Below, piece by piece: positions 1 to 64,000 of a stretch of DNA of 64,000 bases (the stretch's first letter is position 1; each line of letters starts with the position of its first letter). The stretch is from Agrobacterium vitis. GTDB taxonomy: Bacteria; Pseudomonadota; Alphaproteobacteria; Rhizobiales; Rhizobiaceae. The position numbers and the translations under genes are program-made. Below the pieces are notes generated by a model. That model saw only the letters and a list, made by a program, of their open reading frames with translations, did not search any database and had not been told where the DNA came from. The stretch is taken from the NCBI RefSeq assembly GCF_037039395.1, contig NZ_CP146242.1:3049001-3113000 (forward strand), written 5' to 3'.

Positions 1-2844
<2,844 letters not shown>

Positions 2845-3133
2845 GTCTCTATCCGATCTCTTCACCTGCGCGAAAAACCGGCCAAGGTGAGGGGCATCAC
2901 CGGTCGGGCGCAGATCCATGGTATTTCAGGCTAGAAGCGGCTTATAGGGAATTGTGGCGATCAGCGGAACCCCCGTTTTCGCTTTTTCTACGGATAAGTG
3001 AAGGGCGGGCGCGGCGGCGATGTGGTCCTGCAATTTCCCCCGGAACATTACAGTGAGAAATGGACCGGTTTGTCACATGCCATTTGTGTGGGCGCTGTAG
3101 GAAACCTGTTCGGTTTCAAAGGAGATGGCCCTC

Positions 3134-3859
3134 ATGCCGCAGACGCAACTGTCGTCCGACCTCATTCGTTTCTCTGCTGTTGGCCGCCCCGGGCCATCGA
3201 AACATCTCGGCATCCGTTTCGATGCGGAAGGCAACTTCCTACCCGAACCGGGCAACACCATTGTCTGCCATCTTCGCGAAGGAAGTGAAAGCCAGAAGGC
3301 GATTGTCGCCTTGCAGGAGCGCTACAAGCAAATGTCCGAGGCTGACCATCTGGCCGTTACCCCTGCCTCCAGCCTGCATATGACCCTGTTTCAGGGCATT
3401 ATCGAACATCGGCGCACCGCCGGTTTCTGGCCAAAGGATCTGCCGCTGGATGCGCCAATCGACGACATGACGGAAATCCTCGCGCAGCGGCTGACACATT
3501 TTGCGCCCGGACCGGATTTTCGCATGAAGATTGCCCGGATGGTGCCGACGGGGCTAAGACTTGAGCCGGTGGGCGAGGCGGATCGCCGGGCCTTGGCGCA
3601 GTGGCGCGACAGGCTGGCGGATCTGTTCGGCTATCGCCATCCCGACCACGAAAGTTATGAGTTTCATATCACCTTTGCCTATGTCGTCAGGCCATTTTCC
3701 GAGGCGGCTCTTTTTCAGTGGCAGGCCATGCTGGAGGCGGCGCGAGAAGAACTCCTGGAGCAATTTGAGGATATAGCCCTTGATCCTCCGGCTTTCTGTG
3801 CCTTTAACGATATGAAGCATTTCGAAGAACTGATCGTATTGCAGCGTAACATCGACTGA
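3134..3859 (+). CDS. DUF1868 / 2H-phosphoesterase-like protein
   Basis: Predicted cytosolic protein of the DUF1868 group in the 2H phosphoesterase superfamily. Two H-x-T motifs, SLHMTLFQG near residue 80 and EFHITFAYV near residue 177, are the paired catalytic signatures of this fold, which acts on cyclic or 2'-phosphorylated nucleotides in known members. The substrate here cannot be told. I place the start at ATG 3134 rather than 3125 because the AAAGGAG ribosome site at 3118-3124 abuts the first ATG but sits nine bases before the second. It is monocistronic and divergent from carB. Confidence 0.75.
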   Translation: MPQTQLSSDLIRFSAVGRPGPSKHLGIRFDAEGNFLPEPGNTIVCHLREGSESQKAIVALQERYKQMSEADHLAVTPASSLHMTLFQGIIEHRRTAGFWPKDLPLDAPIDDMTEILAQRLTHFAPGPDFRMKIARMVPTGLRLEPVGEADRRALAQWRDRLADLFGYRHPDHESYEFHITFAYVVRPFSEAALFQWQAMLEAAREELLEQFEDIALDPPAFCAFNDMKHFEELIVLQRNID

Positions 3860-4434
3860 AAAAAATGACTGCTAAGAAATACGATATTGTATCGTTTCGC
3901 ATCGGAGCAATCTGAAACCCTGTTGCCTTTTCCGGATCGATGCGATGGGATTGTTATGCTTTTCGCAAACATAGCCTGCCGCTGTTTTGCGACATCCCAA
4001 TGCGTCTTTGTTGTCGGATTTTTTTAGAAATTCTCAACGAGACGATTGTTTAACTATTTGATCCCATGGGAATTTATGGGAAACGGGCATCGTCTTCGAC
4101 CATTTCCCCTGGCTGCACCGTTTTAGTGGCGCCTTCAAGGCAAATGGCATTTTTTAACGCTCTGTCAGGGTTGCAAAATTGGCTATCGACTTGCAACGGC
4201 AAGGCGTGCAGCCTGACTTTCGTCATGTCCTTTGCTGGTTCTGGCAGATGCCAGGGGCTGGTTCTGGCAGATGCCAGGGACATGACAGCAGATTTTAAAA
4301 ATCCAAGGTATTTTCATGAGACATTTTTTTATCCATCGTGTTTGCGCATCTAAAACCGTTTCACACTTTTCCTGGAAATGCTCTGGCTGGGGCCTATTTG
4401 CCCAGGCAACCGATATGAGCCAGGAGACCTGCCC
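3860..4434. other. Intergenic stretch with a duplicated palindrome
   Basis: No convincing gene is visible between the DUF1868 gene and the glutathione S-transferase. The notable structure is a perfect 23-bp tandem duplication described separately at 4234-4279. The rest is unremarkable and moderately AT-rich; it probably carries the promoter of the downstream gene. Confidence 0.5.
4222..4286. repeat. 23-bp tandem duplication inside an inverted repeat
   Basis: A 23-bp unit occurs twice head to tail at 4234-4256 and 4257-4279 without mismatch. Each unit contains the small palindrome CTGGCAGATGCCAG. The pair is enclosed by GTCATGTCC at 4222-4230 and its exact complement GGACATGAC at 4278-4286, so the whole block can fold into a stem carrying two hairpins. 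It may be an old terminator duplicated by slippage; the role is unknown. Confidence 0.7.
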
Positions 4435-5118
4435 ATGATTACCGTCCATTATCTGGAGCATTCCAGGGCGCACCGCATTCTCTGGCTGCTGGAAGAGCTG
4501 GGTTTGTCTTATGAGGTGAAAACCTACAAGCGCGGCGCCGATATGCATGCACCGGCGGCGTTGAAGGCCGTGCATCCGCTGGGAAAATCGCCTGTCATCG
4601 AAGACAATGGCCGGATCTTCGCCGAAAGCGGCGCCATTATCGAATATCTGATCGACACCTATGGCGCCGATACCAATGGCAAGACGGTTTTGCGTCCGGC
4701 ACCGGGCAGCGTCGCTTTCCTGCGTTACCGTTACTGGCTGCATTATGCCGAAGGCTCGGCCATGCCCCTGTTGGTGATGAAACTGGTATTCACAAGGCTG
4801 TCCCGGCAAATGCCATTTCTGTTGCGAGGAGTGGCTAAGCGGATTTCCGATGGCGTTTGCGGCAAGATGATCGATCCGCAGATCGGTGAACATCTGGCTT
4901 TCTGGCAGGCAGAATTGCGCAAGGATGGCTATTTTGCCGGTCCTGACTTTACCGCTGCGGATATCGCCATGAGCTTCCCGGTGGAATCGGTGCTGTCGAT
5001 TTCCGGCGATACCGGCGATGTTTCCACACTGCGCGCCTATCTTTCCACAATCCGCGCCAGGCCGGCCTATCAGCGCGCCCTGCAACGTGGCGGAGCTTAT
5101 ATGTTCGCCAAGACCTGA
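4435..5118 (+). CDS. Glutathione S-transferase family protein
   Basis: About 227 residues with an N-terminal thioredoxin-fold GST domain (MITVHYLEHSRAHRILWLLE; the HPLGKSPVIEDNG segment gives the cis-proline and ESGAIIEYL gives the glutathione-contacting Glu-Ser) and an all-helical C-terminal domain (FTAADIAMSFPVE is the usual N-capping region). Such enzymes conjugate or reduce substrates with glutathione in the cytosol; the substrate cannot be inferred. The start at 4435 is preceded by CAGGAGACCTGCCC. A longer frame opens at 4378 but lacks a ribosome site. Confidence 0.88.
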   Translation: MITVHYLEHSRAHRILWLLEELGLSYEVKTYKRGADMHAPAALKAVHPLGKSPVIEDNGRIFAESGAIIEYLIDTYGADTNGKTVLRPAPGSVAFLRYRYWLHYAEGSAMPLLVMKLVFTRLSRQMPFLLRGVAKRISDGVCGKMIDPQIGEHLAFWQAELRKDGYFAGPDFTAADIAMSFPVESVLSISGDTGDVSTLRAYLSTIRARPAYQRALQRGGAYMFAKT

Positions 5119-5139
5119 TCGCGCTGTTTTCCATCCCCC

Positions 5140-5220
5140 AGTGTTTGGAACACTGTTTTGCTTAAAAGTGTTTGGAACACTGTTGAGCTTAGGAGTGTTT
5201 GGAACACTGTTGGGCTCAAG
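5140..5220. repeat. Three 27-bp tandem repeats with dyad symmetry
   Basis: The 18-mer AGTGTTTGGAACACTGTT recurs exactly at 5140, 5167 and 5194, each followed by nine variable bases, so the period is exactly 27 bp. Within each unit AGTGTT and AACACT form arms around TGG. The array lies 21 bp after the GST stop and about 90 bp before the metallopeptidase start. It could be an operator array or a slipped coding-neutral repeat. Confidence 0.8.
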
Positions 5221-5308
5221 CCGTTACCAGCCTGCCGCCGGTGCTGTTGCACGGCGGCTGTTTTTGCTGAACATGTGCGTTCTGCATATGCGGCTGGGGA
5301 GAGAACCG

Positions 5309-6205
5309 ATGGAACTGGATGGGCGTCGTCAGTCCGAAAATCTCGAGGATGTCAGGGGTGCATCAGGCGGCGGTGGCTTCGGTCGGCGCGGCATCCGGCT
5401 GCCGCTTGGCGGTGGTGGGCGGGGTTTGAGTTTTTCGACCATCATCATTCTGGTGCTGATCTATTTCGGTCTTCGCCTGATGGGCATCGATATGTTGCAA
5501 TTGCTTGAGGAGGGCAGTGGGTCCGCGCCGTCTTCGCAGCAGCAGCAGGTCAGCGACACGCCAGAACAGGCAGAAATGAAAGTATTCGTGAGCCGCGTGC
5601 TGGCGTCTACCGAGGATGTCTGGACCACAGCATTTCAAGAGCGCGGCGCGACCTATGAAATGCCAAAGCTGCGGCTGTTTTCTGGTCAATATCCCTCTGC
5701 CTGTGGCGCAGCCTCTGCGGCGACCGGGCCTTTCTACTGCCCTGGAGATCGCCGTATCTATCTCGATACCGCGTTTTTCACGGAGCTATCCAAGCGGTTC
5801 CAGGCCTCCGGCGATTTTGCCCAGGCCTATGTTATTGCCCATGAGGTCGGACATCATGTGCAGAACCTGACCGGCATCCTGCCGAAATTCAACCAGATGC
5901 GCAGCTCAATGAGTGCCGCCGACGCCAACCGGATGTCGGTTCGCGTCGAATTGCAGGCCGATTGCTTCGCCGGGATCTGGGGCCGGAAGGCCGATCAGCA
6001 GGGATTGCTCTCGGCGGGCGATCTGCAGGAGGCAATGAACGCCGCCCGGCAGATCGGCGACGATACGATTCAAAAGCGGTCCCAGGGCTATGTTGTGCCT
6101 GAGAGCTTCAACCACGGCTCCGCCGCACAGCGGATGGCATGGTTCAAGAAAGGCTATGACCAGGGCCGGATGGATGCCTGCGACACCTTTTCCGGCCCGA
6201 TTTGA
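5309..6205 (+). CDS. Neutral zinc metallopeptidase, YpfJ family
   Basis: Membrane-anchored metallopeptidase of about 298 residues. The N-terminus (MELDGRRQSENLED) is followed by a Gly-rich segment, one transmembrane helix (LSFSTIIILVLIYFGLRLM, about residues 45-63), a linker rich in Gln/Ser, and a periplasmic catalytic domain. AYVIAHEVGHHVQN contains the HExxH zinc motif, and VELQADCFAGIW supplies the downstream acidic ligand typical of this family. The start at 5309 follows GGGGAGAGAACC; longer upstream frames run through the 27-bp repeats and are not credible. It converges with the aldo/keto reductase, with six bases between the stops. Confidence 0.88.
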   Translation: MELDGRRQSENLEDVRGASGGGGFGRRGIRLPLGGGGRGLSFSTIIILVLIYFGLRLMGIDMLQLLEEGSGSAPSSQQQQVSDTPEQAEMKVFVSRVLASTEDVWTTAFQERGATYEMPKLRLFSGQYPSACGAASAATGPFYCPGDRRIYLDTAFFTELSKRFQASGDFAQAYVIAHEVGHHVQNLTGILPKFNQMRSSMSAADANRMSVRVELQADCFAGIWGRKADQQGLLSAGDLQEAMNAARQIGDDTIQKRSQGYVVPESFNHGSAAQRMAWFKKGYDQGRMDACDTFSGPI

Positions 6206-6211
6206 TGGCGG

Positions 6212-7201
6212 TTACTTCTCGCTGTCCAGATGCGCCATTTGCGCCTCTGCATAGCGGGAACCGGCGGCGCTGCCCTTGGGGACTGCTGTTTCAAGGGCGG
6301 CGATATCCTCCTGTGAAAGGGTGAGGTTGAGTGCGCCGAGAGATTCAGAAAGCCTGTCGCGGCGGCGGGCACCAATCAGCGGCACGATGTCGTCGCCCTT
6401 GGCCAGCACCCAGGCAATGGCGGCTTGCGCTGTGGTCATGCCTTTTGAGGTCGCGACCTGTGTCAGGGCTTCGACGAGGGCCAGATTGTGGTCGGCATTC
6501 TCGCCCTGGAAGCGTGGCGAATGGGCGCGGAAATCGGTTGGCGCTGTCGGTGCGGTCCAGTTGCCGCTGATCAGCCCGCGCGACAGAACGCCATAGGCGG
6601 TAATGCCGATGCCAAGTTCCCGGCAGGTTGGCAGGATACTGTCCTCGATGCCACGCGAGATCAGCGAATATTCGATTTGCAGGTCAACGATCGGATGGAC
6701 GCTTGCCGCCCGCCGGATCGTATCTGCGCCGACTTCCGACAGGCCGATATGGCTGACATACCCGGCCTGGACCATCTCTGCGATGGCACCGATGGTTTCT
6801 TCAATCGGCACATTGGGATCGAGCCGGGACGGGCGGTAAATGTCGATATGGTCGGTGCCCAACCGTTGCAATGTGTAAGCCAGCGCCGTCTTTACGGCCG
6901 ATGGACGTGCATCGTACCCGATCCAGCCGCCTGCAGGGTCGCGCTGAGCGCCAAATTTGACGCTGATCTGCACTTTGTCGCGCAGGCCGCCCTTCAACCC
7001 TTCTCCAATAAGCATTTCATTATGGCCCATGCCGTAGAAGTCGCCGGTATCGATCAGCGTTACCCCGGCATCGATGGCGGCGTGCAGGGTGGCGAGGCTT
7101 TCCGTGCGGTCGGAAGGCCCATACATGCCCGACATGCCCATGCATCCCAATCCAAGGCGCGAGGTCTGAGGGCCGGATTTTCCAAGTTTTACCGTTTGCA
7201 T
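6212..7201 (-). CDS. Aldo/keto reductase
   Basis: NAD(P)H-dependent oxidoreductase of 329 residues with a TIM-barrel. Visible family features are SRLGLGCMGMSGMYG at the N-terminus, DTGDFYGMGHNE with the catalytic Asp and Tyr, ISVKFG with the catalytic Lys, and IGLSEVGADTIRRA. The usual catalytic His position reads YRPSRLDPNVP, lacking the canonical His, as seen in a recognisable subgroup of these proteins. It is divergent from a LysR regulator about 100 bp away, which probably controls it. The substrate is unknown. Confidence 0.88.
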   Translation of the reverse strand: MQTVKLGKSGPQTSRLGLGCMGMSGMYGPSDRTESLATLHAAIDAGVTLIDTGDFYGMGHNEMLIGEGLKGGLRDKVQISVKFGAQRDPAGGWIGYDARPSAVKTALAYTLQRLGTDHIDIYRPSRLDPNVPIEETIGAIAEMVQAGYVSHIGLSEVGADTIRRAASVHPIVDLQIEYSLISRGIEDSILPTCRELGIGITAYGVLSRGLISGNWTAPTAPTDFRAHSPRFQGENADHNLALVEALTQVATSKGMTTAQAAIAWVLAKGDDIVPLIGARRRDRLSESLGALNLTLSQEDIAALETAVPKGSAAGSRYAEAQMAHLDSEK

Positions 7202-7304
7202 ATCCAGTTTCCTTTTCTGCTGTCTGTCTGAAAACAGGTTTACGCTGTTTGGCTTTGTGCGATAATCCTATTTATTCCGTATGTGTTGTTTGGATTTATG
7301 CACA

Positions 7305-8207
7305 ATGAGCGATCTACCGCTGGCCGATCTCGATGCCTTCGCCACCATTGCCCGGTTGAGAAACTTCCGGGCAGCCGGAAAGTTGCGCGGCGTTTCGGCC
7401 TCGTCGCTGAGCGAGGCGATGCGGCGGCTGGAGGCGCGGGTTGGCGTGCGGCTGCTGAACCGCACCACCCGCAGCGTGACCCTCACCGATGCCGGAGCGC
7501 GGCTGTTGGAACGGTTATCGCCGACGCTGGCCGATATCGAACTGGCGCTTGACGATATCAACCAGTTTCGCGAGCGCCCCTTCGGACGGTTGCGGCTCAA
7601 TGTGCCTGGTATCGTCGCCCGGTGTGTGCTGCCGCCTGTTGTCAACGGCTTTCTGGCCGCCTATCCGGATATTCTGCTGGAGGTGATGGTCAATGACGCT
7701 TTGATCGACGTGCTGGCCGAAGGCTGCGATGCGGGCATCCGCTATGAAGAGGCGCTGCATCAGGACATGATCGCGGTTCCCATCGGCCCGCGCCGCCAGC
7801 GCTATGTTTGCGTGGCTGCACCGTCTTATCTTGCGCAGTATGGCAGACCGGAATGTCCGCGCGACCTGATCCATCACCGCTCCATTCTGCATCGCTTCAA
7901 CAGTGGCCGGGTGAATGAATGGCATTTCGAACGCGAGGGCGAGGCGATCAATGTCTCCCCGCCACCCCGGCTGATCGCCGAGACGGTCGATCTGGAACTG
8001 GCCGCGGTGCGGGCCGGACTTGGCATGATGCGCACATTCGAGGACTTCGTGATCGAGGATTTGAATGCCGGACGGCTGGAGCGGGTGCTGACCGATTGGG
8101 AGGACGAGTTTTCCGGTCCCTTCCTCTATTATCACAGCCGTCGCCACATGCCCGTACCCCTGCGGGTCTTCGTCGATTATATCCGCCAGCATGGCGATCC
8201 CGGTTGA
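7305..8207 (+). CDS. LysR-family transcriptional regulator
   Basis: About 300 residues: an N-terminal winged helix-turn-helix (LADLDAFATIARLRNFRAAG, then SASSLSEAMRRLEARVGVRL and LLNRTTRSVTLTDAG) and a C-terminal periplasmic-binding-like effector domain. ATG 7305 is chosen over 7281 because family members begin a few residues before the LADLDAF helix. It is transcribed away from the aldo/keto reductase, the classic arrangement for a LysR regulator and its target; that relation is inference. Confidence 0.9.
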   Translation: MSDLPLADLDAFATIARLRNFRAAGKLRGVSASSLSEAMRRLEARVGVRLLNRTTRSVTLTDAGARLLERLSPTLADIELALDDINQFRERPFGRLRLNVPGIVARCVLPPVVNGFLAAYPDILLEVMVNDALIDVLAEGCDAGIRYEEALHQDMIAVPIGPRRQRYVCVAAPSYLAQYGRPECPRDLIHHRSILHRFNSGRVNEWHFEREGEAINVSPPPRLIAETVDLELAAVRAGLGMMRTFEDFVIEDLNAGRLERVLTDWEDEFSGPFLYYHSRRHMPVPLRVFVDYIRQHGDPG

Positions 8208-8362
8208 TCGCTCATCAACAACCGTGATGGGACGACGAGTTTTTCTGAAGCATCTGCTTATGTCTTGAAAACGTCACGGCTTTGACGTACCGAGGCAATT
8301 GCATATTATTTCCTCACACAGCTCGGCGGTTGAGAAGAGAATATGCATAGCAGCTGACCTGT

Positions 8363-8452
8363 ATGCGCCATGTCCGGTATACGATGCTGAAACCCCGCCG
8401 CTCGTCCAGCCTGACTGGAAGCGGCTTTTTTTCGTTTTGGAAGTTCTCATGA
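8363..8452 (+). other. Possible 29-codon leader ORF overlapping the MATE start
   Basis: ATG at 8363 opens a 29-codon frame that runs through the hairpin at 8397-8425 and ends with TGA at 8450-8452, overlapping the MATE ATG at 8449 in an ATGA junction. The peptide begins MRHVRYTMLKPRRSSS and ends in an aromatic-rich stretch FFSFWKFS. No strong ribosome site precedes it. The layout would suit translational coupling or ribosome-controlled termination, but it may be chance. Confidence 0.35.
8397..8432 (+). terminator. Intrinsic terminator in the 5' leader of the MATE gene
   Basis: GCCGCT (8397-8402) pairs with AGCGGC (8420-8425). Inside, TCCAG (8405-8409) pairs with CTGGA (8415-8419) around a five-base loop, and seven T residues follow at 8426-8432. 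The structure ends 16 bp before the MATE ATG. Since no gene ends just upstream except the LysR regulator about 190 bp away, it may be either the regulator's terminator or an attenuator for the exporter. Confidence 0.7.
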
Positions 8453-9846
8453 CTTATGCCTCGTCCCAGCGCCTTGGCGCGCCCATTGAAAGCTGGCTTA
8501 GCCATGTTCGCGCCACGCTGGCGCTGGGTATTCCCCTGGCGGGTGCGCAACTGGCGCAACTGGCAATCCACACGACCGATGTGGTGATTGTCGGCCGTCT
8601 GGGAGCCGAATCGCTGGCGGCTTTGGTGCTGGCCGGGCAGTTTTTCTTCACGGTGTTTATTTTCGGTTCGGGCTTTTCCATCGCGGTTATGCCGATGGTG
8701 GCCAATGCCTATGGCAAGGGCGATGTGCGCCTGGCCCGTCGCTCCATTCGCATGGGTTTGTGGGTGTCGCTCGCCTATAGCGTGGTGACCTGGCCGCTCT
8801 TCCATTACTCGCGTGATGTGCTGCTGGCCCTGGGGCAGGTGCCGCAGGTGGTCGAGCTTGCCTCGAGCTATATCCGCATCATGTGGCTGAGCTTGCCTGT
8901 CGCGCTGATGTTTGCGGTGATGCGGGCGCTGGTCAGCGCCATCGGGCGGGCGCAGATCGTTCTATATATCACCATCGCTACCTTGCTGCTGAATGCTGCC
9001 CTGGCTTACTGCATTGTGCTGGGCCATTTTGGTTTTCCGGCTTTCGGCATTCTGGGGGCTGCCTGGGTGGCGGTTTCGGTCAATGTCTTCGCCATGATCG
9101 CCATGGGTCTTTATCTGCATTTCAACAGCGTCACCCGGAAATACGAATTGTTCGTGCGCTTCTGGCGGCCCGATTGGGATGCACTGCGCGATGTGATCAA
9201 GCTTGGCCTGCCGATTGGCGTGACGGTGCTGGCTGAAGTCAGTCTGTTTACGGCTGCCTCCCTGCTGATGGGCAGCATTGGCACGATTGAGCTGGCCGCG
9301 CATGGCATTGCCCTGCAATTGGCCTCCATCGCCTTCATGATCCCGCTGGGGCTGGCGCAGGCCGCCACCGTGCGGATTGGTGTCGCCCATGGGCGCGGTG
9401 ATTTTACCGATGTGGTACGGGCCTCCATCACGGTTGTCTGCATGGCAGCCCTGATCTCGGTGATCGGCGGGTTGCTGTTCTTCTTTTTCTCCAATGAATT
9501 GAGCGGAATGTTTCTCGACCGGGGCCGGGGCGATGCGGCGGCGGTGCTGGATTATGCAGCGCCGCTGGTGGTGGTCGCCGGTATTTTCCAGCTGGTGGAT
9601 GGCATGCAGGCGGTTGCCACCGGGCTGCTGCGCGGCCTGAAGGATGCCAGCGTACCGATGGTCCTGGCGCTGATTTCCTATTGGCCAATTGGTTTCGGCC
9701 TGGCCTGGTTCATGGCGTTTCCCTTGGGGATGGGCGGTCTTGGCGTCTGGTTCGGTTTCCTGATCGGGCTTTCCAGCGCCGCCGTCATGATGGGGCTGCG
9801 GTTCTGGCTGCGGCTTCGCCACGAAATGCGGATGATGAACCGGTAA
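8449..9846 (+). CDS. MATE family efflux transporter
   Basis: 465-residue inner-membrane exporter with about twelve transmembrane helices in two similar halves. It carries the early TTDVVIVGRLGAESLAAL segment that marks MATE/NorM proteins, and a second-half counterpart VSLFTAASLLMGSIGTIEL. Such proteins expel cationic drugs or metabolites using H+ or Na+ gradients; the substrate is not evident. A longer frame from 8299 exists, but the ATG at 8449 gives the usual length and follows GGAAG. Expression may be controlled by the leader terminator just upstream. It converges with carA. Confidence 0.93.
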   Translation: MTYASSQRLGAPIESWLSHVRATLALGIPLAGAQLAQLAIHTTDVVIVGRLGAESLAALVLAGQFFFTVFIFGSGFSIAVMPMVANAYGKGDVRLARRSIRMGLWVSLAYSVVTWPLFHYSRDVLLALGQVPQVVELASSYIRIMWLSLPVALMFAVMRALVSAIGRAQIVLYITIATLLLNAALAYCIVLGHFGFPAFGILGAAWVAVSVNVFAMIAMGLYLHFNSVTRKYELFVRFWRPDWDALRDVIKLGLPIGVTVLAEVSLFTAASLLMGSIGTIELAAHGIALQLASIAFMIPLGLAQAATVRIGVAHGRGDFTDVVRASITVVCMAALISVIGGLLFFFFSNELSGMFLDRGRGDAAAVLDYAAPLVVVAGIFQLVDGMQAVATGLLRGLKDASVPMVLALISYWPIGFGLAWFMAFPLGMGGLGVWFGFLIGLSSAAVMMGLRFWLRLRHEMRMMNR

Positions 9847-9887
9847 AGCCGTTCTACCCATATGATAAGGCTCTGCATGAGAATCAA

Positions 9888-9923
9888 ATAAGCCGACCAA
9901 GTGATTGGTCGGCTTATGTTTTT
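9888..9923. terminator. Bidirectional terminator between MATE gene and carA
   Basis: A perfect 13-bp stem, ATAAGCCGACCAA (9888-9900) against TTGGTCGGCTTAT (9905-9917) with a GTGA loop, is followed by GTTTTTC on the plus strand. On the minus strand it is followed by a shorter T-rich run. It sits between two convergent genes and can serve both. Confidence 0.9.
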
Positions 9924-9943
9924 CATCGGCTATTATCTGCGGT

Positions 9944-11164
9944 TCAGCGCTCGGCCAAAGCCGGTTCGCCCTTCTTCTCGCGCACCATGTTGATGAAGCG
10001 GCGGAACAGATAGTGGCTGTCCTGCGGGCCGGGGGAGGCTTCCGGGTGGTGCTGGACGGAAAACACTGGCTTGCCGGTCAGGCGCAGGCCGCAATTGGTG
10101 TTGTCGAACAGCGAAATATGAGTCTCTTCAACGCCTTCCGGCAGGGACTTCGAATCCACCGCGAAGCCGTGGTTCATCGAGACGATCTCCACCTTGCCGG
10201 TGGTGAAATCCTTGACCGGATGGTTAGCGCCGTGATGGCCCTGATGCATCTTCTCGGTCTTGGCGCCCAGCGCCAGACCCAGCATCTGATGGCCAAGGCA
10301 AATGCCAAACAGCGGAATATCGGTGTTGATCAATTCCTTGATGACCGGCACGGCGTATTCGCCGGTTGCAGCCGGATCGCCGGGGCCATTGGAGAGGAAA
10401 ATGCCATCGGGCGACAAGGCCAGGATATCTTCGGCGCTGGTATTGGCAGGAACGACCGTGACCTTGCATTTCAGGCCGGTAAACAGCCGCAGGATATTGC
10501 GCTTCACGCCGAAATCCACGCAGACGACGTGATAATCGGCATCCTTGTCAGCCAGTTCGGAAAAGCCCTCGTTCCACACCCATGGCTTTTCACCCCAGGT
10601 GGAGGACTGGCCGGAGGAGGCGACCTTGGCAAGATCAAGACCTTCCAGCCCGCTCCAGGCCTTGGCCTTGGCCTTCAGCGCCTCAATGTCGAAATTGCCG
10701 TTCGGGTCATGAGCGATGACGGCGTTCGGCGCACCGTTTTCGCGAATCCAGGCGGTCAGCGCCCGCGTATCGACGCCGGACAGGCCGATCATGCCGCGTG
10801 CTTTCAACCAGGCATCGAGGTGCTTGGTGGCACGGAAATTGGATGGTTCGGTGATATCGGCCTTGAAGATCACCCCAACCGCGCCATGGCGGGCAGCGGG
10901 CGTCAGGTCTTCAATGTCTTCCTCATTGGTGCCGACATTGCCGATATGGGGAAAGGTGAAGGTAACGATCTGGCCGAGATAGGAGGGGTCGGTAAGGATT
11001 TCCTCATAGCCGGTCAGCGCGGTGTTGAAGCACACCTCGGCCTGAACATCGCCGGTGGCGCCGACGCCCTGACCTTCGATGACGGTGCCGTCAGCCAGAA
11101 CCAGAAGTGCTGTCGGCTTGGTTGTTGTCCAAGCTGCGGTGGGCAATGGCGATGTTGCGGTCAT
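9944..11164 (-). CDS. carA: Carbamoyl-phosphate synthase small (glutaminase) subunit
   Basis: About 406 residues. The N-terminal CPSase small-chain domain (TALLVLADGTVIEGQGVG, NTALTGYEEILTDPSY) is followed by a class I glutamine amidotransferase domain with the nucleophile in FGICLGHQMLGL and the His/Glu pair in VQHHPEASPGP. It hydrolyses glutamine and channels ammonia to CarB. The start at 11164 (MTATSPLPTAAW) follows AAGGAACGGAT; a longer frame from 11203 has no such site. It is separated from carB by about 7 kb of unrelated genes on mixed strands. Confidence 0.96.
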   Translation of the reverse strand: MTATSPLPTAAWTTTKPTALLVLADGTVIEGQGVGATGDVQAEVCFNTALTGYEEILTDPSYLGQIVTFTFPHIGNVGTNEEDIEDLTPAARHGAVGVIFKADITEPSNFRATKHLDAWLKARGMIGLSGVDTRALTAWIRENGAPNAVIAHDPNGNFDIEALKAKAKAWSGLEGLDLAKVASSGQSSTWGEKPWVWNEGFSELADKDADYHVVCVDFGVKRNILRLFTGLKCKVTVVPANTSAEDILALSPDGIFLSNGPGDPAATGEYAVPVIKELINTDIPLFGICLGHQMLGLALGAKTEKMHQGHHGANHPVKDFTTGKVEIVSMNHGFAVDSKSLPEGVEETHISLFDNTNCGLRLTGKPVFSVQHHPEASPGPQDSHYLFRRFINMVREKKGEPALAER

Positions 11165-11502
11165 ATCCGTTCCTTTTCCAGCCGCTTGCCCCGGCCGATG
11201 CAAACCGGCGGCGCGTGGCTATCTTTGTGTGCCAGTATCTAGTTGTGCCAAGGGTCCTCGCGCAGCAAGAGGATGCGCGTGCGGGAACCTGATGTCGATG
11301 TCTGTGCAGGCGATGGTACATAGACGAGAAGCGTGGGCCGGGTCAATTGTTCCTCAGGTAAAAGAGGTGTTTTCCCTTGAAGTCTTGAAACACCCCCGCA
11401 TTGCGCGGAGCCTCCGGGAGGGGTATCACCACGCCTGAAGCGAGCCACGGTGCCGTTTGAACGGCGGCCAGGGGCTCCACAGTCACCCAAGGAGATGAAG
11501 AC

Positions 11503-11958
11503 ATGCTACGCGAGGATCTGACGACTGCACTGAAGGAAGCGATGAAAGCCAAGGACAGCCGTCGGCTTTCCACCATCCGCCTGGTGCAATCGGCCATCAA
11601 GGACCGCGATATCGCCAATCGCGGCGAGGGCAAGGCCGAGGCCAGCGACGACGACATCCTTCAGCTGATGGCCAAGCTGGTGAAGCAGCGTGAGGAATCG
11701 GCCAAGATCTACGAAGACAATGCCCGCCCCGAGCTTGCCGCCCAGGAGCGCGAGGAAGTGGCGATCATCAAGGCCTTCATGCCCGAGCAGATGGATGACG
11801 ATAAAGTCCGCGAAGCGATTTCCGGCATCATCACCGAAATCAGCGCCGAAGGCGTGCGCGACATGGGCAAGGTGATGGCCGCTTTGAAAGAACGCTATGC
11901 TGGCCAGATGGATTTCGCCAAGGCCTCCGGCGTGGTGAAAGAGCTTTTGACCAAGTAA
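11503..11958 (+). CDS. GatB/YqeY domain-containing protein
   Basis: 151-residue soluble protein matching the YqeY family, which shares its fold with the tRNA-binding tail of the amidotransferase GatB. Visible hallmarks are LREDLTTALKEAMKAKD at the start, STIRLVQSAIKD, EIAIIKAFMP-like VAIIKAFMPEQM and GVRDMGKVMAALKERY near the end. An AAGGAG site at 11489-11494 fixes the start. In Rhizobiales this gene is commonly next to carA, as here, divergently transcribed. Its function is not established; a role in aminoacyl-tRNA handling is only suggested by the fold. Confidence 0.9.
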   Translation: MLREDLTTALKEAMKAKDSRRLSTIRLVQSAIKDRDIANRGEGKAEASDDDILQLMAKLVKQREESAKIYEDNARPELAAQEREEVAIIKAFMPEQMDDDKVREAISGIITEISAEGVRDMGKVMAALKERYAGQMDFAKASGVVKELLTK

Positions 11959-11979
11959 GGCCGAAGTCGCCGTATACAG

Positions 11980-12007
11980 CGTCGTGCGCCATAGATGGCG
12001 CACGACG
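11980..12007. terminator. Strong hairpin between yqeY and bioB
   Basis: A perfect 12-bp stem, CGTCGTGCGCCA against TGGCGCACGACG with a TAGA loop, lies between the convergent yqeY-like gene and bioB. There is no T-tract on either side, so it could be a weak or Rho-assisted terminator, or a palindromic repeat. Confidence 0.55.
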
Positions 12008-12050
12008 GGTCGCTAAAGCGCTTTATATCTATGGCAGCTTCTCGCTTTCT

Positions 12051-13037
12051 TTATTCTGCGGCGAGTGGCGCAGCGTCGTGTGGCAATGCGCCGATAGCGG
12101 CAAACAGTGCCTCGTCCTCACCTATTCCGGCATTGGGCGTGGTCAGCAGCGTATCGCCGTAGAAGACTGAATTGGCACCGGAGACCAGGCAGAGGATTTG
12201 CGCTTCCCTGTTTAGCGTCGAGCGCCCGGCCGACAGGCGAACCGTGGATCTCGGCATGACGATCCTTGTCGCCGCCACCATGCGCACCAGTTCCAGCGGA
12301 TCGATACGCGGCATGGCGGCAAGCGGCGTCCCCTCCACAGGCACCAGCGCATTGATCGGGACGCTTTCGGGATGCGGGCGCATGGATGCGAGGACCTGGA
12401 GCATGGAGGCGCGATCACGGATGGTTTCGCCCATGCCAATAATCCCGCCGCAACAGAGGTCGATGCCGAAAGAGCGGACGATGGACAGGGTTTCCAGCCG
12501 GTCTGCATAGCTGCGGGTGGTGATGATCTCGCCATAAAATTCCGGACTGGTGTCCAGATTATGGTTGTAAGCCGTCAATCCGGCCTTGGCCAGTTGCTCA
12601 GCCTGATGCTTTTCCAGCATGCCAAGCGTTACGCAGGCTTCCATGCCGAGATCGCGAACGCCGCGCACCATGGTCAGTACCGCGTCAAACTCCTTGCCAT
12701 CGCGCACCTGCCGCCACGCAGCGCCCATGCAGAAGCGCTCGGCACCGGCATCCTTCGCCCGTTTTGCAAGCGCCAGCACGCCGTCTGGTTGCATGAGGCG
12801 ATCCTTCGTCAGCTTCACCTCCCGGTGATGGGCCGATTGCGGGCAATAGGCACAGTCCTCGGGGCAGCCGCCGGTCTTGATCGACAGCAGGCTTGCCTTC
12901 TGCACGGCATTCGGGTCGTGGTGACGGCCATGGACGGCGTTGGCATGGCCGATCAATTCCAGAAGGGGTAGATTGTGAAGGGTGACGATCTCTTCCACGC
13001 TCCAGTCATGGCGAATTTCGCCCGCCGCCCCACTCAT
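12051..13037 (-). CDS. bioB: Biotin synthase
   Basis: Radical SAM enzyme of about 328 residues that inserts sulfur into dethiobiotin. [13 protein letters not shown] carries the CxxxCxxC cluster motif near residue 60. [13 protein letters not shown] and the [10 protein letters not shown] segment are further BioB signatures. The start at 13037 overlaps the bioY stop in ATGA, showing translational coupling; the longer frame from 13106 would run back into bioY. No bioF/D/A genes follow in this window, so biotin genes are apparently split or this cell depends partly on uptake through BioY. Confidence 0.96.
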
Positions 13038-13612
13038 TGCTCCGTCTCCTGCTGGCGTTTTGCCTTTGGTGGCCACTGGCTGGCGATCAGCGCCGCAAGC
13101 ACACATTTCACCACGTCACCACCCAGAAAGGGCAGGAGGCCAACGGTCAGCAATGTCGCGGCAGGAACGAAGAAGGCAAGCCAGGCGAGGCCTGCGGCAT
13201 AGACCAATGCCAGACCGGCAAAGCTGGCGACAAGGCGCATCGCCAGCCCGCGTCCATGACCGATCAAGCCGGTCAACCACGCCGCAAGCCAGTATCCGGT
13301 AAGATAGCCGCCAGTTGGCCCCATCATATAGGCAAGCCCGATGCCGCGTTCCGGCGAGCCGGAAAACACGGGCGCACCAACAGCACCGACGGCCAGATAG
13401 GTGGTGAAGATGGTCAGCGACATCTGCGGCCCAAGCATCAGCGCGAACGCCATCACCGCAAAGGTATGCAGTGTCATGGGGACCGGCCAGAAGGGGATCT
13501 GCACCTTGGCCGCCAAGGTCATCAACAGCACGCCGACGGAAATAATGATTATTTTATCGATAAAAATATAAAGCGCACTCTTATTGGTTCGAGAAAGAAG
13601 GGAAATGTCCAT
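13034..13612 (-). CDS. bioY: Biotin transporter S component BioY
   Basis: 192-residue membrane protein of the BioY family, the substrate-binding component of ECF-type biotin uptake, which can also act alone. About six transmembrane helices are visible. [14 protein letters not shown] near residue 37 and [10 protein letters not shown] are the family signatures. It precedes bioB with a 4-bp ATGA overlap. A BioR-like box lies upstream and a second one lies inside the early coding region, suggesting repression when biotin is plentiful. No EcfA/T genes are next to it. Confidence 0.92.
13554..13563. promoter_or_regulatory. BioR-type box inside the start of bioY
   Basis: TTATCGATAA fits the BioR consensus TTATMKATAA known from alphaproteobacteria. 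It lies about 50 bp inside the bioY reading frame, centre to centre 92 bp from the upstream copy. Two-site arrangements for BioR are known from Rhizobiales; its use here is inferred from the match. Confidence 0.55.
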
Positions 13613-13645
13613 GTCGTCTCCAATTTTTATGTCTATTTTGAAAAA

Positions 13646-13655
13646 TTATCGATAA
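13646..13655. promoter_or_regulatory. BioR-type box upstream of bioY-bioB
   Basis: A second exact TTATCGATAA, 34 bp before the bioY ATG, in AT-rich promoter-like sequence. It is positioned to block transcription of bioYB. No bioR gene is in the window, so the regulator would have to be elsewhere. Confidence 0.7.
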
Positions 13656-13915
13656 AATATCGAGCCTGGGCTTGTTGTCAATCCCAACGCTTGCTCCTTG
13701 GGAGTCGTTGGCTCATTTTGAGGCCCGGGGATTTCCCTCATTTTGGGCTGGGAATTCCCTTAATACTGGGCCAAAGGCCGGAAAGGGACTGCAGACGTTG
13801 GAGCATGGAGGGCGCAAAGGGGAAGCACATGTGAATAGCGGGTACATCCCATGAAAGCCGTGGCGCTTGCCTTTCATACCTCCTATATAACCAGATCATT
13901 CCTCAAGGTTGCCCA

Positions 13916-15940
13916 ATGCGCTTTTCAAACGACTTTCTCGACGAGATCCGCGACCGCGTGCCGATTTCGGCCGTGATTGGCGCGCGCGTGCCGTGGGATC
14001 GCAAGAAAACCAACGTGTCGCGCGGCGATTACTGGGCCTGCTGCCCGTTTCATGGCGAAAAAAGCCCAAGCTTTCACTGTGAGGATCGCAAGGGCCGTTA
14101 CCATTGCTTCGGCTGCGGTGTGTCCGGCGATCACTTTCGCTTCCTGACCGATCTGGAAGGCCTGAACTTTCCGGAAGCCGTCGAGCGGATTGCCGACATG
14201 GCCGGTATCGCCATGCCCAAGGTGGATGTGCGCGACATAGAGCGTGAGCGCGAGCGCACCAGCCTTCAGGACGTCATGGAAATGGCCACCCTGTTTTTCC
14301 AGGACCAGTTGCAAGCAGCCCAGGGCGCCAAGGCCCGGGCCTACCTGCGGGAGCGCGGGCTTTCGGGCCGCACCATCGAGACCTTCCGGCTGGGCTATGC
14401 ACCGGAAAGCCGCAATGCGCTGAAGGAACATCTGGCTGGTAAAGGCGTGCCGAAGGAGCAGATTGAGGCCTGCGGGCTGGTGGTGCATGGGCCGGATATT
14501 CCGGTTTCCTACGACCGTTTCCGTGACCGGATCATGTTTCCGATTCTGTCTTCCCGCGACAAGGTGATTGCCTTTGGCGGACGGGCGATGTCGCCGGATG
14601 CGCCAGCCAAATATCTCAATTCCAACGAGACGGAACTGTTTCACAAGGGCAATGTGCTCTATAATTTTTCCCGTGCCCGACGGACGCTTCAGGGCGCCGA
14701 TGGAGCAGAGACGATCATAGCCGTGGAAGGCTATATGGATGTGATCGCGCTCTATCAAGCGGGTGTCGAAAATGCCGTTGCGCCACTCGGCACGGCGCTG
14801 ACCGAAAATCAGCTGGAGCTGATGTGGAAAATGACGCCGCAGCCGGTCCTGTGTTTCGATGGCGACGGTGCCGGGCAGCGGGCGGCGTTTCGCGCTGTCG
14901 ATCTTGCGCTGCCGCATCTGAAGCCCGGCAAGAGCGTCCGCTTTGCCATGCTGCCGGATGGCAAGGACCCTGACGATCTGGTCAAGCAGGATGGCCGTGC
15001 GCCTTTTGACAGGGTGCTGGCCGAGGCTCGCTCTCTGGATGAAATGGTCTGGGTGCGCGAGACCGGCCAGGGCCGGTTTGACACGCCGGAGCAGCGTGCC
15101 GAGCTGGAGGCGCGGTTAAAGCAGATCGTCAATATCATTGCTGATGAGAATGTGCGCCGCCACTATCAGCAGAATGTCCGCGACCGACTCTATGGGTTCT
15201 TCCAGGGGCAGGGGACGGCTCGCGCCGGGCGCGGTAATTTTGAGCGGGGTGGTGGTGGCTTTGCCGGCAACCGGCCCGGCAATGGCCGTTTTCAAAACGG
15301 GGCGGGTGGACGCGGCGGGCCGGGTGGCCAGCGTCCCGGCAGCACGGTGGCCTCCGACCGGCTGACGCGGTCGGGCATGGTCAGCCGCAGCCACGACCAG
15401 CCCAGCCTGCGCGAAAGCGTGCTGGCGCTGACCATCGTCAATCATCCGCAATTGTTGCAGGAGGATTATGACGAGATTTCCTGCATCGATTTCGACAGCC
15501 GTGATCTGCAAAGGCTTTGGCCAGCAGTACTGACTGCGGTTGCGCAAACCGGGGCGCAGCTGACCCGCGAAGATCTGTCCGAACGGCTGACGGCAAGTGG
15601 CTTCGATACGCTGCTAAAAGCGTTGGACCAGCAGATCCGCAATGCCAGACTGTGGACGGCAACCACGGTGGCCGCGCTGGAAGACGCCCGCGAAGGCTAT
15701 ACCCAGGCGCTTTCCCTGCATAAGCGCGCTAAGGCGCTGCGCCGCCAGCGTATCGAGTTGGAACGCGAGATTGCCGAAGCCACCGAGGCTGATGATGCCG
15801 GACGGATCGATGGACTGATGTCGGTTTTGCAGGAAGTGCAGCTGGAAATCGTTCGGATGGAGAACCAGGAAGCGATCATCGATGGCTTCGGCGTGATGTC
15901 GGGCCGCGTCAAGGGACCGGCCTATGGTCACAATTCATAA
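13916..15940 (+). CDS. dnaG: DNA primase
   Basis: 674-residue primase that lays down RNA primers at the replication fork. The N-terminal zinc-binding domain shows CCPFHGEKSPSFHC and YHCFGCGVSGDHFRFL. The TOPRIM core follows (IIAVEGYMDVIALYQAGV and LCFDGDGAGQRAA). After about residue 440 there is a low-complexity Gly/Arg-rich linker, then the C-terminal helicase-interacting region. It is followed on the same strand by rpoD, the usual macromolecular-synthesis gene order. The start has only a weak AAGG site. Confidence 0.97.
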   Translation: MRFSNDFLDEIRDRVPISAVIGARVPWDRKKTNVSRGDYWACCPFHGEKSPSFHCEDRKGRYHCFGCGVSGDHFRFLTDLEGLNFPEAVERIADMAGIAMPKVDVRDIERERERTSLQDVMEMATLFFQDQLQAAQGAKARAYLRERGLSGRTIETFRLGYAPESRNALKEHLAGKGVPKEQIEACGLVVHGPDIPVSYDRFRDRIMFPILSSRDKVIAFGGRAMSPDAPAKYLNSNETELFHKGNVLYNFSRARRTLQGADGAETIIAVEGYMDVIALYQAGVENAVAPLGTALTENQLELMWKMTPQPVLCFDGDGAGQRAAFRAVDLALPHLKPGKSVRFAMLPDGKDPDDLVKQDGRAPFDRVLAEARSLDEMVWVRETGQGRFDTPEQRAELEARLKQIVNIIADENVRRHYQQNVRDRLYGFFQGQGTARAGRGNFERGGGGFAGNRPGNGRFQNGAGGRGGPGGQRPGSTVASDRLTRSGMVSRSHDQPSLRESVLALTIVNHPQLLQEDYDEISCIDFDSRDLQRLWPAVLTAVAQTGAQLTREDLSERLTASGFDTLLKALDQQIRNARLWTATTVAALEDAREGYTQALSLHKRAKALRRQRIELEREIAEATEADDAGRIDGLMSVLQEVQLEIVRMENQEAIIDGFGVMSGRVKGPAYGHNS

Positions 15941-16625
15941 CGGTTTTGCAAGCTTTGTTATGGCAGATACCGAACGCGCCCCTTGTATCGGCGGCGTGAG
16001 TGCCTAAATTTCAGTTCAAACCGGGTGAAGTTCCTGAGATCGAGGCCGTGCCTGTCCCGAAAGGATGTTCCAAAAGGACAGGTTAATGACGTGACGATTG
16101 AATGGCTCCCTGCCACGTGTGGCGCGTGTGGAGGCGTTAGATAAGGAGCGTAGAGCGAGATGAATGGTTTTTTCGCGATATCAACAGGCACAATCGCCTT
16201 AAAAGGCTTGACGTATCGATAAATTGTGGGAATCACGGTCAAACGAAAAAACAAGGTGACGCAGGTTGCGCCGGGTCTATGCTGGCGGGCTTCGTCGCCT
16301 GTTTGTGCAGTTATACTGCAATCGGCGGGAACCATGGTGGTCAATCGGGAATTAGACATCGCGGCGTAACAGCCTTTAGAGCGTGTGAAACGTAACAAGG
16401 CTGGTATATCGTTCGGCATTTAGGGCATGGTTTATCTTCGGCCGCATCAGGTTTGAGAAATTATGCTGCACATTTAGGGTTTTACAGAGCGTTTCGTGCG
16501 TATGGTCAACGCATGGCACTGTAGGTCGTAACCAGTGATTCGCAGTGGTCGGTGCAAGGCTATGCCCCATCTGGCGCGTGACAGCACTGCGGAAAATTGA
16601 AGCGTCAGGGAAAGCGACGAGACAT
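15941..16625. other. dnaG-rpoD intergenic region
   Basis: About 685 bp with no ORF I consider real; the 153-codon minus-strand frame here shows no family features. It probably contains the rpoD promoters. The length is unusual for this pair in compact genomes but not for Rhizobiaceae. Confidence 0.5.
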
Positions 16626-18671
<2,046 letters not shown>

Positions 18672-18695
18672 GCTTAGCCAAGAGACAAGAGTTGA

Positions 18696-18722
18696 AAACC
18701 CGGCGGAAACGCCGGGTTTTTT
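18696..18722 (+). terminator. rpoD intrinsic terminator
   Basis: AAACCCGGCG (18696-18705) pairs with CGCCGGGTTT (18710-18719) around a GAAA tetraloop and runs into a T-tract. It lies 24 bp after the rpoD stop. Confidence 0.95.
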
Positions 18723-18938
18723 GCGTTTAAGGGTGGGGAAGGGTGGCTGGCAGAGCAGAGGGGGAGATCTTGCTCTGTCAGATCCGTGCCTGGGCAAGCC
18801 AACACGTAAAACCAGGCTTTAGGGCTATGGCAATATTACGGACCGCGCGCGGATATTATTCCATTGCAAGCTATCGCGGGTGCTCAAGAATTTGTCTGGT
18901 TCAATATCACAGTACATGACGCAAAGATTTTAGGGCTT

Positions 18939-19164
18939 CGCCACCCCCTCTTGCCTCTGCCGCCACCTTCTCCCCGCTGGGGAGAAGAGACCGGGCTGAT
19001 AGCTCTGACCCTCAAATTACTGCGTAATTGCAGCGGATTTAAAGTGTTACAGCGGCGTGCGTTTTATAAAACGTACGCCGCTGTCATGTTGAAAGAACAA
19101 AACGTTGCCTCGTACATCTTCTCCCCAGCGGGGAGAAGGTCCCGGCAGGGGGATGAGGGGGCAA
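18939..19164. repeat. Composite palindromic repeat (rhizobial intergenic element)
   Basis: Outer arms at about 18939-18986 and 19118-19164 are imperfect inverted copies of each other, rich in CTTCTCCCC/GGGGAGAAG and CCCCCTC/GAGGGGG. Between them, 19049-19084 is a near-perfect 36-bp palindrome centred on TTTTATAAAA, followed on the reverse strand by GTAACACTTT. A related but shorter copy is at 33053. Such palindromic intergenic repeats are abundant in Rhizobiaceae genomes; this looks like one element nested in another. Confidence 0.75.
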
Positions 19165-19224
19165 GCGGCATATCAAAACGGTTACGTCGTACTGTATGAA
19201 CCTGAAACTCGCGCTGCCGAATGC

Positions 19225-19392
19225 TCACGTATCGCGGACGGATAGGGCGGCGATGGTAGACGGAATGCTGGCGGCAGACGAGGTGACCACGGTGGGTTTT
19301 GCAATGGGCGGCGCGGGGTTCGCGGCAATCAAATAACCCGTCCGCGAGGGGGCTGGTGGGATGCTGGCTGCTATGGCGGATGCAGATGTCAT
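19225..19392 (-). CDS. Small hypothetical protein (55 aa)
   Basis: Short frame, MTSASAIAASIPPAPSRTGY..., rich in Ala, Ser, Pro and Thr. The reason to keep it is the good ribosome site CAGGAGAACAAA directly before ATG 19392. No family is recognised and there is no membrane segment. A longer in-frame upstream extension to 19602 exists but has no comparable site. It may be spurious. Confidence 0.35.
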   Translation of the reverse strand: MTSASAIAASIPPAPSRTGYLIAANPAPPIAKPTVVTSSAASIPSTIAALSVRDT

Positions 19393-19737
19393 TTTGTTCT
19401 CCTGACCGGCCTTTTCCGTATCATGTGGCGTCGTCCGGTTGACGGCGAGGCCGTCATCGCCCCGCCAGAATAACCGGGCTTGCCCGGCGCGGGCCAATAT
19501 CCTGTAGACCCGTGAGAAAATTCTGATTTGAAAAAAGATAATTTTATCGATTGTCCATAATGCAGTGCAAAAATTGGTGCTGTGGCGAAATTCTCGCCGC
19601 ATGGATGTGCTTTATCAAAAACTCGTGCCGCAATCCCGCGCGGTAAGGGGCTGATCTTGCTGCATCAACGCCTTTATCCCTGCCCAATAAAATCCCATCT
19701 GCCCCACTTCCAATCACTACCCTTTATGCGCTAAACA
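19393..19737. other. Intergenic, nothing recognised
   Basis: Nothing beyond an open minus-strand extension of the small ORF is visible here. It probably includes the promoter for the hairpin-rich region that follows. Confidence 0.4.
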
Positions 19738-20010
19738 TCGGGTGAGATCGGTTGTAACACGCCGATCTTGGGGCATGGAAACCCCTTCAAAAGCGGTCGG
19801 TGTCGACCGTTAAAAAGACACCCCTCAGCCATAGGTTTGTGGCTGAGGCGGTGAACCGTGTCTATACGGTTCGCTCTCTACCATTCTCTATGGTCGGGGA
19901 GGTCTCGGCGTATGTCCAGAGCTTTGCTTAAAGGTCGGGACGGTCGTTCTTTTGTCGGCTTTCCAACTCCCCGATCACCAGAGGGCAAAACCCTCCGGTG
20001 ATCGCTCGTG
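19738..20010 (+). ncRNA. Hairpin-dense region, probable structured RNA or leader, unassigned
   Basis: At least seven stems can be paired by eye. AGATCGG 19745-19751 pairs with CCGATCT 19762-19768; a GGGG/CCCC stem lies near 19770-19786; CGGTCG 19794-19799 pairs with CGACCG 19804-19809; CCTCAGCCA 19823-19831 with TGGCTGAGG 19840-19848; GAACCGT 19853-19859 with ACGGTTC 19866-19872; ACCAT 19880-19884 with ATGGT 19890-19894; CGGGGAG 19895-19901 with CTCCCCG 19967-19973. The last is CGATCACC 19972-19979 plus GAGGG against CCCTC plus GGTGATCG ending 20004. There is no T-tract, and a small gene starts at 20032. I do not recognise it as RNase P, tmRNA, 6S or a known riboswitch. The strand is assumed from the downstream gene. 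Confidence 0.55.
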
Positions 20011-20031
20011 TTGTTCACAGGGAGCGCCGCA

Positions 20032-20349
20032 ATGGAGACTTACGATATCTGGGCTGACCTTCTCGCCACTTTCCGCGCCTCGCCGGATGCGATCAAGGCC
20101 CTCTGGCTGCTGATCCCGCCGGGCGTGTTTCTGGCCGCCCTGGCGCTGCTGCTCCGCTACCGCCTGCGACGGAGCGAGGCAGATAAAAACACCGAACTGA
20201 CCTACACCGTCATCCGCCAGGATGACCAGACCGTGCAAATCTACAGCCACGGCACCGGCAACACCCACGCCGACCCAATTTTCCTGCCCGTAACAAGAGC
20301 CGATAGCGGCAAATTGCTGGAATACTGGGAACGTTCCGAGCATTCTTAG
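20032..20349 (+). CDS. Small single-pass membrane protein, unknown function
   Basis: About 105 residues: METYDIWADLLATF at the N-terminus, one clear transmembrane helix (ALWLLIPPGVFLAALALLL, about residues 23-41), a basic RYRLRR stop-transfer segment, and a cytosolic tail containing VIRQDDQTVQIYSHG. GGGAGCGCCGCA precedes ATG 20032. It follows the hairpin-dense region, which may be its leader. No family is recognised. Confidence 0.6.
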   Translation: METYDIWADLLATFRASPDAIKALWLLIPPGVFLAALALLLRYRLRRSEADKNTELTYTVIRQDDQTVQIYSHGTGNTHADPIFLPVTRADSGKLLEYWERSEHS

Positions 20350-20499
20350 TGGTGCAGTGTGGTTGGTTCCGGGGCGAAACCACCGTTGCATTTGCTTTAC
20401 GGTGGAAAACGGGGAGCGAATGATACTTGGAGCAACTTTGCCTTGTTGGCTAAGGCCCGGTTGTGCATGGTGATGTCGGGGCTAAGGGAAGGGGGCGTG

Positions 20500-21219
20500 A
20501 TGGTGGAACGGGTGCCGACGATTGATGAGATCGACAGTGGGAACAAGCTTGCTGCTTATTTATCTAAACGGTCACCCCACGAGGCGCAGCTTATCGCGTT
20601 GAGATCTTCCTTGAGGGTAATGCCACTATTGGCACGAATTTTATCGCTTAATAAGGTTTCTCGAAGTTTGAAGTCCAGATTAACGGTGTCGATCTTTCGT
20701 CGAAATCTAATCTCTTGGGCTATTCATAGTTTTCCAAATTATGAAATGGGTAACGCCGCAGAATCGGCTGCTGTATCAGCTGCCGATAGGTATTCTTATT
20801 CAGGAGCTTCCGCTGCGGGCGCTTCAGGTATGGTTGCCGATGCCGCCGCCTCCGCTGCTGCTGCTGCAAGCTCTGCTGTAGCGGACAGTCTATTAAGTGT
20901 GAATTATGCAGCAGATGCCGCCACTGCTGCTGCCTATGCCTACAACGATCCTATTTTTTGGACGATGACACGTGCTGATTTGCGCAGCTTGCAAAATGAA
21001 AATGTTTTGTCTGTACTGCAATCAGGTCTTTGGATCGGCACCGAGGCACCCAAAGCGATTTTGCATGACGAGGCCGCGTTTCCACTGGGTGTTGCAATGC
21101 TTGGGGATGAATGGTCACTGGTTTGCCAATGGTATTCTGCTATCAGCAAAGGTAATCAGCCGTTTGAATATTTGGGAAATCGACTGGAAGAGGTGATTGT
21201 TGATGTAGCTCGCGAGTCA
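20500..21219 (+). pseudogene. TIR-domain protein, 5' part, interrupted by IS110-family element
   Basis: N-terminal 240 codons of a gene whose remainder is at 22573-23916 on the far side of the insertion sequence, in the same phase. The segment starts MVERVPTIDEIDSGNK after AAGGGAAGGGGG and contains a long Ala/Ser-rich helical region (AADAATAAAYAYNDPIFW). It ends in a W..VCQWY-type segment (DEWSLVCQWYSAISKGN) of the kind seen in uncharacterised Rhizobiales defence-like proteins. Joining the halves gives about 687 residues. As it stands the product is truncated shortly inside the IS. Confidence 0.75.
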
Positions 21220-22582
21220 TATGTGGACACCCCCTCGGTCAAGCCTTTCTTCTGATCTTTTTGAACCCGGCTGGCTGCTCGCATATGTCCGGCCTCTCTG
21301 ATGATCGGCCGAACGGCCGCGGGCCTTGATGAAATCCGCGGATCATGGTCCCAATCAAAAAAGCGCATTCTGCAGATGCAGTCTCGCGAACGGGTTGTCC
21401 TGATCCCCGGCGGAACCGGTATTCATCACGATCGTCTGGCAGGCCCTCCGAACTCGGTGACGCTGGTGCGTCGGTTTCTATGCGATGGCGTTTGTGTATA
21501 CCGTCTGCCGAGTCATCACGGCCCATGCGATCCGCGCCATCTTGTTCGCCAGCGCCACGGTCGTCAGGCGCGGGGGCTTCGTTAACAACAATTTCCTGAC
21601 CCACTCGATGAGCGGCCCGTGCATCTTATGCCTGACATGCCTGAGGACGGCTGTCGCGCCGACGATCAGCAGCGTTCGCAGATATCGGTTCCCGGCCTTC
21701 GTGATCCTGCCGAGGCGCTCTTTTCCTCCAGACGAATTCGATCGTGGCGTCAGCCCGAGCCATGCGGCAAATTCTCGCCCCGACCTGAAGACTGACGCAT
21801 CAGGCACCGTCGCCGCCAGTGCTGTGGCAGTGATGACGCCGACGCCCGGGATCGTCGCAAGCCTGCGGCCTGCTTCGCTCGTTCGTTGCCATTCGCGTAT
21901 CTTGGCTTCAAGTGTCCTGACCTCGGCGGTCAGGGAGTCGATTTGCCTGGCCAAGGATACGACAATGTCAGTCACGAGCGGCGGAACGTCCAGCTCTGTC
22001 GGCTCGTGTGCGAGCACCCGCTCGACGAGCTCTGCCGTTCTTTCGATCCCGACCGGCGCCACGATGCCGATCTCGGTGAGATGGCCTCGTAAGGCGTTCA
22101 CCAGCATGGTCCTCTGCCGGATGAGGAGAGCACGCGACTTGTGCACCATCAGGATCGACTGCTGCGACGCGGTTTTGATTGGAACGAACCGCATGGTCGG
22201 CCGGGTCACAGCCTCGCAGATCGCCTCGGCATCCACCATGTCGTTCTTCCCCCGCTTCACGTACGGCTTCACATAAGCCGGCGCCATCAGCTTGACCTCA
22301 TGGCCCATGCCTGTCAGTTCGCGAGCCCAGTGATGCGCGGAGCCGCACGCCTCCATGCCGATCAGACTCGGCTCCAGCTTGGCAAAGAATGCAAGAAGGT
22401 GTGTGCGCCGGAGTTTCTGAGCGATCACGACACGACTGCTGTCATCAATGCCGTGAACCTGGAAGACATTCTTTGCAAGGTCGATTCCGATTGTCAGCCT
22501 GGACATCCCGTTTCCTTTCCAACGTTTGATTGGTCCCTGCCGATATTCTCGGCGGTAGTGGTGGGGGTGTCCACATCATCAA
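21218..22582 (-). mobile_element. IS110-family (IS1111-type) insertion sequence, copy A
   Basis: This 1,365-bp stretch recurs at 60982-62346, with every base I compared matching and the same 342-residue transposase translation; flanks differ outside. Inverted ends ATGTGGACACCCCC and GGGGGTGTCCACAT sit slightly inside the edges, as in the IS1111 group, and no target duplication is seen. The transposase is on the minus strand with about 75 bp of non-coding DNA before it and about 260 bp after its stop. Both insertion sites share GCGAG[T/A]CAT on one side and CATCATCAA on the other, so the target is sequence-specific; a few edge bases may belong to the target. Confidence 0.9.
21478..22506 (-). 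CDS. IS110-family transposase (copy A)
   Basis: 342-residue DEDD-type recombinase. The N-terminal RuvC-like domain begins MSRLTIGIDLAKNVFQVHG and includes LIGMEACGSAHHWAR and KNDMVDAEAICEA (acidic catalytic residues). The C-terminal Transposase_20 domain holds LATIPGVGVITATALAA and FAAWLGLTPRSNSSGGKERL with the catalytic Ser region. It is identical to the copy at 61242-62270 and appears intact. These enzymes move the element by an RNA-guided recombination in characterised relatives. Confidence 0.95.
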   Translation of the reverse strand: MSRLTIGIDLAKNVFQVHGIDDSSRVVIAQKLRRTHLLAFFAKLEPSLIGMEACGSAHHWARELTGMGHEVKLMAPAYVKPYVKRGKNDMVDAEAICEAVTRPTMRFVPIKTASQQSILMVHKSRALLIRQRTMLVNALRGHLTEIGIVAPVGIERTAELVERVLAHEPTELDVPPLVTDIVVSLARQIDSLTAEVRTLEAKIREWQRTSEAGRRLATIPGVGVITATALAATVPDASVFRSGREFAAWLGLTPRSNSSGGKERLGRITKAGNRYLRTLLIVGATAVLRHVRHKMHGPLIEWVRKLLLTKPPRLTTVALANKMARIAWAVMTRQTVYTNAIA

Positions 22583-23916
22583 ATGGGTTCTGGAACCGCG
22601 ATTCGGATGAGGTTATGAAGGCGCTCTCCCGTCGTTTTAGTGCAGATAGCGACAATAGAATCGACCCTGAAGACGACACGGTTGATTCTCGTGTTAGTGT
22701 CAGGTCCGCCTTGACTCCTAAAGGAGCAGGTTTCTTCGTCAGTTACTCCACAAAGAATGAGCCTGAGGCCCGTGAAATCGTCAAGTATCTCGAACAGGCT
22801 GGATACTCGACTATAGCCCAATTCAAAGATTTCCCGGTCGGCTCAAACTTCGTCATTGAGATGCAGGAGGGCTTGGAGCGTGGGGCGAGGGCCATTGCAC
22901 TGCTTTCACCTGAGTACGTGGCTTCGGACCATTGCCGCGCGGAATGGGCCGCGATTTATAATATGGACCCGATTGGTAAGGGCAGGAAACTTGTCCCGCT
23001 TTTGTTGAAACCAGCTCCGCTCAACAAGCTAGCACGCCAGATCGTTTATAAGTCACTCGTTGGTCTGAGCGCCGAAGAGCGGCGTGTTGCCGTTTTGGAG
23101 GCCATTGGCAGTGATCCTGCTTTGTGGTCACCAGAAAAGTTGCGTGGCCGACTGGCCGAAACATCGAGTCCAGATGTTGTACCTACTGCCGATGGAAAGC
23201 TGGATGCTGTTCCTAATGCGATTTATGACCGTGCGGTCTATGACGCGGATTTACCGGACTTGCCTGAAACTTTAAGAGCCCTTTGCTCAATCATTCAAGG
23301 TTCGTTACCTGATAACTGCCCGAGGACGATTGCGCCTTCTTTGATTGCTTATGGAGATCATCTGAGGGACAGAGGGGCAAAGCCCATTCTTGGCTTGCTT
23401 TCGGCAATCGCAGGCTCTTTGACGAAAGATGTTAAATCGGGCGAGTTCGGCATCTGGAGTGATGGATTGTCGGAATATTTTGACAATTTCTTCTCCTTTC
23501 ATTCAAAATTCGTCACTCACTTCCCGAAGTCGCAAGTGCGTGAAGAGGTGATTGCTGCCAACGAGATCGACGAAGATCGTGCGAGCGGCAAGGATTTTGT
23601 GGAGCCGGTGCAAGAAGCCGCCAAGGCGCTTGGGGAACTGCATTTGATAGGAGGCACTACACCCGGTTTCGAACGTGTCGTGCAAGACAGTCTGCAAAGG
23701 GCTAAAGATATTGATTCATTGCCCAATAACCCCGATTCAGGTCTTGGTACGGACGTAACGCCAAAACGCCGATTTATTTTCACGCAGGTTGGTTTCTGGG
23801 AGCGTGTTGTTGCCTCCCTTAACAATATGTCCTCCCTTGCATCAACTGAGCAGGGTAAGGCCGCGATTGCTATTTTGACCGAGGCGATCAAAAAATTCCT
23901 TTCGTTTCTTCAGTGA
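22573..23916 (+). pseudogene. TIR-domain protein, 3' part
   Basis: Continues the gene begun at 20500 in the same reading phase. SNGFWNRDSDEVMKALS leads into a TIR domain (GAGFFVSYSTKNEPEAREIV, IEMQEGLERGARAIALLSPE, then DHCRAEWAAIYN with the likely catalytic Glu of NAD-cleaving TIRs). A C-terminal region of about 280 residues without recognised family follows. Bacterial TIR proteins mostly act in NAD-depleting anti-phage immunity; that role is inference. Any upstream start would lie within the IS, so a functional protein is unlikely unless the IS leaves. Confidence 0.8.
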
Positions 23917-23921
23917 ACTTG

Positions 23922-24158
23922 ATGATGGTAGATAATCTGTGGAGTGAAGATAAAGCCGTTGCCGAGGTCCACTCGAAATCATTCCATCACCTCCAGGGCT
24001 TGCTCAAGGGCGAAACCAACGGTCGCGTTCTCTCCATCGAAGAGATCAACGAAGCCATCATTGACGGTTGCCTTGCGGCCAATCACCCCAATCTCCCCCG
24101 CACCACCCGCATAAACACCCTCGCTCCAACCTCAATCAACGCATCAGGAAAGTCATAA
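23922..24158 (+). pseudogene. Possible antitoxin-like C-terminal remnant
   Basis: The frame directly after the TIR stop reads LWSEDKAVAEVHSKSFHHLQ and then VLSIEEINEAIIDGCLAA. The tail resembles the C-termini of small AbrB/MazE-type antitoxins, but no DNA-binding N-terminus is present, and after about 24080 the frame runs into the antisense of the M20 gene. I read it as a decayed fragment, possibly marking the edge of the inserted TIR cassette. The family assignment is weak. Confidence 0.3.
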
Positions 24159-25220
24159 TCCGGGTTGTGCAGGGCCGGGTGTGTCTCGCCCGCGCCGAGG
24201 AAGAACATGGCGGCGGGGGAGGTGGTGCGGAAGCGGCCGAAGTCTTCGGAGGCGCGCATCGGCAGGGCGCGGGCGTCGTGGGTTATGCCTTCGGCATCGA
24301 GGGCGGTGGTGAGGGCGGTGACGGCTTCGGGAGCGTTTTCGCAATGCAGGAAGATGTCGTGATAGGTGAGGGTCAGGCCAAGGCCGTGTTGCTCTGCGGT
24401 GGACTGGGCGAGGGCTTCGGCTTGGCTGCAAAGCGCGTCCATGCCCTCATCGGTCAGGGTTCTCAGCGTCACCCAGATTTCGCCGTCGCCGGGCGCGATG
24501 CCGAAGGCGGGTTCGCCGAGTGTTGCGTGGGTCACGGTGGCGAGGCGGAAGTCGGTGGCCGGTGGGGCGCTGTGGGAGAGGGCGGTCAAGGCTGGCATCA
24601 GGCTGCTGATCGCCTGCATTGGCGACAGGCCGGTTTCGGGCTGCGAGGCATGGGCAGTCTTGCCGGTGAGCGTGATTTTTAGCCCACGTGAGGCGCAGTT
24701 GACCGGGCCTGCCTTCAGCGCCACATGGCCGAGCGGAATGCCCGGCAGATTGTGCAGGGAAAAGGCCAGATCCGGCGCAATCTCAGCAAAGCGCGGATCG
24801 GCCAGCACCGCAGCGGCACCGGCGCCATTTTCCTCGGCAGGCTGAAACAGCAGCACAACGCGGCCTGTGGCAGGCGGCTGGCGCGACAGGCCAAGCGCCA
24901 GCGCCAGCAGAATGGTGGAATGGCCGTCATGGCCGCAGAGATGGCCTTTCCCCGGAATTGTCGAGGAATAGGTCAGGCCGGTTTTTTCCGTAATCGGCAG
25001 CGCGTCGAGTTCTGAGCGAAACAGCAGGGTCGGGCCGGGTGCCGCACCCGAAAACACCGCCGCCACACCATGGCCGCCAAGCCCGGTCAGGATGCGATCC
25101 GGGTGGAGTGGCGTCAATGTCTCAACGATCCGCCGGGCTGTCTCCGGAGACTTCTGGATAGCGATGAAGCTCGTGGCGGATGGCGGTGAGAGCGTGCAGA
25201 TCGGTAGGGCTGAGGAACAT
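24083..25220 (-). pseudogene. M20 family amidohydrolase with frameshift
   Basis: Hippurate/N-acyl-amino-acid hydrolase type. The start at 25220 reads MFLSPTDLHALTAIRHELHR and YPEVSG, then the frame breaks near 25135-25145 and reaches a stop at 25122. The next frame carries ETARRIVETL and the rest of the enzyme: GHLCGHDGHSTILLA with the metal-binding Cys/His, QPAEENGAGA, HASQPETG, and MRASEDFGRF near the end. Loss of one GA in a GAGAGACA tract would explain the shift. It is about 380 residues if repaired. Sequencing error cannot be excluded. Confidence 0.8.
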
Positions 25221-25348
25221 GGTGGCTCCGCAATGGCGTGGCTGACATGTGTCTGTTAGCACGCCCTTGTGTCGGTCTGAAAGTATTGTGTCGGGCTGAA
25301 AGTGTCGAAACGCGGCTTGCGGGTTTGCGGCGGGCATCAGCCCCGTGT

Positions 25349-26497
25349 ATGGATCGGGCAATGCAGGAAAAGCCGCAACCGATGCATAAACGCTTTGTCT
25401 GGGGCATCGCCGCCTCGGTGCTGCTGCATGGCCTTTTGGTTCTGGCATTCCTGGCCCATTGGCCCACCCCGGCGCCGGATGCACCCAAGGAAGAGGTCGT
25501 GTCGGTTTCCATTGAGCCGCCACCAGAGGAAAAGCCGCAACCCGAGAAAACCAAGCCGGAAAAGCAATTGCAGCTGGAGTTGAAGCCGGAGGCAAAGCCC
25601 AAGGAAGCCCCGGCACCTGCCGAAGCTGCACCCAAAGCCCCCGCACCCAAAGCTGAAGAGAAGAAGCCAGAGGAAAAGCAGGAAGCCAAGCCGCCTGCAC
25701 CCGCACCACCGCAGGCGGCAAAGCCTGCCGAGGATAAGCCCCAGGCCTTCGAATCCGCGCCGAAGGACGAGGAAGCCCCGAAGGAGGATGTGCCCCCCGT
25801 GCCACCGCCTGCCGAGGAGCCGGCAGCACAAACCCAGTCACCTCCTTCCGCTGCCCCAAAAGCCGGGCCGGACAAGTCTGCCGCAGGCGATCCGCAAAAA
25901 CCCGATCCGCCACAGCCGCCCGCCCTGCCAAAGGATGTGGCCCCGCCGGATGCCGGGCTGGCCGGACAATTGCCAGCGCCGGACAAGGTGGAAAAACCGG
26001 GCGGCGGGCTGGTGACGGAGCAACGCTTTGCACTGGACGAAGAGAGCGCCGCGCAGCCTCAGCCGAAGCGCGAGGCCTTGCCTTCGCCTGCATCGGCGGA
26101 CAAGAAAGCCGGGCCTGTTGCCGCGTTGAAGCCTGCCAAGCGGATCTATTCCAAGGCAACGCTGTCCGATCCGCGTGTGCGCCAAGCGCTCGGCACACTG
26201 CCCCCGGAACGCCGGATCGTGCAGATGTGCAGCATTGAAATGCTGGAACAGATCCGCCGCGCCGTTCCCGGTGCCGTGCCGGATGTGATTACGGGATCGC
26301 CGACAACGCGACAGACCATTACCGCACGGTTGATGGATGTTTCGGGTGCTGCCTTCCGCAGTCGGGGGCAATGGTATGATATCGGCTATCATTGCGAAAC
26401 GGATGCCAAGACCTTGGCGATCACCAGTTTCAGCTTTTCGCTCGGGGCCGCCGTGCCGAAAAGCCAGTGGCAGGCGCGGCGTTTTCCGGTGAATTGA
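25349..26497 (+). CDS. Proline-rich DUF930 protein with TonB-like layout
   Basis: About 382 residues. An N-terminal signal-anchor helix (FVWGIAASVLLHGLLVLAFL) is followed by about 220 residues of Pro/Ala/Lys/Glu repeats able to span the periplasm, and a C-terminal DUF930 domain (LGTLPPERRIVQMCSIEMLE, GYHCETDAKTLAITSFSF). The shape resembles TonB/TolA, but the C-terminal domain differs; the function is unknown. The start could also be at 25361 or 25382. It is divergent from the M20 gene and converges with the exporter, leaving three bases between stops. Confidence 0.8.
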   Translation: MDRAMQEKPQPMHKRFVWGIAASVLLHGLLVLAFLAHWPTPAPDAPKEEVVSVSIEPPPEEKPQPEKTKPEKQLQLELKPEAKPKEAPAPAEAAPKAPAPKAEEKKPEEKQEAKPPAPAPPQAAKPAEDKPQAFESAPKDEEAPKEDVPPVPPPAEEPAAQTQSPPSAAPKAGPDKSAAGDPQKPDPPQPPALPKDVAPPDAGLAGQLPAPDKVEKPGGGLVTEQRFALDEESAAQPQPKREALPSPASADKKAGPVAALKPAKRIYSKATLSDPRVRQALGTLPPERRIVQMCSIEMLEQIRRAVPGAVPDVITGSPTTRQTITARLMDVSGAAFRSRGQWYDIGYHCETDAKTLAITSFSFSLGAAVPKSQWQARRFPVN

Positions 26498-26500
26498 CGC

Positions 26501-27106
26501 TTACGAATGCCGGAGCAGCCCGATGGCGATCCAGGCCATGACCAAGGCAATGATCGCATCCAGAACCCGCCAGGAGGCGGGGCGCGCAAATACCGGCACA
26601 AGCAACCGTGCGCCATAGCCGAGCGAGAAGAAAAACAGGAAGGATGCTGAAACCGCGCCAAGGCCAAAGGCCGTCTTGTGATCCGCAAAGCGGCTGGAAA
26701 TCGAGCCGATCAGCAGCACCGTATCCAGATAGACATGCGGATTGAGAAAGGTGAGGGCGAGGCATGTGGCAAGGCTGGCGGTGAGCGTGCTGGGCTTGGC
26801 CTCACCGGGCGTAAGGCCACTTTCAGTTTTCAGCGCGGCCAGGGCATGCCGGGCGCTGTAGGCCAGAAGAAACGCCGCGCCACCATAGCGCAGCACCGGC
26901 TCAAAAGCGGGCAGAAGGGCGGTTACCGTCGCCAGCGCGCCAATGCCAAGCGAGATCAGCAAGGCGTCGGCGGTGGCGCAGGTCAGGCAGAGGATAAAGA
27001 CATGCTCGCGCCGCAAGCCCTGACGCAGCAGGAAGGCGTTTTGTGCCCCAATGGCGACAATCAGGCTCAGGCCAAGAAACAGGCCGGAAAAATAGGCGTT
27101 TTGCAT
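26501..27106 (-). CDS. LysE/ArgO family amino-acid exporter
   Basis: 201-residue inner-membrane protein with about six transmembrane helices. The N-terminal LSLIVAIGAQNAFLLRQGL is the family hallmark, and LTFLNPHVYLDTVLLIG is the second signature in the middle helix. Characterised relatives export arginine or lysine. The divergent ArgP-like regulator at 27193 supports this role, since ArgP/LysG activates such exporters in response to basic amino acids. Confidence 0.92.
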   Translation of the reverse strand: MQNAYFSGLFLGLSLIVAIGAQNAFLLRQGLRREHVFILCLTCATADALLISLGIGALATVTALLPAFEPVLRYGGAAFLLAYSARHALAALKTESGLTPGEAKPSTLTASLATCLALTFLNPHVYLDTVLLIGSISSRFADHKTAFGLGAVSASFLFFFSLGYGARLLVPVFARPASWRVLDAIIALVMAWIAIGLLRHS

Positions 27107-27192
27107 AGAGGGCTCCAGGTTGTGGCCCTTTGACTAATGCAAATGACTTCATTAGAAAAATTAACAAATATAACCAGGCATAAGAAATTCTA

Positions 27193-28098
27193 ATGATGTT
27201 CGATGGTGAACATTTATCGGCGCTGGTGGCTGTGCTGCGCAGCGGCAGTTTTGAAAAAGCAGCCCGTCAGTTGGGGGTAACGCAATCGGCGATCTCGCAG
27301 CGTATCAAGCTGCTGGAGGAGCGATCTGGCACGGCGCTGATCATTCGCGGCCAGCCCTGCTTGCCAACTTTGGCGGGCGCGCGGCTGTGCCGTCATGCCG
27401 AGGAAGTCGCCCTGCTGGAACGCCAGGTGATCGGTGATCTCGGACTTGCGCAGGCGGCGCAGGTGACGGTGCGGCTGGCAATCAACGCCGATAGTCTGGC
27501 GACCTGGTTCGTGCCGGCCATGGCCGCGGTGGAGGGCCTATTGTTCGATCTCGTGCTTGACGATCAGGACCACAGCGCCGATTGGTTGCGGCGCGGTGAG
27601 GTGCGGGCGGCGGTGACCTCGCTTGCCGAGCCCGTCCAGGGCTGCGATTGCCGACCGCTTGGTCTGCTGACCTACCGCGCCACGGCCAGCCCGGATTTCG
27701 TGGCGCGTTGGTTTGCGCAAGGGGTGACCGCTGAGGCTCTGGCCGTCGCCCCCTGTCTTACCTTCAATGCCAAGGATGGATTGCAAACCGCTTGGATGGA
27801 GCAGGTGGCCGGATGCCGTCTGTCGCCGCCTTGCCATTGGCTGCCCTCCAGTCAGGCTTTTATCGACGCTGCGTGCCTGGGACTGGGCTGGGGCATGAAC
27901 CCGGCGGTCGCGGTGGCGCCCTTGATTGCCGAGGGCGCGCTGGTGGATCTGATGCCGGATCAACCGCTTGCCGTGCCGCTTTATTGGCACTGGAGCAGGG
28001 CGCTTGGCCGGGCACTCGATCCGTTGACAACAAGCGTTCTTGCCGCAGCACGCCAACGCTTGCAGCCCATGGCGCAGAAGCCTGCATCCAAGCGGTAA
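27193..28098 (+). CDS. LysR-family regulator, ArgP/LysG type
   Basis: 301 residues. The N-terminal helix-turn-helix (HLSALVAVLRSGSFEKAARQ, LGVTQSAISQRIKLLEERSG) and the compact effector domain with AINADSLATWFVPAM match ArgP/LysG. The 86 bp between its start and that of the exporter should hold both promoters and the ArgP site. ATG at 27193 or 27196 are equally possible. Confidence 0.9.
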   Translation: MMFDGEHLSALVAVLRSGSFEKAARQLGVTQSAISQRIKLLEERSGTALIIRGQPCLPTLAGARLCRHAEEVALLERQVIGDLGLAQAAQVTVRLAINADSLATWFVPAMAAVEGLLFDLVLDDQDHSADWLRRGEVRAAVTSLAEPVQGCDCRPLGLLTYRATASPDFVARWFAQGVTAEALAVAPCLTFNAKDGLQTAWMEQVAGCRLSPPCHWLPSSQAFIDAACLGLGWGMNPAVAVAPLIAEGALVDLMPDQPLAVPLYWHWSRALGRALDPLTTSVLAAARQRLQPMAQKPASKR

Positions 28099-28214
28099 GA
28101 CTGCATTCACCACAAAGTATATTGGGATCTTAGGGACGGAGGCCATCCGTCTTGTTGTTAAGCTTTTCCTCATATTGTTGCCTCGCGTCGATAGCTGGGA
28201 GGTTGGGGTAGGAC

Positions 28215-28766
28215 ATGAAGGGGATTGTTTTTACGGAAATGCTCGAATTCGTCGCCGCGACCTGGAATGAAGACATGGCCGACGACATTATCGAAGCCTC
28301 TATCCTTGCCAATGGGCTTGCCAGTGGCGGTGCCTATACCAGCGTTGGCACCTATGACCATCGTGAAATGGTGTCGCTGCTGGCTGCGCTGTCGCAGCGC
28401 TCCGGGCTTGATGTCGATGCATTGATGCAGGGGTTCGGACTGCACCTTGCGGGACGTTTCGCCGTGTTGTTTCCAGGCTTTTTTGACCGTAGCGCCGGTC
28501 TCTTCGGCTTTCTCGCCAGCATTGACGCCCATATTCATGTCGAGGTGAAGAAGTTCTATCCCGATGCGGAATTGCCTTCTTTTGAAATTCTCAGCCAGGA
28601 CGGTACGTCCCTGTCCATGCTCTATCGGTCCGGGCGGAACATGGAGGCCCTGGCGGAAGGCCTGATTCAGGGCGCTGCCCGGCATTTTGGCCGCACCGTT
28701 ACGATTGAACGCAGCCCGCGCGACGATGGGGCAACTTTGTTTGTGATCGTCGAGAGCGCATCGTGA
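28215..28766 (+). CDS. Heme NO-binding (H-NOX) sensor
   Basis: 183-residue soluble haem sensor. The N-terminus MKGIVFTEMLEFVAATW and GGAYTSVGTYDH are typical. The probable proximal haem ligand is the second His of HIHVEV near residue 108, and YRSGR near residue 137 is the YxSxR haem-propionate motif. The missing distal-pocket Tyr of O2 sensors cannot be judged by eye. Its stop TGA overlaps the start of the GGDEF-EAL gene by one base, so NO binding probably tunes cyclic-di-GMP turnover by that partner, as in characterised pairs. Confidence 0.93.
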   Translation: MKGIVFTEMLEFVAATWNEDMADDIIEASILANGLASGGAYTSVGTYDHREMVSLLAALSQRSGLDVDALMQGFGLHLAGRFAVLFPGFFDRSAGLFGFLASIDAHIHVEVKKFYPDAELPSFEILSQDGTSLSMLYRSGRNMEALAEGLIQGAARHFGRTVTIERSPRDDGATLFVIVESAS

Positions 28767-30301
28767 TGGTAAACCAGCCACGTGAGGTTTCCGATCCTGA
28801 GAGGATCGACCGGCTGACCCGCCGCCTGGAGCGCGAGCGCGAGGCCCGACGCCAAGCCGAGACATTGCTGGAAGCGCGTGCGCGTGAGCTTTATATGGCC
28901 AATTGCCAATTGGCCCGTCAGGCGGAAGATCTCGAACAGCGGGTCATGCAGCGCACAGCGGAACTGGTGCAGGAGCGCGAACGCGCCATGGCGCTGGCCC
29001 AGCAGGACCAATTGACCGGGCTTGCCAATCGCCGCAGCTTTACCGCGGTTTTGACAGACGCTTGCCAAAAGAGCCGCCTTCGAGGCGATCGTATCACCGT
29101 CGTTCTTGTTGATATGGACAGGTTCAAGCTGATTAACGACGCTTATGGTCATGAAGCGGGGGATGCGGTGCTGCGGGAATTTGCCCGCCGGCTGATGGTT
29201 GCGGCTGGACCTGGAACGGTGGCGCGGCTGGGGGGCGATGAATTTGCATTGATTCTCGACCACCTGCCGGATGTGACGGCCGATCATGCCTTTGTCTCGA
29301 GCTTTCGCGCCAGCCTGCAGGAGCCGGTTCTCTTTAATGGCAAGCGGTTGGAGGTCTCGGCGTCTATCGGATATGCGAGCCTGCCGGATCACGCCGCATC
29401 GTCCACCGAATTGCTGCGGCATGCCGATATGGCGCTTTACGTTTCCAAGAAAGCCGGGCTGTCACTGGCGACCGGTTTCGACGACGATCTCTGGGCCGAG
29501 GCCAATGAGCGCCGCTTGCTGGAACTGGAACTGGTGCTGGCCATGGACCGCCATGAAATCATGCCCTGGTACCAGCCGATCGTCGATGGAGCCAGCCGGC
29601 GGATATTGGGGGTGGAGGTGCTGGCACGCTGGCATCATCCCTATCGCGGTCTCGTGCTGCCGGGCGTCTTCCTGCCGCTGGCCGAAGAGCGCAATCTTCT
29701 GGATCGGTTGTTTGCCCAGGTCGCCCGCGCGGCCTGTGCGCAAACAGCGCCGCTGGTCAAGGCTGGCAAGCTCAACTACGTGTCGGTCAATATTTCCCCA
29801 AGTCAGTTCAAGTCCGGTAATCTAGCGATGGTCATCGCCTCCATCCTGGAGCAAACCGGTTTTCCCGCCACCGCGCTGGTGGTGGAGATTACCGAGGACC
29901 TGATCATGTCGGACCTGCTGCGGGCCGGGCGTGAGCTTGCAGAACTTTCGCGGCTCGGTGTGCGGGTTGCGCTTGATGATTTCGGCACCGGCTATTCGAA
30001 TATTTCCTCCCTCAGCAGCCTGCCGATCCAGTGGTTGAAGCTGGATCGCAGCCTGATCGGCCGGGTGGGGGATGACCGGGTTGGGCAGGTTATCGTTCAG
30101 GCCGTGCTGCAAATGGCCCAGGCGCTCGGCATCGATGTGGTGGCGGAAGGGATTGAAACGGAGGTTCAGGCGCGCTGGCTTGTGGATGCCGGATGCCGCA
30201 AGCATCAGGGTTTTCTCTATGGCCGCCCGGCACCCCTGGAAGACTTGCCGTGTTTCTCGCAACCGGAACGCCCAAGCCTTGCAACTGGAAGCAGCCCTTG
30301 A
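28766..30301 (+). CDS. GGDEF-EAL cyclic-di-GMP enzyme partnered with H-NOX
   Basis: About 511 residues. An N-terminal coiled-coil (ERIDRLTRRLEREREARRQA, LEQRVMQRTAELVQERERAM) is followed by a diguanylate cyclase domain with intact GGDEF in ARLGGDEFALILD, and a phosphodiesterase domain with EVL in place of EAL (GVEVLARWHHP), plus VVEITEDLIM, ALDDFGTGYSN and LKLDRSLI metal and loop-6 motifs. Both halves look competent. ATG 28766 overlaps the H-NOX stop; a GTG three bases upstream is also in frame. Confidence 0.93.
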   Translation: MVNQPREVSDPERIDRLTRRLEREREARRQAETLLEARARELYMANCQLARQAEDLEQRVMQRTAELVQERERAMALAQQDQLTGLANRRSFTAVLTDACQKSRLRGDRITVVLVDMDRFKLINDAYGHEAGDAVLREFARRLMVAAGPGTVARLGGDEFALILDHLPDVTADHAFVSSFRASLQEPVLFNGKRLEVSASIGYASLPDHAASSTELLRHADMALYVSKKAGLSLATGFDDDLWAEANERRLLELELVLAMDRHEIMPWYQPIVDGASRRILGVEVLARWHHPYRGLVLPGVFLPLAEERNLLDRLFAQVARAACAQTAPLVKAGKLNYVSVNISPSQFKSGNLAMVIASILEQTGFPATALVVEITEDLIMSDLLRAGRELAELSRLGVRVALDDFGTGYSNISSLSSLPIQWLKLDRSLIGRVGDDRVGQVIVQAVLQMAQALGIDVVAEGIETEVQARWLVDAGCRKHQGFLYGRPAPLEDLPCFSQPERPSLATGSSP

Positions 30302-30361
30302 CGCTTGCATTCTATTGGCCATTTCCTTGAAGACGAAGGAGCGCAATTCAAGGAGCATGCC

Positions 30362-30784
30362 ATGCCGCAAACCAGCCTGTCGATTTCCACCCGTGGCCAG
30401 GGTCTGTATGAATTTACCGATCAGGCCGATGATTTTGTCAGGCATGCGGGGGCCCAGGAAGGCCTGTTGACTGTTTTCGTGCGCCATACGTCCTGCTCGC
30501 TGATTATCCAGGAAAATGCCGATCCGGATGTGAAGCGCGATCTAAAGGTGTTTTTTCAGCGCCTGGTCCCGCCATGCACCGATCCGTCCATGGCATGGAT
30601 CACCCATCGTCAGGAAGGGCCGGATGATATGCCGGCCCATATAAAATCGGCGCTGACGCAGGTATCGATTGGTATTCCGGTGGCCAATGGGCGGCTTTTA
30701 CTTGGAACCTGGCAGGGTATTTACCTGTTCGAACATCGCGACCAACCCCATATGCGCCAGGTAGTAATGCATCTAAGCTCTTGA
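30362..30784 (+). CDS. YjbQ family protein (UPF0047)
   Basis: About 140 residues. TVFVRHTSCSLIIQENADPD and GTWQGIYLFEHRD are the family signatures, including the conserved His-Thr-Ser-Cys and His-Arg. Some members have weak thiamine-phosphate synthase activity; the true role is unsettled. The start at 30362 follows AAGGAGCATGCC. Confidence 0.9.
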   Translation: MPQTSLSISTRGQGLYEFTDQADDFVRHAGAQEGLLTVFVRHTSCSLIIQENADPDVKRDLKVFFQRLVPPCTDPSMAWITHRQEGPDDMPAHIKSALTQVSIGIPVANGRLLLGTWQGIYLFEHRDQPHMRQVVMHLSS

Positions 30785-31024
30785 ACCACAAGCTGAAACT
30801 AATGAACCGAGACTGAATGGACGCTTCTGATGGCGTTCAGTATTGCGGCGTTAATCTCTCAGTCAATCGCTTACGGAAACGGGCTGTCCGACGCGAGATC
30901 TTGGTTGGCTTTTCTGCATCTGAGTTTTTTGCAGATTAATCAAACCCATGATTAGACAAGGTTTTCGGGGCGGTAAGCCGGTTTTTCAAAGAGAAACCCA
31001 TGCCGTCCTTCGAGGAGAAAAACG

Positions 31025-31447
31025 ATGCGAAGCATTTTTGCGAAAACAGCTCTGGCTGGACTGGCCTTGATCGGCGCGGTGGTTGCCACGGTTGGCCCGG
31101 CCGCGGCCCAGCCGGATGTGCGCCTGGGCGTCTATATCGGCGGCGATGCGCCGCAATTGGTACAGGCCTGGGGCGATGACGGTTATCGCCGTCCACCACC
31201 GCCACCGCCGCCGTGGGGTGGTCCGCCACCTCCGCCTCCGCCCCCACGGCGTTGGGATGGTCCCGATCCGCGTTACGGTGGCGTGTGTTCGCCCGGTGAT
31301 GCGATCCGTCAGGCCCGCCGCGATGGCTTGCGCCGGCCGAATATAGAGCGTGTCACGCCGCGCCGCGTGATTGTCGGTGGGATCCGCTACGGCGAATATG
31401 ATCGGGTCGTTCTCGCAAACCGCCCCGGCTGCCCCTTCGCGGACTGA
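31025..31447 (+). CDS. Secreted proline-rich protein, unknown function
   Basis: 140 residues with a clear Sec signal peptide (MRSIFAKTALAGLALIGAVV, cleavage after AAAQ-like AAA), then a proline-rich stretch (two runs of seven or more Pro) and a basic C-terminal part with two Cys (GGVCSPGDAIRQARRDGLRR, RPGCPF) that might bridge in the periplasm. Short secreted proteins of this make-up are common in Rhizobiales; the function is unknown. GGAGAAAAACG precedes the start. Confidence 0.7.
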   Translation: MRSIFAKTALAGLALIGAVVATVGPAAAQPDVRLGVYIGGDAPQLVQAWGDDGYRRPPPPPPPWGGPPPPPPPPRRWDGPDPRYGGVCSPGDAIRQARRDGLRRPNIERVTPRRVIVGGIRYGEYDRVVLANRPGCPFAD

Positions 31448-31487
31448 AGCCGGTCTTGAATTGAAGAATGTTGTTAAATGATTGACG

Positions 31488-31518
31488 GCGCGCGTCCCGA
31501 CAGGACGCGCGCTGTTTT
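31488..31518 (+). terminator. Intrinsic terminator after the proline-rich gene
   Basis: GCGCGCGTCC (31488-31497) pairs with GGACGCGCGC (31503-31512) around CGACA, followed by TGTTTT. It lies 40 bp after the stop. The rest of the 340-bp gap to the dipeptidase shows nothing else. Confidence 0.85.
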
Positions 31519-31788
31519 ACGTTGCTCCGCTGAACGCGCATTTGTAATCGCGCTGGACTTATTGTTCTATTCGTCTGACTATGGGGACGGATCAGATCAA
31601 AAGGCACCGACCTATCGATATAAGGGGCCATTGCGACGTTATAGACTGTGTCGCTTGGTCTGGCCGAAGCATTTCAGAGCCTACTGCATCATTTGTGTTT
31701 TTATAAACCCGGCACAGGATGCGCGTAACATTCACATCAATATTTATATTTAGTCATTTTTAAAATTCGTTGCTGGAGATATGTCTCA

Positions 31789-33027
31789 ATGGACAGAATT
31801 TCTTCTGAAAACACCACAGATTCCGTTTCCGAAATAACCGATATCACTGTCAGCGCGCTTCACGCGCTTGCCTATCCAATCGACACCCATCTGGATTCGC
31901 TATTTCTATCGCGACTGGCCGGATATGATTTCTGGAAGGGAGACTGGAAGGCGCATCGGCGCTCCCTCGTGGTGTGGTTGATCCGAAAAACCTCGCCCAG
32001 AGGACGCAACAGGCCGTTGTCCGAACATGTCAGCGGTCCGGATTTTCTGGAAGGCGGTTATGGTGGGGCTTGTTTCAGTGCCCATGCCTTGTGGGAAAAC
32101 CTTATCCCGGCACCCTTCCTCGACCCCTGGAAAAACTGGGTGGATCATCAACGCTATGTGGAAGCGGTTATCAGGCAGAGCAAGGGCCGGATGCGGCTGG
32201 CGCGCAATGCAAGCGAGGTCCGCGCCGCCAAGGCTGAGGGGGCGCGATGCGCGATTCTGTCCATGGAAGGCGCGCATATGCTGGGGCCGGGCGGGCCGAA
32301 AAGCCAGGCCCTGCGGCTGGACAGGTTGGGCGAGATTGCCAGGGCCGGTGCCGCCTATCTGACACTCAACCATTTCAGCCATACCGATATCTCCGCGGCT
32401 GGTTATGCGCCGGTCAATCCATGGCGCAAGATCGAGGGCGGCGGTCTGTCTGCCTTCGGCAGGCAGGTGGTGGAGCGCTGCATCGATGTCGGACTGCTGG
32501 TGGACGTCACTCATACATCGACGCAGGGCATTCTGGATACTTGCGAGATCTGTCTCCGCCGCAACGTCCCGGTCTTTGCCTCGCATGGCGCATCGCGCAC
32601 GGTCACACGAGGCGGGGAGGAGAGGCTGTCGCGCCATCTGGACCGGGCGTTGAGTGATGAGGCCATCCGCGCCATTGTCCGGACAGGCGGCTGTATCAGC
32701 ATTATCCTGGCGCCATATTTCCTTCAGAACCGCTATCTTGCCGATGGCAAGCCGGACATGGACGCCGACATTGCCTTCGTGATCGCCTATTACGAAGCGT
32801 TTGCGCAGCTTATTGCCAGTATGAACATTGTCGAGGACCCCTGGAAGCATCTCTCGTTTGGCAGCGATTTCGACGGGGGCATTTCCAGCCTGCCAACAGG
32901 TATGCAAAGCGGCGCCGATCTTCCGAAGCTCACCGAAGCCATGGTCGCCGCCGGTTGGCCGACGCAGCGGATCATCGATGTCTATAGCGGCAATTTCCTG
33001 CGCGTCTGGGAGCAGGTCCGGCCCTGA
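31789..33027 (+). CDS. Membrane dipeptidase (peptidase M19)
   Basis: 412-residue zinc dipeptidase of the renal-dipeptidase family. Likely metal ligands are the HxD of YPIDTHLDS near residue 33, the Glu of LSMEGAHML, the His of LVDVTHTS and of FASHGASR, and the Asp of FGSDFDGGI. Such enzymes cleave dipeptides including those with D-residues; the substrate here is unknown. No signal peptide is apparent. It converges with the GT41 gene. Confidence 0.92.
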   Translation: MDRISSENTTDSVSEITDITVSALHALAYPIDTHLDSLFLSRLAGYDFWKGDWKAHRRSLVVWLIRKTSPRGRNRPLSEHVSGPDFLEGGYGGACFSAHALWENLIPAPFLDPWKNWVDHQRYVEAVIRQSKGRMRLARNASEVRAAKAEGARCAILSMEGAHMLGPGGPKSQALRLDRLGEIARAGAAYLTLNHFSHTDISAAGYAPVNPWRKIEGGGLSAFGRQVVERCIDVGLLVDVTHTSTQGILDTCEICLRRNVPVFASHGASRTVTRGGEERLSRHLDRALSDEAIRAIVRTGGCISIILAPYFLQNRYLADGKPDMDADIAFVIAYYEAFAQLIASMNIVEDPWKHLSFGSDFDGGISSLPTGMQSGADLPKLTEAMVAAGWPTQRIIDVYSGNFLRVWEQVRP

Positions 33028-33052
33028 GGCCTTCAGTCTTCGCGGCAACAAT

Positions 33053-33144
33053 ACAGCGCCGTGCGTTTTATAAAATGCACAAAGGACGTTGTAACACTAT
33101 GCAGTAGGACAACGCCGCTCGCCAGATTTGGCGGGCGGCGTTGT
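33053..33144. terminator. Rhizobial palindromic element and terminator hairpin between convergent genes
   Basis: The sequence from 33053 (ACAGCGCCGTGCGTTTTATA...) is a shorter relative of the palindrome at 19049-19084, including the following GTAACACT. After it, ACAACGCCGCTCGCCA (33109-33124) pairs with TGGCGGGCGGCGTTGT (33129-33144) with one wobble around GATT. This hairpin can terminate both the dipeptidase and the glycosyltransferase transcripts, although no long T-run follows. Confidence 0.65.
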
Positions 33145-33169
33145 CATCACACACGACAGCGCCGTGGTG

Positions 33170-35212
33170 TCAGGTCTCTATGCCGGACCATAGGCGCGTG
33201 TCGGGAAGGAGAGGCGCGTGCCTGTTCCACTTGGTGAGCTTTTCCCGGTAGCGCCGTCGATAGGTTTGATCGTCCTCGAAATCGATATTCTCCAGGGCGA
33301 ATTCAACACCGATCTCGTAATAGGCCTCCATATTGAGCAGTTCGGGCTTGGGTGTTTCGCCCCGTTCGCATTCACCTTGCATCTGCCAGAACAAGTGTTC
33401 GAGCCGACGGGCGAGGCCGGGCATGTCACGCAGGGCGCTGGTTTCGAACTGTCGGCTCAAGCTTTCCTTGATGGCTACAAGGCTCTGACGGTCCTGGGCG
33501 AAGGCGATTGCGCGCCGAACATAGTCATCCGGAGATTGGCAGATCAGCTCCGGCGCACCGGCAGATGCCACGACGCTGGCGCAGAAGCGCGATGCGAAGC
33601 TCTTGCCGGGGAAAGTCAGGACCGGCAGGCCCATGTTGATGGCGTCGGCGGCGGTGGAATGCGCACCGTAAGGGAAGGTATCGAGAAACAGATCAGCAAC
33701 AGCGATGCGGGCAAGATGTTGCGCATTGCCCGCCTTGGCCGCAAACAGCAGCCGAGCCGAATCGACGCCGCATCGGGTTGCCGTATCGCGCAGGCGCTGA
33801 TTGACCTCTTCGTTGCCGGACAGCAGCCAGAGCACGCTGCCGGGCGTTGCCTGCAGGATGGTCATCCAGCGGGTGAAGCCGCTTTGCGTAATTTTCTGCA
33901 TGCCGTTGAAGCAGGCAAAGACGAAGGCGTCTTCGGGCAGGCCCACTTCGCTGCGTGTCGGGCGCGGCGCCACTTTCCGCTTGCGATCGACCGGCTGGTT
34001 GCAGGCGATCCGAAGCACCTTCTCGGAATAATAGATCTCGTGTTCAGGCGGTACGATAAGATTGTCAGCAATCATATATTGATGGAAAGGGCTCGCCATG
34101 GAGCCGGGATAGCCGCAGAAATTGACGATAACCGGGGCAGGCCGATAGGCGAAAATCCGGGTTCTCGCATGCTTCGTATAACCGTTGACGTCGATCAGCA
34201 CGTCGATTTCATCGGCTGCGATCAGCCGGGCAGCATCGACATCGCTCAGCGCAAAAATATCGCGCCAGCCATCGACCGCCTGTTTGATGCGTTGCTGGGT
34301 TTCATCGGTTTCTATCGGTTCTCCGCAATAATAGGCGAACACTTCGATACTGGTCTTGTCATGTAATTCCAGCACTTCGCGCAGCGCAAAGCCGACCGCA
34401 TGGTCGCGCAGGTCCGACGACAGGTAACCGACACGTAACCGCTGGCCGGTTCCGGTCTTCTGGCGTGGCAGTTGGGGCGGTACGGCGCTCAGATCCGGAC
34501 GGCCGATCATTGTTTTGTTGCAGCGATAGGCTTTGGCCAGATGGAACAGCGGATCGTCTGAATAGCAGGAGATCGTCAAGGGCGACACTGCATCCAGCAA
34601 CTGGCGCATCGTGACATGGGGAGATTCTTGAAGGACCGGCCATTTGCACTGACGCAACCGTATGGCGGACCAATGCTGACCGGCTTCAGTCTTGTCGGGC
34701 CGCAGCTCGATTGCTTTCCACAGAGAGGCTTCAGCCTCTTCCATCAGACCGGCGTTTTCCAGCACGCGACCGATATGTTCCAGCACCATGATGCGATTGG
34801 CAAGCCGGTCAGGCGAAACATCCGCAGTCATTTCGGCATAGCTGCGCCATTGTTGCAGGGCATCGTTGAGCAGCCCGCTGTCTTCCAGAGACCTGCCCAG
34901 ATTGACATGGGCGGCGCCGAATTGCGGGTCAATCTTCAGGCAGGCGCGCAGAGCATTGATTGCCCCAGCCATATCGCCAAGCTGCCTCAAGGTGACGGAA
35001 TAGTTGAAATAGACCATATGCACCAGCGGATGGGCGCTGTTATAGGCGATCCAGACCTTGTAAAGCTCCATGGCCTGATCGACGCGACCTGCCCTGGCGC
35101 ATTGCTCGGCGACTTCGAACAACTTTGTCAGCGAGAGCTGTTGGGTGCGTGCCTGCTCTACGAAGTCGGCAGAAGGTGCAGCGATAGTCGATGTTACAAT
35201 GCCAGTGTCCAT
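33170..35212 (-). CDS. TPR-containing GT41 glycosyltransferase (O-GlcNAc-transferase/SPINDLY-like)
   Basis: About 680 residues. The N-terminal 200 residues are TPR repeats (LFEVAEQCARAGRVDQAMEL, FNYSVTLRQLGDMAGAINAL, AAHVNLGRSLEDSGLLNDAL). The rest is the split GT-B catalytic domain of family 41: RVGYLSSDLRDHAVGFALRE holds the conserved His, then VLIDVNGYTKHARTRIF, VNFCGYPGSMAS, FNGMQKITQ and LFLDTFPYGAHSTAADAINM near the donor site. These enzymes put single sugars on Ser/Thr. The neighbour on the same strand is a Ser/Thr-rich octapeptide-repeat protein, a natural substrate candidate. The start at 35212 follows GGGGTGG; 35239 is an alternative. Confidence 0.9.
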   Translation of the reverse strand: MDTGIVTSTIAAPSADFVEQARTQQLSLTKLFEVAEQCARAGRVDQAMELYKVWIAYNSAHPLVHMVYFNYSVTLRQLGDMAGAINALRACLKIDPQFGAAHVNLGRSLEDSGLLNDALQQWRSYAEMTADVSPDRLANRIMVLEHIGRVLENAGLMEEAEASLWKAIELRPDKTEAGQHWSAIRLRQCKWPVLQESPHVTMRQLLDAVSPLTISCYSDDPLFHLAKAYRCNKTMIGRPDLSAVPPQLPRQKTGTGQRLRVGYLSSDLRDHAVGFALREVLELHDKTSIEVFAYYCGEPIETDETQQRIKQAVDGWRDIFALSDVDAARLIAADEIDVLIDVNGYTKHARTRIFAYRPAPVIVNFCGYPGSMASPFHQYMIADNLIVPPEHEIYYSEKVLRIACNQPVDRKRKVAPRPTRSEVGLPEDAFVFACFNGMQKITQSGFTRWMTILQATPGSVLWLLSGNEEVNQRLRDTATRCGVDSARLLFAAKAGNAQHLARIAVADLFLDTFPYGAHSTAADAINMGLPVLTFPGKSFASRFCASVVASAGAPELICQSPDDYVRRAIAFAQDRQSLVAIKESLSRQFETSALRDMPGLARRLEHLFWQMQGECERGETPKPELLNMEAYYEIGVEFALENIDFEDDQTYRRRYREKLTKWNRHAPLLPDTRLWSGIET

Positions 35213-35426
35213 ATCCACCCCAGGAACAGTCGGCCACAAGGCCGGGTAACGACAGCAGGCATATGCCGATGGGCATCAGGCCTGACGCATAACACTTTTC
35301 CACGGTAAACGGGACCGCGATGTCATGCCTTGCCTTGGTAGCGGCATTAGCTTGCATCGGGCTTGACGAAGGATTGATGGCAAGAACACTGGCAAAACAT
35401 CGCATCTGGGCAGAATGGAAGCCTGA

Positions 35427-35461
35427 AAAAGTAAATGCGGCGCCTGGAGGAGGCGCCGCAT
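35427..35461 (-). terminator. Intrinsic terminator of the octapeptide-repeat gene
   Basis: ATGCGGCGCCT and AGGCGCCGCAT (35435-35445 and 35451-35461) form a perfect 11-bp stem around a five-base loop. On the minus strand it runs into TTACTTTTTC. It lies 56 bp after the repeat-gene stop and about 220 bp before the glycosyltransferase start, so the two genes are probably separate units or partly coupled by read-through. Confidence 0.85.
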
Positions 35462-35516
35462 CTGGTCTTGCTGTCGAGGGCTTTACAAGCGCGGCCAGAG
35501 CAGCGCCGATAAGCAG

Positions 35517-37076
35517 TTAGATGCTTTGATAGGCAAGGATGATGGCTTCAACCTGCGACGAGCTGAAAGCCTGGACCTGCGTGGTGGTCAGCGACTGCAG
35601 CTGCGTGCTGGTCAGGGCGCCGATATCGTCAGTTGTCAGGCCGCCGATTGACTTGACGCTGATCGCGGCAATATCGCCGGTGGAGAAGGTAACGATATCG
35701 GCGGTTTCCAGCGCAGAGATCTGCTTGGAGCTGAGGTTGGCCACCTGGCTGGTTGTCAGAGCTTCCGCTTGAGCAGTCGTCAGAGCCGCAACCTGGCTGG
35801 TGGACAGGCCGCCGATTGACTTGGTGGAGATCGACGCGACCTGGTCCGTTGACAGGCCAGCTACGGCATCGGTGGTGAGGACGCCAACCTGGGCTGAAGA
35901 CAGGGTTGCCACCTGGGTTGTTGACAAGGCAACGACCTGGTCGGAGGACAGGGCCTTGACCTGTGTGGTGGACAATGCGGCGATCTGTGCCGTTGTCAGG
36001 GCGGCTCCATCCGCGGTTTCCAGCGCAGCTATCTGGGTTGTGGTCAGGCCGCTGATGGACTTGGCGCTGATTGCAGCAACCTGCGTGCTGGAAAGGGTAG
36101 CAATGGCGTCGGTGGACAGGGCGGCGATTTGCTTTGCGCCGAGGGTAGCAACCTGGCCGGACGACAGCGCGCTGACCTGGTCGGTGGACAAGGACGCGAT
36201 CTGCGTGGTGGTCAGGCCGACAATGGTCTTGGTGCTGATGGCGGCGAGATCGGTGCTGTCGAGCGTTGCGACATCAGCCGTGTCGAGGCTGCCGAGCTGA
36301 GCCGAAGAGAAGCCGGAAATCTGCGTGGACGACAAGGCCGAGACCTGGTCGGAAGACAGGGCTTTGACCTGAGCGGTGGACAATGCGGCGATCTGTGTCG
36401 ACGTCAGGGCGGCTCCATCCGCGGTTTCCAGCGCAGCTATCTGGGTTGTGGTCAGGCCGCTGATGGACTTGGCGCTGATTGCAGCAACCTGGGTGCTGGA
36501 AAGTGCAGCAATTCCGTCGGTGGTCAGGCCAGCAAGCTGCTTGGCGCTAAGAGTAGAGATCTGACCGGTTGACAGCTGCGTGACCTGGTCCGTGGTCAAG
36601 GCGCTAAGCTGCGTCGAGGTCAGGCCGGAGACCGCTTTGGTGCTGATTGCCTGGATCTGGTCGGACGTCATCACCGCGATATCATCGGTGCCGAGTGCAG
36701 CGATTTGCGTCGCGGACAGAACTGAAACTTGCGACGACAACAGATTGGCTGTTTGAGTCGTGCCGAAATTGCCGATCTGGGAGGCTGTCAATGCGGCCAC
36801 AGCCTTGGTGCTCAAAGCGGCTTCCTGACCCGAGCTCAACGCGGTCAGCTGGCTGAGCGTCAGGCCAACGACGCCAGTAGCGGAAATGGCGCCCATCTGG
36901 TTTGTGTCCAGCACAGCCAGGTCTACCGTTTCGATTGCTGCGATCTGCTTGGAAGACAATGCCGCCACCTGAGTGGTCGACAGTGCAGCTGCATCTTCCG
37001 TATTCAGGGATGCGATCGCTGTGGTGGACAGCGCCTTGATTTGCGTAATGGATAACGACGAAACAATAGAAGTCAT
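35517..37076 (-). CDS. Octapeptide-repeat protein, 64 uninterrupted repeats, Ser/Thr-rich
   Basis: 519 residues. After a 7-residue start (MTSIVSS) the whole protein divides into exactly 64 octads of pattern h-[ST]-[ST]-x-[QDA]-h-x-A, such as LSTTQVAA, LSSKQIAA and ISAKSISG, with no loop or leftover. Octads of type IS.KSI.G recur every 7-10 units, giving a higher-order repeat. There is no signal peptide, transmembrane helix or Cys. A regular hydrophobic residue every eight positions suggests a solenoid, likely secreted by a leaderless route. A GT41 glycosyltransferase lies next downstream. No characterised family is recognised. Confidence 0.85.
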   Translation of the reverse strand: MTSIVSSLSITQIKALSTTAIASLNTEDAAALSTTQVAALSSKQIAAIETVDLAVLDTNQMGAISATGVVGLTLSQLTALSSGQEAALSTKAVAALTASQIGNFGTTQTANLLSSQVSVLSATQIAALGTDDIAVMTSDQIQAISTKAVSGLTSTQLSALTTDQVTQLSTGQISTLSAKQLAGLTTDGIAALSSTQVAAISAKSISGLTTTQIAALETADGAALTSTQIAALSTAQVKALSSDQVSALSSTQISGFSSAQLGSLDTADVATLDSTDLAAISTKTIVGLTTTQIASLSTDQVSALSSGQVATLGAKQIAALSTDAIATLSSTQVAAISAKSISGLTTTQIAALETADGAALTTAQIAALSTTQVKALSSDQVVALSTTQVATLSSAQVGVLTTDAVAGLSTDQVASISTKSIGGLSTSQVAALTTAQAEALTTSQVANLSSKQISALETADIVTFSTGDIAAISVKSIGGLTTDDIGALTSTQLQSLTTTQVQAFSSSQVEAIILAYQSI

Positions 37077-37584
37077 TGAGATGTGCCCCTTGGGTTAACG
37101 GAATGCCAACATCACCCTCCCACCATGGATTCTATCGGGTCACGACATGTCGTACCGTCGAATCAAATCGCATCAGAAGAGAAAATGCTACTCAGGACAT
37201 GGCTCGGATGAGCCGGCACGTTAGGAGCGCATCATGCATAAGAGCTCACAAAAGCTCTGATCCTACGTCAATTGACGATAACGTGTTGCAAAGGTGCATG
37301 TCGTTTCGCCAAAATTTGCCTTTAACATAGTCCATCTCCGTTCTGCACGAGAGATTGACCTATGCAATCATATGTACCCGAAGAATTACTAATTTTCATT
37401 TAATGAGGGATTTTAGAGTGAGGATGCAACTTCTGTTGCTAGCAACGTTATTTGTTCCCTGATGTCTCTCTCGGTGCAATTCTCAAAAAACATTGCACTT
37501 ATTGAATGTGTTTCTCGGAAATCGATTCTTGATAATAACAAATTCCAGAAATCCGCGTTATCTGGTGGAGATGTAGATCGCGGC
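37077..37584. other. Intergenic, promoter region of the repeat gene
   Basis: About 500 AT-richer bases up to the IS66 edge. No gene is visible. The divergent ORFs in it show no family features or ribosome sites. Confidence 0.45.
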
Positions 37585-37682
37585 GTATGCGGCGTCCACG
37601 CCCCATTGATTTTTCAGTTGCAGCGGCTTGATAGTTTTGCCTGGGGGCCGGATGTGAGCTCACCGATGAGTATCTGACGAGC

Positions 37683-39371
37683 TCATTGTGAGGCCTTGAT
37701 GCGGGTGGCATAGGCCCAAGGCATCAGGGCATCGATGTCTTTCACGAGGTGGCCGTTTGCGAGGCGGGTGAAGAGGTCGCAAAGATAGGCGTAAGGTTCA
37801 ACGCCGTTCATTTTGCAAGTGCCGATAAGACTGGCAAACCGAGCCCAATTGCGGCCCCCTTCATCGTGCCCCGCAAAGAGCGCATTGCGGCGGTTCATGG
37901 CCGGGCGGCGGATCGCGTTTTCCACCAGGTTGGAGTCGATATCGACATGGCCATCGTCCAGGAACAGCCGGAATCCGTCCTGTCGCGTCAGCATATAGGC
38001 CAGGGCTTTTCCGAGGTCAGATTTGCGTGAGACGCGCGCGGCCTGGGCTGCCAGCCAGGTGAAGAACTCCTCCACCAGCGGGAGGGACAGGTCCTGTCGA
38101 ACTGCCCGGCGATGTTCGGGGTCTGAGCCTCGGATACTGTCTTCGATCTTGTAGAGCGCGGCGATCCGCACCAACGCCTCGTCGACGATGGGCGATCCGC
38201 TCTTTGGCGTGGCCTTGATCAGCTTTCTGCGCCCGTGTGCCCAACAGAAAGCCAACTTCAGCGGAGCGCCGCCGATACGATCGGACGTAGCGAGATGAGA
38301 GTAACCGCCGTAGGCATCCACTTGGATTGTGCCGTTGAACCCGTCAAGGATCTCAGCGGCATATTCTCCTTTACGCCCGGGCCGATAATGGAACACCACA
38401 CCTGACGGAGCAGAACCATTCCAGCCGCGGTCGTCACGCAGCACGGCCCAGAGATAGCCGGTCTTTGTCTTGCCTCGCCCAGGATCCAGCACCGGGGCGG
38501 TCGTTTCGTCGACATAGAGGCGCGTGCTTTCCCACAGCAGCCGTTTGGCCATGTGGTCGACCACCGGTGCGATTTCGCTACCCGTGCGCCCCATCCAATC
38601 GGCCAGCACCGTGCGGTCGATTGGCACGCCGTGTCGCGCCATGACCTCGGCCTGACGGTTGAGGGGCATGTGTTCGGAATGCTTGGAGACGGCAATCTCC
38701 GCCAGAAGGGCCTCCGTCGGCCAGCTCCCTTCCAGAAGATGCGCCGGCGCTCTGGCCTGGACGACGCCGGTTCGACCCTTGGGGCATGCGTATTTCGGGC
38801 GGATCGTGACGATCACCTCGTAGCGCGCCGGGATCCGGTCGAGCCGTTCCGTCCGGTCCTCGCCGATCCGGACCATGTTGCCGCAACCGCAGGGACAAAC
38901 GATGCTATCGGGCTCGATCACGCGCTCGACCCGCGGCAGGTGTTCGGGCAGTGCACGGGCCTTGCGCTCCTTGCGAGAAACGGCCTTGTCCGGATCGCCA
39001 ACCTCTCCAGAATTGCCAGCCTTTTCGGGATCATCTGCGCTGGCTTCGATCTTCTTCTCGACGGCGGCGATCCGCGCCTGTGTTTCGGCAATCGCCGTTT
39101 CAAGGTCTTCCAGTGCCAGTTCCATCTGCGCCGGATCGAGCTTTTCCGATTTTGGCCCGAACTTCGTGCGCCTGTAGTCGTGAACCTGCCCCTCAAGCTT
39201 CTCGATCAGTTCCTTCAGCTCAGTGATGAACGCGTCCTTTTCGGCAACGACCGCCTGCTCATGCTGGCGTGCCGCACGCTCGACCGACAGTTCGAACTGC
39301 ATCGCCGCAAAGGCTTTGACTACCTCTGGCGGAAGGTCCGGAAACAGGCTGAGATCAATAGGTTGCGACAT
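37683..39371 (-). CDS. tnpC: IS66 transposase TnpC
   Basis: 562-residue DDE transposase. The N-terminal leucine-rich coiled region (AFAAMQFELSVERAARQHEQ) is followed by a zinc-binding block (IVCPCGCGNMV), the DDE core (LYVDETTAPVLDPGRGKTKT, VDAYGGYSHL, AFCWAHGRRKL) and the C-terminal IS66 tail (NAIRRPAMNRRNALFAGHDE). It is full length for the family. Confidence 0.96.
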   Translation of the reverse strand: MSQPIDLSLFPDLPPEVVKAFAAMQFELSVERAARQHEQAVVAEKDAFITELKELIEKLEGQVHDYRRTKFGPKSEKLDPAQMELALEDLETAIAETQARIAAVEKKIEASADDPEKAGNSGEVGDPDKAVSRKERKARALPEHLPRVERVIEPDSIVCPCGCGNMVRIGEDRTERLDRIPARYEVIVTIRPKYACPKGRTGVVQARAPAHLLEGSWPTEALLAEIAVSKHSEHMPLNRQAEVMARHGVPIDRTVLADWMGRTGSEIAPVVDHMAKRLLWESTRLYVDETTAPVLDPGRGKTKTGYLWAVLRDDRGWNGSAPSGVVFHYRPGRKGEYAAEILDGFNGTIQVDAYGGYSHLATSDRIGGAPLKLAFCWAHGRRKLIKATPKSGSPIVDEALVRIAALYKIEDSIRGSDPEHRRAVRQDLSLPLVEEFFTWLAAQAARVSRKSDLGKALAYMLTRQDGFRLFLDDGHVDIDSNLVENAIRRPAMNRRNALFAGHDEGGRNWARFASLIGTCKMNGVEPYAYLCDLFTRLANGHLVKDIDALMPWAYATRIKASQ

Positions 39372-39433
39372 GCCGCTTTATAGCAAAGCAGCTCAAAAAA
39401 TCCAAATAAAACAATAGAAAGACGGCCGAACAA

Positions 39434-39783
39434 TCATCCTGCCGCCGACGGCGCGGTCACCCGTTGCGCCATCACCCGCCGCCAGTCAAGACCTTCGAAC
39501 AAAGCCTCATATTGACCCCTGGAAAGACGCATCGTCCCATCCTGAACCTTGGGCCAGGCAAAGCTTCCATGTTCAAGAATTTTGTAAGTTAGCACCATTC
39601 CTGTGCCATCCCACACCAGGATCTTCAGACGATCCCCGCGCTTCGACCGGAAGATCACCGTCACCCCGGAATGCGGGTCCAGCTTCAACTCGGTCTGCAC
39701 CATCAAAGCCAGCGCCTGATGCCCACAGCGGAAGTCAACCGGACGGGTTGCGATCAGGATCGGCAGTCGTTGGCCCGCGACGA

Positions 39784-39787
<4 letters not shown>
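39434..39787 (-). CDS. tnpB: IS66 accessory protein TnpB
   Basis: 117 residues with LPILIATRPVDFRCGHQALA and FRSKRGDRLKILVWDGTGMV, the IS66 Orf2 signatures. It is required with TnpA and TnpC for transposition in characterised elements. The start overlaps the tnpA stop by four bases. Confidence 0.95.
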
Positions 39788-41499
<1,712 letters not shown>

Positions 41500-41850
41500 G
41501 AAAGGCTGGTCTCAGAGGTGGCACAGAACTCTTGAGTTCATCGAGGTGTTCCACGTCACTATAACTGCGGTGGGAAGAGGGCAATGCCAAGCTGAAGCAG
41601 AGCGGCACCGATCTGTTTTTGGATAAGGCCGTGTTGCAGGCCGGTTGCGTCGTCTATGACCAATGTCGCGATAATTTTCGCAACGTCACCCAGGTTGAAG
41701 CGGTGTTGAAGACATATTTTGAAACTGGAAGAAGCAATCAATTCTGCCAATTAGCTTTCTATATCCGTGTTGGTGGTTGATCGTCAGGGGATCACGCTAT
41801 AAAAGTCTGGCGCGGAGTCAAACGGCTACGGGAATTCAAGAGGAAATGTC
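41500..41850. other. Intergenic; possible decayed fragment
   Basis: One plus-strand frame reads VLQAGCVVYDQCRDNFRNVT before a stop near 41755; it looks protein-like but has no start and no recognised family. The last 90 bp should be the cold-shock gene's long 5' leader, usual for csp genes. Confidence 0.35.
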
Positions 41851-42054
41851 ATGCCTACTGGTACTGTGAAATTTTTTAACGACGACAAGGGTTTTGGTTT
41901 TATCACGCCCGAGAATGGTGGAACGGATGTATTCGTTCACGTGTCTTCCCTGCAGCGCGGTGACTCGCTCAGAGAAGGTGACAAGGTCAGCTTCGAAATC
42001 GGGCAGGACCGTAAGACCGGGAAGTCGAAGGCTGAAAACGTCAGCGTGCTTTAA
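41851..42054 (+). CDS. Cold-shock domain protein
   Basis: 67-residue CspA-type nucleic-acid chaperone. It contains both RNP motifs ([10 protein letters not shown] and DVFVHVSSL) and the GTVKFFN start. An AAGAGGAAATGTC site precedes ATG. A single-domain protein of this size binds single-stranded RNA or DNA in the cytosol. Confidence 0.97.
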
Positions 42055-42187
42055 CAACGGAGCCGCGTTCAGTGCAATGATACGCACGAACGCATTCCGT
42101 GAGTTGAACTCGAATTTGTCGACATGCTCGAGTGGAAGGCGAGAAGATATTCTGATCGCCAGTTCTACCTCGATCTGTTCCTAAAGC

Positions 42188-42224
42188 ATTGGACCGAAAA
42201 GTGATAATCGCTTTTCGGTCCAAT
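42188..42224. repeat. Perfect 14-bp-arm palindrome
   Basis: ATTGGACCGAAAAG (42188-42201) and CTTTTCGGTCCAAT (42211-42224) are exact complements around nine bases. Palindromes of this kind recur between genes in Rhizobiaceae; it could also terminate the cold-shock transcript. The remaining stretch 42225-42504 shows nothing convincing. Confidence 0.7.
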
Positions 42225-42504
42225 CATTGAGTGAATGAGACCACAAGCCGCCTAGTGCTCTCCTAGCTGTTTGAGCGCGCAGCCTTTATTTCCAAACATT
42301 TATATCCACTACAAATGCAATCTGTCCGCAGAAAGGCAATCGCCTTTGTGCGCCTGGTATCTTCCAATATTCCGGCTGATGACAAGGTTAGCTGAAGGGC
42401 GCACATGTGCTTTATCGCCGTGTTGTCACGCTCGATGACGAGAAAAGGACGAGATCCTTGCGGCCTAGCCGCTCGACCTGGAAGGCTTTCCGACATCCGC
42501 CATA

Positions 42505-43665
42505 ATGTCGGACGTGCCGCGCGACGCACTGGCGAAGGTAAGCATCCAGGAGACACAGATCGCGGCATTTATTTTGCAGTTAACGGCGCGAACGCGACTA
42601 ATCAGGAACTTCAGGCTGCTGCCACAGCTCTACAAGCATAGTTGGTTCTTCGAGGCGCTAGATAGCAACCCTACTACGGACGGGAAATCGATTTTATCTA
42701 GAAGGGCAGCTACAATGCATCGTAATAATTGGATGCCTATCTTTTCCGGGAATCGAAATCCTGTACGGCAGCCTCTATCGGATCGGCAGCGGCTCGAAGT
42801 CCTGGAGCCAGCTTTCGTTTATACCGGTAACAAGCCCGATGCCAAGCCGGAAAACTACATGGAGCGGGCTATTCCGCTCGATGATTTCCGCGCCCATGTG
42901 GCGGCGCAGATTGTCGAGCATAATGCGCAGGAGGGACGCCGGGCCGAAAACTGCAAAGGCCGCAGTTTTGATGAGACCTTTGCCGCCTCGATGGCTGCGC
43001 CGACGACAATTGTTCGGGTTCCATCCAAGGCGCAGTCCTCGCTTTGGATGTTGGCGTCTGAGGCGATCAGGACCCAGAAATCGAATGGCGGGATTCATTT
43101 CCAGGGGAACCGCTATTTTGATCCGGCCCTGAACGAATGGGCTGGAAAGCAGGTCATCATCCGGTTTGACCCCGATGCCCTTCATAAGCCGATCAGGGTT
43201 TATGACTTGAAGAACCGGTTGATCTGCGAAGCCGGCTGCATGGATGATGCAGGCTTCAGCAGCAGGGACGACGCGCGTGCGCACTCCCGTCTTGCCAGCA
43301 CCCACAAGAAGGCGGTGCGCCTCAAAGCCGACGCGGAAGCAGCCCTCAGCGCCCAGCAGCTTGGCGAGATCTATTACAAGGGATCCAAGCCCAAGCCGGT
43401 GGATACGCCAGAGCCGATCCGGCCAGCTGTGACGCGGTTGATAACCCGCAGCCAGCAGGTGGAAGCGCCGGTCGAGGCGATTTCAGATCAACATTTCGAA
43501 GACAGTTTTTCCCGCGCGCTGGGCCTGGTTCAGGGCGGTGGGGTCATTGAATTCCCGCGAGGGAATAGCCCGGTGTCGCGTGTTTCGGACGCCGGGAACA
43601 ACGAGCCGAAGAGTAATGCGTACGGTTCCGGAAAAAAGAAGGGCAGTCCTAGGACTGCCCGATAA
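42505..43665 (+). pseudogene. Mu-type transposase A, C-terminal part only
   Basis: From about codon 75 the frame matches the C-terminal end of MuA-like transposases: NWMPIFSGNRNPVRQPLSDR, then KQVIIRFDPDALHKPIRVYD (Mu-transpos_C beta-barrel) and AAEAGC-like CEAGCMDDAGF. The DNA-binding and DDE catalytic core that should precede are absent, and the first 70 or so codons show no homology I recognise. MuB follows 37 bp later, as in Mu. It cannot transpose by itself. A MuA N-terminal stub is at 57301. Confidence 0.75.
43641..43660. repeat. Perfect 20-bp palindrome at the end of the MuA fragment
   Basis: GGGCAGTCCTAGGACTGCCC reads the same on both strands, ends five bases before the stop of the MuA fragment, and is followed by a second small stem AGGCCC/GGGCT. 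It may be a processing or binding site in the A-B junction, or a weak terminator. Confidence 0.6.
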
Positions 43666-43702
43666 CAGGCCCGAATGGGCTATTTGACGGAGCTATAGTT
43701 AG

Positions 43703-44830
43703 ATGAACAAACATGCTTTCACAAGCCCCCCGACCGGCCAGTTTAATGCCGGATCGTGGGAGCGGCCATTGCAGGCCCCGGAAGTCTCGGCCAATAAGAG
43801 CGAGGCCGATATCGAAAAATGGTGGGAGCTGGTCGACCGGGTGATTGCCGTTGCCCGCCAGTTTCGCTGGACGAAGGCCGAGGTCACCCGCCGTTCAGGC
43901 ATGAAGGACGCAACGTTCAGCCAGTGGTTCTCAGGGCGTTACGAAGGACGGCTGGATAACCACAACGCCATGATCGAACAATGGCTGGATGCCCTGCAGG
44001 CCGCTGCCAGCGTGGCCGCGATGATCCCGCAAGCGCCCTCATTCATGCAATTGCGCGGCTCTGCCGAAGTGTTGGAAACCCTGACCTGGGCGCAGATTTG
44101 CCCGGATCTGGTGATGATCACGCTGGGCGCTGGCATGGGCAAGACGGCGGCCTGCGAATATTTCACCAACACGCGCCCGCATGTCTATCACGCCACCGTC
44201 TCGGAAAGCACCAAGACGGTGCATGGCATGTTGACCGAGCTGGCCGAGCAATTGGGCGTTCAAGAGAACAATCCCGCTCGACTGGCCCGCGCCATCGGCG
44301 GCAAGCTGAAGCGTACCGGCGACGGCACCCTGTTGATTGTCGATGAGGGCCAGCATCTGAATGACGAAGCGCTCAACCAGCTGCGCCATTTCGTTGACGT
44401 CTACAGATGCGGGGTGGCGGTTGTCGGCAATTCCGAGGTTTACAGCCGCTTTACCCGAGGCAGGCAGGGTCCGTCCTATGCCCAGCTGAAAAGCCGTATC
44501 GGCAAAGGCCTGAAGGCGGTCGAATTTGCCGACGACGAGGATGTGATCGCATTCGATGATGTCGTTGCCCAGATGCGGGCAACCTCAGGCTTCGACATGG
44601 TCTTGAAGGCCATTCGAGGCATGCGGGATTTCATCGTCGCCGAAAAGGGCGCCGATTTTGCCGATGGTCTGATCCCGTCCTTGCAGATCGATTCCATCAC
44701 CGAGACGGCCGACCTATTGCGCATTGCGGACGATATCGCGCCTGCGCCTGACGCCACTAACTACTCAGCCAAAAAAGAGGACGCCATGGAGGAGGCGGCG
44801 CTGCCTGTCCTCAACAGTGGAGACGAATGA
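43703..44830 (+). CDS. Mu-type target DNA activator MuB (AAA ATPase)
   Basis: 375-residue AAA+ ATPase. The N-terminal helix-turn-helix (FRWTKAEVTRRSGMKDATFS) is followed by a Walker A (LGAGMGKTAACEYF), Walker B (GTLLIVDEGQHLND) and the sensor region AVVGNSEVYSRF. In Mu, MuB coats target DNA and delivers it to MuA. It appears intact although its MuA partner is truncated, so it is probably a relic. Confidence 0.9.
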   Translation: MNKHAFTSPPTGQFNAGSWERPLQAPEVSANKSEADIEKWWELVDRVIAVARQFRWTKAEVTRRSGMKDATFSQWFSGRYEGRLDNHNAMIEQWLDALQAAASVAAMIPQAPSFMQLRGSAEVLETLTWAQICPDLVMITLGAGMGKTAACEYFTNTRPHVYHATVSESTKTVHGMLTELAEQLGVQENNPARLARAIGGKLKRTGDGTLLIVDEGQHLNDEALNQLRHFVDVYRCGVAVVGNSEVYSRFTRGRQGPSYAQLKSRIGKGLKAVEFADDEDVIAFDDVVAQMRATSGFDMVLKAIRGMRDFIVAEKGADFADGLIPSLQIDSITETADLLRIADDIAPAPDATNYSAKKEDAMEEAALPVLNSGDE

Positions 44831-44906
44831 TGGCCAGCGTTGCAGCACGGGAGTATTTTTTGGTATCAACCGCGTCATGGTTGAAAACAGGGAAGTGGGG
44901 GACGTG

Positions 44907-46931
44907 ATGAAAATGCCATTTGAATGGACTGGTTTTGGAGAAGCCACCTCGGTCAAGCCCGAGGAACGCCCGGATGCCACCTCGGTCAAGCCCGAGGAAC
45001 GCCCGGATATAGTATCACTGCCGATAGAGCCGAAAAGCCACCTTGAGAAGTATCTGGCCTATTATGTTGGGCGGCCAAATCCGGGCTATGCTGTACTGGT
45101 TACCGGGGAATGGGGAACAGGTAAAACCCATCAGGTCCGGCACGCCCTTCCACCCACACATGCCCACTATATCAGTCTCTTCGGCCTCAATACGTCCAGC
45201 GAGATTGATGCGCAGATATTCAGCAAGATGTTCCCTAGGGCCTCGGCTATCAAGCGCTTCGCCGAGAAGATGGATAGCACCTCTGTCGACATCCCGTTAT
45301 TGGGACCTGTGGGCAGTGGTGGATTAGCGAGCATTCTGGCTAATCATTTCATCAAGAATGAGGTCGATAGTTCACGCCCACTGATCTTCGATGACCTTGA
45401 ACGGTGCACCGTCGAAAACGCTGTACTGCTTGGAATGATCAATCGCTATGTGGAACATCATCGCTGCAGAGTGATCGTCATCGCGCACGACAATGAATTG
45501 GTTGAGAATTTCGCGCATACCAAGGAAAAGATCTTCGGCCAAACTCTCAACGTTGAGCCGAGCGTAGAGGCAGCTTTCGCGGATTTCGTCGCCTTTTTCA
45601 AGGATCGGCAGAAGCTTGACAAGCTTGAGCCATATTGGCGGGAGGTACTTTTCACCTTCCGGCAATCGGGAACATTTTCTCTGCGAGTACTTCGTCATGT
45701 TGTTGAGGATGTTAGTCGTCTGGCAGAGACTCTTGAGGATCGCCATTTCGAACACAACATCGCGATGGTGGAGTTAGTCCGCCTGTTTTCCGCTCTGGCA
45801 ATAGAAATCAGGACGAATAATCTCAAGCGGGAAGATCTTTCAAGAAGGGCAAATAAGATACTTTCCCATCGTATGGCGATTGCACGGGCGAACAGCGAAG
45901 AGCAACCAAAATGCGGACTATACGAAGCAGCCCAAAAGTTTACCTCCGTTGATATTGGAAGCACATTGCTGAGCGACGAGATATTGGTGGAAATGCTGTT
46001 CGATGGTCGCTTCACTGAGGAAAAAATCCGTATCTCATTGGACAGCAGCGCCTACTTCATCCAGAAGGAGGCTGCGCCGCCGTGGCAGATCGTCATCAAC
46101 TTCGACAAGCTTGATGATGAGGACATTGATCCGGCATTGGCGCGGATTAACGAGCAATTCGACAAGCGTCAGGTAACAGATTCTGGCGATTTCCTACACA
46201 TTGTCGCTTTAAAGATGATGATGGCTTCTCGTGGCATCCTTAAGGTCACGCCGAAGGAAATCGCCAACGATGCCAAGCTCTACATCGATGATCTCGCGGC
46301 TGAGAATCGGCTGCCCCCGCGAAAGGCGGGCTGGATGTGGACCGACGAGTTTAAAGACGCATCTGGCGGCGTTATGTATTGGGTCACTGATTCCTATCGA
46401 GCCGACTTCCAGGATGTTTTCGACTATCTCGTCAAGGCTCGGACGAGCGCTCTGACTGACACGCTCCCCGGCAAAATCCCAACTTTGCTGGAAGCCGTGA
46501 AAACGGACGGACAGAAATTCTTCGACATGGTTTGTAATAACCGCAGCGCGACTATGGAATACGAGGACATTCCGATCTTTGCGTACGTGAATCCGGTGGC
46601 ATTTATGGATGCCTGGTTGGAGTCGCCAAAGCCGGGTTGGTACTGGATCAGCAACGCACTGAAAGAACGAAAAAACGCAATAGCCGGTTATCCCGCGCTG
46701 GCTCCCGAAAGTACATTTTATCTAGAGGTCCATAAGGAGATGTTGCAGCGAGCACATAGCAGGGAGGGGTTGGCCAAAATACGAATGGAACGCGCTGCTG
46801 AATGGATGGGAATACCCAAGCTTCCTGAGCCTGTCTCAGCCAAAGCGCCAGTAAAACCGAAAAAGGTGATCCCTACGGCACGCGAAGGCGAGGCAAGTGC
46901 AGTTCCCGCAAAGCCGAAACGTTCGCGCTAA
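44907..46931 (+). CDS. KAP-family P-loop NTPase
   Basis: About 674 residues. Walker A VTGEWGTGKTHQVRHAL near residue 55 and Walker B RPLIFDDLERCTVENA with the KAP-type D-D-L-E-R-C; IVIAHDNELV is the sensor strand. No transmembrane helices are seen between the motifs, unlike membrane KAP proteins. The N-terminus carries an exact duplication of ATSVKPEERPD. The C-terminus is Lys/Pro-rich. KAP NTPases occur in plasmids and defence loci; the role here is unproven. ATG 44907 follows GTGGGGGACGTG; 44877 is possible. Confidence 0.8.
   Translation: MKMPFEWTGFGEATSVKPEERPDATSVKPEERPDIVSLPIEPKSHLEKYLAYYVGRPNPGYAVLVTGEWGTGKTHQVRHALPPTHAHYISLFGLNTSSEIDAQIFSKMFPRASAIKRFAEKMDSTSVDIPLLGPVGSGGLASILANHFIKNEVDSSRPLIFDDLERCTVENAVLLGMINRYVEHHRCRVIVIAHDNELVENFAHTKEKIFGQTLNVEPSVEAAFADFVAFFKDRQKLDKLEPYWREVLFTFRQSGTFSLRVLRHVVEDVSRLAETLEDRHFEHNIAMVELVRLFSALAIEIRTNNLKREDLSRRANKILSHRMAIARANSEEQPKCGLYEAAQKFTSVDIGSTLLSDEILVEMLFDGRFTEEKIRISLDSSAYFIQKEAAPPWQIVINFDKLDDEDIDPALARINEQFDKRQVTDSGDFLHIVALKMMMASRGILKVTPKEIANDAKLYIDDLAAENRLPPRKAGWMWTDEFKDASGGVMYWVTDSYRADFQDVFDYLVKARTSALTDTLPGKIPTLLEAVKTDGQKFFDMVCNNRSATMEYEDIPIFAYVNPVAFMDAWLESPKPGWYWISNALKERKNAIAGYPALAPESTFYLEVHKEMLQRAHSREGLAKIRMERAAEWMGIPKLPEPVSAKAPVKPKKVIPTAREGEASAVPAKPKRSR
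44943..45008 (+). repeat. 33-bp tandem duplication in the KAP gene
   Basis: Two perfect in-frame 33-bp copies (44943-44975, 44976-45008) encode ATSVKPEERPD twice. It lies in the N-terminal linker before the P-loop. Being exact, it is probably recent. Confidence 0.95.
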
Positions 46932-46933
46932 AA

Positions 46934-46954
46934 GACGTCCGATTAGCGGACGTC
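46934..46954. terminator. Hairpin after the KAP gene
   Basis: GACGTCCG (46934-46941) pairs with CGGACGTC (46947-46954) around ATTAG, two bases after the stop. There is no T-tract, so the terminator call is moderate. Confidence 0.55.
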
Positions 46955-47629
46955 GGAGCCATTCATTGGGGTTCCTCCTGACGAAACATAAAATCTCGAG
47001 TTTCAGCCTCAGCATCAATGTCGCCATTCGTAATTAATCGCTGAGTTCAAAGAGTCGTTTGCAAATCTCATTTTTCCGGTTCTGCGTGTCAAAATTCCGG
47101 AAGTCTGCGGCGAGCTACAGCGAGTGTTGTGTGTCACTCAGATGTGGAATTTGCGAGAACTTCCGAAATTTCATGGGAATAGATGGGAGTAGTGTTTCAA
47201 AAAGATATTTTCCAATCCATTCGAGCCATTGCCCTGGTAAAATGCGCGGCGACAGGCTTGTGATCTGCGCGTAAGCGTATTTTATGACCAAACCTAACGT
47301 GGGCCTTCAAAAACTATTCAGGACAGGGGTGACGTTTTTCAAAGAATTGATATTGCCGGAACATTGCCCGGCGTGGCTCGCCAAGCCTCGACAGATTTGC
47401 CTTTCAACTCAGACAGTAAAAATTTCGTGCCGGAATTATCCTCTGCGAGCCAAAAATGCATTGAAATGAATGGCTTGTTCGACGAAGGTCATTGCGAGAA
47501 AATTTCGGGGCGGGGCCGCGGGCTCAAGCTATACCGCAGCGCCACTATGTTCCATATTTGCATCTTATCTGATTTTGGAGCCGATTTCGTCGGTCGCTTG
47601 ATCTGACAGTCGCGACATCTAGGCGAGAA

Positions 47630-47832
47630 CACCGCCGTTTACATCACCGTGCTGGCCGGTATCGTACTGCAATTCATCGGTAGTGCATGCTTCTTCCTGT
47701 AAACCAAGAGCCTCATCGAGCTGAATTTCTTCTTCGCCCGTCTAGCGCTGTTGCAGGACACTATGTTCGGGGTTCGCCTGCCAGATTCCAACCCTGACGG
47801 GAGAGAGAAACAACATATCATCGAAGGCTAAT
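47630..47832 (+). pseudogene. Remnant of a membrane protein
   Basis: The frame reads TAVYITVLAGIVLQFIGSAC, then an in-frame stop at about 47700, then KSLIELNFFFARLALLQDTM and FGVRLPDSNPDG. The hydrophobic helix followed by an amphipathic tail resembles the ends of small two-helix membrane proteins found in conflict loci, but the family is uncertain. The surrounding 46955-48025 contains no intact gene I accept. Confidence 0.4.
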
Positions 47833-48025
47833 TTCTGCGTTTGTCCAGTACAACGCCATCGCGCCCGATTATTTGGATACTGAAAAGCCCAATTCTCCGG
47901 TGACGCCGCACACTACGAAAGCAAAACCGGCTCAACAGAAGGCTGAACAGTGGCAGCCAGCAGGAGCTTTTACCCTCCAGATATGGCCTCAATAAACCGC
48001 AACTGGATTGCGTTAATACGTAAAG

Positions 48026-49009
48026 TCAATCCGAACTTCCAGAATAAATTTTTTCCTGATGATTTATTTTAGATGTTATGAATATATTTTCGGCTCTATT
48101 CAGAGATTTATTTTCCGAAAACATTCTATTGACAAAATCCCCCAGATCATTTCTCATATTTATACTTCGAGAGCTGGAACATAATACAAGAAAACTCGCT
48201 TCACTTTTTTTGAGGGAGCCAGCAAATTTATAACCATCCAATATTTTATTAAGAGAAAAATTGATATGTGGCTTCAAATATTCACGAAGTTCACAATGAC
48301 GTTTGTACATCACTGAGGCAAACGAGCGAATAAGCCACTTCATGTCGATTTTTTCAAAGGCGAGACTAGTTAGTTCTCTTCGGAGATCGGCTTTACAGTG
48401 AGAAGAGTCCGTGAATTTTTTGACGTCTAGCCATGGAGAAACATTGAAGCCTGTATCCAGCTTAATAAGCTGTCCAGTATCATTGCGGGCAAAATTTGCA
48501 TTGCCGCCGATTGAAAATCCGCCCAGCGGTAGTGCCCCGTGCTGTGCGTAGTCTCTAAGCCGAGCACAAATTCGATAACTTAAATGAGTGTTATAGTAAT
48601 TAACCCGTATTTTCTCGTTGAATTGTATAGCGTCTGACAGCGTTTTCAAATTTTTTAAAATTTTGCTGCAATGATCGTCATAGCTTTTGTAAGACGTTAA
48701 TATGGTGATAACGTTGACATTAAAACGTGACCGAACACTGTCGAAAAAAAATACATCTAAACCGGATCCTTTATCCGAGTATGCGTATTCGAACGCTATA
48801 TCTAGAGAATCTTTTTCAAATCTAATGAATGAGCGTGCAAATACTTGGAAAGATTCTTCTATATCAATGAAGGAAATGATCGTATTTAGGGCGCGCTCTA
48901 GTGTTTCATATTGACTTTCATTTATTTCAAATGTCTCTCCACCTAGAAAATCCTCTTTTAGGTAATATCTAACAGCACCCTCAGACATATTTTCTCGATT
49001 GGTTGGCAC
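48026..49009 (-). CDS. Unknown protein, possibly HEPN-like
   Basis: 327 residues encoded in markedly AT-rich DNA unlike the core genes. The N-terminus MPTNRENMSEGAVRYYLKED has an alternative start at 48988. The most suggestive segment is SYRICARLRDYAQHGALPLG, where RDYAQH fits the R-x4-H pattern of HEPN RNases and resembles the RNYxQH stretch of uncharacterised bacterial proteins. No other motif is seen. It stands alone, divergent from the ATPase gene, inside the prophage cargo. Foreign origin is likely; a defence role is a guess. Confidence 0.5.
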   Translation of the reverse strand: MPTNRENMSEGAVRYYLKEDFLGGETFEINESQYETLERALNTIISFIDIEESFQVFARSFIRFEKDSLDIAFEYAYSDKGSGLDVFFFDSVRSRFNVNVITILTSYKSYDDHCSKILKNLKTLSDAIQFNEKIRVNYYNTHLSYRICARLRDYAQHGALPLGGFSIGGNANFARNDTGQLIKLDTGFNVSPWLDVKKFTDSSHCKADLRRELTSLAFEKIDMKWLIRSFASVMYKRHCELREYLKPHINFSLNKILDGYKFAGSLKKSEASFLVLCSSSRSINMRNDLGDFVNRMFSENKSLNRAENIFITSKINHQEKIYSGSSD

Positions 49010-49415
49010 GGACTAAAATCCCGTTCTCTTACATTGTTTGCTCACGTAGAAAATCAGTCACGACGACGCGTAAAAGATTTGTTCAAGCGGAGATCTGAAC
49101 TTAAATATCCTTTGATGACACTTTACTCTAATGTCGACTTTTGGCTCCCCAGTCATGAGATGCAAGCGACTTTTTAGAGGATGCAAGCGTTTGCCATACA
49201 AGCGGCTTCCCAAGAACGACTTTGAGCCGAAAAGCGGACGATACCAAGCACACTCTGGTGAGGCACACCAATCCTTCGGTAATTGTTTCTTCTATACGCC
49301 ACTTCATCTGACACTCAACTAGTATTTACGTGCGCGAATATCATTACTACGTCATCCTTTAGGTTGAAATTAACGAATTTTCATTTAATTTGAAAAAAAA
49401 TCGGCGGAGAATTGA
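49010..49415. other. AT-rich intergenic region between divergent cargo genes
   Basis: No gene is seen. It should contain the promoters of both the unknown gene at 48026-49009 and the ATPase at 49416. Confidence 0.45.
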
Positions 49416-51260
49416 ATGATAAAAAAATGGAACATTAAAAATTTCAAATCGTTTCGTAATCCCCCCGAATTGAAATTTAATAGCATCAACATTCTTGCCG
49501 GTGCGAACAGCAGTGGTAAAAGTAGTATAATTCAAAGCATCCTGCTTTTAAAGCAAACAATACAATATGGAGCCCCGGATAGAAGCCTTGCTCTAAATGG
49601 GCCGCTGCTTCGGATGGGTGAATTTAGCGATGTTCGAAATTTCGACGCTGAAAATGAAACTCTTTCAATCGCTTTCGATTTAGATGTTAATCAGGGAACT
49701 TCGAGCGCTCCTATATGGCCTAGGCAAAGTCTTGATAGAATTTATGCGCAAGGTTCTACTGGTCTCCAAACAATTTCTGTTGAAGCAGAGTTTCGTCAAT
49801 TTTTTGGGCAAGAACCTGATGGTGGCTTGAAAAACAAAATAGTTCTCCAGCGATCAAGCTTATATTCTACATACGATGCAGAAAGTTTAAATGAACCTGC
49901 ATGTATAACGCTTACGACAAAAGCACTGCCGTTTGGTCCAGTTGATCCGGATTATGGGGCAAATCCTTTTCGGCATTTCAATGTAGAAATTGACGACGAA
50001 AGCCTAGCGCAAATTTCCGCAAATAGACCAAATCTAACTATTGAAGCAGGTATCGCGCGTCATTTTTTACCGGATTTAATTTTATTTAAGTATGATGCGG
50101 CGGCTCAAAAAGCTAATGAACTTGCTTCCTTTTTGTGTACGCCTCATTCAAACTTGGCTAAACATAGCAATCTAGGAAATGAAGTTATTTCACCTGTAGT
50201 AATTAATGTCCTGAATGAATGGCTTTCTAAGAAAAATTTTAAAGTGATTGATGTTAATGATTCAATCATTGCAAACGATGTAAGGCAAATTATATCGTCG
50301 CTGCCAGGTAACATCTTTTCTTGGAGCTCTCTGGTTGATCAAAAAAAGAGCGATAGACAGGATTTTGTCTTACTTCGTACATTATTGTCTGACGCACTTC
50401 TAGTTGAAAGCACAAAAAATTTAACATACGATCTGGATATCCCACGTATTACTCGTATCTCGTCGGATTACGTGAAAGACTTTTTTAGGCAAGGTGTTCG
50501 ATATCTTGGTCCTCTACGGGACGCTCCTAGGCCAGTTTATCCCCTCGAGGCTTTGGAGAGCACGACGGATGTTGGGTATCGTGGCGAGCACACTGCGGCA
50601 GTTTTTCAATTAAACAGTGATAAATTTGTATCCATGCATCAGCCTCCAGGTGAAGGCTTCGAGTTCGACTATGTTACGGATGCAGAAAAAGTCACGATTA
50701 GCCTTCATGACGCGACCGTCAGTTGGCTTGCGTACCTCGGTGTAGCGGATGAAGTTAAGTCGACTGACAGCGGGGTTTTTGGAAATCGATTGCAGGTGGC
50801 TACGGATAATTTAGACCGGTGGCATGATCTCACTAATGTTGGGGTTGGGGTTAGCCAGGTGCTTCCTCTCGTGGTAACTGCCTTGTTAGCTAAGCCCGGT
50901 AGCCTACTAATATTTGAACAGCCCGAATTGCATCTTCATCCTCGTGTGCAGGCAAGATTGGCGGACTTTTTCTTGGCGCTTGCTTTGGACGGAAAGCAGA
51001 TGCTGCTTGAAACTCATAGCGAATATCTAATAGATCGATTTCGGTTACGCATTGCACTTTCGGATGCTGATGCAGTCAGGCCGCTGTTGAGTATTCTGTT
51101 CACGGAAAAGGAAAACGGACAAAGTGTAATCACGCCTGTTCAGGTGACTGAATTCGGAGCCATCGAGAATTGGCCTAAGGATTTCTTTGATCAAAGCCAA
51201 AAGGATATCGCAAGGTTGCTTAAAGCGGCTGCGAAGCGTAGATCGAAGAGCAGGCACTAA
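49416..51260 (+). CDS. AAA ATPase with DUF3696 C-terminus (RecF/OLD-like)
   Basis: 614 residues. ABC-type ATPase: KKWNIKNFKSFRNP and Walker A NILAGANSSGKSSIIQSILL at the N-terminus, then a long insert, the signature region GVGVSQVLPLVVTALLA, Walker B SLLIFEQPELHLHPR and the H-loop MLLETHSEYLIDRF, ending in the DUF3696-type tail. Proteins of this layout occur with partner genes in phage-defence loci. Next gene starts one base after its stop. AT-rich composition again points to acquisition. GGCGGAGAATTGA precedes ATG. Confidence 0.88.
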   Translation: MIKKWNIKNFKSFRNPPELKFNSINILAGANSSGKSSIIQSILLLKQTIQYGAPDRSLALNGPLLRMGEFSDVRNFDAENETLSIAFDLDVNQGTSSAPIWPRQSLDRIYAQGSTGLQTISVEAEFRQFFGQEPDGGLKNKIVLQRSSLYSTYDAESLNEPACITLTTKALPFGPVDPDYGANPFRHFNVEIDDESLAQISANRPNLTIEAGIARHFLPDLILFKYDAAAQKANELASFLCTPHSNLAKHSNLGNEVISPVVINVLNEWLSKKNFKVIDVNDSIIANDVRQIISSLPGNIFSWSSLVDQKKSDRQDFVLLRTLLSDALLVESTKNLTYDLDIPRITRISSDYVKDFFRQGVRYLGPLRDAPRPVYPLEALESTTDVGYRGEHTAAVFQLNSDKFVSMHQPPGEGFEFDYVTDAEKVTISLHDATVSWLAYLGVADEVKSTDSGVFGNRLQVATDNLDRWHDLTNVGVGVSQVLPLVVTALLAKPGSLLIFEQPELHLHPRVQARLADFFLALALDGKQMLLETHSEYLIDRFRLRIALSDADAVRPLLSILFTEKENGQSVITPVQVTEFGAIENWPKDFFDQSQKDIARLLKAAAKRRSKSRH

Positions 51261-51261
51261 C

Positions 51262-51543
51262 ATGACAGCGATATATTTAGATACAGCACTACTAGCAGTG
51301 CCGAATTATGCGATTGACGATCAATCAGGCCAAGAGCTTATCGAAAGAATTATTCATTTTTCGGAGCTTTCTCAGCATGATGTTCCCGTCGAAATTGTTA
51401 TTTCGTCAAGGGCCGAAGAAACTCTTTGGTGCGCCAATTTGGGTCCAGACTTTCACCAGATTGAAGAATTTCTTGACTTAATGAATTTGAAGCATGTCTA
51501 TTCTGCAAACGACCTCGTTCAGCGTTATCAAATCTTATTTGGA
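51262..51543 (+). pseudogene. Partner gene of the AAA ATPase, 5' part, split by IS5
   Basis: Starts one base after the ATPase stop (TAACATG), so the two form an operon. About 94 codons: MTAIYLDTALLAVPNYAIDD and EIVISSRAEETLWCANLGPD, up to LVQRYQILFG at the IS edge. The N-terminal IYLDTALL has a PIN-like feel but proves nothing. The remainder is at 52862-53643. With the IS in place the frame ends inside the element. Confidence 0.7.
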
Positions 51544-52861
51544 AATTGGACACCTCTAAAAACCTCCCCATTTTCCGCGTTTCATGATTCAATCCGGCCA
51601 GTGTGATTTTCTGGGAGCGGATGATGCGTGGGCAACCGGGCTTTTGGGATTTGGATGATCGTTACGAACGGCTGAGTGCCGTCGGCGATCCGCTGGAGAA
51701 GCTCAACAGCATCATTCCATGGGCGATATTTGAAAAACCTTTAGCGAAGGCGCTGAAGCGGTCCGACGGATCGAAGGGTGGACGTCCACCATTTCCGTCG
51801 GTTCTGATGTTTAAAATCCTGGTGCTGCAAGCGCTTTATAATCTCTCCGACGACCAAGCAGAGTTTGTTATCCAGGACCGGCTGTCGTTTATGCGTTTCC
51901 TTGGCCTTTCCCTTTCGCAGAAGGTGCCGGATGCCAAGACGATCTGGCTGTTCCGAGAGAGTTTGGTGCGTGCAGGTGCCATTGATAATCTGTTTGCCCG
52001 TTTCGACAAGCATCTCTCACGTTCCGGATATCTGGCCAAAGGCGGGCAGATCGTTGACGCCACGATCATCCAGGCTCCCAAGCAACATAACAGCCAGGAC
52101 GAGAAAGACGCGATCAAGGCCGGCGAAATCCCTGAGGACTGGAAGGATAAACCCGCCAGGCTGGCCCAGAAGGACCGCGACGCGCGATGGACAGTGAAGT
52201 ATTCCAAGGCGAAACGGCCAACGGAGACGCCGACGTCGACGACGACTGGCCAGCACGATATTGCCATTCCAATGTTTGGTTACAAAAACCATGCAGGCAT
52301 CGACCGAGCCCATGGCTTTATCCGGGGATGGACGGTGACGAGTGCGAGCGCCCATGACGGAGCCCAGCTTCGAAACGTAGTGACCAAAGACAATACCGCG
52401 TCGACGGTCTGGGCCGATACGGCCTATCGCTCCAAGACCAACGAGGAATGGTTGCAGGACAATGGCCTAAAGTCCGACATCCATCAGAAGAAGCCAAAGG
52501 GCAAACCCATGCCGGAGGCGATGTCGCGCGCCAACGGCCGTCGTTCGAAGGTCCGCTCCGCCATCGAACATGTCTTTGCGCGGCAGAAGGACAAGATGAA
52601 GCTCTTCGTGCGCACCATCGGAATCAGCCGAGCGAGGGTGAAGATCGGCATGGCCAATATCACCTACAACATGCTTCGCTATGTCTGGCTGACTGGAAAA
52701 CCACGGACCGCATAACGCGCAGCTGGCCGGAAGGCCGAAATGCATGCCGCAGATGCGGCAATCATCACAAAAAATGGGCGATCATCCGCGCGAGTTCATC
52801 GCGGAAATACATCCACGGCACCATCTTGCCAACTGCGACCGGTAAATCGAGGTGTCCAATT
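51544..52861 (+). mobile_element. IS5-family insertion sequence
   Basis: Perfect 13-bp inverted ends AATTGGACACCTC (51544-51556) and GAGGTGTCCAATT (52849-52861) enclose one IS5 transposase gene. Total about 1,318 bp. No clear target duplication can be read, so exact ends may differ by one or two bases. It splits the partner gene of the upstream ATPase. Confidence 0.88.
51621..52715 (+). CDS. IS5-family transposase
   Basis: About 364 residues. The DUF772 domain (GGRPPFPSVLMFKILVLQAL, YNLSDDQAEFVIQDRLSFM) is followed by the DDE core (GGQIVDATIIQAPKQHN, VWADTAYRSKTNEEWL, RSAIEHVFARQKDKMKL). It appears intact. An upstream GTG at 51603 is in frame; ATG 51621 or 51624 are likelier. Confidence 0.95.
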   Translation: MMRGQPGFWDLDDRYERLSAVGDPLEKLNSIIPWAIFEKPLAKALKRSDGSKGGRPPFPSVLMFKILVLQALYNLSDDQAEFVIQDRLSFMRFLGLSLSQKVPDAKTIWLFRESLVRAGAIDNLFARFDKHLSRSGYLAKGGQIVDATIIQAPKQHNSQDEKDAIKAGEIPEDWKDKPARLAQKDRDARWTVKYSKAKRPTETPTSTTTGQHDIAIPMFGYKNHAGIDRAHGFIRGWTVTSASAHDGAQLRNVVTKDNTASTVWADTAYRSKTNEEWLQDNGLKSDIHQKKPKGKPMPEAMSRANGRRSKVRSAIEHVFARQKDKMKLFVRTIGISRARVKIGMANITYNMLRYVWLTGKPRTA

Positions 52862-53643
52862 GCACTCGAGCTAGCTCGGATACCTTTCCGGAGGTTCTTG
52901 AGCTGGTCGATTTCGGAAGTGTGCCGGAACTGCCACCGGTTGCACCTCTGATTCTTGCTGATGAGAGTAAGCGCGCATTTGTATCCGCCGCGTCAGCACG
53001 GTTATTGGGGCAAAACATTAGGCTTGGGTCTGCTTTTTTTTCCACGGCCCCAACTTTGTTTGGTGTGAAGGCAACGCTTCTAAACGTTCTTGGGACGCCG
53101 CCGGGTAGTCCATTGCCAGTTTATTTTGATGCAGAAATTCAGACATTAAATTCGCTCTCGGATCTAATAGACAGTTTCACTGCGGACGTTGTATGGAGAC
53201 GGGCAAATTGTGCAAATGATTTGCATTTCGCTATTACTCTCGGGGCACTATCTCTTCTTCGTGATGCTGGAGAGGAAGTTGGCTCTGCCAAATTGCGTCA
53301 GTTTGCGTTGGGATCAGAATTTATGGCTAGCCTCGAAAGGGTCGAGTGCCTTGGAGATGGACGCTATGGTACAGCCGTTCGGGAGCTTTGCAGTCAGCTT
53401 GTTGCAGGTAAATGTAACCGTCAAGTGAATCCATTCAGCTTAACGGGACAATACGTAAGGACGTTTGACGGCGCAAAAGCGTGGAGGACGCATGTCACTA
53501 ATGCTGGTTTAGCTTTGAGGCTAATGCATTGGGATGGCAAGAATGGTATAGAGTTCGCCAATGTTGATGTGAAATCTGGAGAAAGAATTGAAGTAGGAGA
53601 AAACAAGCCTGCTGCTAGATTAGATTTTTCAGATTTAATTTAA
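52862..53643 (+). pseudogene. Partner gene of the AAA ATPase, 3' part
   Basis: About 260 codons beginning at the IS edge (TRASSDTFPEVLELVDFGSV) and ending KPAARLDFSDLI. The C-terminal KAWRTHVTNAGLALRLMHW and GIEFANVDVKSG look like a compact conserved module, but I cannot name it. Joined to 51262-51543 it gives about 354 residues. No independent start with a ribosome site is seen, so it is probably not made. Confidence 0.65.
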
Positions 53644-53733
53644 AGACATGAATTCATGTGAAGAGCTTAACTCTACGATTTCAACTGTTATGCTTCTTTA
53701 TTATTTGGCAGACGGTTGGATGATTTTATGAAT

Positions 53734-54393
53734 TCATGGCGGATGTCCCACAAAAATCACCCGTCCAACCACCGCCAGATCCTCAACCCGGTTGGCGTCA
53801 AACGTCTCGATCGGGTACTTCCCGGCTGTGTTGTCTGAGATTAGCTCTAATCTTCCGTCCATGCGCCAGTTAGCCCGTTTGACCAGGACGGCGTTGCCTA
53901 CGCTGAAGACGTAGATGCGGCCGTGGTCGACAGTGGTTTGGCTGGCGTCGACGATGAGGAGGGCGTTGTCGGGGATTGAGGGCAGCATGCTGTCGCCGGT
54001 GGACCACATGAGGAAACAGTGGTCGGGGGCGCCGCCGAGATCTCGGAGGAATTTTCGCTCGAATGCTGTTTCGCTGGTTGGCATCTGGTTGACGGGGAGG
54101 CGGCCTATTCCGGCTGAAGCGCAGACGTCGTATTGTGGCATTAATACGAAGTCGCGTTCTGCAACGGCAGCGCTAGATAACTGCGATCCGCGCATTTCGC
54201 CTTCGCCACCAACAAGCCAAAGAACATCAGCGCCGTGCTTTTTGCGATAGGCAAATAGCACTGAGGCGGTAGGCTCAGACTCTCCTCGTTCATAAGACGC
54301 CAAAGTGGTTTTACTGACACCTATAGAGCGAGCAAACTCCTCACGATCTGGATCTCCGATCGCTCTGCGAAATTCGCGGAGACGCGCAGCCAT
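53734..54393 (-). CDS. Phage repressor with helix-turn-helix and S24 peptidase domain
   Basis: About 219 residues. The XRE-type DNA-binding domain (REEFARSIGVSKTTLASYER) is followed by a LexA/CI-type autoprotease: FLMWSTGDSMLPSIPDNALL holds the catalytic Ser, and RIYVFSVGNAVLVKRANWRM the catalytic Lys. It should keep the prophage silent until damage. I set the start at 54393 (MAARLREFRRAIGDP), since the upstream in-frame extension to 54513 overlaps tandem operator-like repeats at 54445-54481. It is divergent from the Ner-like gene as in Mu. Confidence 0.9.
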   Translation of the reverse strand: MAARLREFRRAIGDPDREEFARSIGVSKTTLASYERGESEPTASVLFAYRKKHGADVLWLVGGEGEMRGSQLSSAAVAERDFVLMPQYDVCASAGIGRLPVNQMPTSETAFERKFLRDLGGAPDHCFLMWSTGDSMLPSIPDNALLIVDASQTTVDHGRIYVFSVGNAVLVKRANWRMDGRLELISDNTAGKYPIETFDANRVEDLAVVGRVIFVGHPP

Positions 54394-54444
54394 GGGCGTT
54401 TTTGGATCGACTTCAGGTCTTGCCAAATCGTAACACGCAATAAA

Positions 54445-54481
54445 ACGGAAAAGCGCTTTACAAAGACGGAAATCCGCTTTA
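54445..54481. promoter_or_regulatory. Tandem operator-like repeats between repressor and Ner gene
   Basis: ACGGAAAAGCGCTTTA (54445-54460) and ACGGAAATCCGCTTTA (54466-54481) differ at two central positions and start 21 bp apart, two helical turns. TATAAAT at 54489 could be the -10 of the rightward promoter. Position and spacing suit repressor or Ner binding. Confidence 0.65.
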
Positions 54482-54561
54482 TCCTCTCTATAAATACAGA
54501 TCAAATCACCCATGAAAAAGGAGGCCAGTCAGGGCCTCCCCGTTCACAACGAGGAACTATT

Positions 54562-54900
54562 ATGCACCGTGGCCGTGTTACGGACAAGGCAGCGAAACTG
54601 CGCCTTGATGAGATAAATCGCATAAAAGCCAGGCTCAATGTGGCCGGTCTCACGCTGCTGGCGATCGACCGGGAATATGGCTTGCCGCGCGGCACGGCCG
54701 GGAACACGTTGCAGCAGGCCAATCTGGCCGGCGAACGGGCGATTGCCGCTGCCTTGAAGACCCGTCCGCATCTGTTGTGGCGCAGCCGGTATCATCCTGA
54801 TGGCCAACGCCGCGCACCGCAGCCGCCTGAAAACTATCAGCGCCCGCCCAACATGGAAAAACGCCGCCTCGAAAGCTCCGGCGCCCGCGAGGCGGCCTGA
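54562..54900 (+). CDS. Ner-like DNA-binding protein
   Basis: 112 residues. The segment LTLLAIDREYGLPRGTAGNT followed by ERAIAAALKTRPHLLWRSRY matches the Ner/Nlp helix-turn-helix family, which in Mu turns down early transcription. GAGGAACTATT precedes the start. First gene of the rightward prophage operon. Confidence 0.85.
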   Translation: MHRGRVTDKAAKLRLDEINRIKARLNVAGLTLLAIDREYGLPRGTAGNTLQQANLAGERAIAAALKTRPHLLWRSRYHPDGQRRAPQPPENYQRPPNMEKRRLESSGAREAA

Positions 54901-55053
54901 GGTGTGGTGCGGGCGGCACGCTGTTCTAGCCTTTGGCATCCGGGTTTTCACCGGCAGAACAGAAAGCGTCCATTGCAAGAGCTCTCGTTCCGGCTGTCCA
55001 GTCCAGCCGTCCGCTCCACACATAAATCTTCACCCGAAACGTCGAGCTGAACA

Positions 55054-55290
55054 ATGACAAATCGAGACACCCAAATTGTCACCAAAGCCCTTCCCATCAA
55101 GGCGGATGCCGCCGACGCAGTCATGTACAAGTTGATCGCTGCAGCTGGTGAGGACGAAACAACTGGACGGCTTGTTGACCTTGCCTTGGAAGCATTGCCC
55201 TACAAGCAGGACGAAGTGATCGCCGCCCAGCTTCTGTCGTCAATCCTTCTTCACGACAATCTCGCGGAGGCGCTCAATGGCCGCCTCTGA
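55054..55290 (+). CDS. Small prophage protein, unknown
   Basis: 78 residues, MTNRDTQIVTKALPIKADAA, largely helical by appearance. No family is recognised. The ribosome site is weak, and its 3' end overlaps a minus-strand ORF with a better site, so only one may be real. Confidence 0.45.
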   Translation: MTNRDTQIVTKALPIKADAADAVMYKLIAAAGEDETTGRLVDLALEALPYKQDEVIAAQLLSSILLHDNLAEALNGRL

Positions 55291-55488
55291 CACCTCTCGT
55301 CTGAGTATCGCGGCCCCGGTTTCTCCGGTGACCTCGAGACGGGTAATCAGGTTTTCTACCGTGACTGGCGTGCCGTCTTTAAGAAGGCTCACTGTCGCTT
55401 CGGCCAAAGGATGCCGCCAAAGCCGAGCATCGGCCTCGCGAACACCTTTCATGATCGCTGCAATACGCTCTTCTTTCGTTCTCTTCAT
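55240..55488 (-). CDS. Small prophage protein on the opposite strand, unknown
   Basis: 82 residues, MKRTKEERIAAIMKGVREAD, charged and helical. GAGGAGACGATTCGA precedes the start. It is the only gene opposite to the early operon; it may be an antisense-oriented regulator or spurious. Confidence 0.45.
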   Translation of the reverse strand: MKRTKEERIAAIMKGVREADARLWRHPLAEATVSLLKDGTPVTVENLITRLEVTGETGAAILRREVSEAAIERLREIVVKKD

Positions 55489-55638
55489 TCGAATCGTCTC
55501 CTCGTATCTTCGTTGCGAGTTGATGACAGGTCTCGGGGCTGCGTTTGGGCAGCTCCGAGACCGCTATGCTCCCCTGATTCGCCCTGACCAAAATAGCCGG
55601 TTGGGTTACCGGGTGACCGCGAAAATGGGGGGGTGCTC

Positions 55639-55989
55639 ATGCTGAACCTCCACTCCCAGGCGTCGCTGCATGACGGGGCGTTTCATGCCTGCGTGATGGC
55701 TGTGCATGACGGTTTTCCGCATCTCACAGTCCAGGCGATCATCGACCCGCCACATGAATGGTTCGATGCGGCACTGGCCCGGCAGGTGGTTATTCACCTG
55801 ATGGTTCGGGTGTTTCTGATCCCCAAACGACGGGTGGTGGAGCATCAGGAACGCTCCCGCGAGGCCGTGAACCGGGCGCTGCGAACGATCGACCGCCGCC
55901 TGCAGACCCCACGATTTGAACAGCATTATTGCAGGATGGCGGCTGCGGCGCGCGCCTCGCTGACTGCCCGCATGGAGGACGCCGCCTGA
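55639..55989 (+). CDS. Prophage protein, unknown
   Basis: About 116 residues, MLNLHSQASLHDGAFHACVM. A middle helix (ARQVVIHLMVRVFLI) and a basic C-terminal half are visible. Its TGA overlaps the ParB-like gene start by one base, so the genes are coupled. No family is recognised. Confidence 0.6.
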   Translation: MLNLHSQASLHDGAFHACVMAVHDGFPHLTVQAIIDPPHEWFDAALARQVVIHLMVRVFLIPKRRVVEHQERSREAVNRALRTIDRRLQTPRFEQHYCRMAAAARASLTARMEDAA

Positions 55990-56843
55990 TGGCCGAGTTC
56001 AAAACCATCCCTATCGACCAGATCGTGGTTCCGGAGCGCCTGCGGGCGGTCGAGGAAGATCATGCCCTGGCGATTGCCCAGAGCATTGTCGAACATGGGC
56101 TGCTCAACCCGATCACCGTGCGCAGCACGAGGGCTGCCAAGGGCGGAAACTATACGCTTGTCGCCGGCGCTCATCGCCTGAGAGCCATGGTGCTGAATGA
56201 TGAAAGCGAAATCGAGGCCATGGTGGTCGAGGCCGACAAGGCCGAGGCGCAATTGCTTGAGATCACCGAGAACCTGTTTCGCAACGAGCTTTCGGTGATC
56301 GACCGGGCGATTTTCGTGCAGAGCTACCGCGATGTGTGGGAGCAGAAGTACGGGAGGATCACCCCAGGCGGTGACCAGAAATCAAAGCGACAAGTTGTCG
56401 CTTTGGTCGGTGATCGAGCAAATTTGGCACTGCTGTTTCAAGAAGAGGCTGGACAAGGCTTCTCTGAACATGTGGCTGAACGCCTCGGCTTTTCGAAGCG
56501 GTCCATAGAGCGCCTCAACAGGATTGCCCAAAGCCTTTCCCCCGCACTTCGTACCGCGCTTCGCGGCACCCCAGCCGCCGACAATCAATCGCTTCTGCTC
56601 AAGCTCGCCAAAGCCGGTCCGAGCAAGCAAGCGGGGATCGTTGCCGGACTGGAGAAGGAACCGGATATCAAAAAGGTTCTGGCCTGGGCGAAAGACCCAG
56701 CACCACCGATCTCGGAGGCCGACAAGCAGGCGATCGTGCTTCATCAGCTAAAGACGGCCTGGAAGGGGGCCGATGAGACAACACGCCAGCGCTTCCTTCA
56801 GTCCATCGGTCTGGTGGATGATGTTCGAGAGGCTGTCCAATGA
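55989..56843 (+). CDS. ParB-like partition/nuclease-domain protein of the prophage
   Basis: 284 residues. The N-terminal ParB/Srx domain (IPIDQIVVPERLRAVEEDHA, SIVEHGLLNPITVR, YTLVAGAHRLRAMVLN with the GxHR box) is followed by a KorB-like helix-turn-helix stretch (HVAERLGFSKRSIERLNRIA). Mu-like phages of the B3 type carry such proteins just before transposase A, the position seen here, since a MuA N-terminal stub follows at 57301. Its role in these phages is not settled. Confidence 0.85.
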   Translation: MAEFKTIPIDQIVVPERLRAVEEDHALAIAQSIVEHGLLNPITVRSTRAAKGGNYTLVAGAHRLRAMVLNDESEIEAMVVEADKAEAQLLEITENLFRNELSVIDRAIFVQSYRDVWEQKYGRITPGGDQKSKRQVVALVGDRANLALLFQEEAGQGFSEHVAERLGFSKRSIERLNRIAQSLSPALRTALRGTPAADNQSLLLKLAKAGPSKQAGIVAGLEKEPDIKKVLAWAKDPAPPISEADKQAIVLHQLKTAWKGADETTRQRFLQSIGLVDDVREAVQ

Positions 56844-57304
56844 GCAAGCCGGACCCTTCCCAGCTCGACTTTTTCGCCCAGCCGGTTTTCCCGGTGCGCG
56901 ATGGGGCAAAGCAGGTCGATATCGATCGCTACCGTGCCAAGATCAAACGGGCGATGGCCCGCGCCATCCGCGAATGCGACTACGACCGGCCCACCATTGC
57001 CGCTCGCATGGCCCACTATCTCGGCCTGCCGAATGTCAGCAAAGCCACGCTGGACGCCTATACCGCCGAAAGCCGCAATGGTCACGATGTGACGCTGATC
57101 CGTTTCACGGCCTTTGTTCATGCCACGGGCGCGCTCTGGCTTTGGGATGAGGTTGCCTCTGTTCAGGGCGTGACCGTGTTGATCGGCGACGAGGCGCGGC
57201 TGGCTGAAATCTCCAGGCTGCGGCAGGAGCGCAAGCGCATCGAGGCGGAAATCCGCCGCCAAAGTGCGCGCCCTGTGACGCTGGTTTCCAGGGGGCGGTC
57301 ATGA
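56840..57304 (+). CDS. Prophage protein before the MuA stub, unknown
   Basis: 154 residues; MSKPDPSQLDFFAQPVFPVR then a helical domain (AARMAHYLGLPNVSKATLDA) resembling a DNA-binding fold, and a charged C-terminal helix (RLRQERKRIEAEIRRQ). It overlaps its neighbours on both sides by four bases, so it is part of a tightly coupled operon. No family is named with confidence. Confidence 0.65.
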   Translation: MSKPDPSQLDFFAQPVFPVRDGAKQVDIDRYRAKIKRAMARAIRECDYDRPTIAARMAHYLGLPNVSKATLDAYTAESRNGHDVTLIRFTAFVHATGALWLWDEVASVQGVTVLIGDEARLAEISRLRQERKRIEAEIRRQSARPVTLVSRGRS

Positions 57305-57546
57305 AGGAGTGGTTTTCGCTGGCCGAGCTTGCGGAGCTGAAGCTGCCGGATCTACCCGATCGCGGCACGACCCATCGCCTTGAACTGTCCATGGCGGAAA
57401 TCGCCGGACGTCTCAACACGATCGAAGTCGCACAAGCAGGTCGATTTTCGGCCATGGAGCAAAAACTAGCCCCCATCCAGGCCATGGGCGAGCGGCTGAA
57501 CGAAGTCCTTTTGGAGCAAGCAAAGAATGAGCAGCATCGCGGTTGA
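57301..57546 (+). pseudogene. MuA N-terminal stub fused to the tail of another phage gene
   Basis: The first 18 residues, MKEWFSLAELAELKLPDL, match the start of the Mu-type enhancer-binding domain at the N-terminus of MuA. After about residue 20 the match stops, and a coiled-coil tail follows (MAEIAGRLNTIEVAQAGRFS, EQKLAPIQAMGERLNEVLL) that resembles DUF2730-type Mu-like proteins encoded well downstream of A and B. A deletion has thus joined the two. The missing A-B segment is partly found at 42.5-44.8 kb. Confidence 0.55.
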
Positions 57547-57844
57547 TTATGAAAAGCTGACCAGGGAGAAAGCCCGCCTGGTCATTCTCCAGGAGCTGGC
57601 AAAGCAGCAAAGCGAAAGCCTTTCGTCTGCCTTGCTGGCTCCAGCATTGCGCCTGAATGCGATCTATCAAGATCGGCCCTGGCTCAACCAGCAGATCGAA
57701 TATCTGCGGAACCTGGGCGCGCTGACCGTCATCGATATCGATGACGAGATCAAGCTAGCGACCTTGTCCGACCATGGCAAACGGCACCTGGATCGCGAAA
57801 TCACCATCGAGGGCGTTGCCCGCCCGCGTCGGCCGGGGATCTGA
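57527..57844 (+). CDS. Mu-like phage protein, VpaChn25_0724-type
   Basis: 105 residues with a winged-helix look: KARLVILQELAKQQSESLSS, NQQIEYLRNLGALTVIDIDD, and the typical ending TIEGVARPRRPGI. Proteins of this type sit just before gp27 in Mu-like phages. It overlaps the preceding frame by 20 bases and is followed after two bases by the gp27-like gene. Confidence 0.7.
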   Translation: MSSIAVDYEKLTREKARLVILQELAKQQSESLSSALLAPALRLNAIYQDRPWLNQQIEYLRNLGALTVIDIDDEIKLATLSDHGKRHLDREITIEGVARPRRPGI

Positions 57845-57846
57845 TC

Positions 57847-58446
57847 ATGGGGCGCGGACGCTTAAGTGGCATTGAACTGTTGCCGGAAGAATGCGGACCG
57901 ATCGTTGCCTGGGCATCCGAGGCCCTGCAGGACCGCGACCGGACGCAAACCGACATTTATAAGGAGTTCGTCGCCAAGCTTCAGGCGCTCGATCGGGAAT
58001 ATCGTGGCGAGCTGGAGATCAGCATCCCGTCCTTCAGCTCCTTCAACCGCTATTCCTTGCGCCTGGCATCGATGACCCGGCGGCTGGATGAAACCCGTGA
58101 GATCGCAACGGTGATTGCTGGCAAGTTCGATGCCCAGTCCAGCGACGATCTGACCTTGATCGCGGCCGAAGCGATCAAGACGCTGATCTTCGAACTGCTC
58201 ACCAGCAAGGGCGAAAGCGGTATTGATCCGAAGGGCGCGATGGCTCTGGCCAATGCGCTGCGCGCCTCCACCCAGGCGCAAACCGTGTCTTCGGATCGCC
58301 GGCGCAAGGTCGAGGCTGATTTCAAGCAAAAGGCCGACAAGGTCTTTGCGACGGTTTCCAACCAGATGGAAGCCCAGGGCAAGCCTGATGGGCAGGAGGT
58401 TCTGCGCAAGATCCGCGAAGACATTTACGGGATTTTCGAGAAATGA
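57847..58446 (+). CDS. DUF3486 protein (Mu gp27-like, probable small terminase)
   Basis: 199 residues, MGRGRLSGIELLPEECGPIV then YKEFVAKLQALDREYRGELE and PSFSSFNRYSLRLASMTRRL, matching the DUF3486 family. By position it is the partner of the large terminase, likely recognising the packaging start. It overlaps the next gene by four bases. Confidence 0.85.
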   Translation: MGRGRLSGIELLPEECGPIVAWASEALQDRDRTQTDIYKEFVAKLQALDREYRGELEISIPSFSSFNRYSLRLASMTRRLDETREIATVIAGKFDAQSSDDLTLIAAEAIKTLIFELLTSKGESGIDPKGAMALANALRASTQAQTVSSDRRRKVEADFKQKADKVFATVSNQMEAQGKPDGQEVLRKIREDIYGIFEK

Positions 58447-59801
58447 AATCCCCAGCCGTTCCGCTTTATGGCTATCAGCAACGCTGGCTGCTCGATCGCT
58501 CGCGCTTCAAGCTCGGCATGTTTGCCCGCCAGACCGGCAAGACCTTTACGACGACTCTGGAGACTGTGGACACCTGCTTTGAAGCGGCCGTGTCCGGCAA
58601 GCGCGAACGCTGGGTGATCCTGTCGCGTGGTGAACGCCAGGCGCGGGAAGCCATGAACGAGGGCATCAAGGTCCATTGTAAGGCTTATGATCTGGCGTTT
58701 CAGGAGGCTGAGTTCGATTGGGAAGGCGAGAGCGGCACGCATAAAGCGCTGGAGGTCACGTTGCCTCATGGCTCCAAGATCACGGCGCTGCCAGCCAATC
58801 CGGACACGGCGCGCGGCTTTTCCGCCAATGTCTTTCTCGATGAATTCGCTTTCCACAAAGACAGCCAGCAGATCTGGCGGGCGTTGTTTCCTGTCATTTC
58901 CAAGGGCTGGAACATCCGGGTGACATCCACGCCAAACGGCAAGAGCAATAAATTCTATGAGCTGGCAACCGGGCCGATCGATGATCCCTGGAGCCGCCAT
59001 GTCGTCGACATCTACCAGGCGGTGCGGGACGGGTTGCCGCGCGACATCGACGAGCTGCGCGCCGGTCTTGCCGATGAGGATAGCTGGGCGCAGGAGTTCG
59101 AGCTGAAGTGGCTGGACCAGGCGAGCGCCTGGCTGTCCTACGATCTGATTTCGTCCTGCGAGGATGAGCGTGCCGGAGACCCGGAAGGCTATCAGGGCAA
59201 TGTCTGCTTCGTCGGCCGCGATATCGGTCGGCGCGAGGATCTGCACGTCATCTGGGTCTGGGAGCAGATCGGCGATGTGCTTTGGGAGCGTGAACGGATC
59301 GAGCAGAAGCGCGCCACTTTTGCCGAAATGGACGAAGCCTTCGATGATGTCATGACCCGCTACCGCGTCGGCCGGGCTTGTATCGACCAGACGGGCATGG
59401 GCGAGAAAGTCACGGAAGACGCCCAGATCCGCTATGGCAGTCGGATCGAAGGCGTGTTGTTCACCGGGCCAAACAAGCTGGTTATGGCGACACGCGGCAA
59501 GGAGCGGTTCGAGGATCGCACCGTGCGTATCAGCCAGGGCGATCAGAAGCTGCGCGCCGATCTTCACAAACTGCGTAAAGTAGCGTCTGCCACCGGTGCG
59601 CCTCGCTTTGTGGCCGAGCGCGATGACGATCACGCCGACCGCACCTGGGCAGCGTTCCTGGGCATCCATGCTGCCGACGGCATCGTGGGTGAATACGGCT
59701 ATCAGCCAGCGCCGGCACCACCATCCAAGTTCGCAGAACAGCAGGGTGACGATGAGCCCTACCGCGTCTCCTCGATGCGCAACAGACGTGGAGGCTATTG
59801 A
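58443..59801 (+). CDS. Terminase large subunit (Mu gp28-like)
   Basis: 452 residues. Packaging ATPase: MFARQTGKTFTTTLETVD is the Walker A region, FSANVFLDEFAFHKDSQQIW the Walker B, and FVGRDIGRREDLHVIW with VGRACIDQTGMGEKV the nuclease acidic residues. It appears intact. Start and stop overlap both neighbours, as in a normal phage operon. Confidence 0.93.
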   Translation: MKSPAVPLYGYQQRWLLDRSRFKLGMFARQTGKTFTTTLETVDTCFEAAVSGKRERWVILSRGERQAREAMNEGIKVHCKAYDLAFQEAEFDWEGESGTHKALEVTLPHGSKITALPANPDTARGFSANVFLDEFAFHKDSQQIWRALFPVISKGWNIRVTSTPNGKSNKFYELATGPIDDPWSRHVVDIYQAVRDGLPRDIDELRAGLADEDSWAQEFELKWLDQASAWLSYDLISSCEDERAGDPEGYQGNVCFVGRDIGRREDLHVIWVWEQIGDVLWERERIEQKRATFAEMDEAFDDVMTRYRVGRACIDQTGMGEKVTEDAQIRYGSRIEGVLFTGPNKLVMATRGKERFEDRTVRISQGDQKLRADLHKLRKVASATGAPRFVAERDDDHADRTWAAFLGIHAADGIVGEYGYQPAPAPPSKFAEQQGDDEPYRVSSMRNRRGGY

Positions 59802-60981
59802 TGGCCCAGATCCTCGACCAATACGGCAATCCGATCAGCAGCGGCCAGATCAGACAAGAGCAGGCGGCACCTACGGTGACCGGTGTTCGCCGTCCTGTCG
59901 GCAATCATCAGGCCCCGGGGCTGACACCACCGAAGCTGGCGCGCATCCTTCGGGAATCGATCGACGGCGATCCGGAGCGGTATCTGGAACTGGCCGAAGA
60001 CATGGAAGAGCGCAACGAGCATTATGCTGGCGTGCTTGGCGTGCGAAAGCGCCAGGTCGCGGGCCTGGAGATTACAGTCGAGGCCGCCAGCGATAGTGCC
60101 GATGATGTCGCGGCAGCCGATCTGGTGCGTGACGTCATCGGGCGCGACGATCTTGAAGACGAGCTGTTCGACATTCTCGACGCGGTCGGCAAAGGCTTTT
60201 CCGCCACCGAAATCATCTGGGATACGTCCGAGGGCCAGTGGACGATCGAGGCGCTGAAATGGCGCGATCCGCGCTGGTTCGTGTTTGATCGAGACGATGG
60301 CGAGACGCTCCGGCTGCGCGGTCTTGCAGGCGATGAGGATCTCTGGCCGGCGAAGTGGATCGTCCACAAAGCCAAGATCAAGTCCGGCCTTCCGATCCGA
60401 GGCGGCTTGGCGCGGTCGGCGGCCTGGGCCTATCTGTTCAAGACCTTCACGGCGACAGATTGGGCGATTTTTTGTGAGGCGTATGGGCAGCCGTTGCGCC
60501 TCGGCAAATATGGTTTAAGCGCTTCCGAAAAGGACAAGGAGGTCCTGCTGCGCGCCGTCAGCAGCATTGCGGCAGACTTTGCAGCCACCATCCCGGAAAG
60601 CATGGCGGTCGAGTTCGTGCAGGCTCAGCTCTCCGGCAGCATCGATCTTTATGAGCGGCGGGCCGATTGGCTCGACCGTCAGATCTCCAAGCTCGTGCTT
60701 GGTCAGACCGCGACGACTGATGCGCAGGCTGGCGGTTATGCCGTCGGCAAGGTGCATGACGGCGTGCGTGACGATATCGAGCGGGCCGATGCTCGGCAAC
60801 TGGCCTCGACGCTCAACCGCGACCTCGTCATTCCGCTGGTCGCGCTCAATTTGGGCTCGCGCAAAAAATACCCGAAGATCCGCATCGGTCGGCCGGATGA
60901 AACCGACGTCAACGATCTCGTTGCCAATGTTGTCAAGCTCGTGCCACTCGGGCTGAAGGTCGGCATGTCGACCATGCGAGA
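59801..60981 (+). pseudogene. Mu-like portal protein (DUF935), 5' part, interrupted by IS
   Basis: About 394 codons: MAQILDQYGNPISSGQ, then LRESIDGDPERYLELAEDME, ERNEHYAGVLGVRKRQVAGL and AYGQPLRLGKYGLSASEKDK, matching the DUF935 portal (Mu gp29) family. The gene is cut at the GAC codon (60980-60982) by IS110-family copy B. The continuation, reading IIKLGLPDPDADEELLVPQ, is at 62341 onward in the same phase, so removal of the IS would restore this junction. Confidence 0.85.
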
Positions 60982-62346
60982 CATATGTGGACACCCCCTC
61001 GGTCAAGCCTTTCTTCTGATCTTTTTGAACCCGGCTGGCTGCTCGCATATGTCCGGCCTCTCTGATGATCGGCCGAACGGCCGCGGGCCTTGATGAAATC
61101 CGCGGATCATGGTCCCAATCAAAAAAGCGCATTCTGCAGATGCAGTCTCGCGAACGGGTTGTCCTGATCCCCGGCGGAACCGGTATTCATCACGATCGTC
61201 TGGCAGGCCCTCCGAACTCGGTGACGCTGGTGCGTCGGTTTCTATGCGATGGCGTTTGTGTATACCGTCTGCCGAGTCATCACGGCCCATGCGATCCGCG
61301 CCATCTTGTTCGCCAGCGCCACGGTCGTCAGGCGCGGGGGCTTCGTTAACAACAATTTCCTGACCCACTCGATGAGCGGCCCGTGCATCTTATGCCTGAC
61401 ATGCCTGAGGACGGCTGTCGCGCCGACGATCAGCAGCGTTCGCAGATATCGGTTCCCGGCCTTCGTGATCCTGCCGAGGCGCTCTTTTCCTCCAGACGAA
61501 TTCGATCGTGGCGTCAGCCCGAGCCATGCGGCAAATTCTCGCCCCGACCTGAAGACTGACGCATCAGGCACCGTCGCCGCCAGTGCTGTGGCAGTGATGA
61601 CGCCGACGCCCGGGATCGTCGCAAGCCTGCGGCCTGCTTCGCTCGTTCGTTGCCATTCGCGTATCTTGGCTTCAAGTGTCCTGACCTCGGCGGTCAGGGA
61701 GTCGATTTGCCTGGCCAAGGATACGACAATGTCAGTCACGAGCGGCGGAACGTCCAGCTCTGTCGGCTCGTGTGCGAGCACCCGCTCGACGAGCTCTGCC
61801 GTTCTTTCGATCCCGACCGGCGCCACGATGCCGATCTCGGTGAGATGGCCTCGTAAGGCGTTCACCAGCATGGTCCTCTGCCGGATGAGGAGAGCACGCG
61901 ACTTGTGCACCATCAGGATCGACTGCTGCGACGCGGTTTTGATTGGAACGAACCGCATGGTCGGCCGGGTCACAGCCTCGCAGATCGCCTCGGCATCCAC
62001 CATGTCGTTCTTCCCCCGCTTCACGTACGGCTTCACATAAGCCGGCGCCATCAGCTTGACCTCATGGCCCATGCCTGTCAGTTCGCGAGCCCAGTGATGC
62101 GCGGAGCCGCACGCCTCCATGCCGATCAGACTCGGCTCCAGCTTGGCAAAGAATGCAAGAAGGTGTGTGCGCCGGAGTTTCTGAGCGATCACGACACGAC
62201 TGCTGTCATCAATGCCGTGAACCTGGAAGACATTCTTTGCAAGGTCGATTCCGATTGTCAGCCTGGACATCCCGTTTCCTTTCCAACGTTTGATTGGTCC
62301 CTGCCGATATTCTCGGCGGTAGTGGTGGGGGTGTCCACATCATCAA
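60982..62346 (-). mobile_element. IS110-family insertion sequence, copy B
   Basis: Second copy of the element at 21218-22582, exactly 39,764 bp away, same orientation and, as far as read, the same sequence. It is inserted in the portal gene. The left context is GCGAGA-CAT and the right CATCATCAAGC, matching the copy A target. Two identical copies point to recent movement. Confidence 0.93.
61242..62270 (-). CDS. IS110-family transposase (copy B)
   Basis: 342 residues, translation identical to the copy A enzyme: same GIDLAKNVFQVHG start, acidic residues and Transposase_20 domain. Apparently functional. Confidence 0.95.
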   Translation of the reverse strand: MSRLTIGIDLAKNVFQVHGIDDSSRVVIAQKLRRTHLLAFFAKLEPSLIGMEACGSAHHWARELTGMGHEVKLMAPAYVKPYVKRGKNDMVDAEAICEAVTRPTMRFVPIKTASQQSILMVHKSRALLIRQRTMLVNALRGHLTEIGIVAPVGIERTAELVERVLAHEPTELDVPPLVTDIVVSLARQIDSLTAEVRTLEAKIREWQRTSEAGRRLATIPGVGVITATALAATVPDASVFRSGREFAAWLGLTPRSNSSGGKERLGRITKAGNRYLRTLLIVGATAVLRHVRHKMHGPLIEWVRKLLLTKPPRLTTVALANKMARIAWAVMTRQTVYTNAIA

Positions 62347-62595
62347 GCTTGGCTTGCCGGATCCGGACGCGGACGAGGAGCTGCTCGTTCCTCAGGCGGC
62401 AGCGCCAGCACCATCGTCTGACCAGGAGGATGCTCCACCGCCGAAAGTCGCTGCGCAAAGTCAGATGGCGGGGAGCGATCAGGACGCGATCGATATGGCG
62501 GCTGCCAAGATCGCGGCCGAGGACTGGAAGGAAATGACCCCACCTGTCGTCGATGGTTTGGCTGATGCCTTGAGCAAGGTGACGACGCTGGAGGA
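62347..62595 (+). pseudogene. Portal protein, 3' fragment, truncated by deletion
   Basis: Continues the portal frame after the IS: LGLPDPDADEELLVPQAAAP, then AIDMAAAKIAAEDWKEMTPP and VDGLADALSKVTTLEE. From about 62595 the portal frame loses sense and a methylase frame begins. The rest of the portal and all head and tail genes that should follow are gone. Confidence 0.7.
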
Positions 62596-62967
62596 ACCCG
62601 GCTTGCTCCGCTCCTGGAAGATGTCCACGAGCGCCTATCTGGCGTCGTCATCGAGAACCTGGACTGCCTGGCCTTCATCAATCGGTATGACCGGCCGGGC
62701 GTGCTGTTCTATCTCGACCCGCCGTACTTCGGGTGTGAGAACGATTACGGCAAGGCGCTGTTCGAGCGGGATCAGTTCGAGGTTCTTGCAGGGCGCTTAA
62801 AGACCCTTCAAGGGCGGTTTATCTTGTCCATAAATGACCGTCCAGAGGTCCGGGAGATATTCGCAGGGTTCCCAGTTGAGGGGGCAGAGTTGTCCTACTC
62901 GGTGTCAGGCGGGAAGGGGATTGAGGCGCGGGAGTTGATTTATTGGGGTAGGGAGGGGTTCTGTTGA
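62596..62967 (+). pseudogene. DNA adenine methylase (D12 class), C-terminal fragment
   Basis: The frame reads RLAPLLEDVHERLSGVVIEN then RYDRPGVLFYLDPPYFGCEN, with the DPPY catalytic motif IV, and ends SGGKGIEARELIYWGREGFC. The N-terminal SAM-binding half is missing, replaced by the portal fragment in another frame; a stop (TGA) lies in this frame at about 62560. Dam-like methylases are common late genes of Mu-like phages, so both pieces probably belonged to one prophage that lost its middle. Confidence 0.75.
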
Positions 62968-63197
62968 GACGGGTGCTTGATGCCAGCTTTGCGCCTCCAT
63001 GTCTCTCGTTCGAGGCAGTTCGAAAATTGTTCGAAAGCTGGCGTCGTCCACGTTTCAGACGAGTGACCTTGACGAACAAGGTTCGTACAACTTTAAATGA
63101 CAACTTAGGTCGTCGTGGGGATGCCTGTAGTATTGGTAACCTACCGAGGCGCATAAATGGCAAAACTGCCAAAAAAGAATGGGGCTGCTTGCCAGAT
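62968..63197. other. Possible right edge of the prophage remnant
   Basis: About 230 bp without a gene between the methylase fragment and the Mrr-STAND gene. It contains an inverted pair around TTCGAAAATTGTTCGAA. The phage end cannot be located by eye. Confidence 0.35.
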
Positions 63198-64000
63198 ATG
63201 CCAGACTACGACTTCCATCAACTATCTCCACATGATCTTGAGGTTCTAACTCGCGATCTACTGCAGGCTCATTGGCGAGTCGATATTGAAAGCTTCAAGG
63301 GTGGCCGCGATGGCGGCATAGATCTGCGTTATGCCGCCGGGCCGTCGAAGACCATCATCCAAGTCAAGCATTACCTCCGTACTGGCCTAACGGGCCTGAT
63401 GCGTGATCTGAAGCCGGAAGCCATCAAGGTCCGACGTTTGGCTCCCTCACGGTACGTCGTTGTAACCTCTGTTCCGCTGTCGCCGGCGAATAAAGACGCG
63501 ATCGTCGAGATCATCGGCACCGAGTATTTAAAACCCCATGATATCATAGGACCAGAAGACCTCAATAATTTGATAGGCCAGCATTCCGATATTGAAGGTC
63601 GCCACTATAAGCTTTGGTTGGCAAGCCGAGGCGTCCTTGACCGGGTCATTCACAATGCGGCGCTCACCCGCAGCGAGTTCAAGGCGCGCCAAGTCTATCA
63701 ACAGGCGCGCCGGTACGTAGCGAGCGATACTTATCCGACAGCGCTACAGATGCTTGCAGACCAACGAGTAGTTATCATTGCCGGCCCACCAGGCGTCGGT
63801 AAGACGACGCTCGCAGATCTGTTGCTATATACGCACCTTGAGCAGTGCTACCAGGCTATCCTAATCCAGCGCGACGTCGAAGAAGGTGAAAAGCTATTCC
63901 AGCCCGGCTCACGGCAGATTTTTTATTTTGACGACTTCATGGGAGCGACTTTCGCTGGGGACCGTATCCACGGCTCCAATGATCGCGCGCTGCTCAATTT
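63198..64000 (+). CDS. Mrr-like nuclease fused to STAND-type NTPase, 3' end outside window
   Basis: ATG 63198 opens a frame that runs off the window; 267 codons are visible. The N-terminal domain is a PD-(D/E)xK restriction-endonuclease fold of the Mrr type: LEVLTRDLLQAHWRVDIESF, GGRDGGIDLRYA and TIIQVKHYL with the D and Q-x-K catalytic residues. After a helical linker comes a P-loop VVIIAGPPGVGKTTLADLLL and Walker B RQIFYFDDFMGATF of the novel-STAND (nSTAND3) kind. Fusions like this cut DNA when their sensor part detects phage protein in characterised Avs-type systems; the sensor would be in the missing part. Confidence 0.8.
   Translation, partial: MPDYDFHQLSPHDLEVLTRDLLQAHWRVDIESFKGGRDGGIDLRYAAGPSKTIIQVKHYLRTGLTGLMRDLKPEAIKVRRLAPSRYVVVTSVPLSPANKDAIVEIIGTEYLKPHDIIGPEDLNNLIGQHSDIEGRHYKLWLASRGVLDRVIHNAALTRSEFKARQVYQQARRYVASDTYPTALQMLADQRVVIIAGPPGVGKTTLADLLLYTHLEQCYQAILIQRDVEEGEKLFQPGSRQIFYFDDFMGATFAGDRIHGSNDRALLN

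Follow-up and report, generated by a model that had tools for sequence, protein, structure and literature searches.

The window, i.e., the whole analyzed stretch of 64,000 nucleotides of Agrobacterium vitis DNA, contains a cluster of three genes. Two of them, encoding an octapeptide-repeat protein and a glycosyltransferase with tetratricopeptide repeats (TPR-GT41), lie next to each other on the minus strand and had been described in an initial annotation. The third, which the annotation overlooked, is glf, encoding a UDP-galactopyranose mutase.

The gene at 35517..37076 (minus strand) encodes the proposed acceptor, a protein of 519 amino acids. It consists of a 7-residue start and 64 unbroken octads, exactly as the initial annotation had read it. 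In the register that follows the 7-residue start, octad position 1 is Leu, Ile, Phe or Met in 64/64 octads. The runner-up register, which reads octad position 6, scores 58/64 and the remaining six score 1–4/64; thus the octad periodicity is far above chance. The annotation had also assigned Ser/Thr to positions 2 and 3, which is true of most octads (51/64 and 53/64, respectively) but not of all, and the final octad (IILAYQSI) is degenerate. The protein includes 81 Ser and 82 Thr residues and no Arg, Cys, Trp, Pro or His. Among lags up to 139 residues its self-identity is highest (0.51) at 136 residues, i.e., 17 octads. The repeat is an already named Pfam family, ALTTAQ_rpt (PF20080), to which the protein belongs (2.1e-105, 344.5 bits against the curated cut-off of 26.4, 21 stretches). 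A literature search for the name ALTTAQ found no paper using it. ALTTAQ repeats are present in many proteobacteria (28/398 genomes in one sample, 23/151 in the family sample described below).

Structure prediction, proposed by the initial annotation as a check, gave an alpha-solenoid of micro-helices, one short helix per octad (mean pLDDT 92.8, pTM 0.75). The chain HeliScrew4 (PDB 9zem) matches the protein with E 5.2e-16 over 108 residues and has the same eight-residue pattern. HeliScrew4 is 120 residues long and, from its name and sequence, appears to be a design; in the alignment most of its position-3 sites are occupied by Pro, and it has no glycosylation context. We found no paper naming HeliScrew or 9zem in a search for both.

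The gene of the proposed modifying enzyme (33170..35239, minus strand) begins 277 bp downstream of the end of the repeat gene, in agreement with the annotation. The gene is real: its product, 689 amino acids from the first possible start, belongs to the GT41 family (PF13844, 4.3e-68, 230.3 bits against the cut-off of 25), and TPR_8, TPR_2, TPR_14 and other TPR families exceed their own cut-offs in it. The start site is unsure, since the earliest possible start is TTG and an alternative ATG lies nine codons farther in. The model of the enzyme (mean pLDDT 91.9) has XcOGT, human OGT and SPINDLY as its closest folds; for 2jlb_A the TM-score is 0.71 by query and 0.88 by target. OGT, XcOGT and SPY have the same TPR + GT41 architecture, but in this analysis they were not seen paired with a repeat protein. 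H280, which corresponds to H558 by an alignment with OGT numbering, and K449, which we take to be the counterpart of OGT K842, are invariant in 30/30 alignment rows; i.e., the catalytic-site His and the UDP-binding Lys are retained. The specific clade to which the enzyme belongs carries an extra C-terminal helical segment. With 24.8 bits against a cut-off of 1000, the enzyme falls outside the HMW1C-like N-glucosyltransferase model NF049992.

The donor site differs from that of OGT. Tyr524 aligns with OGT Cys917, a position proposed to set donor size (PMC9715652), so the Cys typical of human OGT is absent; XcOGT likewise has Tyr there (PMC9715652). The alignment places four further changes, A285, F374, C375 and S528, at or beside the donor site of OGT. 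They are common to the 10 alignment rows linked to glf and occur in 0/20 others, which may merely mirror shared descent.

We searched for other pairs of GT41 and octad-repeat genes, as the initial annotation had suggested, and they were found. The family sample comprises 151 genomes, the window genome included. Orthologues of the enzyme are encoded in 13 of them, in all 13 cases within 4.5 kb of an ALTTAQ gene, and three more distant best homologues from the class, outside the family, each lie within 6 kb of one. Thus all 16 GT41s found with the GT41 query are within 6 kb of ALTTAQ; one additional close homologue is about 14 kb away. These 16 are among the 28 GT41s that score at least 552 bits against the window enzyme (itself included), and 28/28 lie within 6 kb of ALTTAQ. 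Other GT41s of the same 13 genomes are within this distance in 1/17 cases (surroundings were covered for 17/30). The difference between orthologous and other GT41s gives a Fisher p of 1.2e-7, a value inflated by kinship. In the GT41 tree an all-linked clade of 38 rows and a separate linked clade of 4 rows are seen, and the linked label takes 3 changes against a shuffled mean of 30. Judging by this tree, two or more GT41 clades acquired the linkage.

The linkage is not a rule for less similar GT41s. For genomes with a seemingly unlinked ALTTAQ locus, we additionally checked the surroundings of GT41s in 18 stretches, and ALTTAQ was present in seven (L257, L258, L259, L264, L268, L271 and L272). 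Among the 10 stretches with the best GT41 at 363–459 bits, it is present in L258, L259 and L264 and absent from seven (L260–L263 and L265–L267, with only 5 kb covered in L266). A ceiling of 380 bits for GT41s lacking ALTTAQ, which the first set of loci had shown, is not general either, as L260 lacks it at 452 bits. P0060, a candidate for a natural GT41 TPR–ALTTAQ fusion, was set aside because it may be an assembly joint. The initial annotation had held that repeat homologues commonly occurring without a neighbouring GT41 would count against the pair. This is partly the case: 10 of the 23 family genomes with ALTTAQ lack the orthologous GT41, which means that the enzyme accompanies the repeat protein and not vice versa.

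Within the family, the presence of the enzyme is reflected in the octads. The share of Ser/Thr at position 3 is 0.61–0.90 in genomes with the enzyme and 0.25–0.62 in those without it, and the pattern includes second ALTTAQ genes distant from GT41. At position 2 there is no difference. Position 2 being equally rich without the enzyme, we rejected Ser/Thr richness as stand-alone evidence of glycosylation; in this respect the argument of the initial annotation for a dedicated glycoprotein pair was weak, while the recurrence of the pair speaks for it. Two genomes that belong to the enzyme-bearing clade but are without the enzyme, G145 and G103, have position 3 shares of 0.25 and 0.31; G105, also without the enzyme, has 0.62. 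The rule does not extend to all bacteria: outside the family, the share reaches 0.98 in the unlinked loci L024 and L026. In the rpoB tree the 13 enzyme genomes, G145 and G103 form one clade, therefore Fisher tests overstate the association. After accounting for descent, two supported independent contrasts are left; position 3 behaves as predicted in 2/2 and glf in 1/2, the failing case being G103, which retains glf elsewhere in the genome.

The comparative data support an enzyme–substrate link, and we regard it as likely that GT41 and the ALTTAQ protein form such a pair. The evidence in hand is the gene linkage, the GT41 clade, the catalytic-site residues and the position 3 Ser/Thr share. Acting in the cytoplasm, the enzyme would bind the ALTTAQ solenoid and attach single sugars to Ser/Thr close to where each micro-helix begins. 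The acceptor would most likely be octad position 3, because in this family the Ser/Thr share there is higher with the enzyme. In the family of the window the donor is probably UDP-galactofuranose (UDP-Galf) supplied by the clustered glf, in which case the product would be a rod with regularly spaced galactofuranose; elsewhere, bacteria that have the pair probably rely on different donors. For this dedicated O-glycosylation module as a whole, in which we infer activity, donor, site and whether the protein is exported, the chances appear about even, and so do those of galactofuranose as the donor, taken as its share of the whole. A more specific version falls slightly short of that: an O-galactofuranosyltransferase of the GT41 family that is supplied with UDP-Galf by an operon-coupled Glf and decorates the micro-helix solenoid octad by octad, the ALTTAQ scaffold having recruited GT41 at least twice, with different donors.

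The proposed source of UDP-galactofuranose is the glf gene at 40396..41499 (plus strand), divergent from the ALTTAQ gene and opposite in strand to the GT41 gene, and set apart by an IS66 element. Its product belongs to the GLF family (PF03275, 4.5e-77, 258.8 bits against the cut-off of 26.3), and the window genome has no second copy. The gene could be a passenger in the cluster, serving a separate surface polysaccharide, while GT41 glycosylates ALTTAQ with another donor, e.g., UDP-Gal or UDP-Glc. We consider this less likely. No glf was found in the 22 linked loci checked outside the family, within the stretch covered per locus, and 22 of the 138 family genomes without this GT41 carry glf, so the gene has additional uses. 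Moreover, GT41-like enzymes vary in donor: UDP-GlcNAc, GDP-fucose and UDP-glucose are known (PMC9715652), and FlmG uses pseudaminic acid (PMC7591256). Against a passenger role, each of the 13 family genomes with the orthologous GT41 has one glf, clustered with GT41 and ALTTAQ. The cluster is kept through five different gene orders, and in 5/13 genomes the end of GT41 and the start of glf share 4 bp (ATGA). L268, a Hyphomicrobiales MAG from outside the sample, also unites ALTTAQ, a GT41 of only 314 bits and a distant glf.

It is also conceivable, with a distinctly lower probability, that the three genes merely belong to one island for the cell surface or matrix, with a different protein or a glycan as the target of GT41. 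The independence of position 2 Ser/Thr from the enzyme and the frequency of ALTTAQ without it are in line with such an island. Hydroxyl residues can also play a structural role, since the solved design HeliScrew4 carries Ser/Thr at position 2 although it has no partner of this kind. However, further island genes should then recur, yet neighbour clustering revealed no gene widely common to the loci beyond GT41, genes resembling type I secretion ones, and glf. The origin of the linkage in more than one GT41 clade and the behaviour of position 3 argue against it as well. Finally, with ten GT41 genes in the 6.04 Mb of the window genome, one of them near a repeat gene could be an uninformative chance neighbour, but this is very improbable, being contradicted by the linkage of all the orthologues and the three class homologues, including those of G045, G057, G075 and G138, each with a single GT41 gene in the family search.

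The proposed enzyme–acceptor module resembles several known systems. HMW1C of Haemophilus influenzae is a cytoplasmic GT41-family enzyme that modifies one large secreted protein, the HMW1 adhesin, with single UDP-linked sugars (PMC3983070). The module would share with it the combination of a cytoplasmic enzyme and one partner protein; HMW1C/HMW1 differs in N-linkage to Asn, an AAD fold instead of TPRs, and two-partner secretion. FlmG of Caulobacter crescentus is soluble, with a substrate-binding N-terminal TPR domain and a C-terminal GT-B transferase domain, and O-glycosylates dedicated flagellins (PMC7591256). The layout and the dedicated O-linked substrate would be similar, whereas FlmG combines flagellins with pseudaminic acid; in the window a repeat solenoid takes the place of flagellin, and the gene context makes UDP-Galf the probable donor. 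Flagellin glycosylation islands of Enterobacteriaceae carry GT41 genes with sugar-nucleotide genes; one island type, from two strains, carries galactofuranose synthesis, and the accessible part of the report does not state a GT41 in that island (PMC4875605). The substrate there is flagellin, whereas a scan of nine neighbouring ORFs in the window found none. In the accessible literature on galactofuranose and GT41 we found no description of a GT41 using UDP-Galf.

If the enzyme is dedicated, this would be the first biochemical role for the ALTTAQ family. The clustered glf points to a testable donor, and the octad provides a regular, countable array of acceptors. If the donor is UDP-Galf, a furanose would join the GT41 donors, and the three genes would offer a compact system for studying the choice of donor and acceptor.

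The initial annotation also suggested surface exposure of the repeat protein, for which the window locus gives no support: no HlyD- or HlyB-like genes were found by neighbour clustering at positions 20001–50000, and type I secretion is thus not indicated there. The basis for this suggestion lies beside some homologues elsewhere: type I secretion genes adjoin ALTTAQ genes at L148 and L194, and an ABC gene alone does so at L037.

The ALTTAQ gene (35517-37076, minus strand) encodes 519 residues, seven of them followed by 64 octads in a single unbroken register. The initial annotation's count of 64 unbroken octads holds, but its placing of Ser/Thr at positions 2 and 3 throughout does not: position 1 is hydrophobic in 64/64 octads, while Ser/Thr occupies position 2 in 51/64 and position 3 in 53/64. 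A Pfam profile search identifies the product as a strong member of ALTTAQ_rpt (PF20080). It is 97% identical to a protein of Agrobacterium vitis NCPPB 3554, which points to A. vitis or a close relation as the host, and its sole close relative by sequence among solved structures is HeliScrew4 (9zem, 5.2e-16). In an AlphaFold2 model based on a 20-sequence alignment (mean pLDDT 92.8, pTM 0.75) each octad is predicted to form a single short helix, roughly at positions 2-7.

The neighboring gene (33170-35239, minus strand) encodes a TPR-GT41 protein by profile search, and the nearest folds to its model (mean pLDDT 91.9) include XcOGT, OGT, and SPINDLY. The window genome (6.04 Mb) has one ALTTAQ locus and 10 GT41 genes. 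The nine other GT41s, several in tandem (G000:C2 near 693-698 kb, 757-760 kb, 1958 kb, 3452 kb, and 3632-3635 kb), match the window enzyme at 141-243 bits, and none of the five 20-kb stretches in which they lie contains ALTTAQ.

A search of genome contigs for the ALTTAQ protein yielded 46 loci. The nearest GT41 was within 350 bp in 19 of them, at 959 bp in one, and at 4.2 kb in one; in 25/46 no GT41 was found in the stretch examined, several of these stretches ending at contig ends. Since these loci had been picked via ALTTAQ, a second search used the GT41 as the query and covered 385 genomes of the class. Leaving aside the window genome, each of the top three hits (552-607 bits) lies no more than 6 kb from ALTTAQ. 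For GT41s of 380 bits or less, ALTTAQ was not found in the 17 remaining stretches of that set or in 19/20 of the next, the exception (L213) having been chosen as an ALTTAQ locus. Across the stretches compared, 28/28 GT41s scoring at least 552 bits (the window enzyme counted) lie within 6 kb of ALTTAQ; 27 are from alphaproteobacteria and one (L060) is from Solidesulfovibrio. Two further high-scoring GT41s are 1.5 kb and ~14 kb from ALTTAQ (the latter distance being a calculated one), in genomes whose first ALTTAQ locus had seemed unlinked. Linkage of lower-similarity GT41s varies, being present in some genomes and absent in others.

Mapped onto an 89-member GT41 tree, linkage to ALTTAQ requires 3 changes, versus a mean of 30 for shuffled labels. 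The linked enzymes fall into two clades, one of 38 rows and one of 4 rows from betaproteobacteria, plus a single isolated row; at four loci (L038, L041, L194, L195) there are two GT41s, each half of the larger clade supplying one. In a 30-row GT41 alignment, 20 rows belonging to the sub-clade of the window enzyme have in common a C-terminal segment, about 50-60 residues long, which the other 10 lack. At L046, L053, and L193 two same-strand ALTTAQ genes flank the GT41 gene on either side. A 472-residue metagenome protein (P0060) has the TPR half of a GT41 joined in frame to ALTTAQ octads, as a natural fusion or an assembly joint. Long ALTTAQ genes abound in one proteobacterial family (f47; G184, G194, G213, G252, and others), which has up to 564-779 first-look ALTTAQ candidates per genome, and no full GT41 was seen in the six stretches fetched from it (L152-L157).

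Neighbor clustering revealed a third gene, glf, in 10 loci; in the window it is at 40396-41499 on the plus strand. We analyzed 151 genomes sampled evenly from the family, which is taken as Rhizobiaceae, with the window genome among them: ALTTAQ occurs in 23, glf in 35, and an orthologous GT41 (941 bits or more; a 14th match, in G001, with 341 bits and 36% identity, was left out) in 13. All 13 genomes with the orthologous GT41 carry ALTTAQ and exactly one glf, and the three genes span 4.3-13.5 kb in each (measured to the nearer GT41 in G017; a contig end cuts the ALTTAQ gene in two genomes). Among the 138 other genomes ALTTAQ is found in 10 (Fisher p 5.7e-13) and glf in 22 (Fisher p 7.4e-10), and among ALTTAQ-bearing genomes glf accompanies 13/13 with the GT41 versus 1/10 without it (Fisher p 1.2e-5), but the independence that these tests assume fails because the 13 genomes fall in one rpoB clade. 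G145 and G103 are nested inside this clade, and two of three contrasts are supported: glf behaves as predicted in one and does not differ in the other, and position 3 Ser/Thr behaves as predicted in both. The three genes stay together across five different orders and orientations, which is less tied to descent.

GT41 and glf have an ATGA in common at L119, L121, L135, and L213 (by ORF coordinates) and at L127 (by reading the junction). Outside the sample, the three genes are together in the L023 genome, GT41 adjoins glf in the L021 genome, and a Hyphomicrobiales MAG (L027) has ALTTAQ and GT41 with glf farther off; beyond the family, 22 linked loci were checked, and glf was not found in their stretches. 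A PF12248-domain protein of ~430 residues, found in 3/25 genomes searched, is encoded in the GT41-glf interval in three genomes only (L125, 14945-16270; L128, 5994-7280; L140, between glf and GT41). In the window an IS66-type element with tnpC, tnpB, and tnpA-like ORFs (37580-40325) lies between the divergent ALTTAQ and glf. Agrobacterium vitis CG78 (L019) lacks it there, with 552 bp from ALTTAQ to glf, and the element may separate glf from its own promoter in the window strain.

Galactofuranose is proposed as the donor sugar because glf is in the cluster. Thirteen residues are common to the ten glf-linked rows of the GT41 alignment and occur in 0/20 others, although this sharing may reflect descent because the ten rows form one clade. 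They include A285, F374, C375, and S528, which match OGT L563, W652, L653, and T921 by alignment and the numbering in PMC3660302 (OGT numbers except L653 were counted on from numbered neighbors). The same paper places Leu653 and His920 in contact with the sugar. Tyr524 aligns with OGT Cys917, proposed in PMC9715652 to set donor size. As judged from the alignment, these residues would fit a donor other than UDP-GlcNAc, without identifying galactofuranose. Sugar-nucleotide dehydratase/epimerase genes near GT41 at L028 (3313-4362), L029 (19236-20315), and L194 (8872-9828) are perhaps makers of other donors where the cluster has no glf.

If the sugar is placed on octad position 3, the Ser/Thr share there should follow the enzyme, and that at position 2, which from the look of the pattern we take to be a helix cap, should not. 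Within the family, the position 3 share is 0.61-0.90 in the 13 linked stretches, and 0.59-0.85 in seven second stretches apart from the enzyme in enzyme-bearing genomes. Of the 10 ALTTAQ genomes without the enzyme, seven have 0.25-0.62; the other three had too few octads and were left out, as was L147, an additional stretch of 20 octads (0.50) in one of those seven genomes. One-sided Mann-Whitney tests gave p 2.6e-5 and 0.003 for position 3 and p 0.94 for position 2. Two observations count against the rule: G105 lacks the enzyme yet stands at 0.62, and loci of other families with no GT41 in the stretch can be at 0.98. In the L021 genome, with the GT41 14 kb off, it is 0.82. In the L023 genome the GT41 match and the adjoining ALTTAQ gene (L257, 10608-12278 and 13784-16601) each split into two overlapping frames, and the ALTTAQ frames are at 0.41-0.45; the split frames and low share possibly fit decay, or else a sequencing error.

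The window ALTTAQ protein may be exported. Neighbor clustering did not detect any type I secretion genes in window 20001-50000; among the 91 stretches that it compared, 14 have clustered HlyD-like proteins and 11 have HlyB-like ones. By Pfam, L148 contains OEP, HlyD, and ABC genes, L194 contains HlyD and ABC genes, and L037 contains an ABC gene.

GT41 enzymes with their own substrate gene are already known, as described for HMW1C (PMC3983070), FlmG (PMC7591256), and flagellin islands (PMC4875605). New here are the proposed ALTTAQ substrate, the GT41 clade marked by its C-terminal segment, and the way that glf is coupled to the pair. Elsewhere in the window (28215-30301), a haem-NO-binding (HNOB) gene and a GGDEF-EAL gene overlap by 4 bp and probably form a nitric-oxide-sensing cyclic-di-GMP pair.
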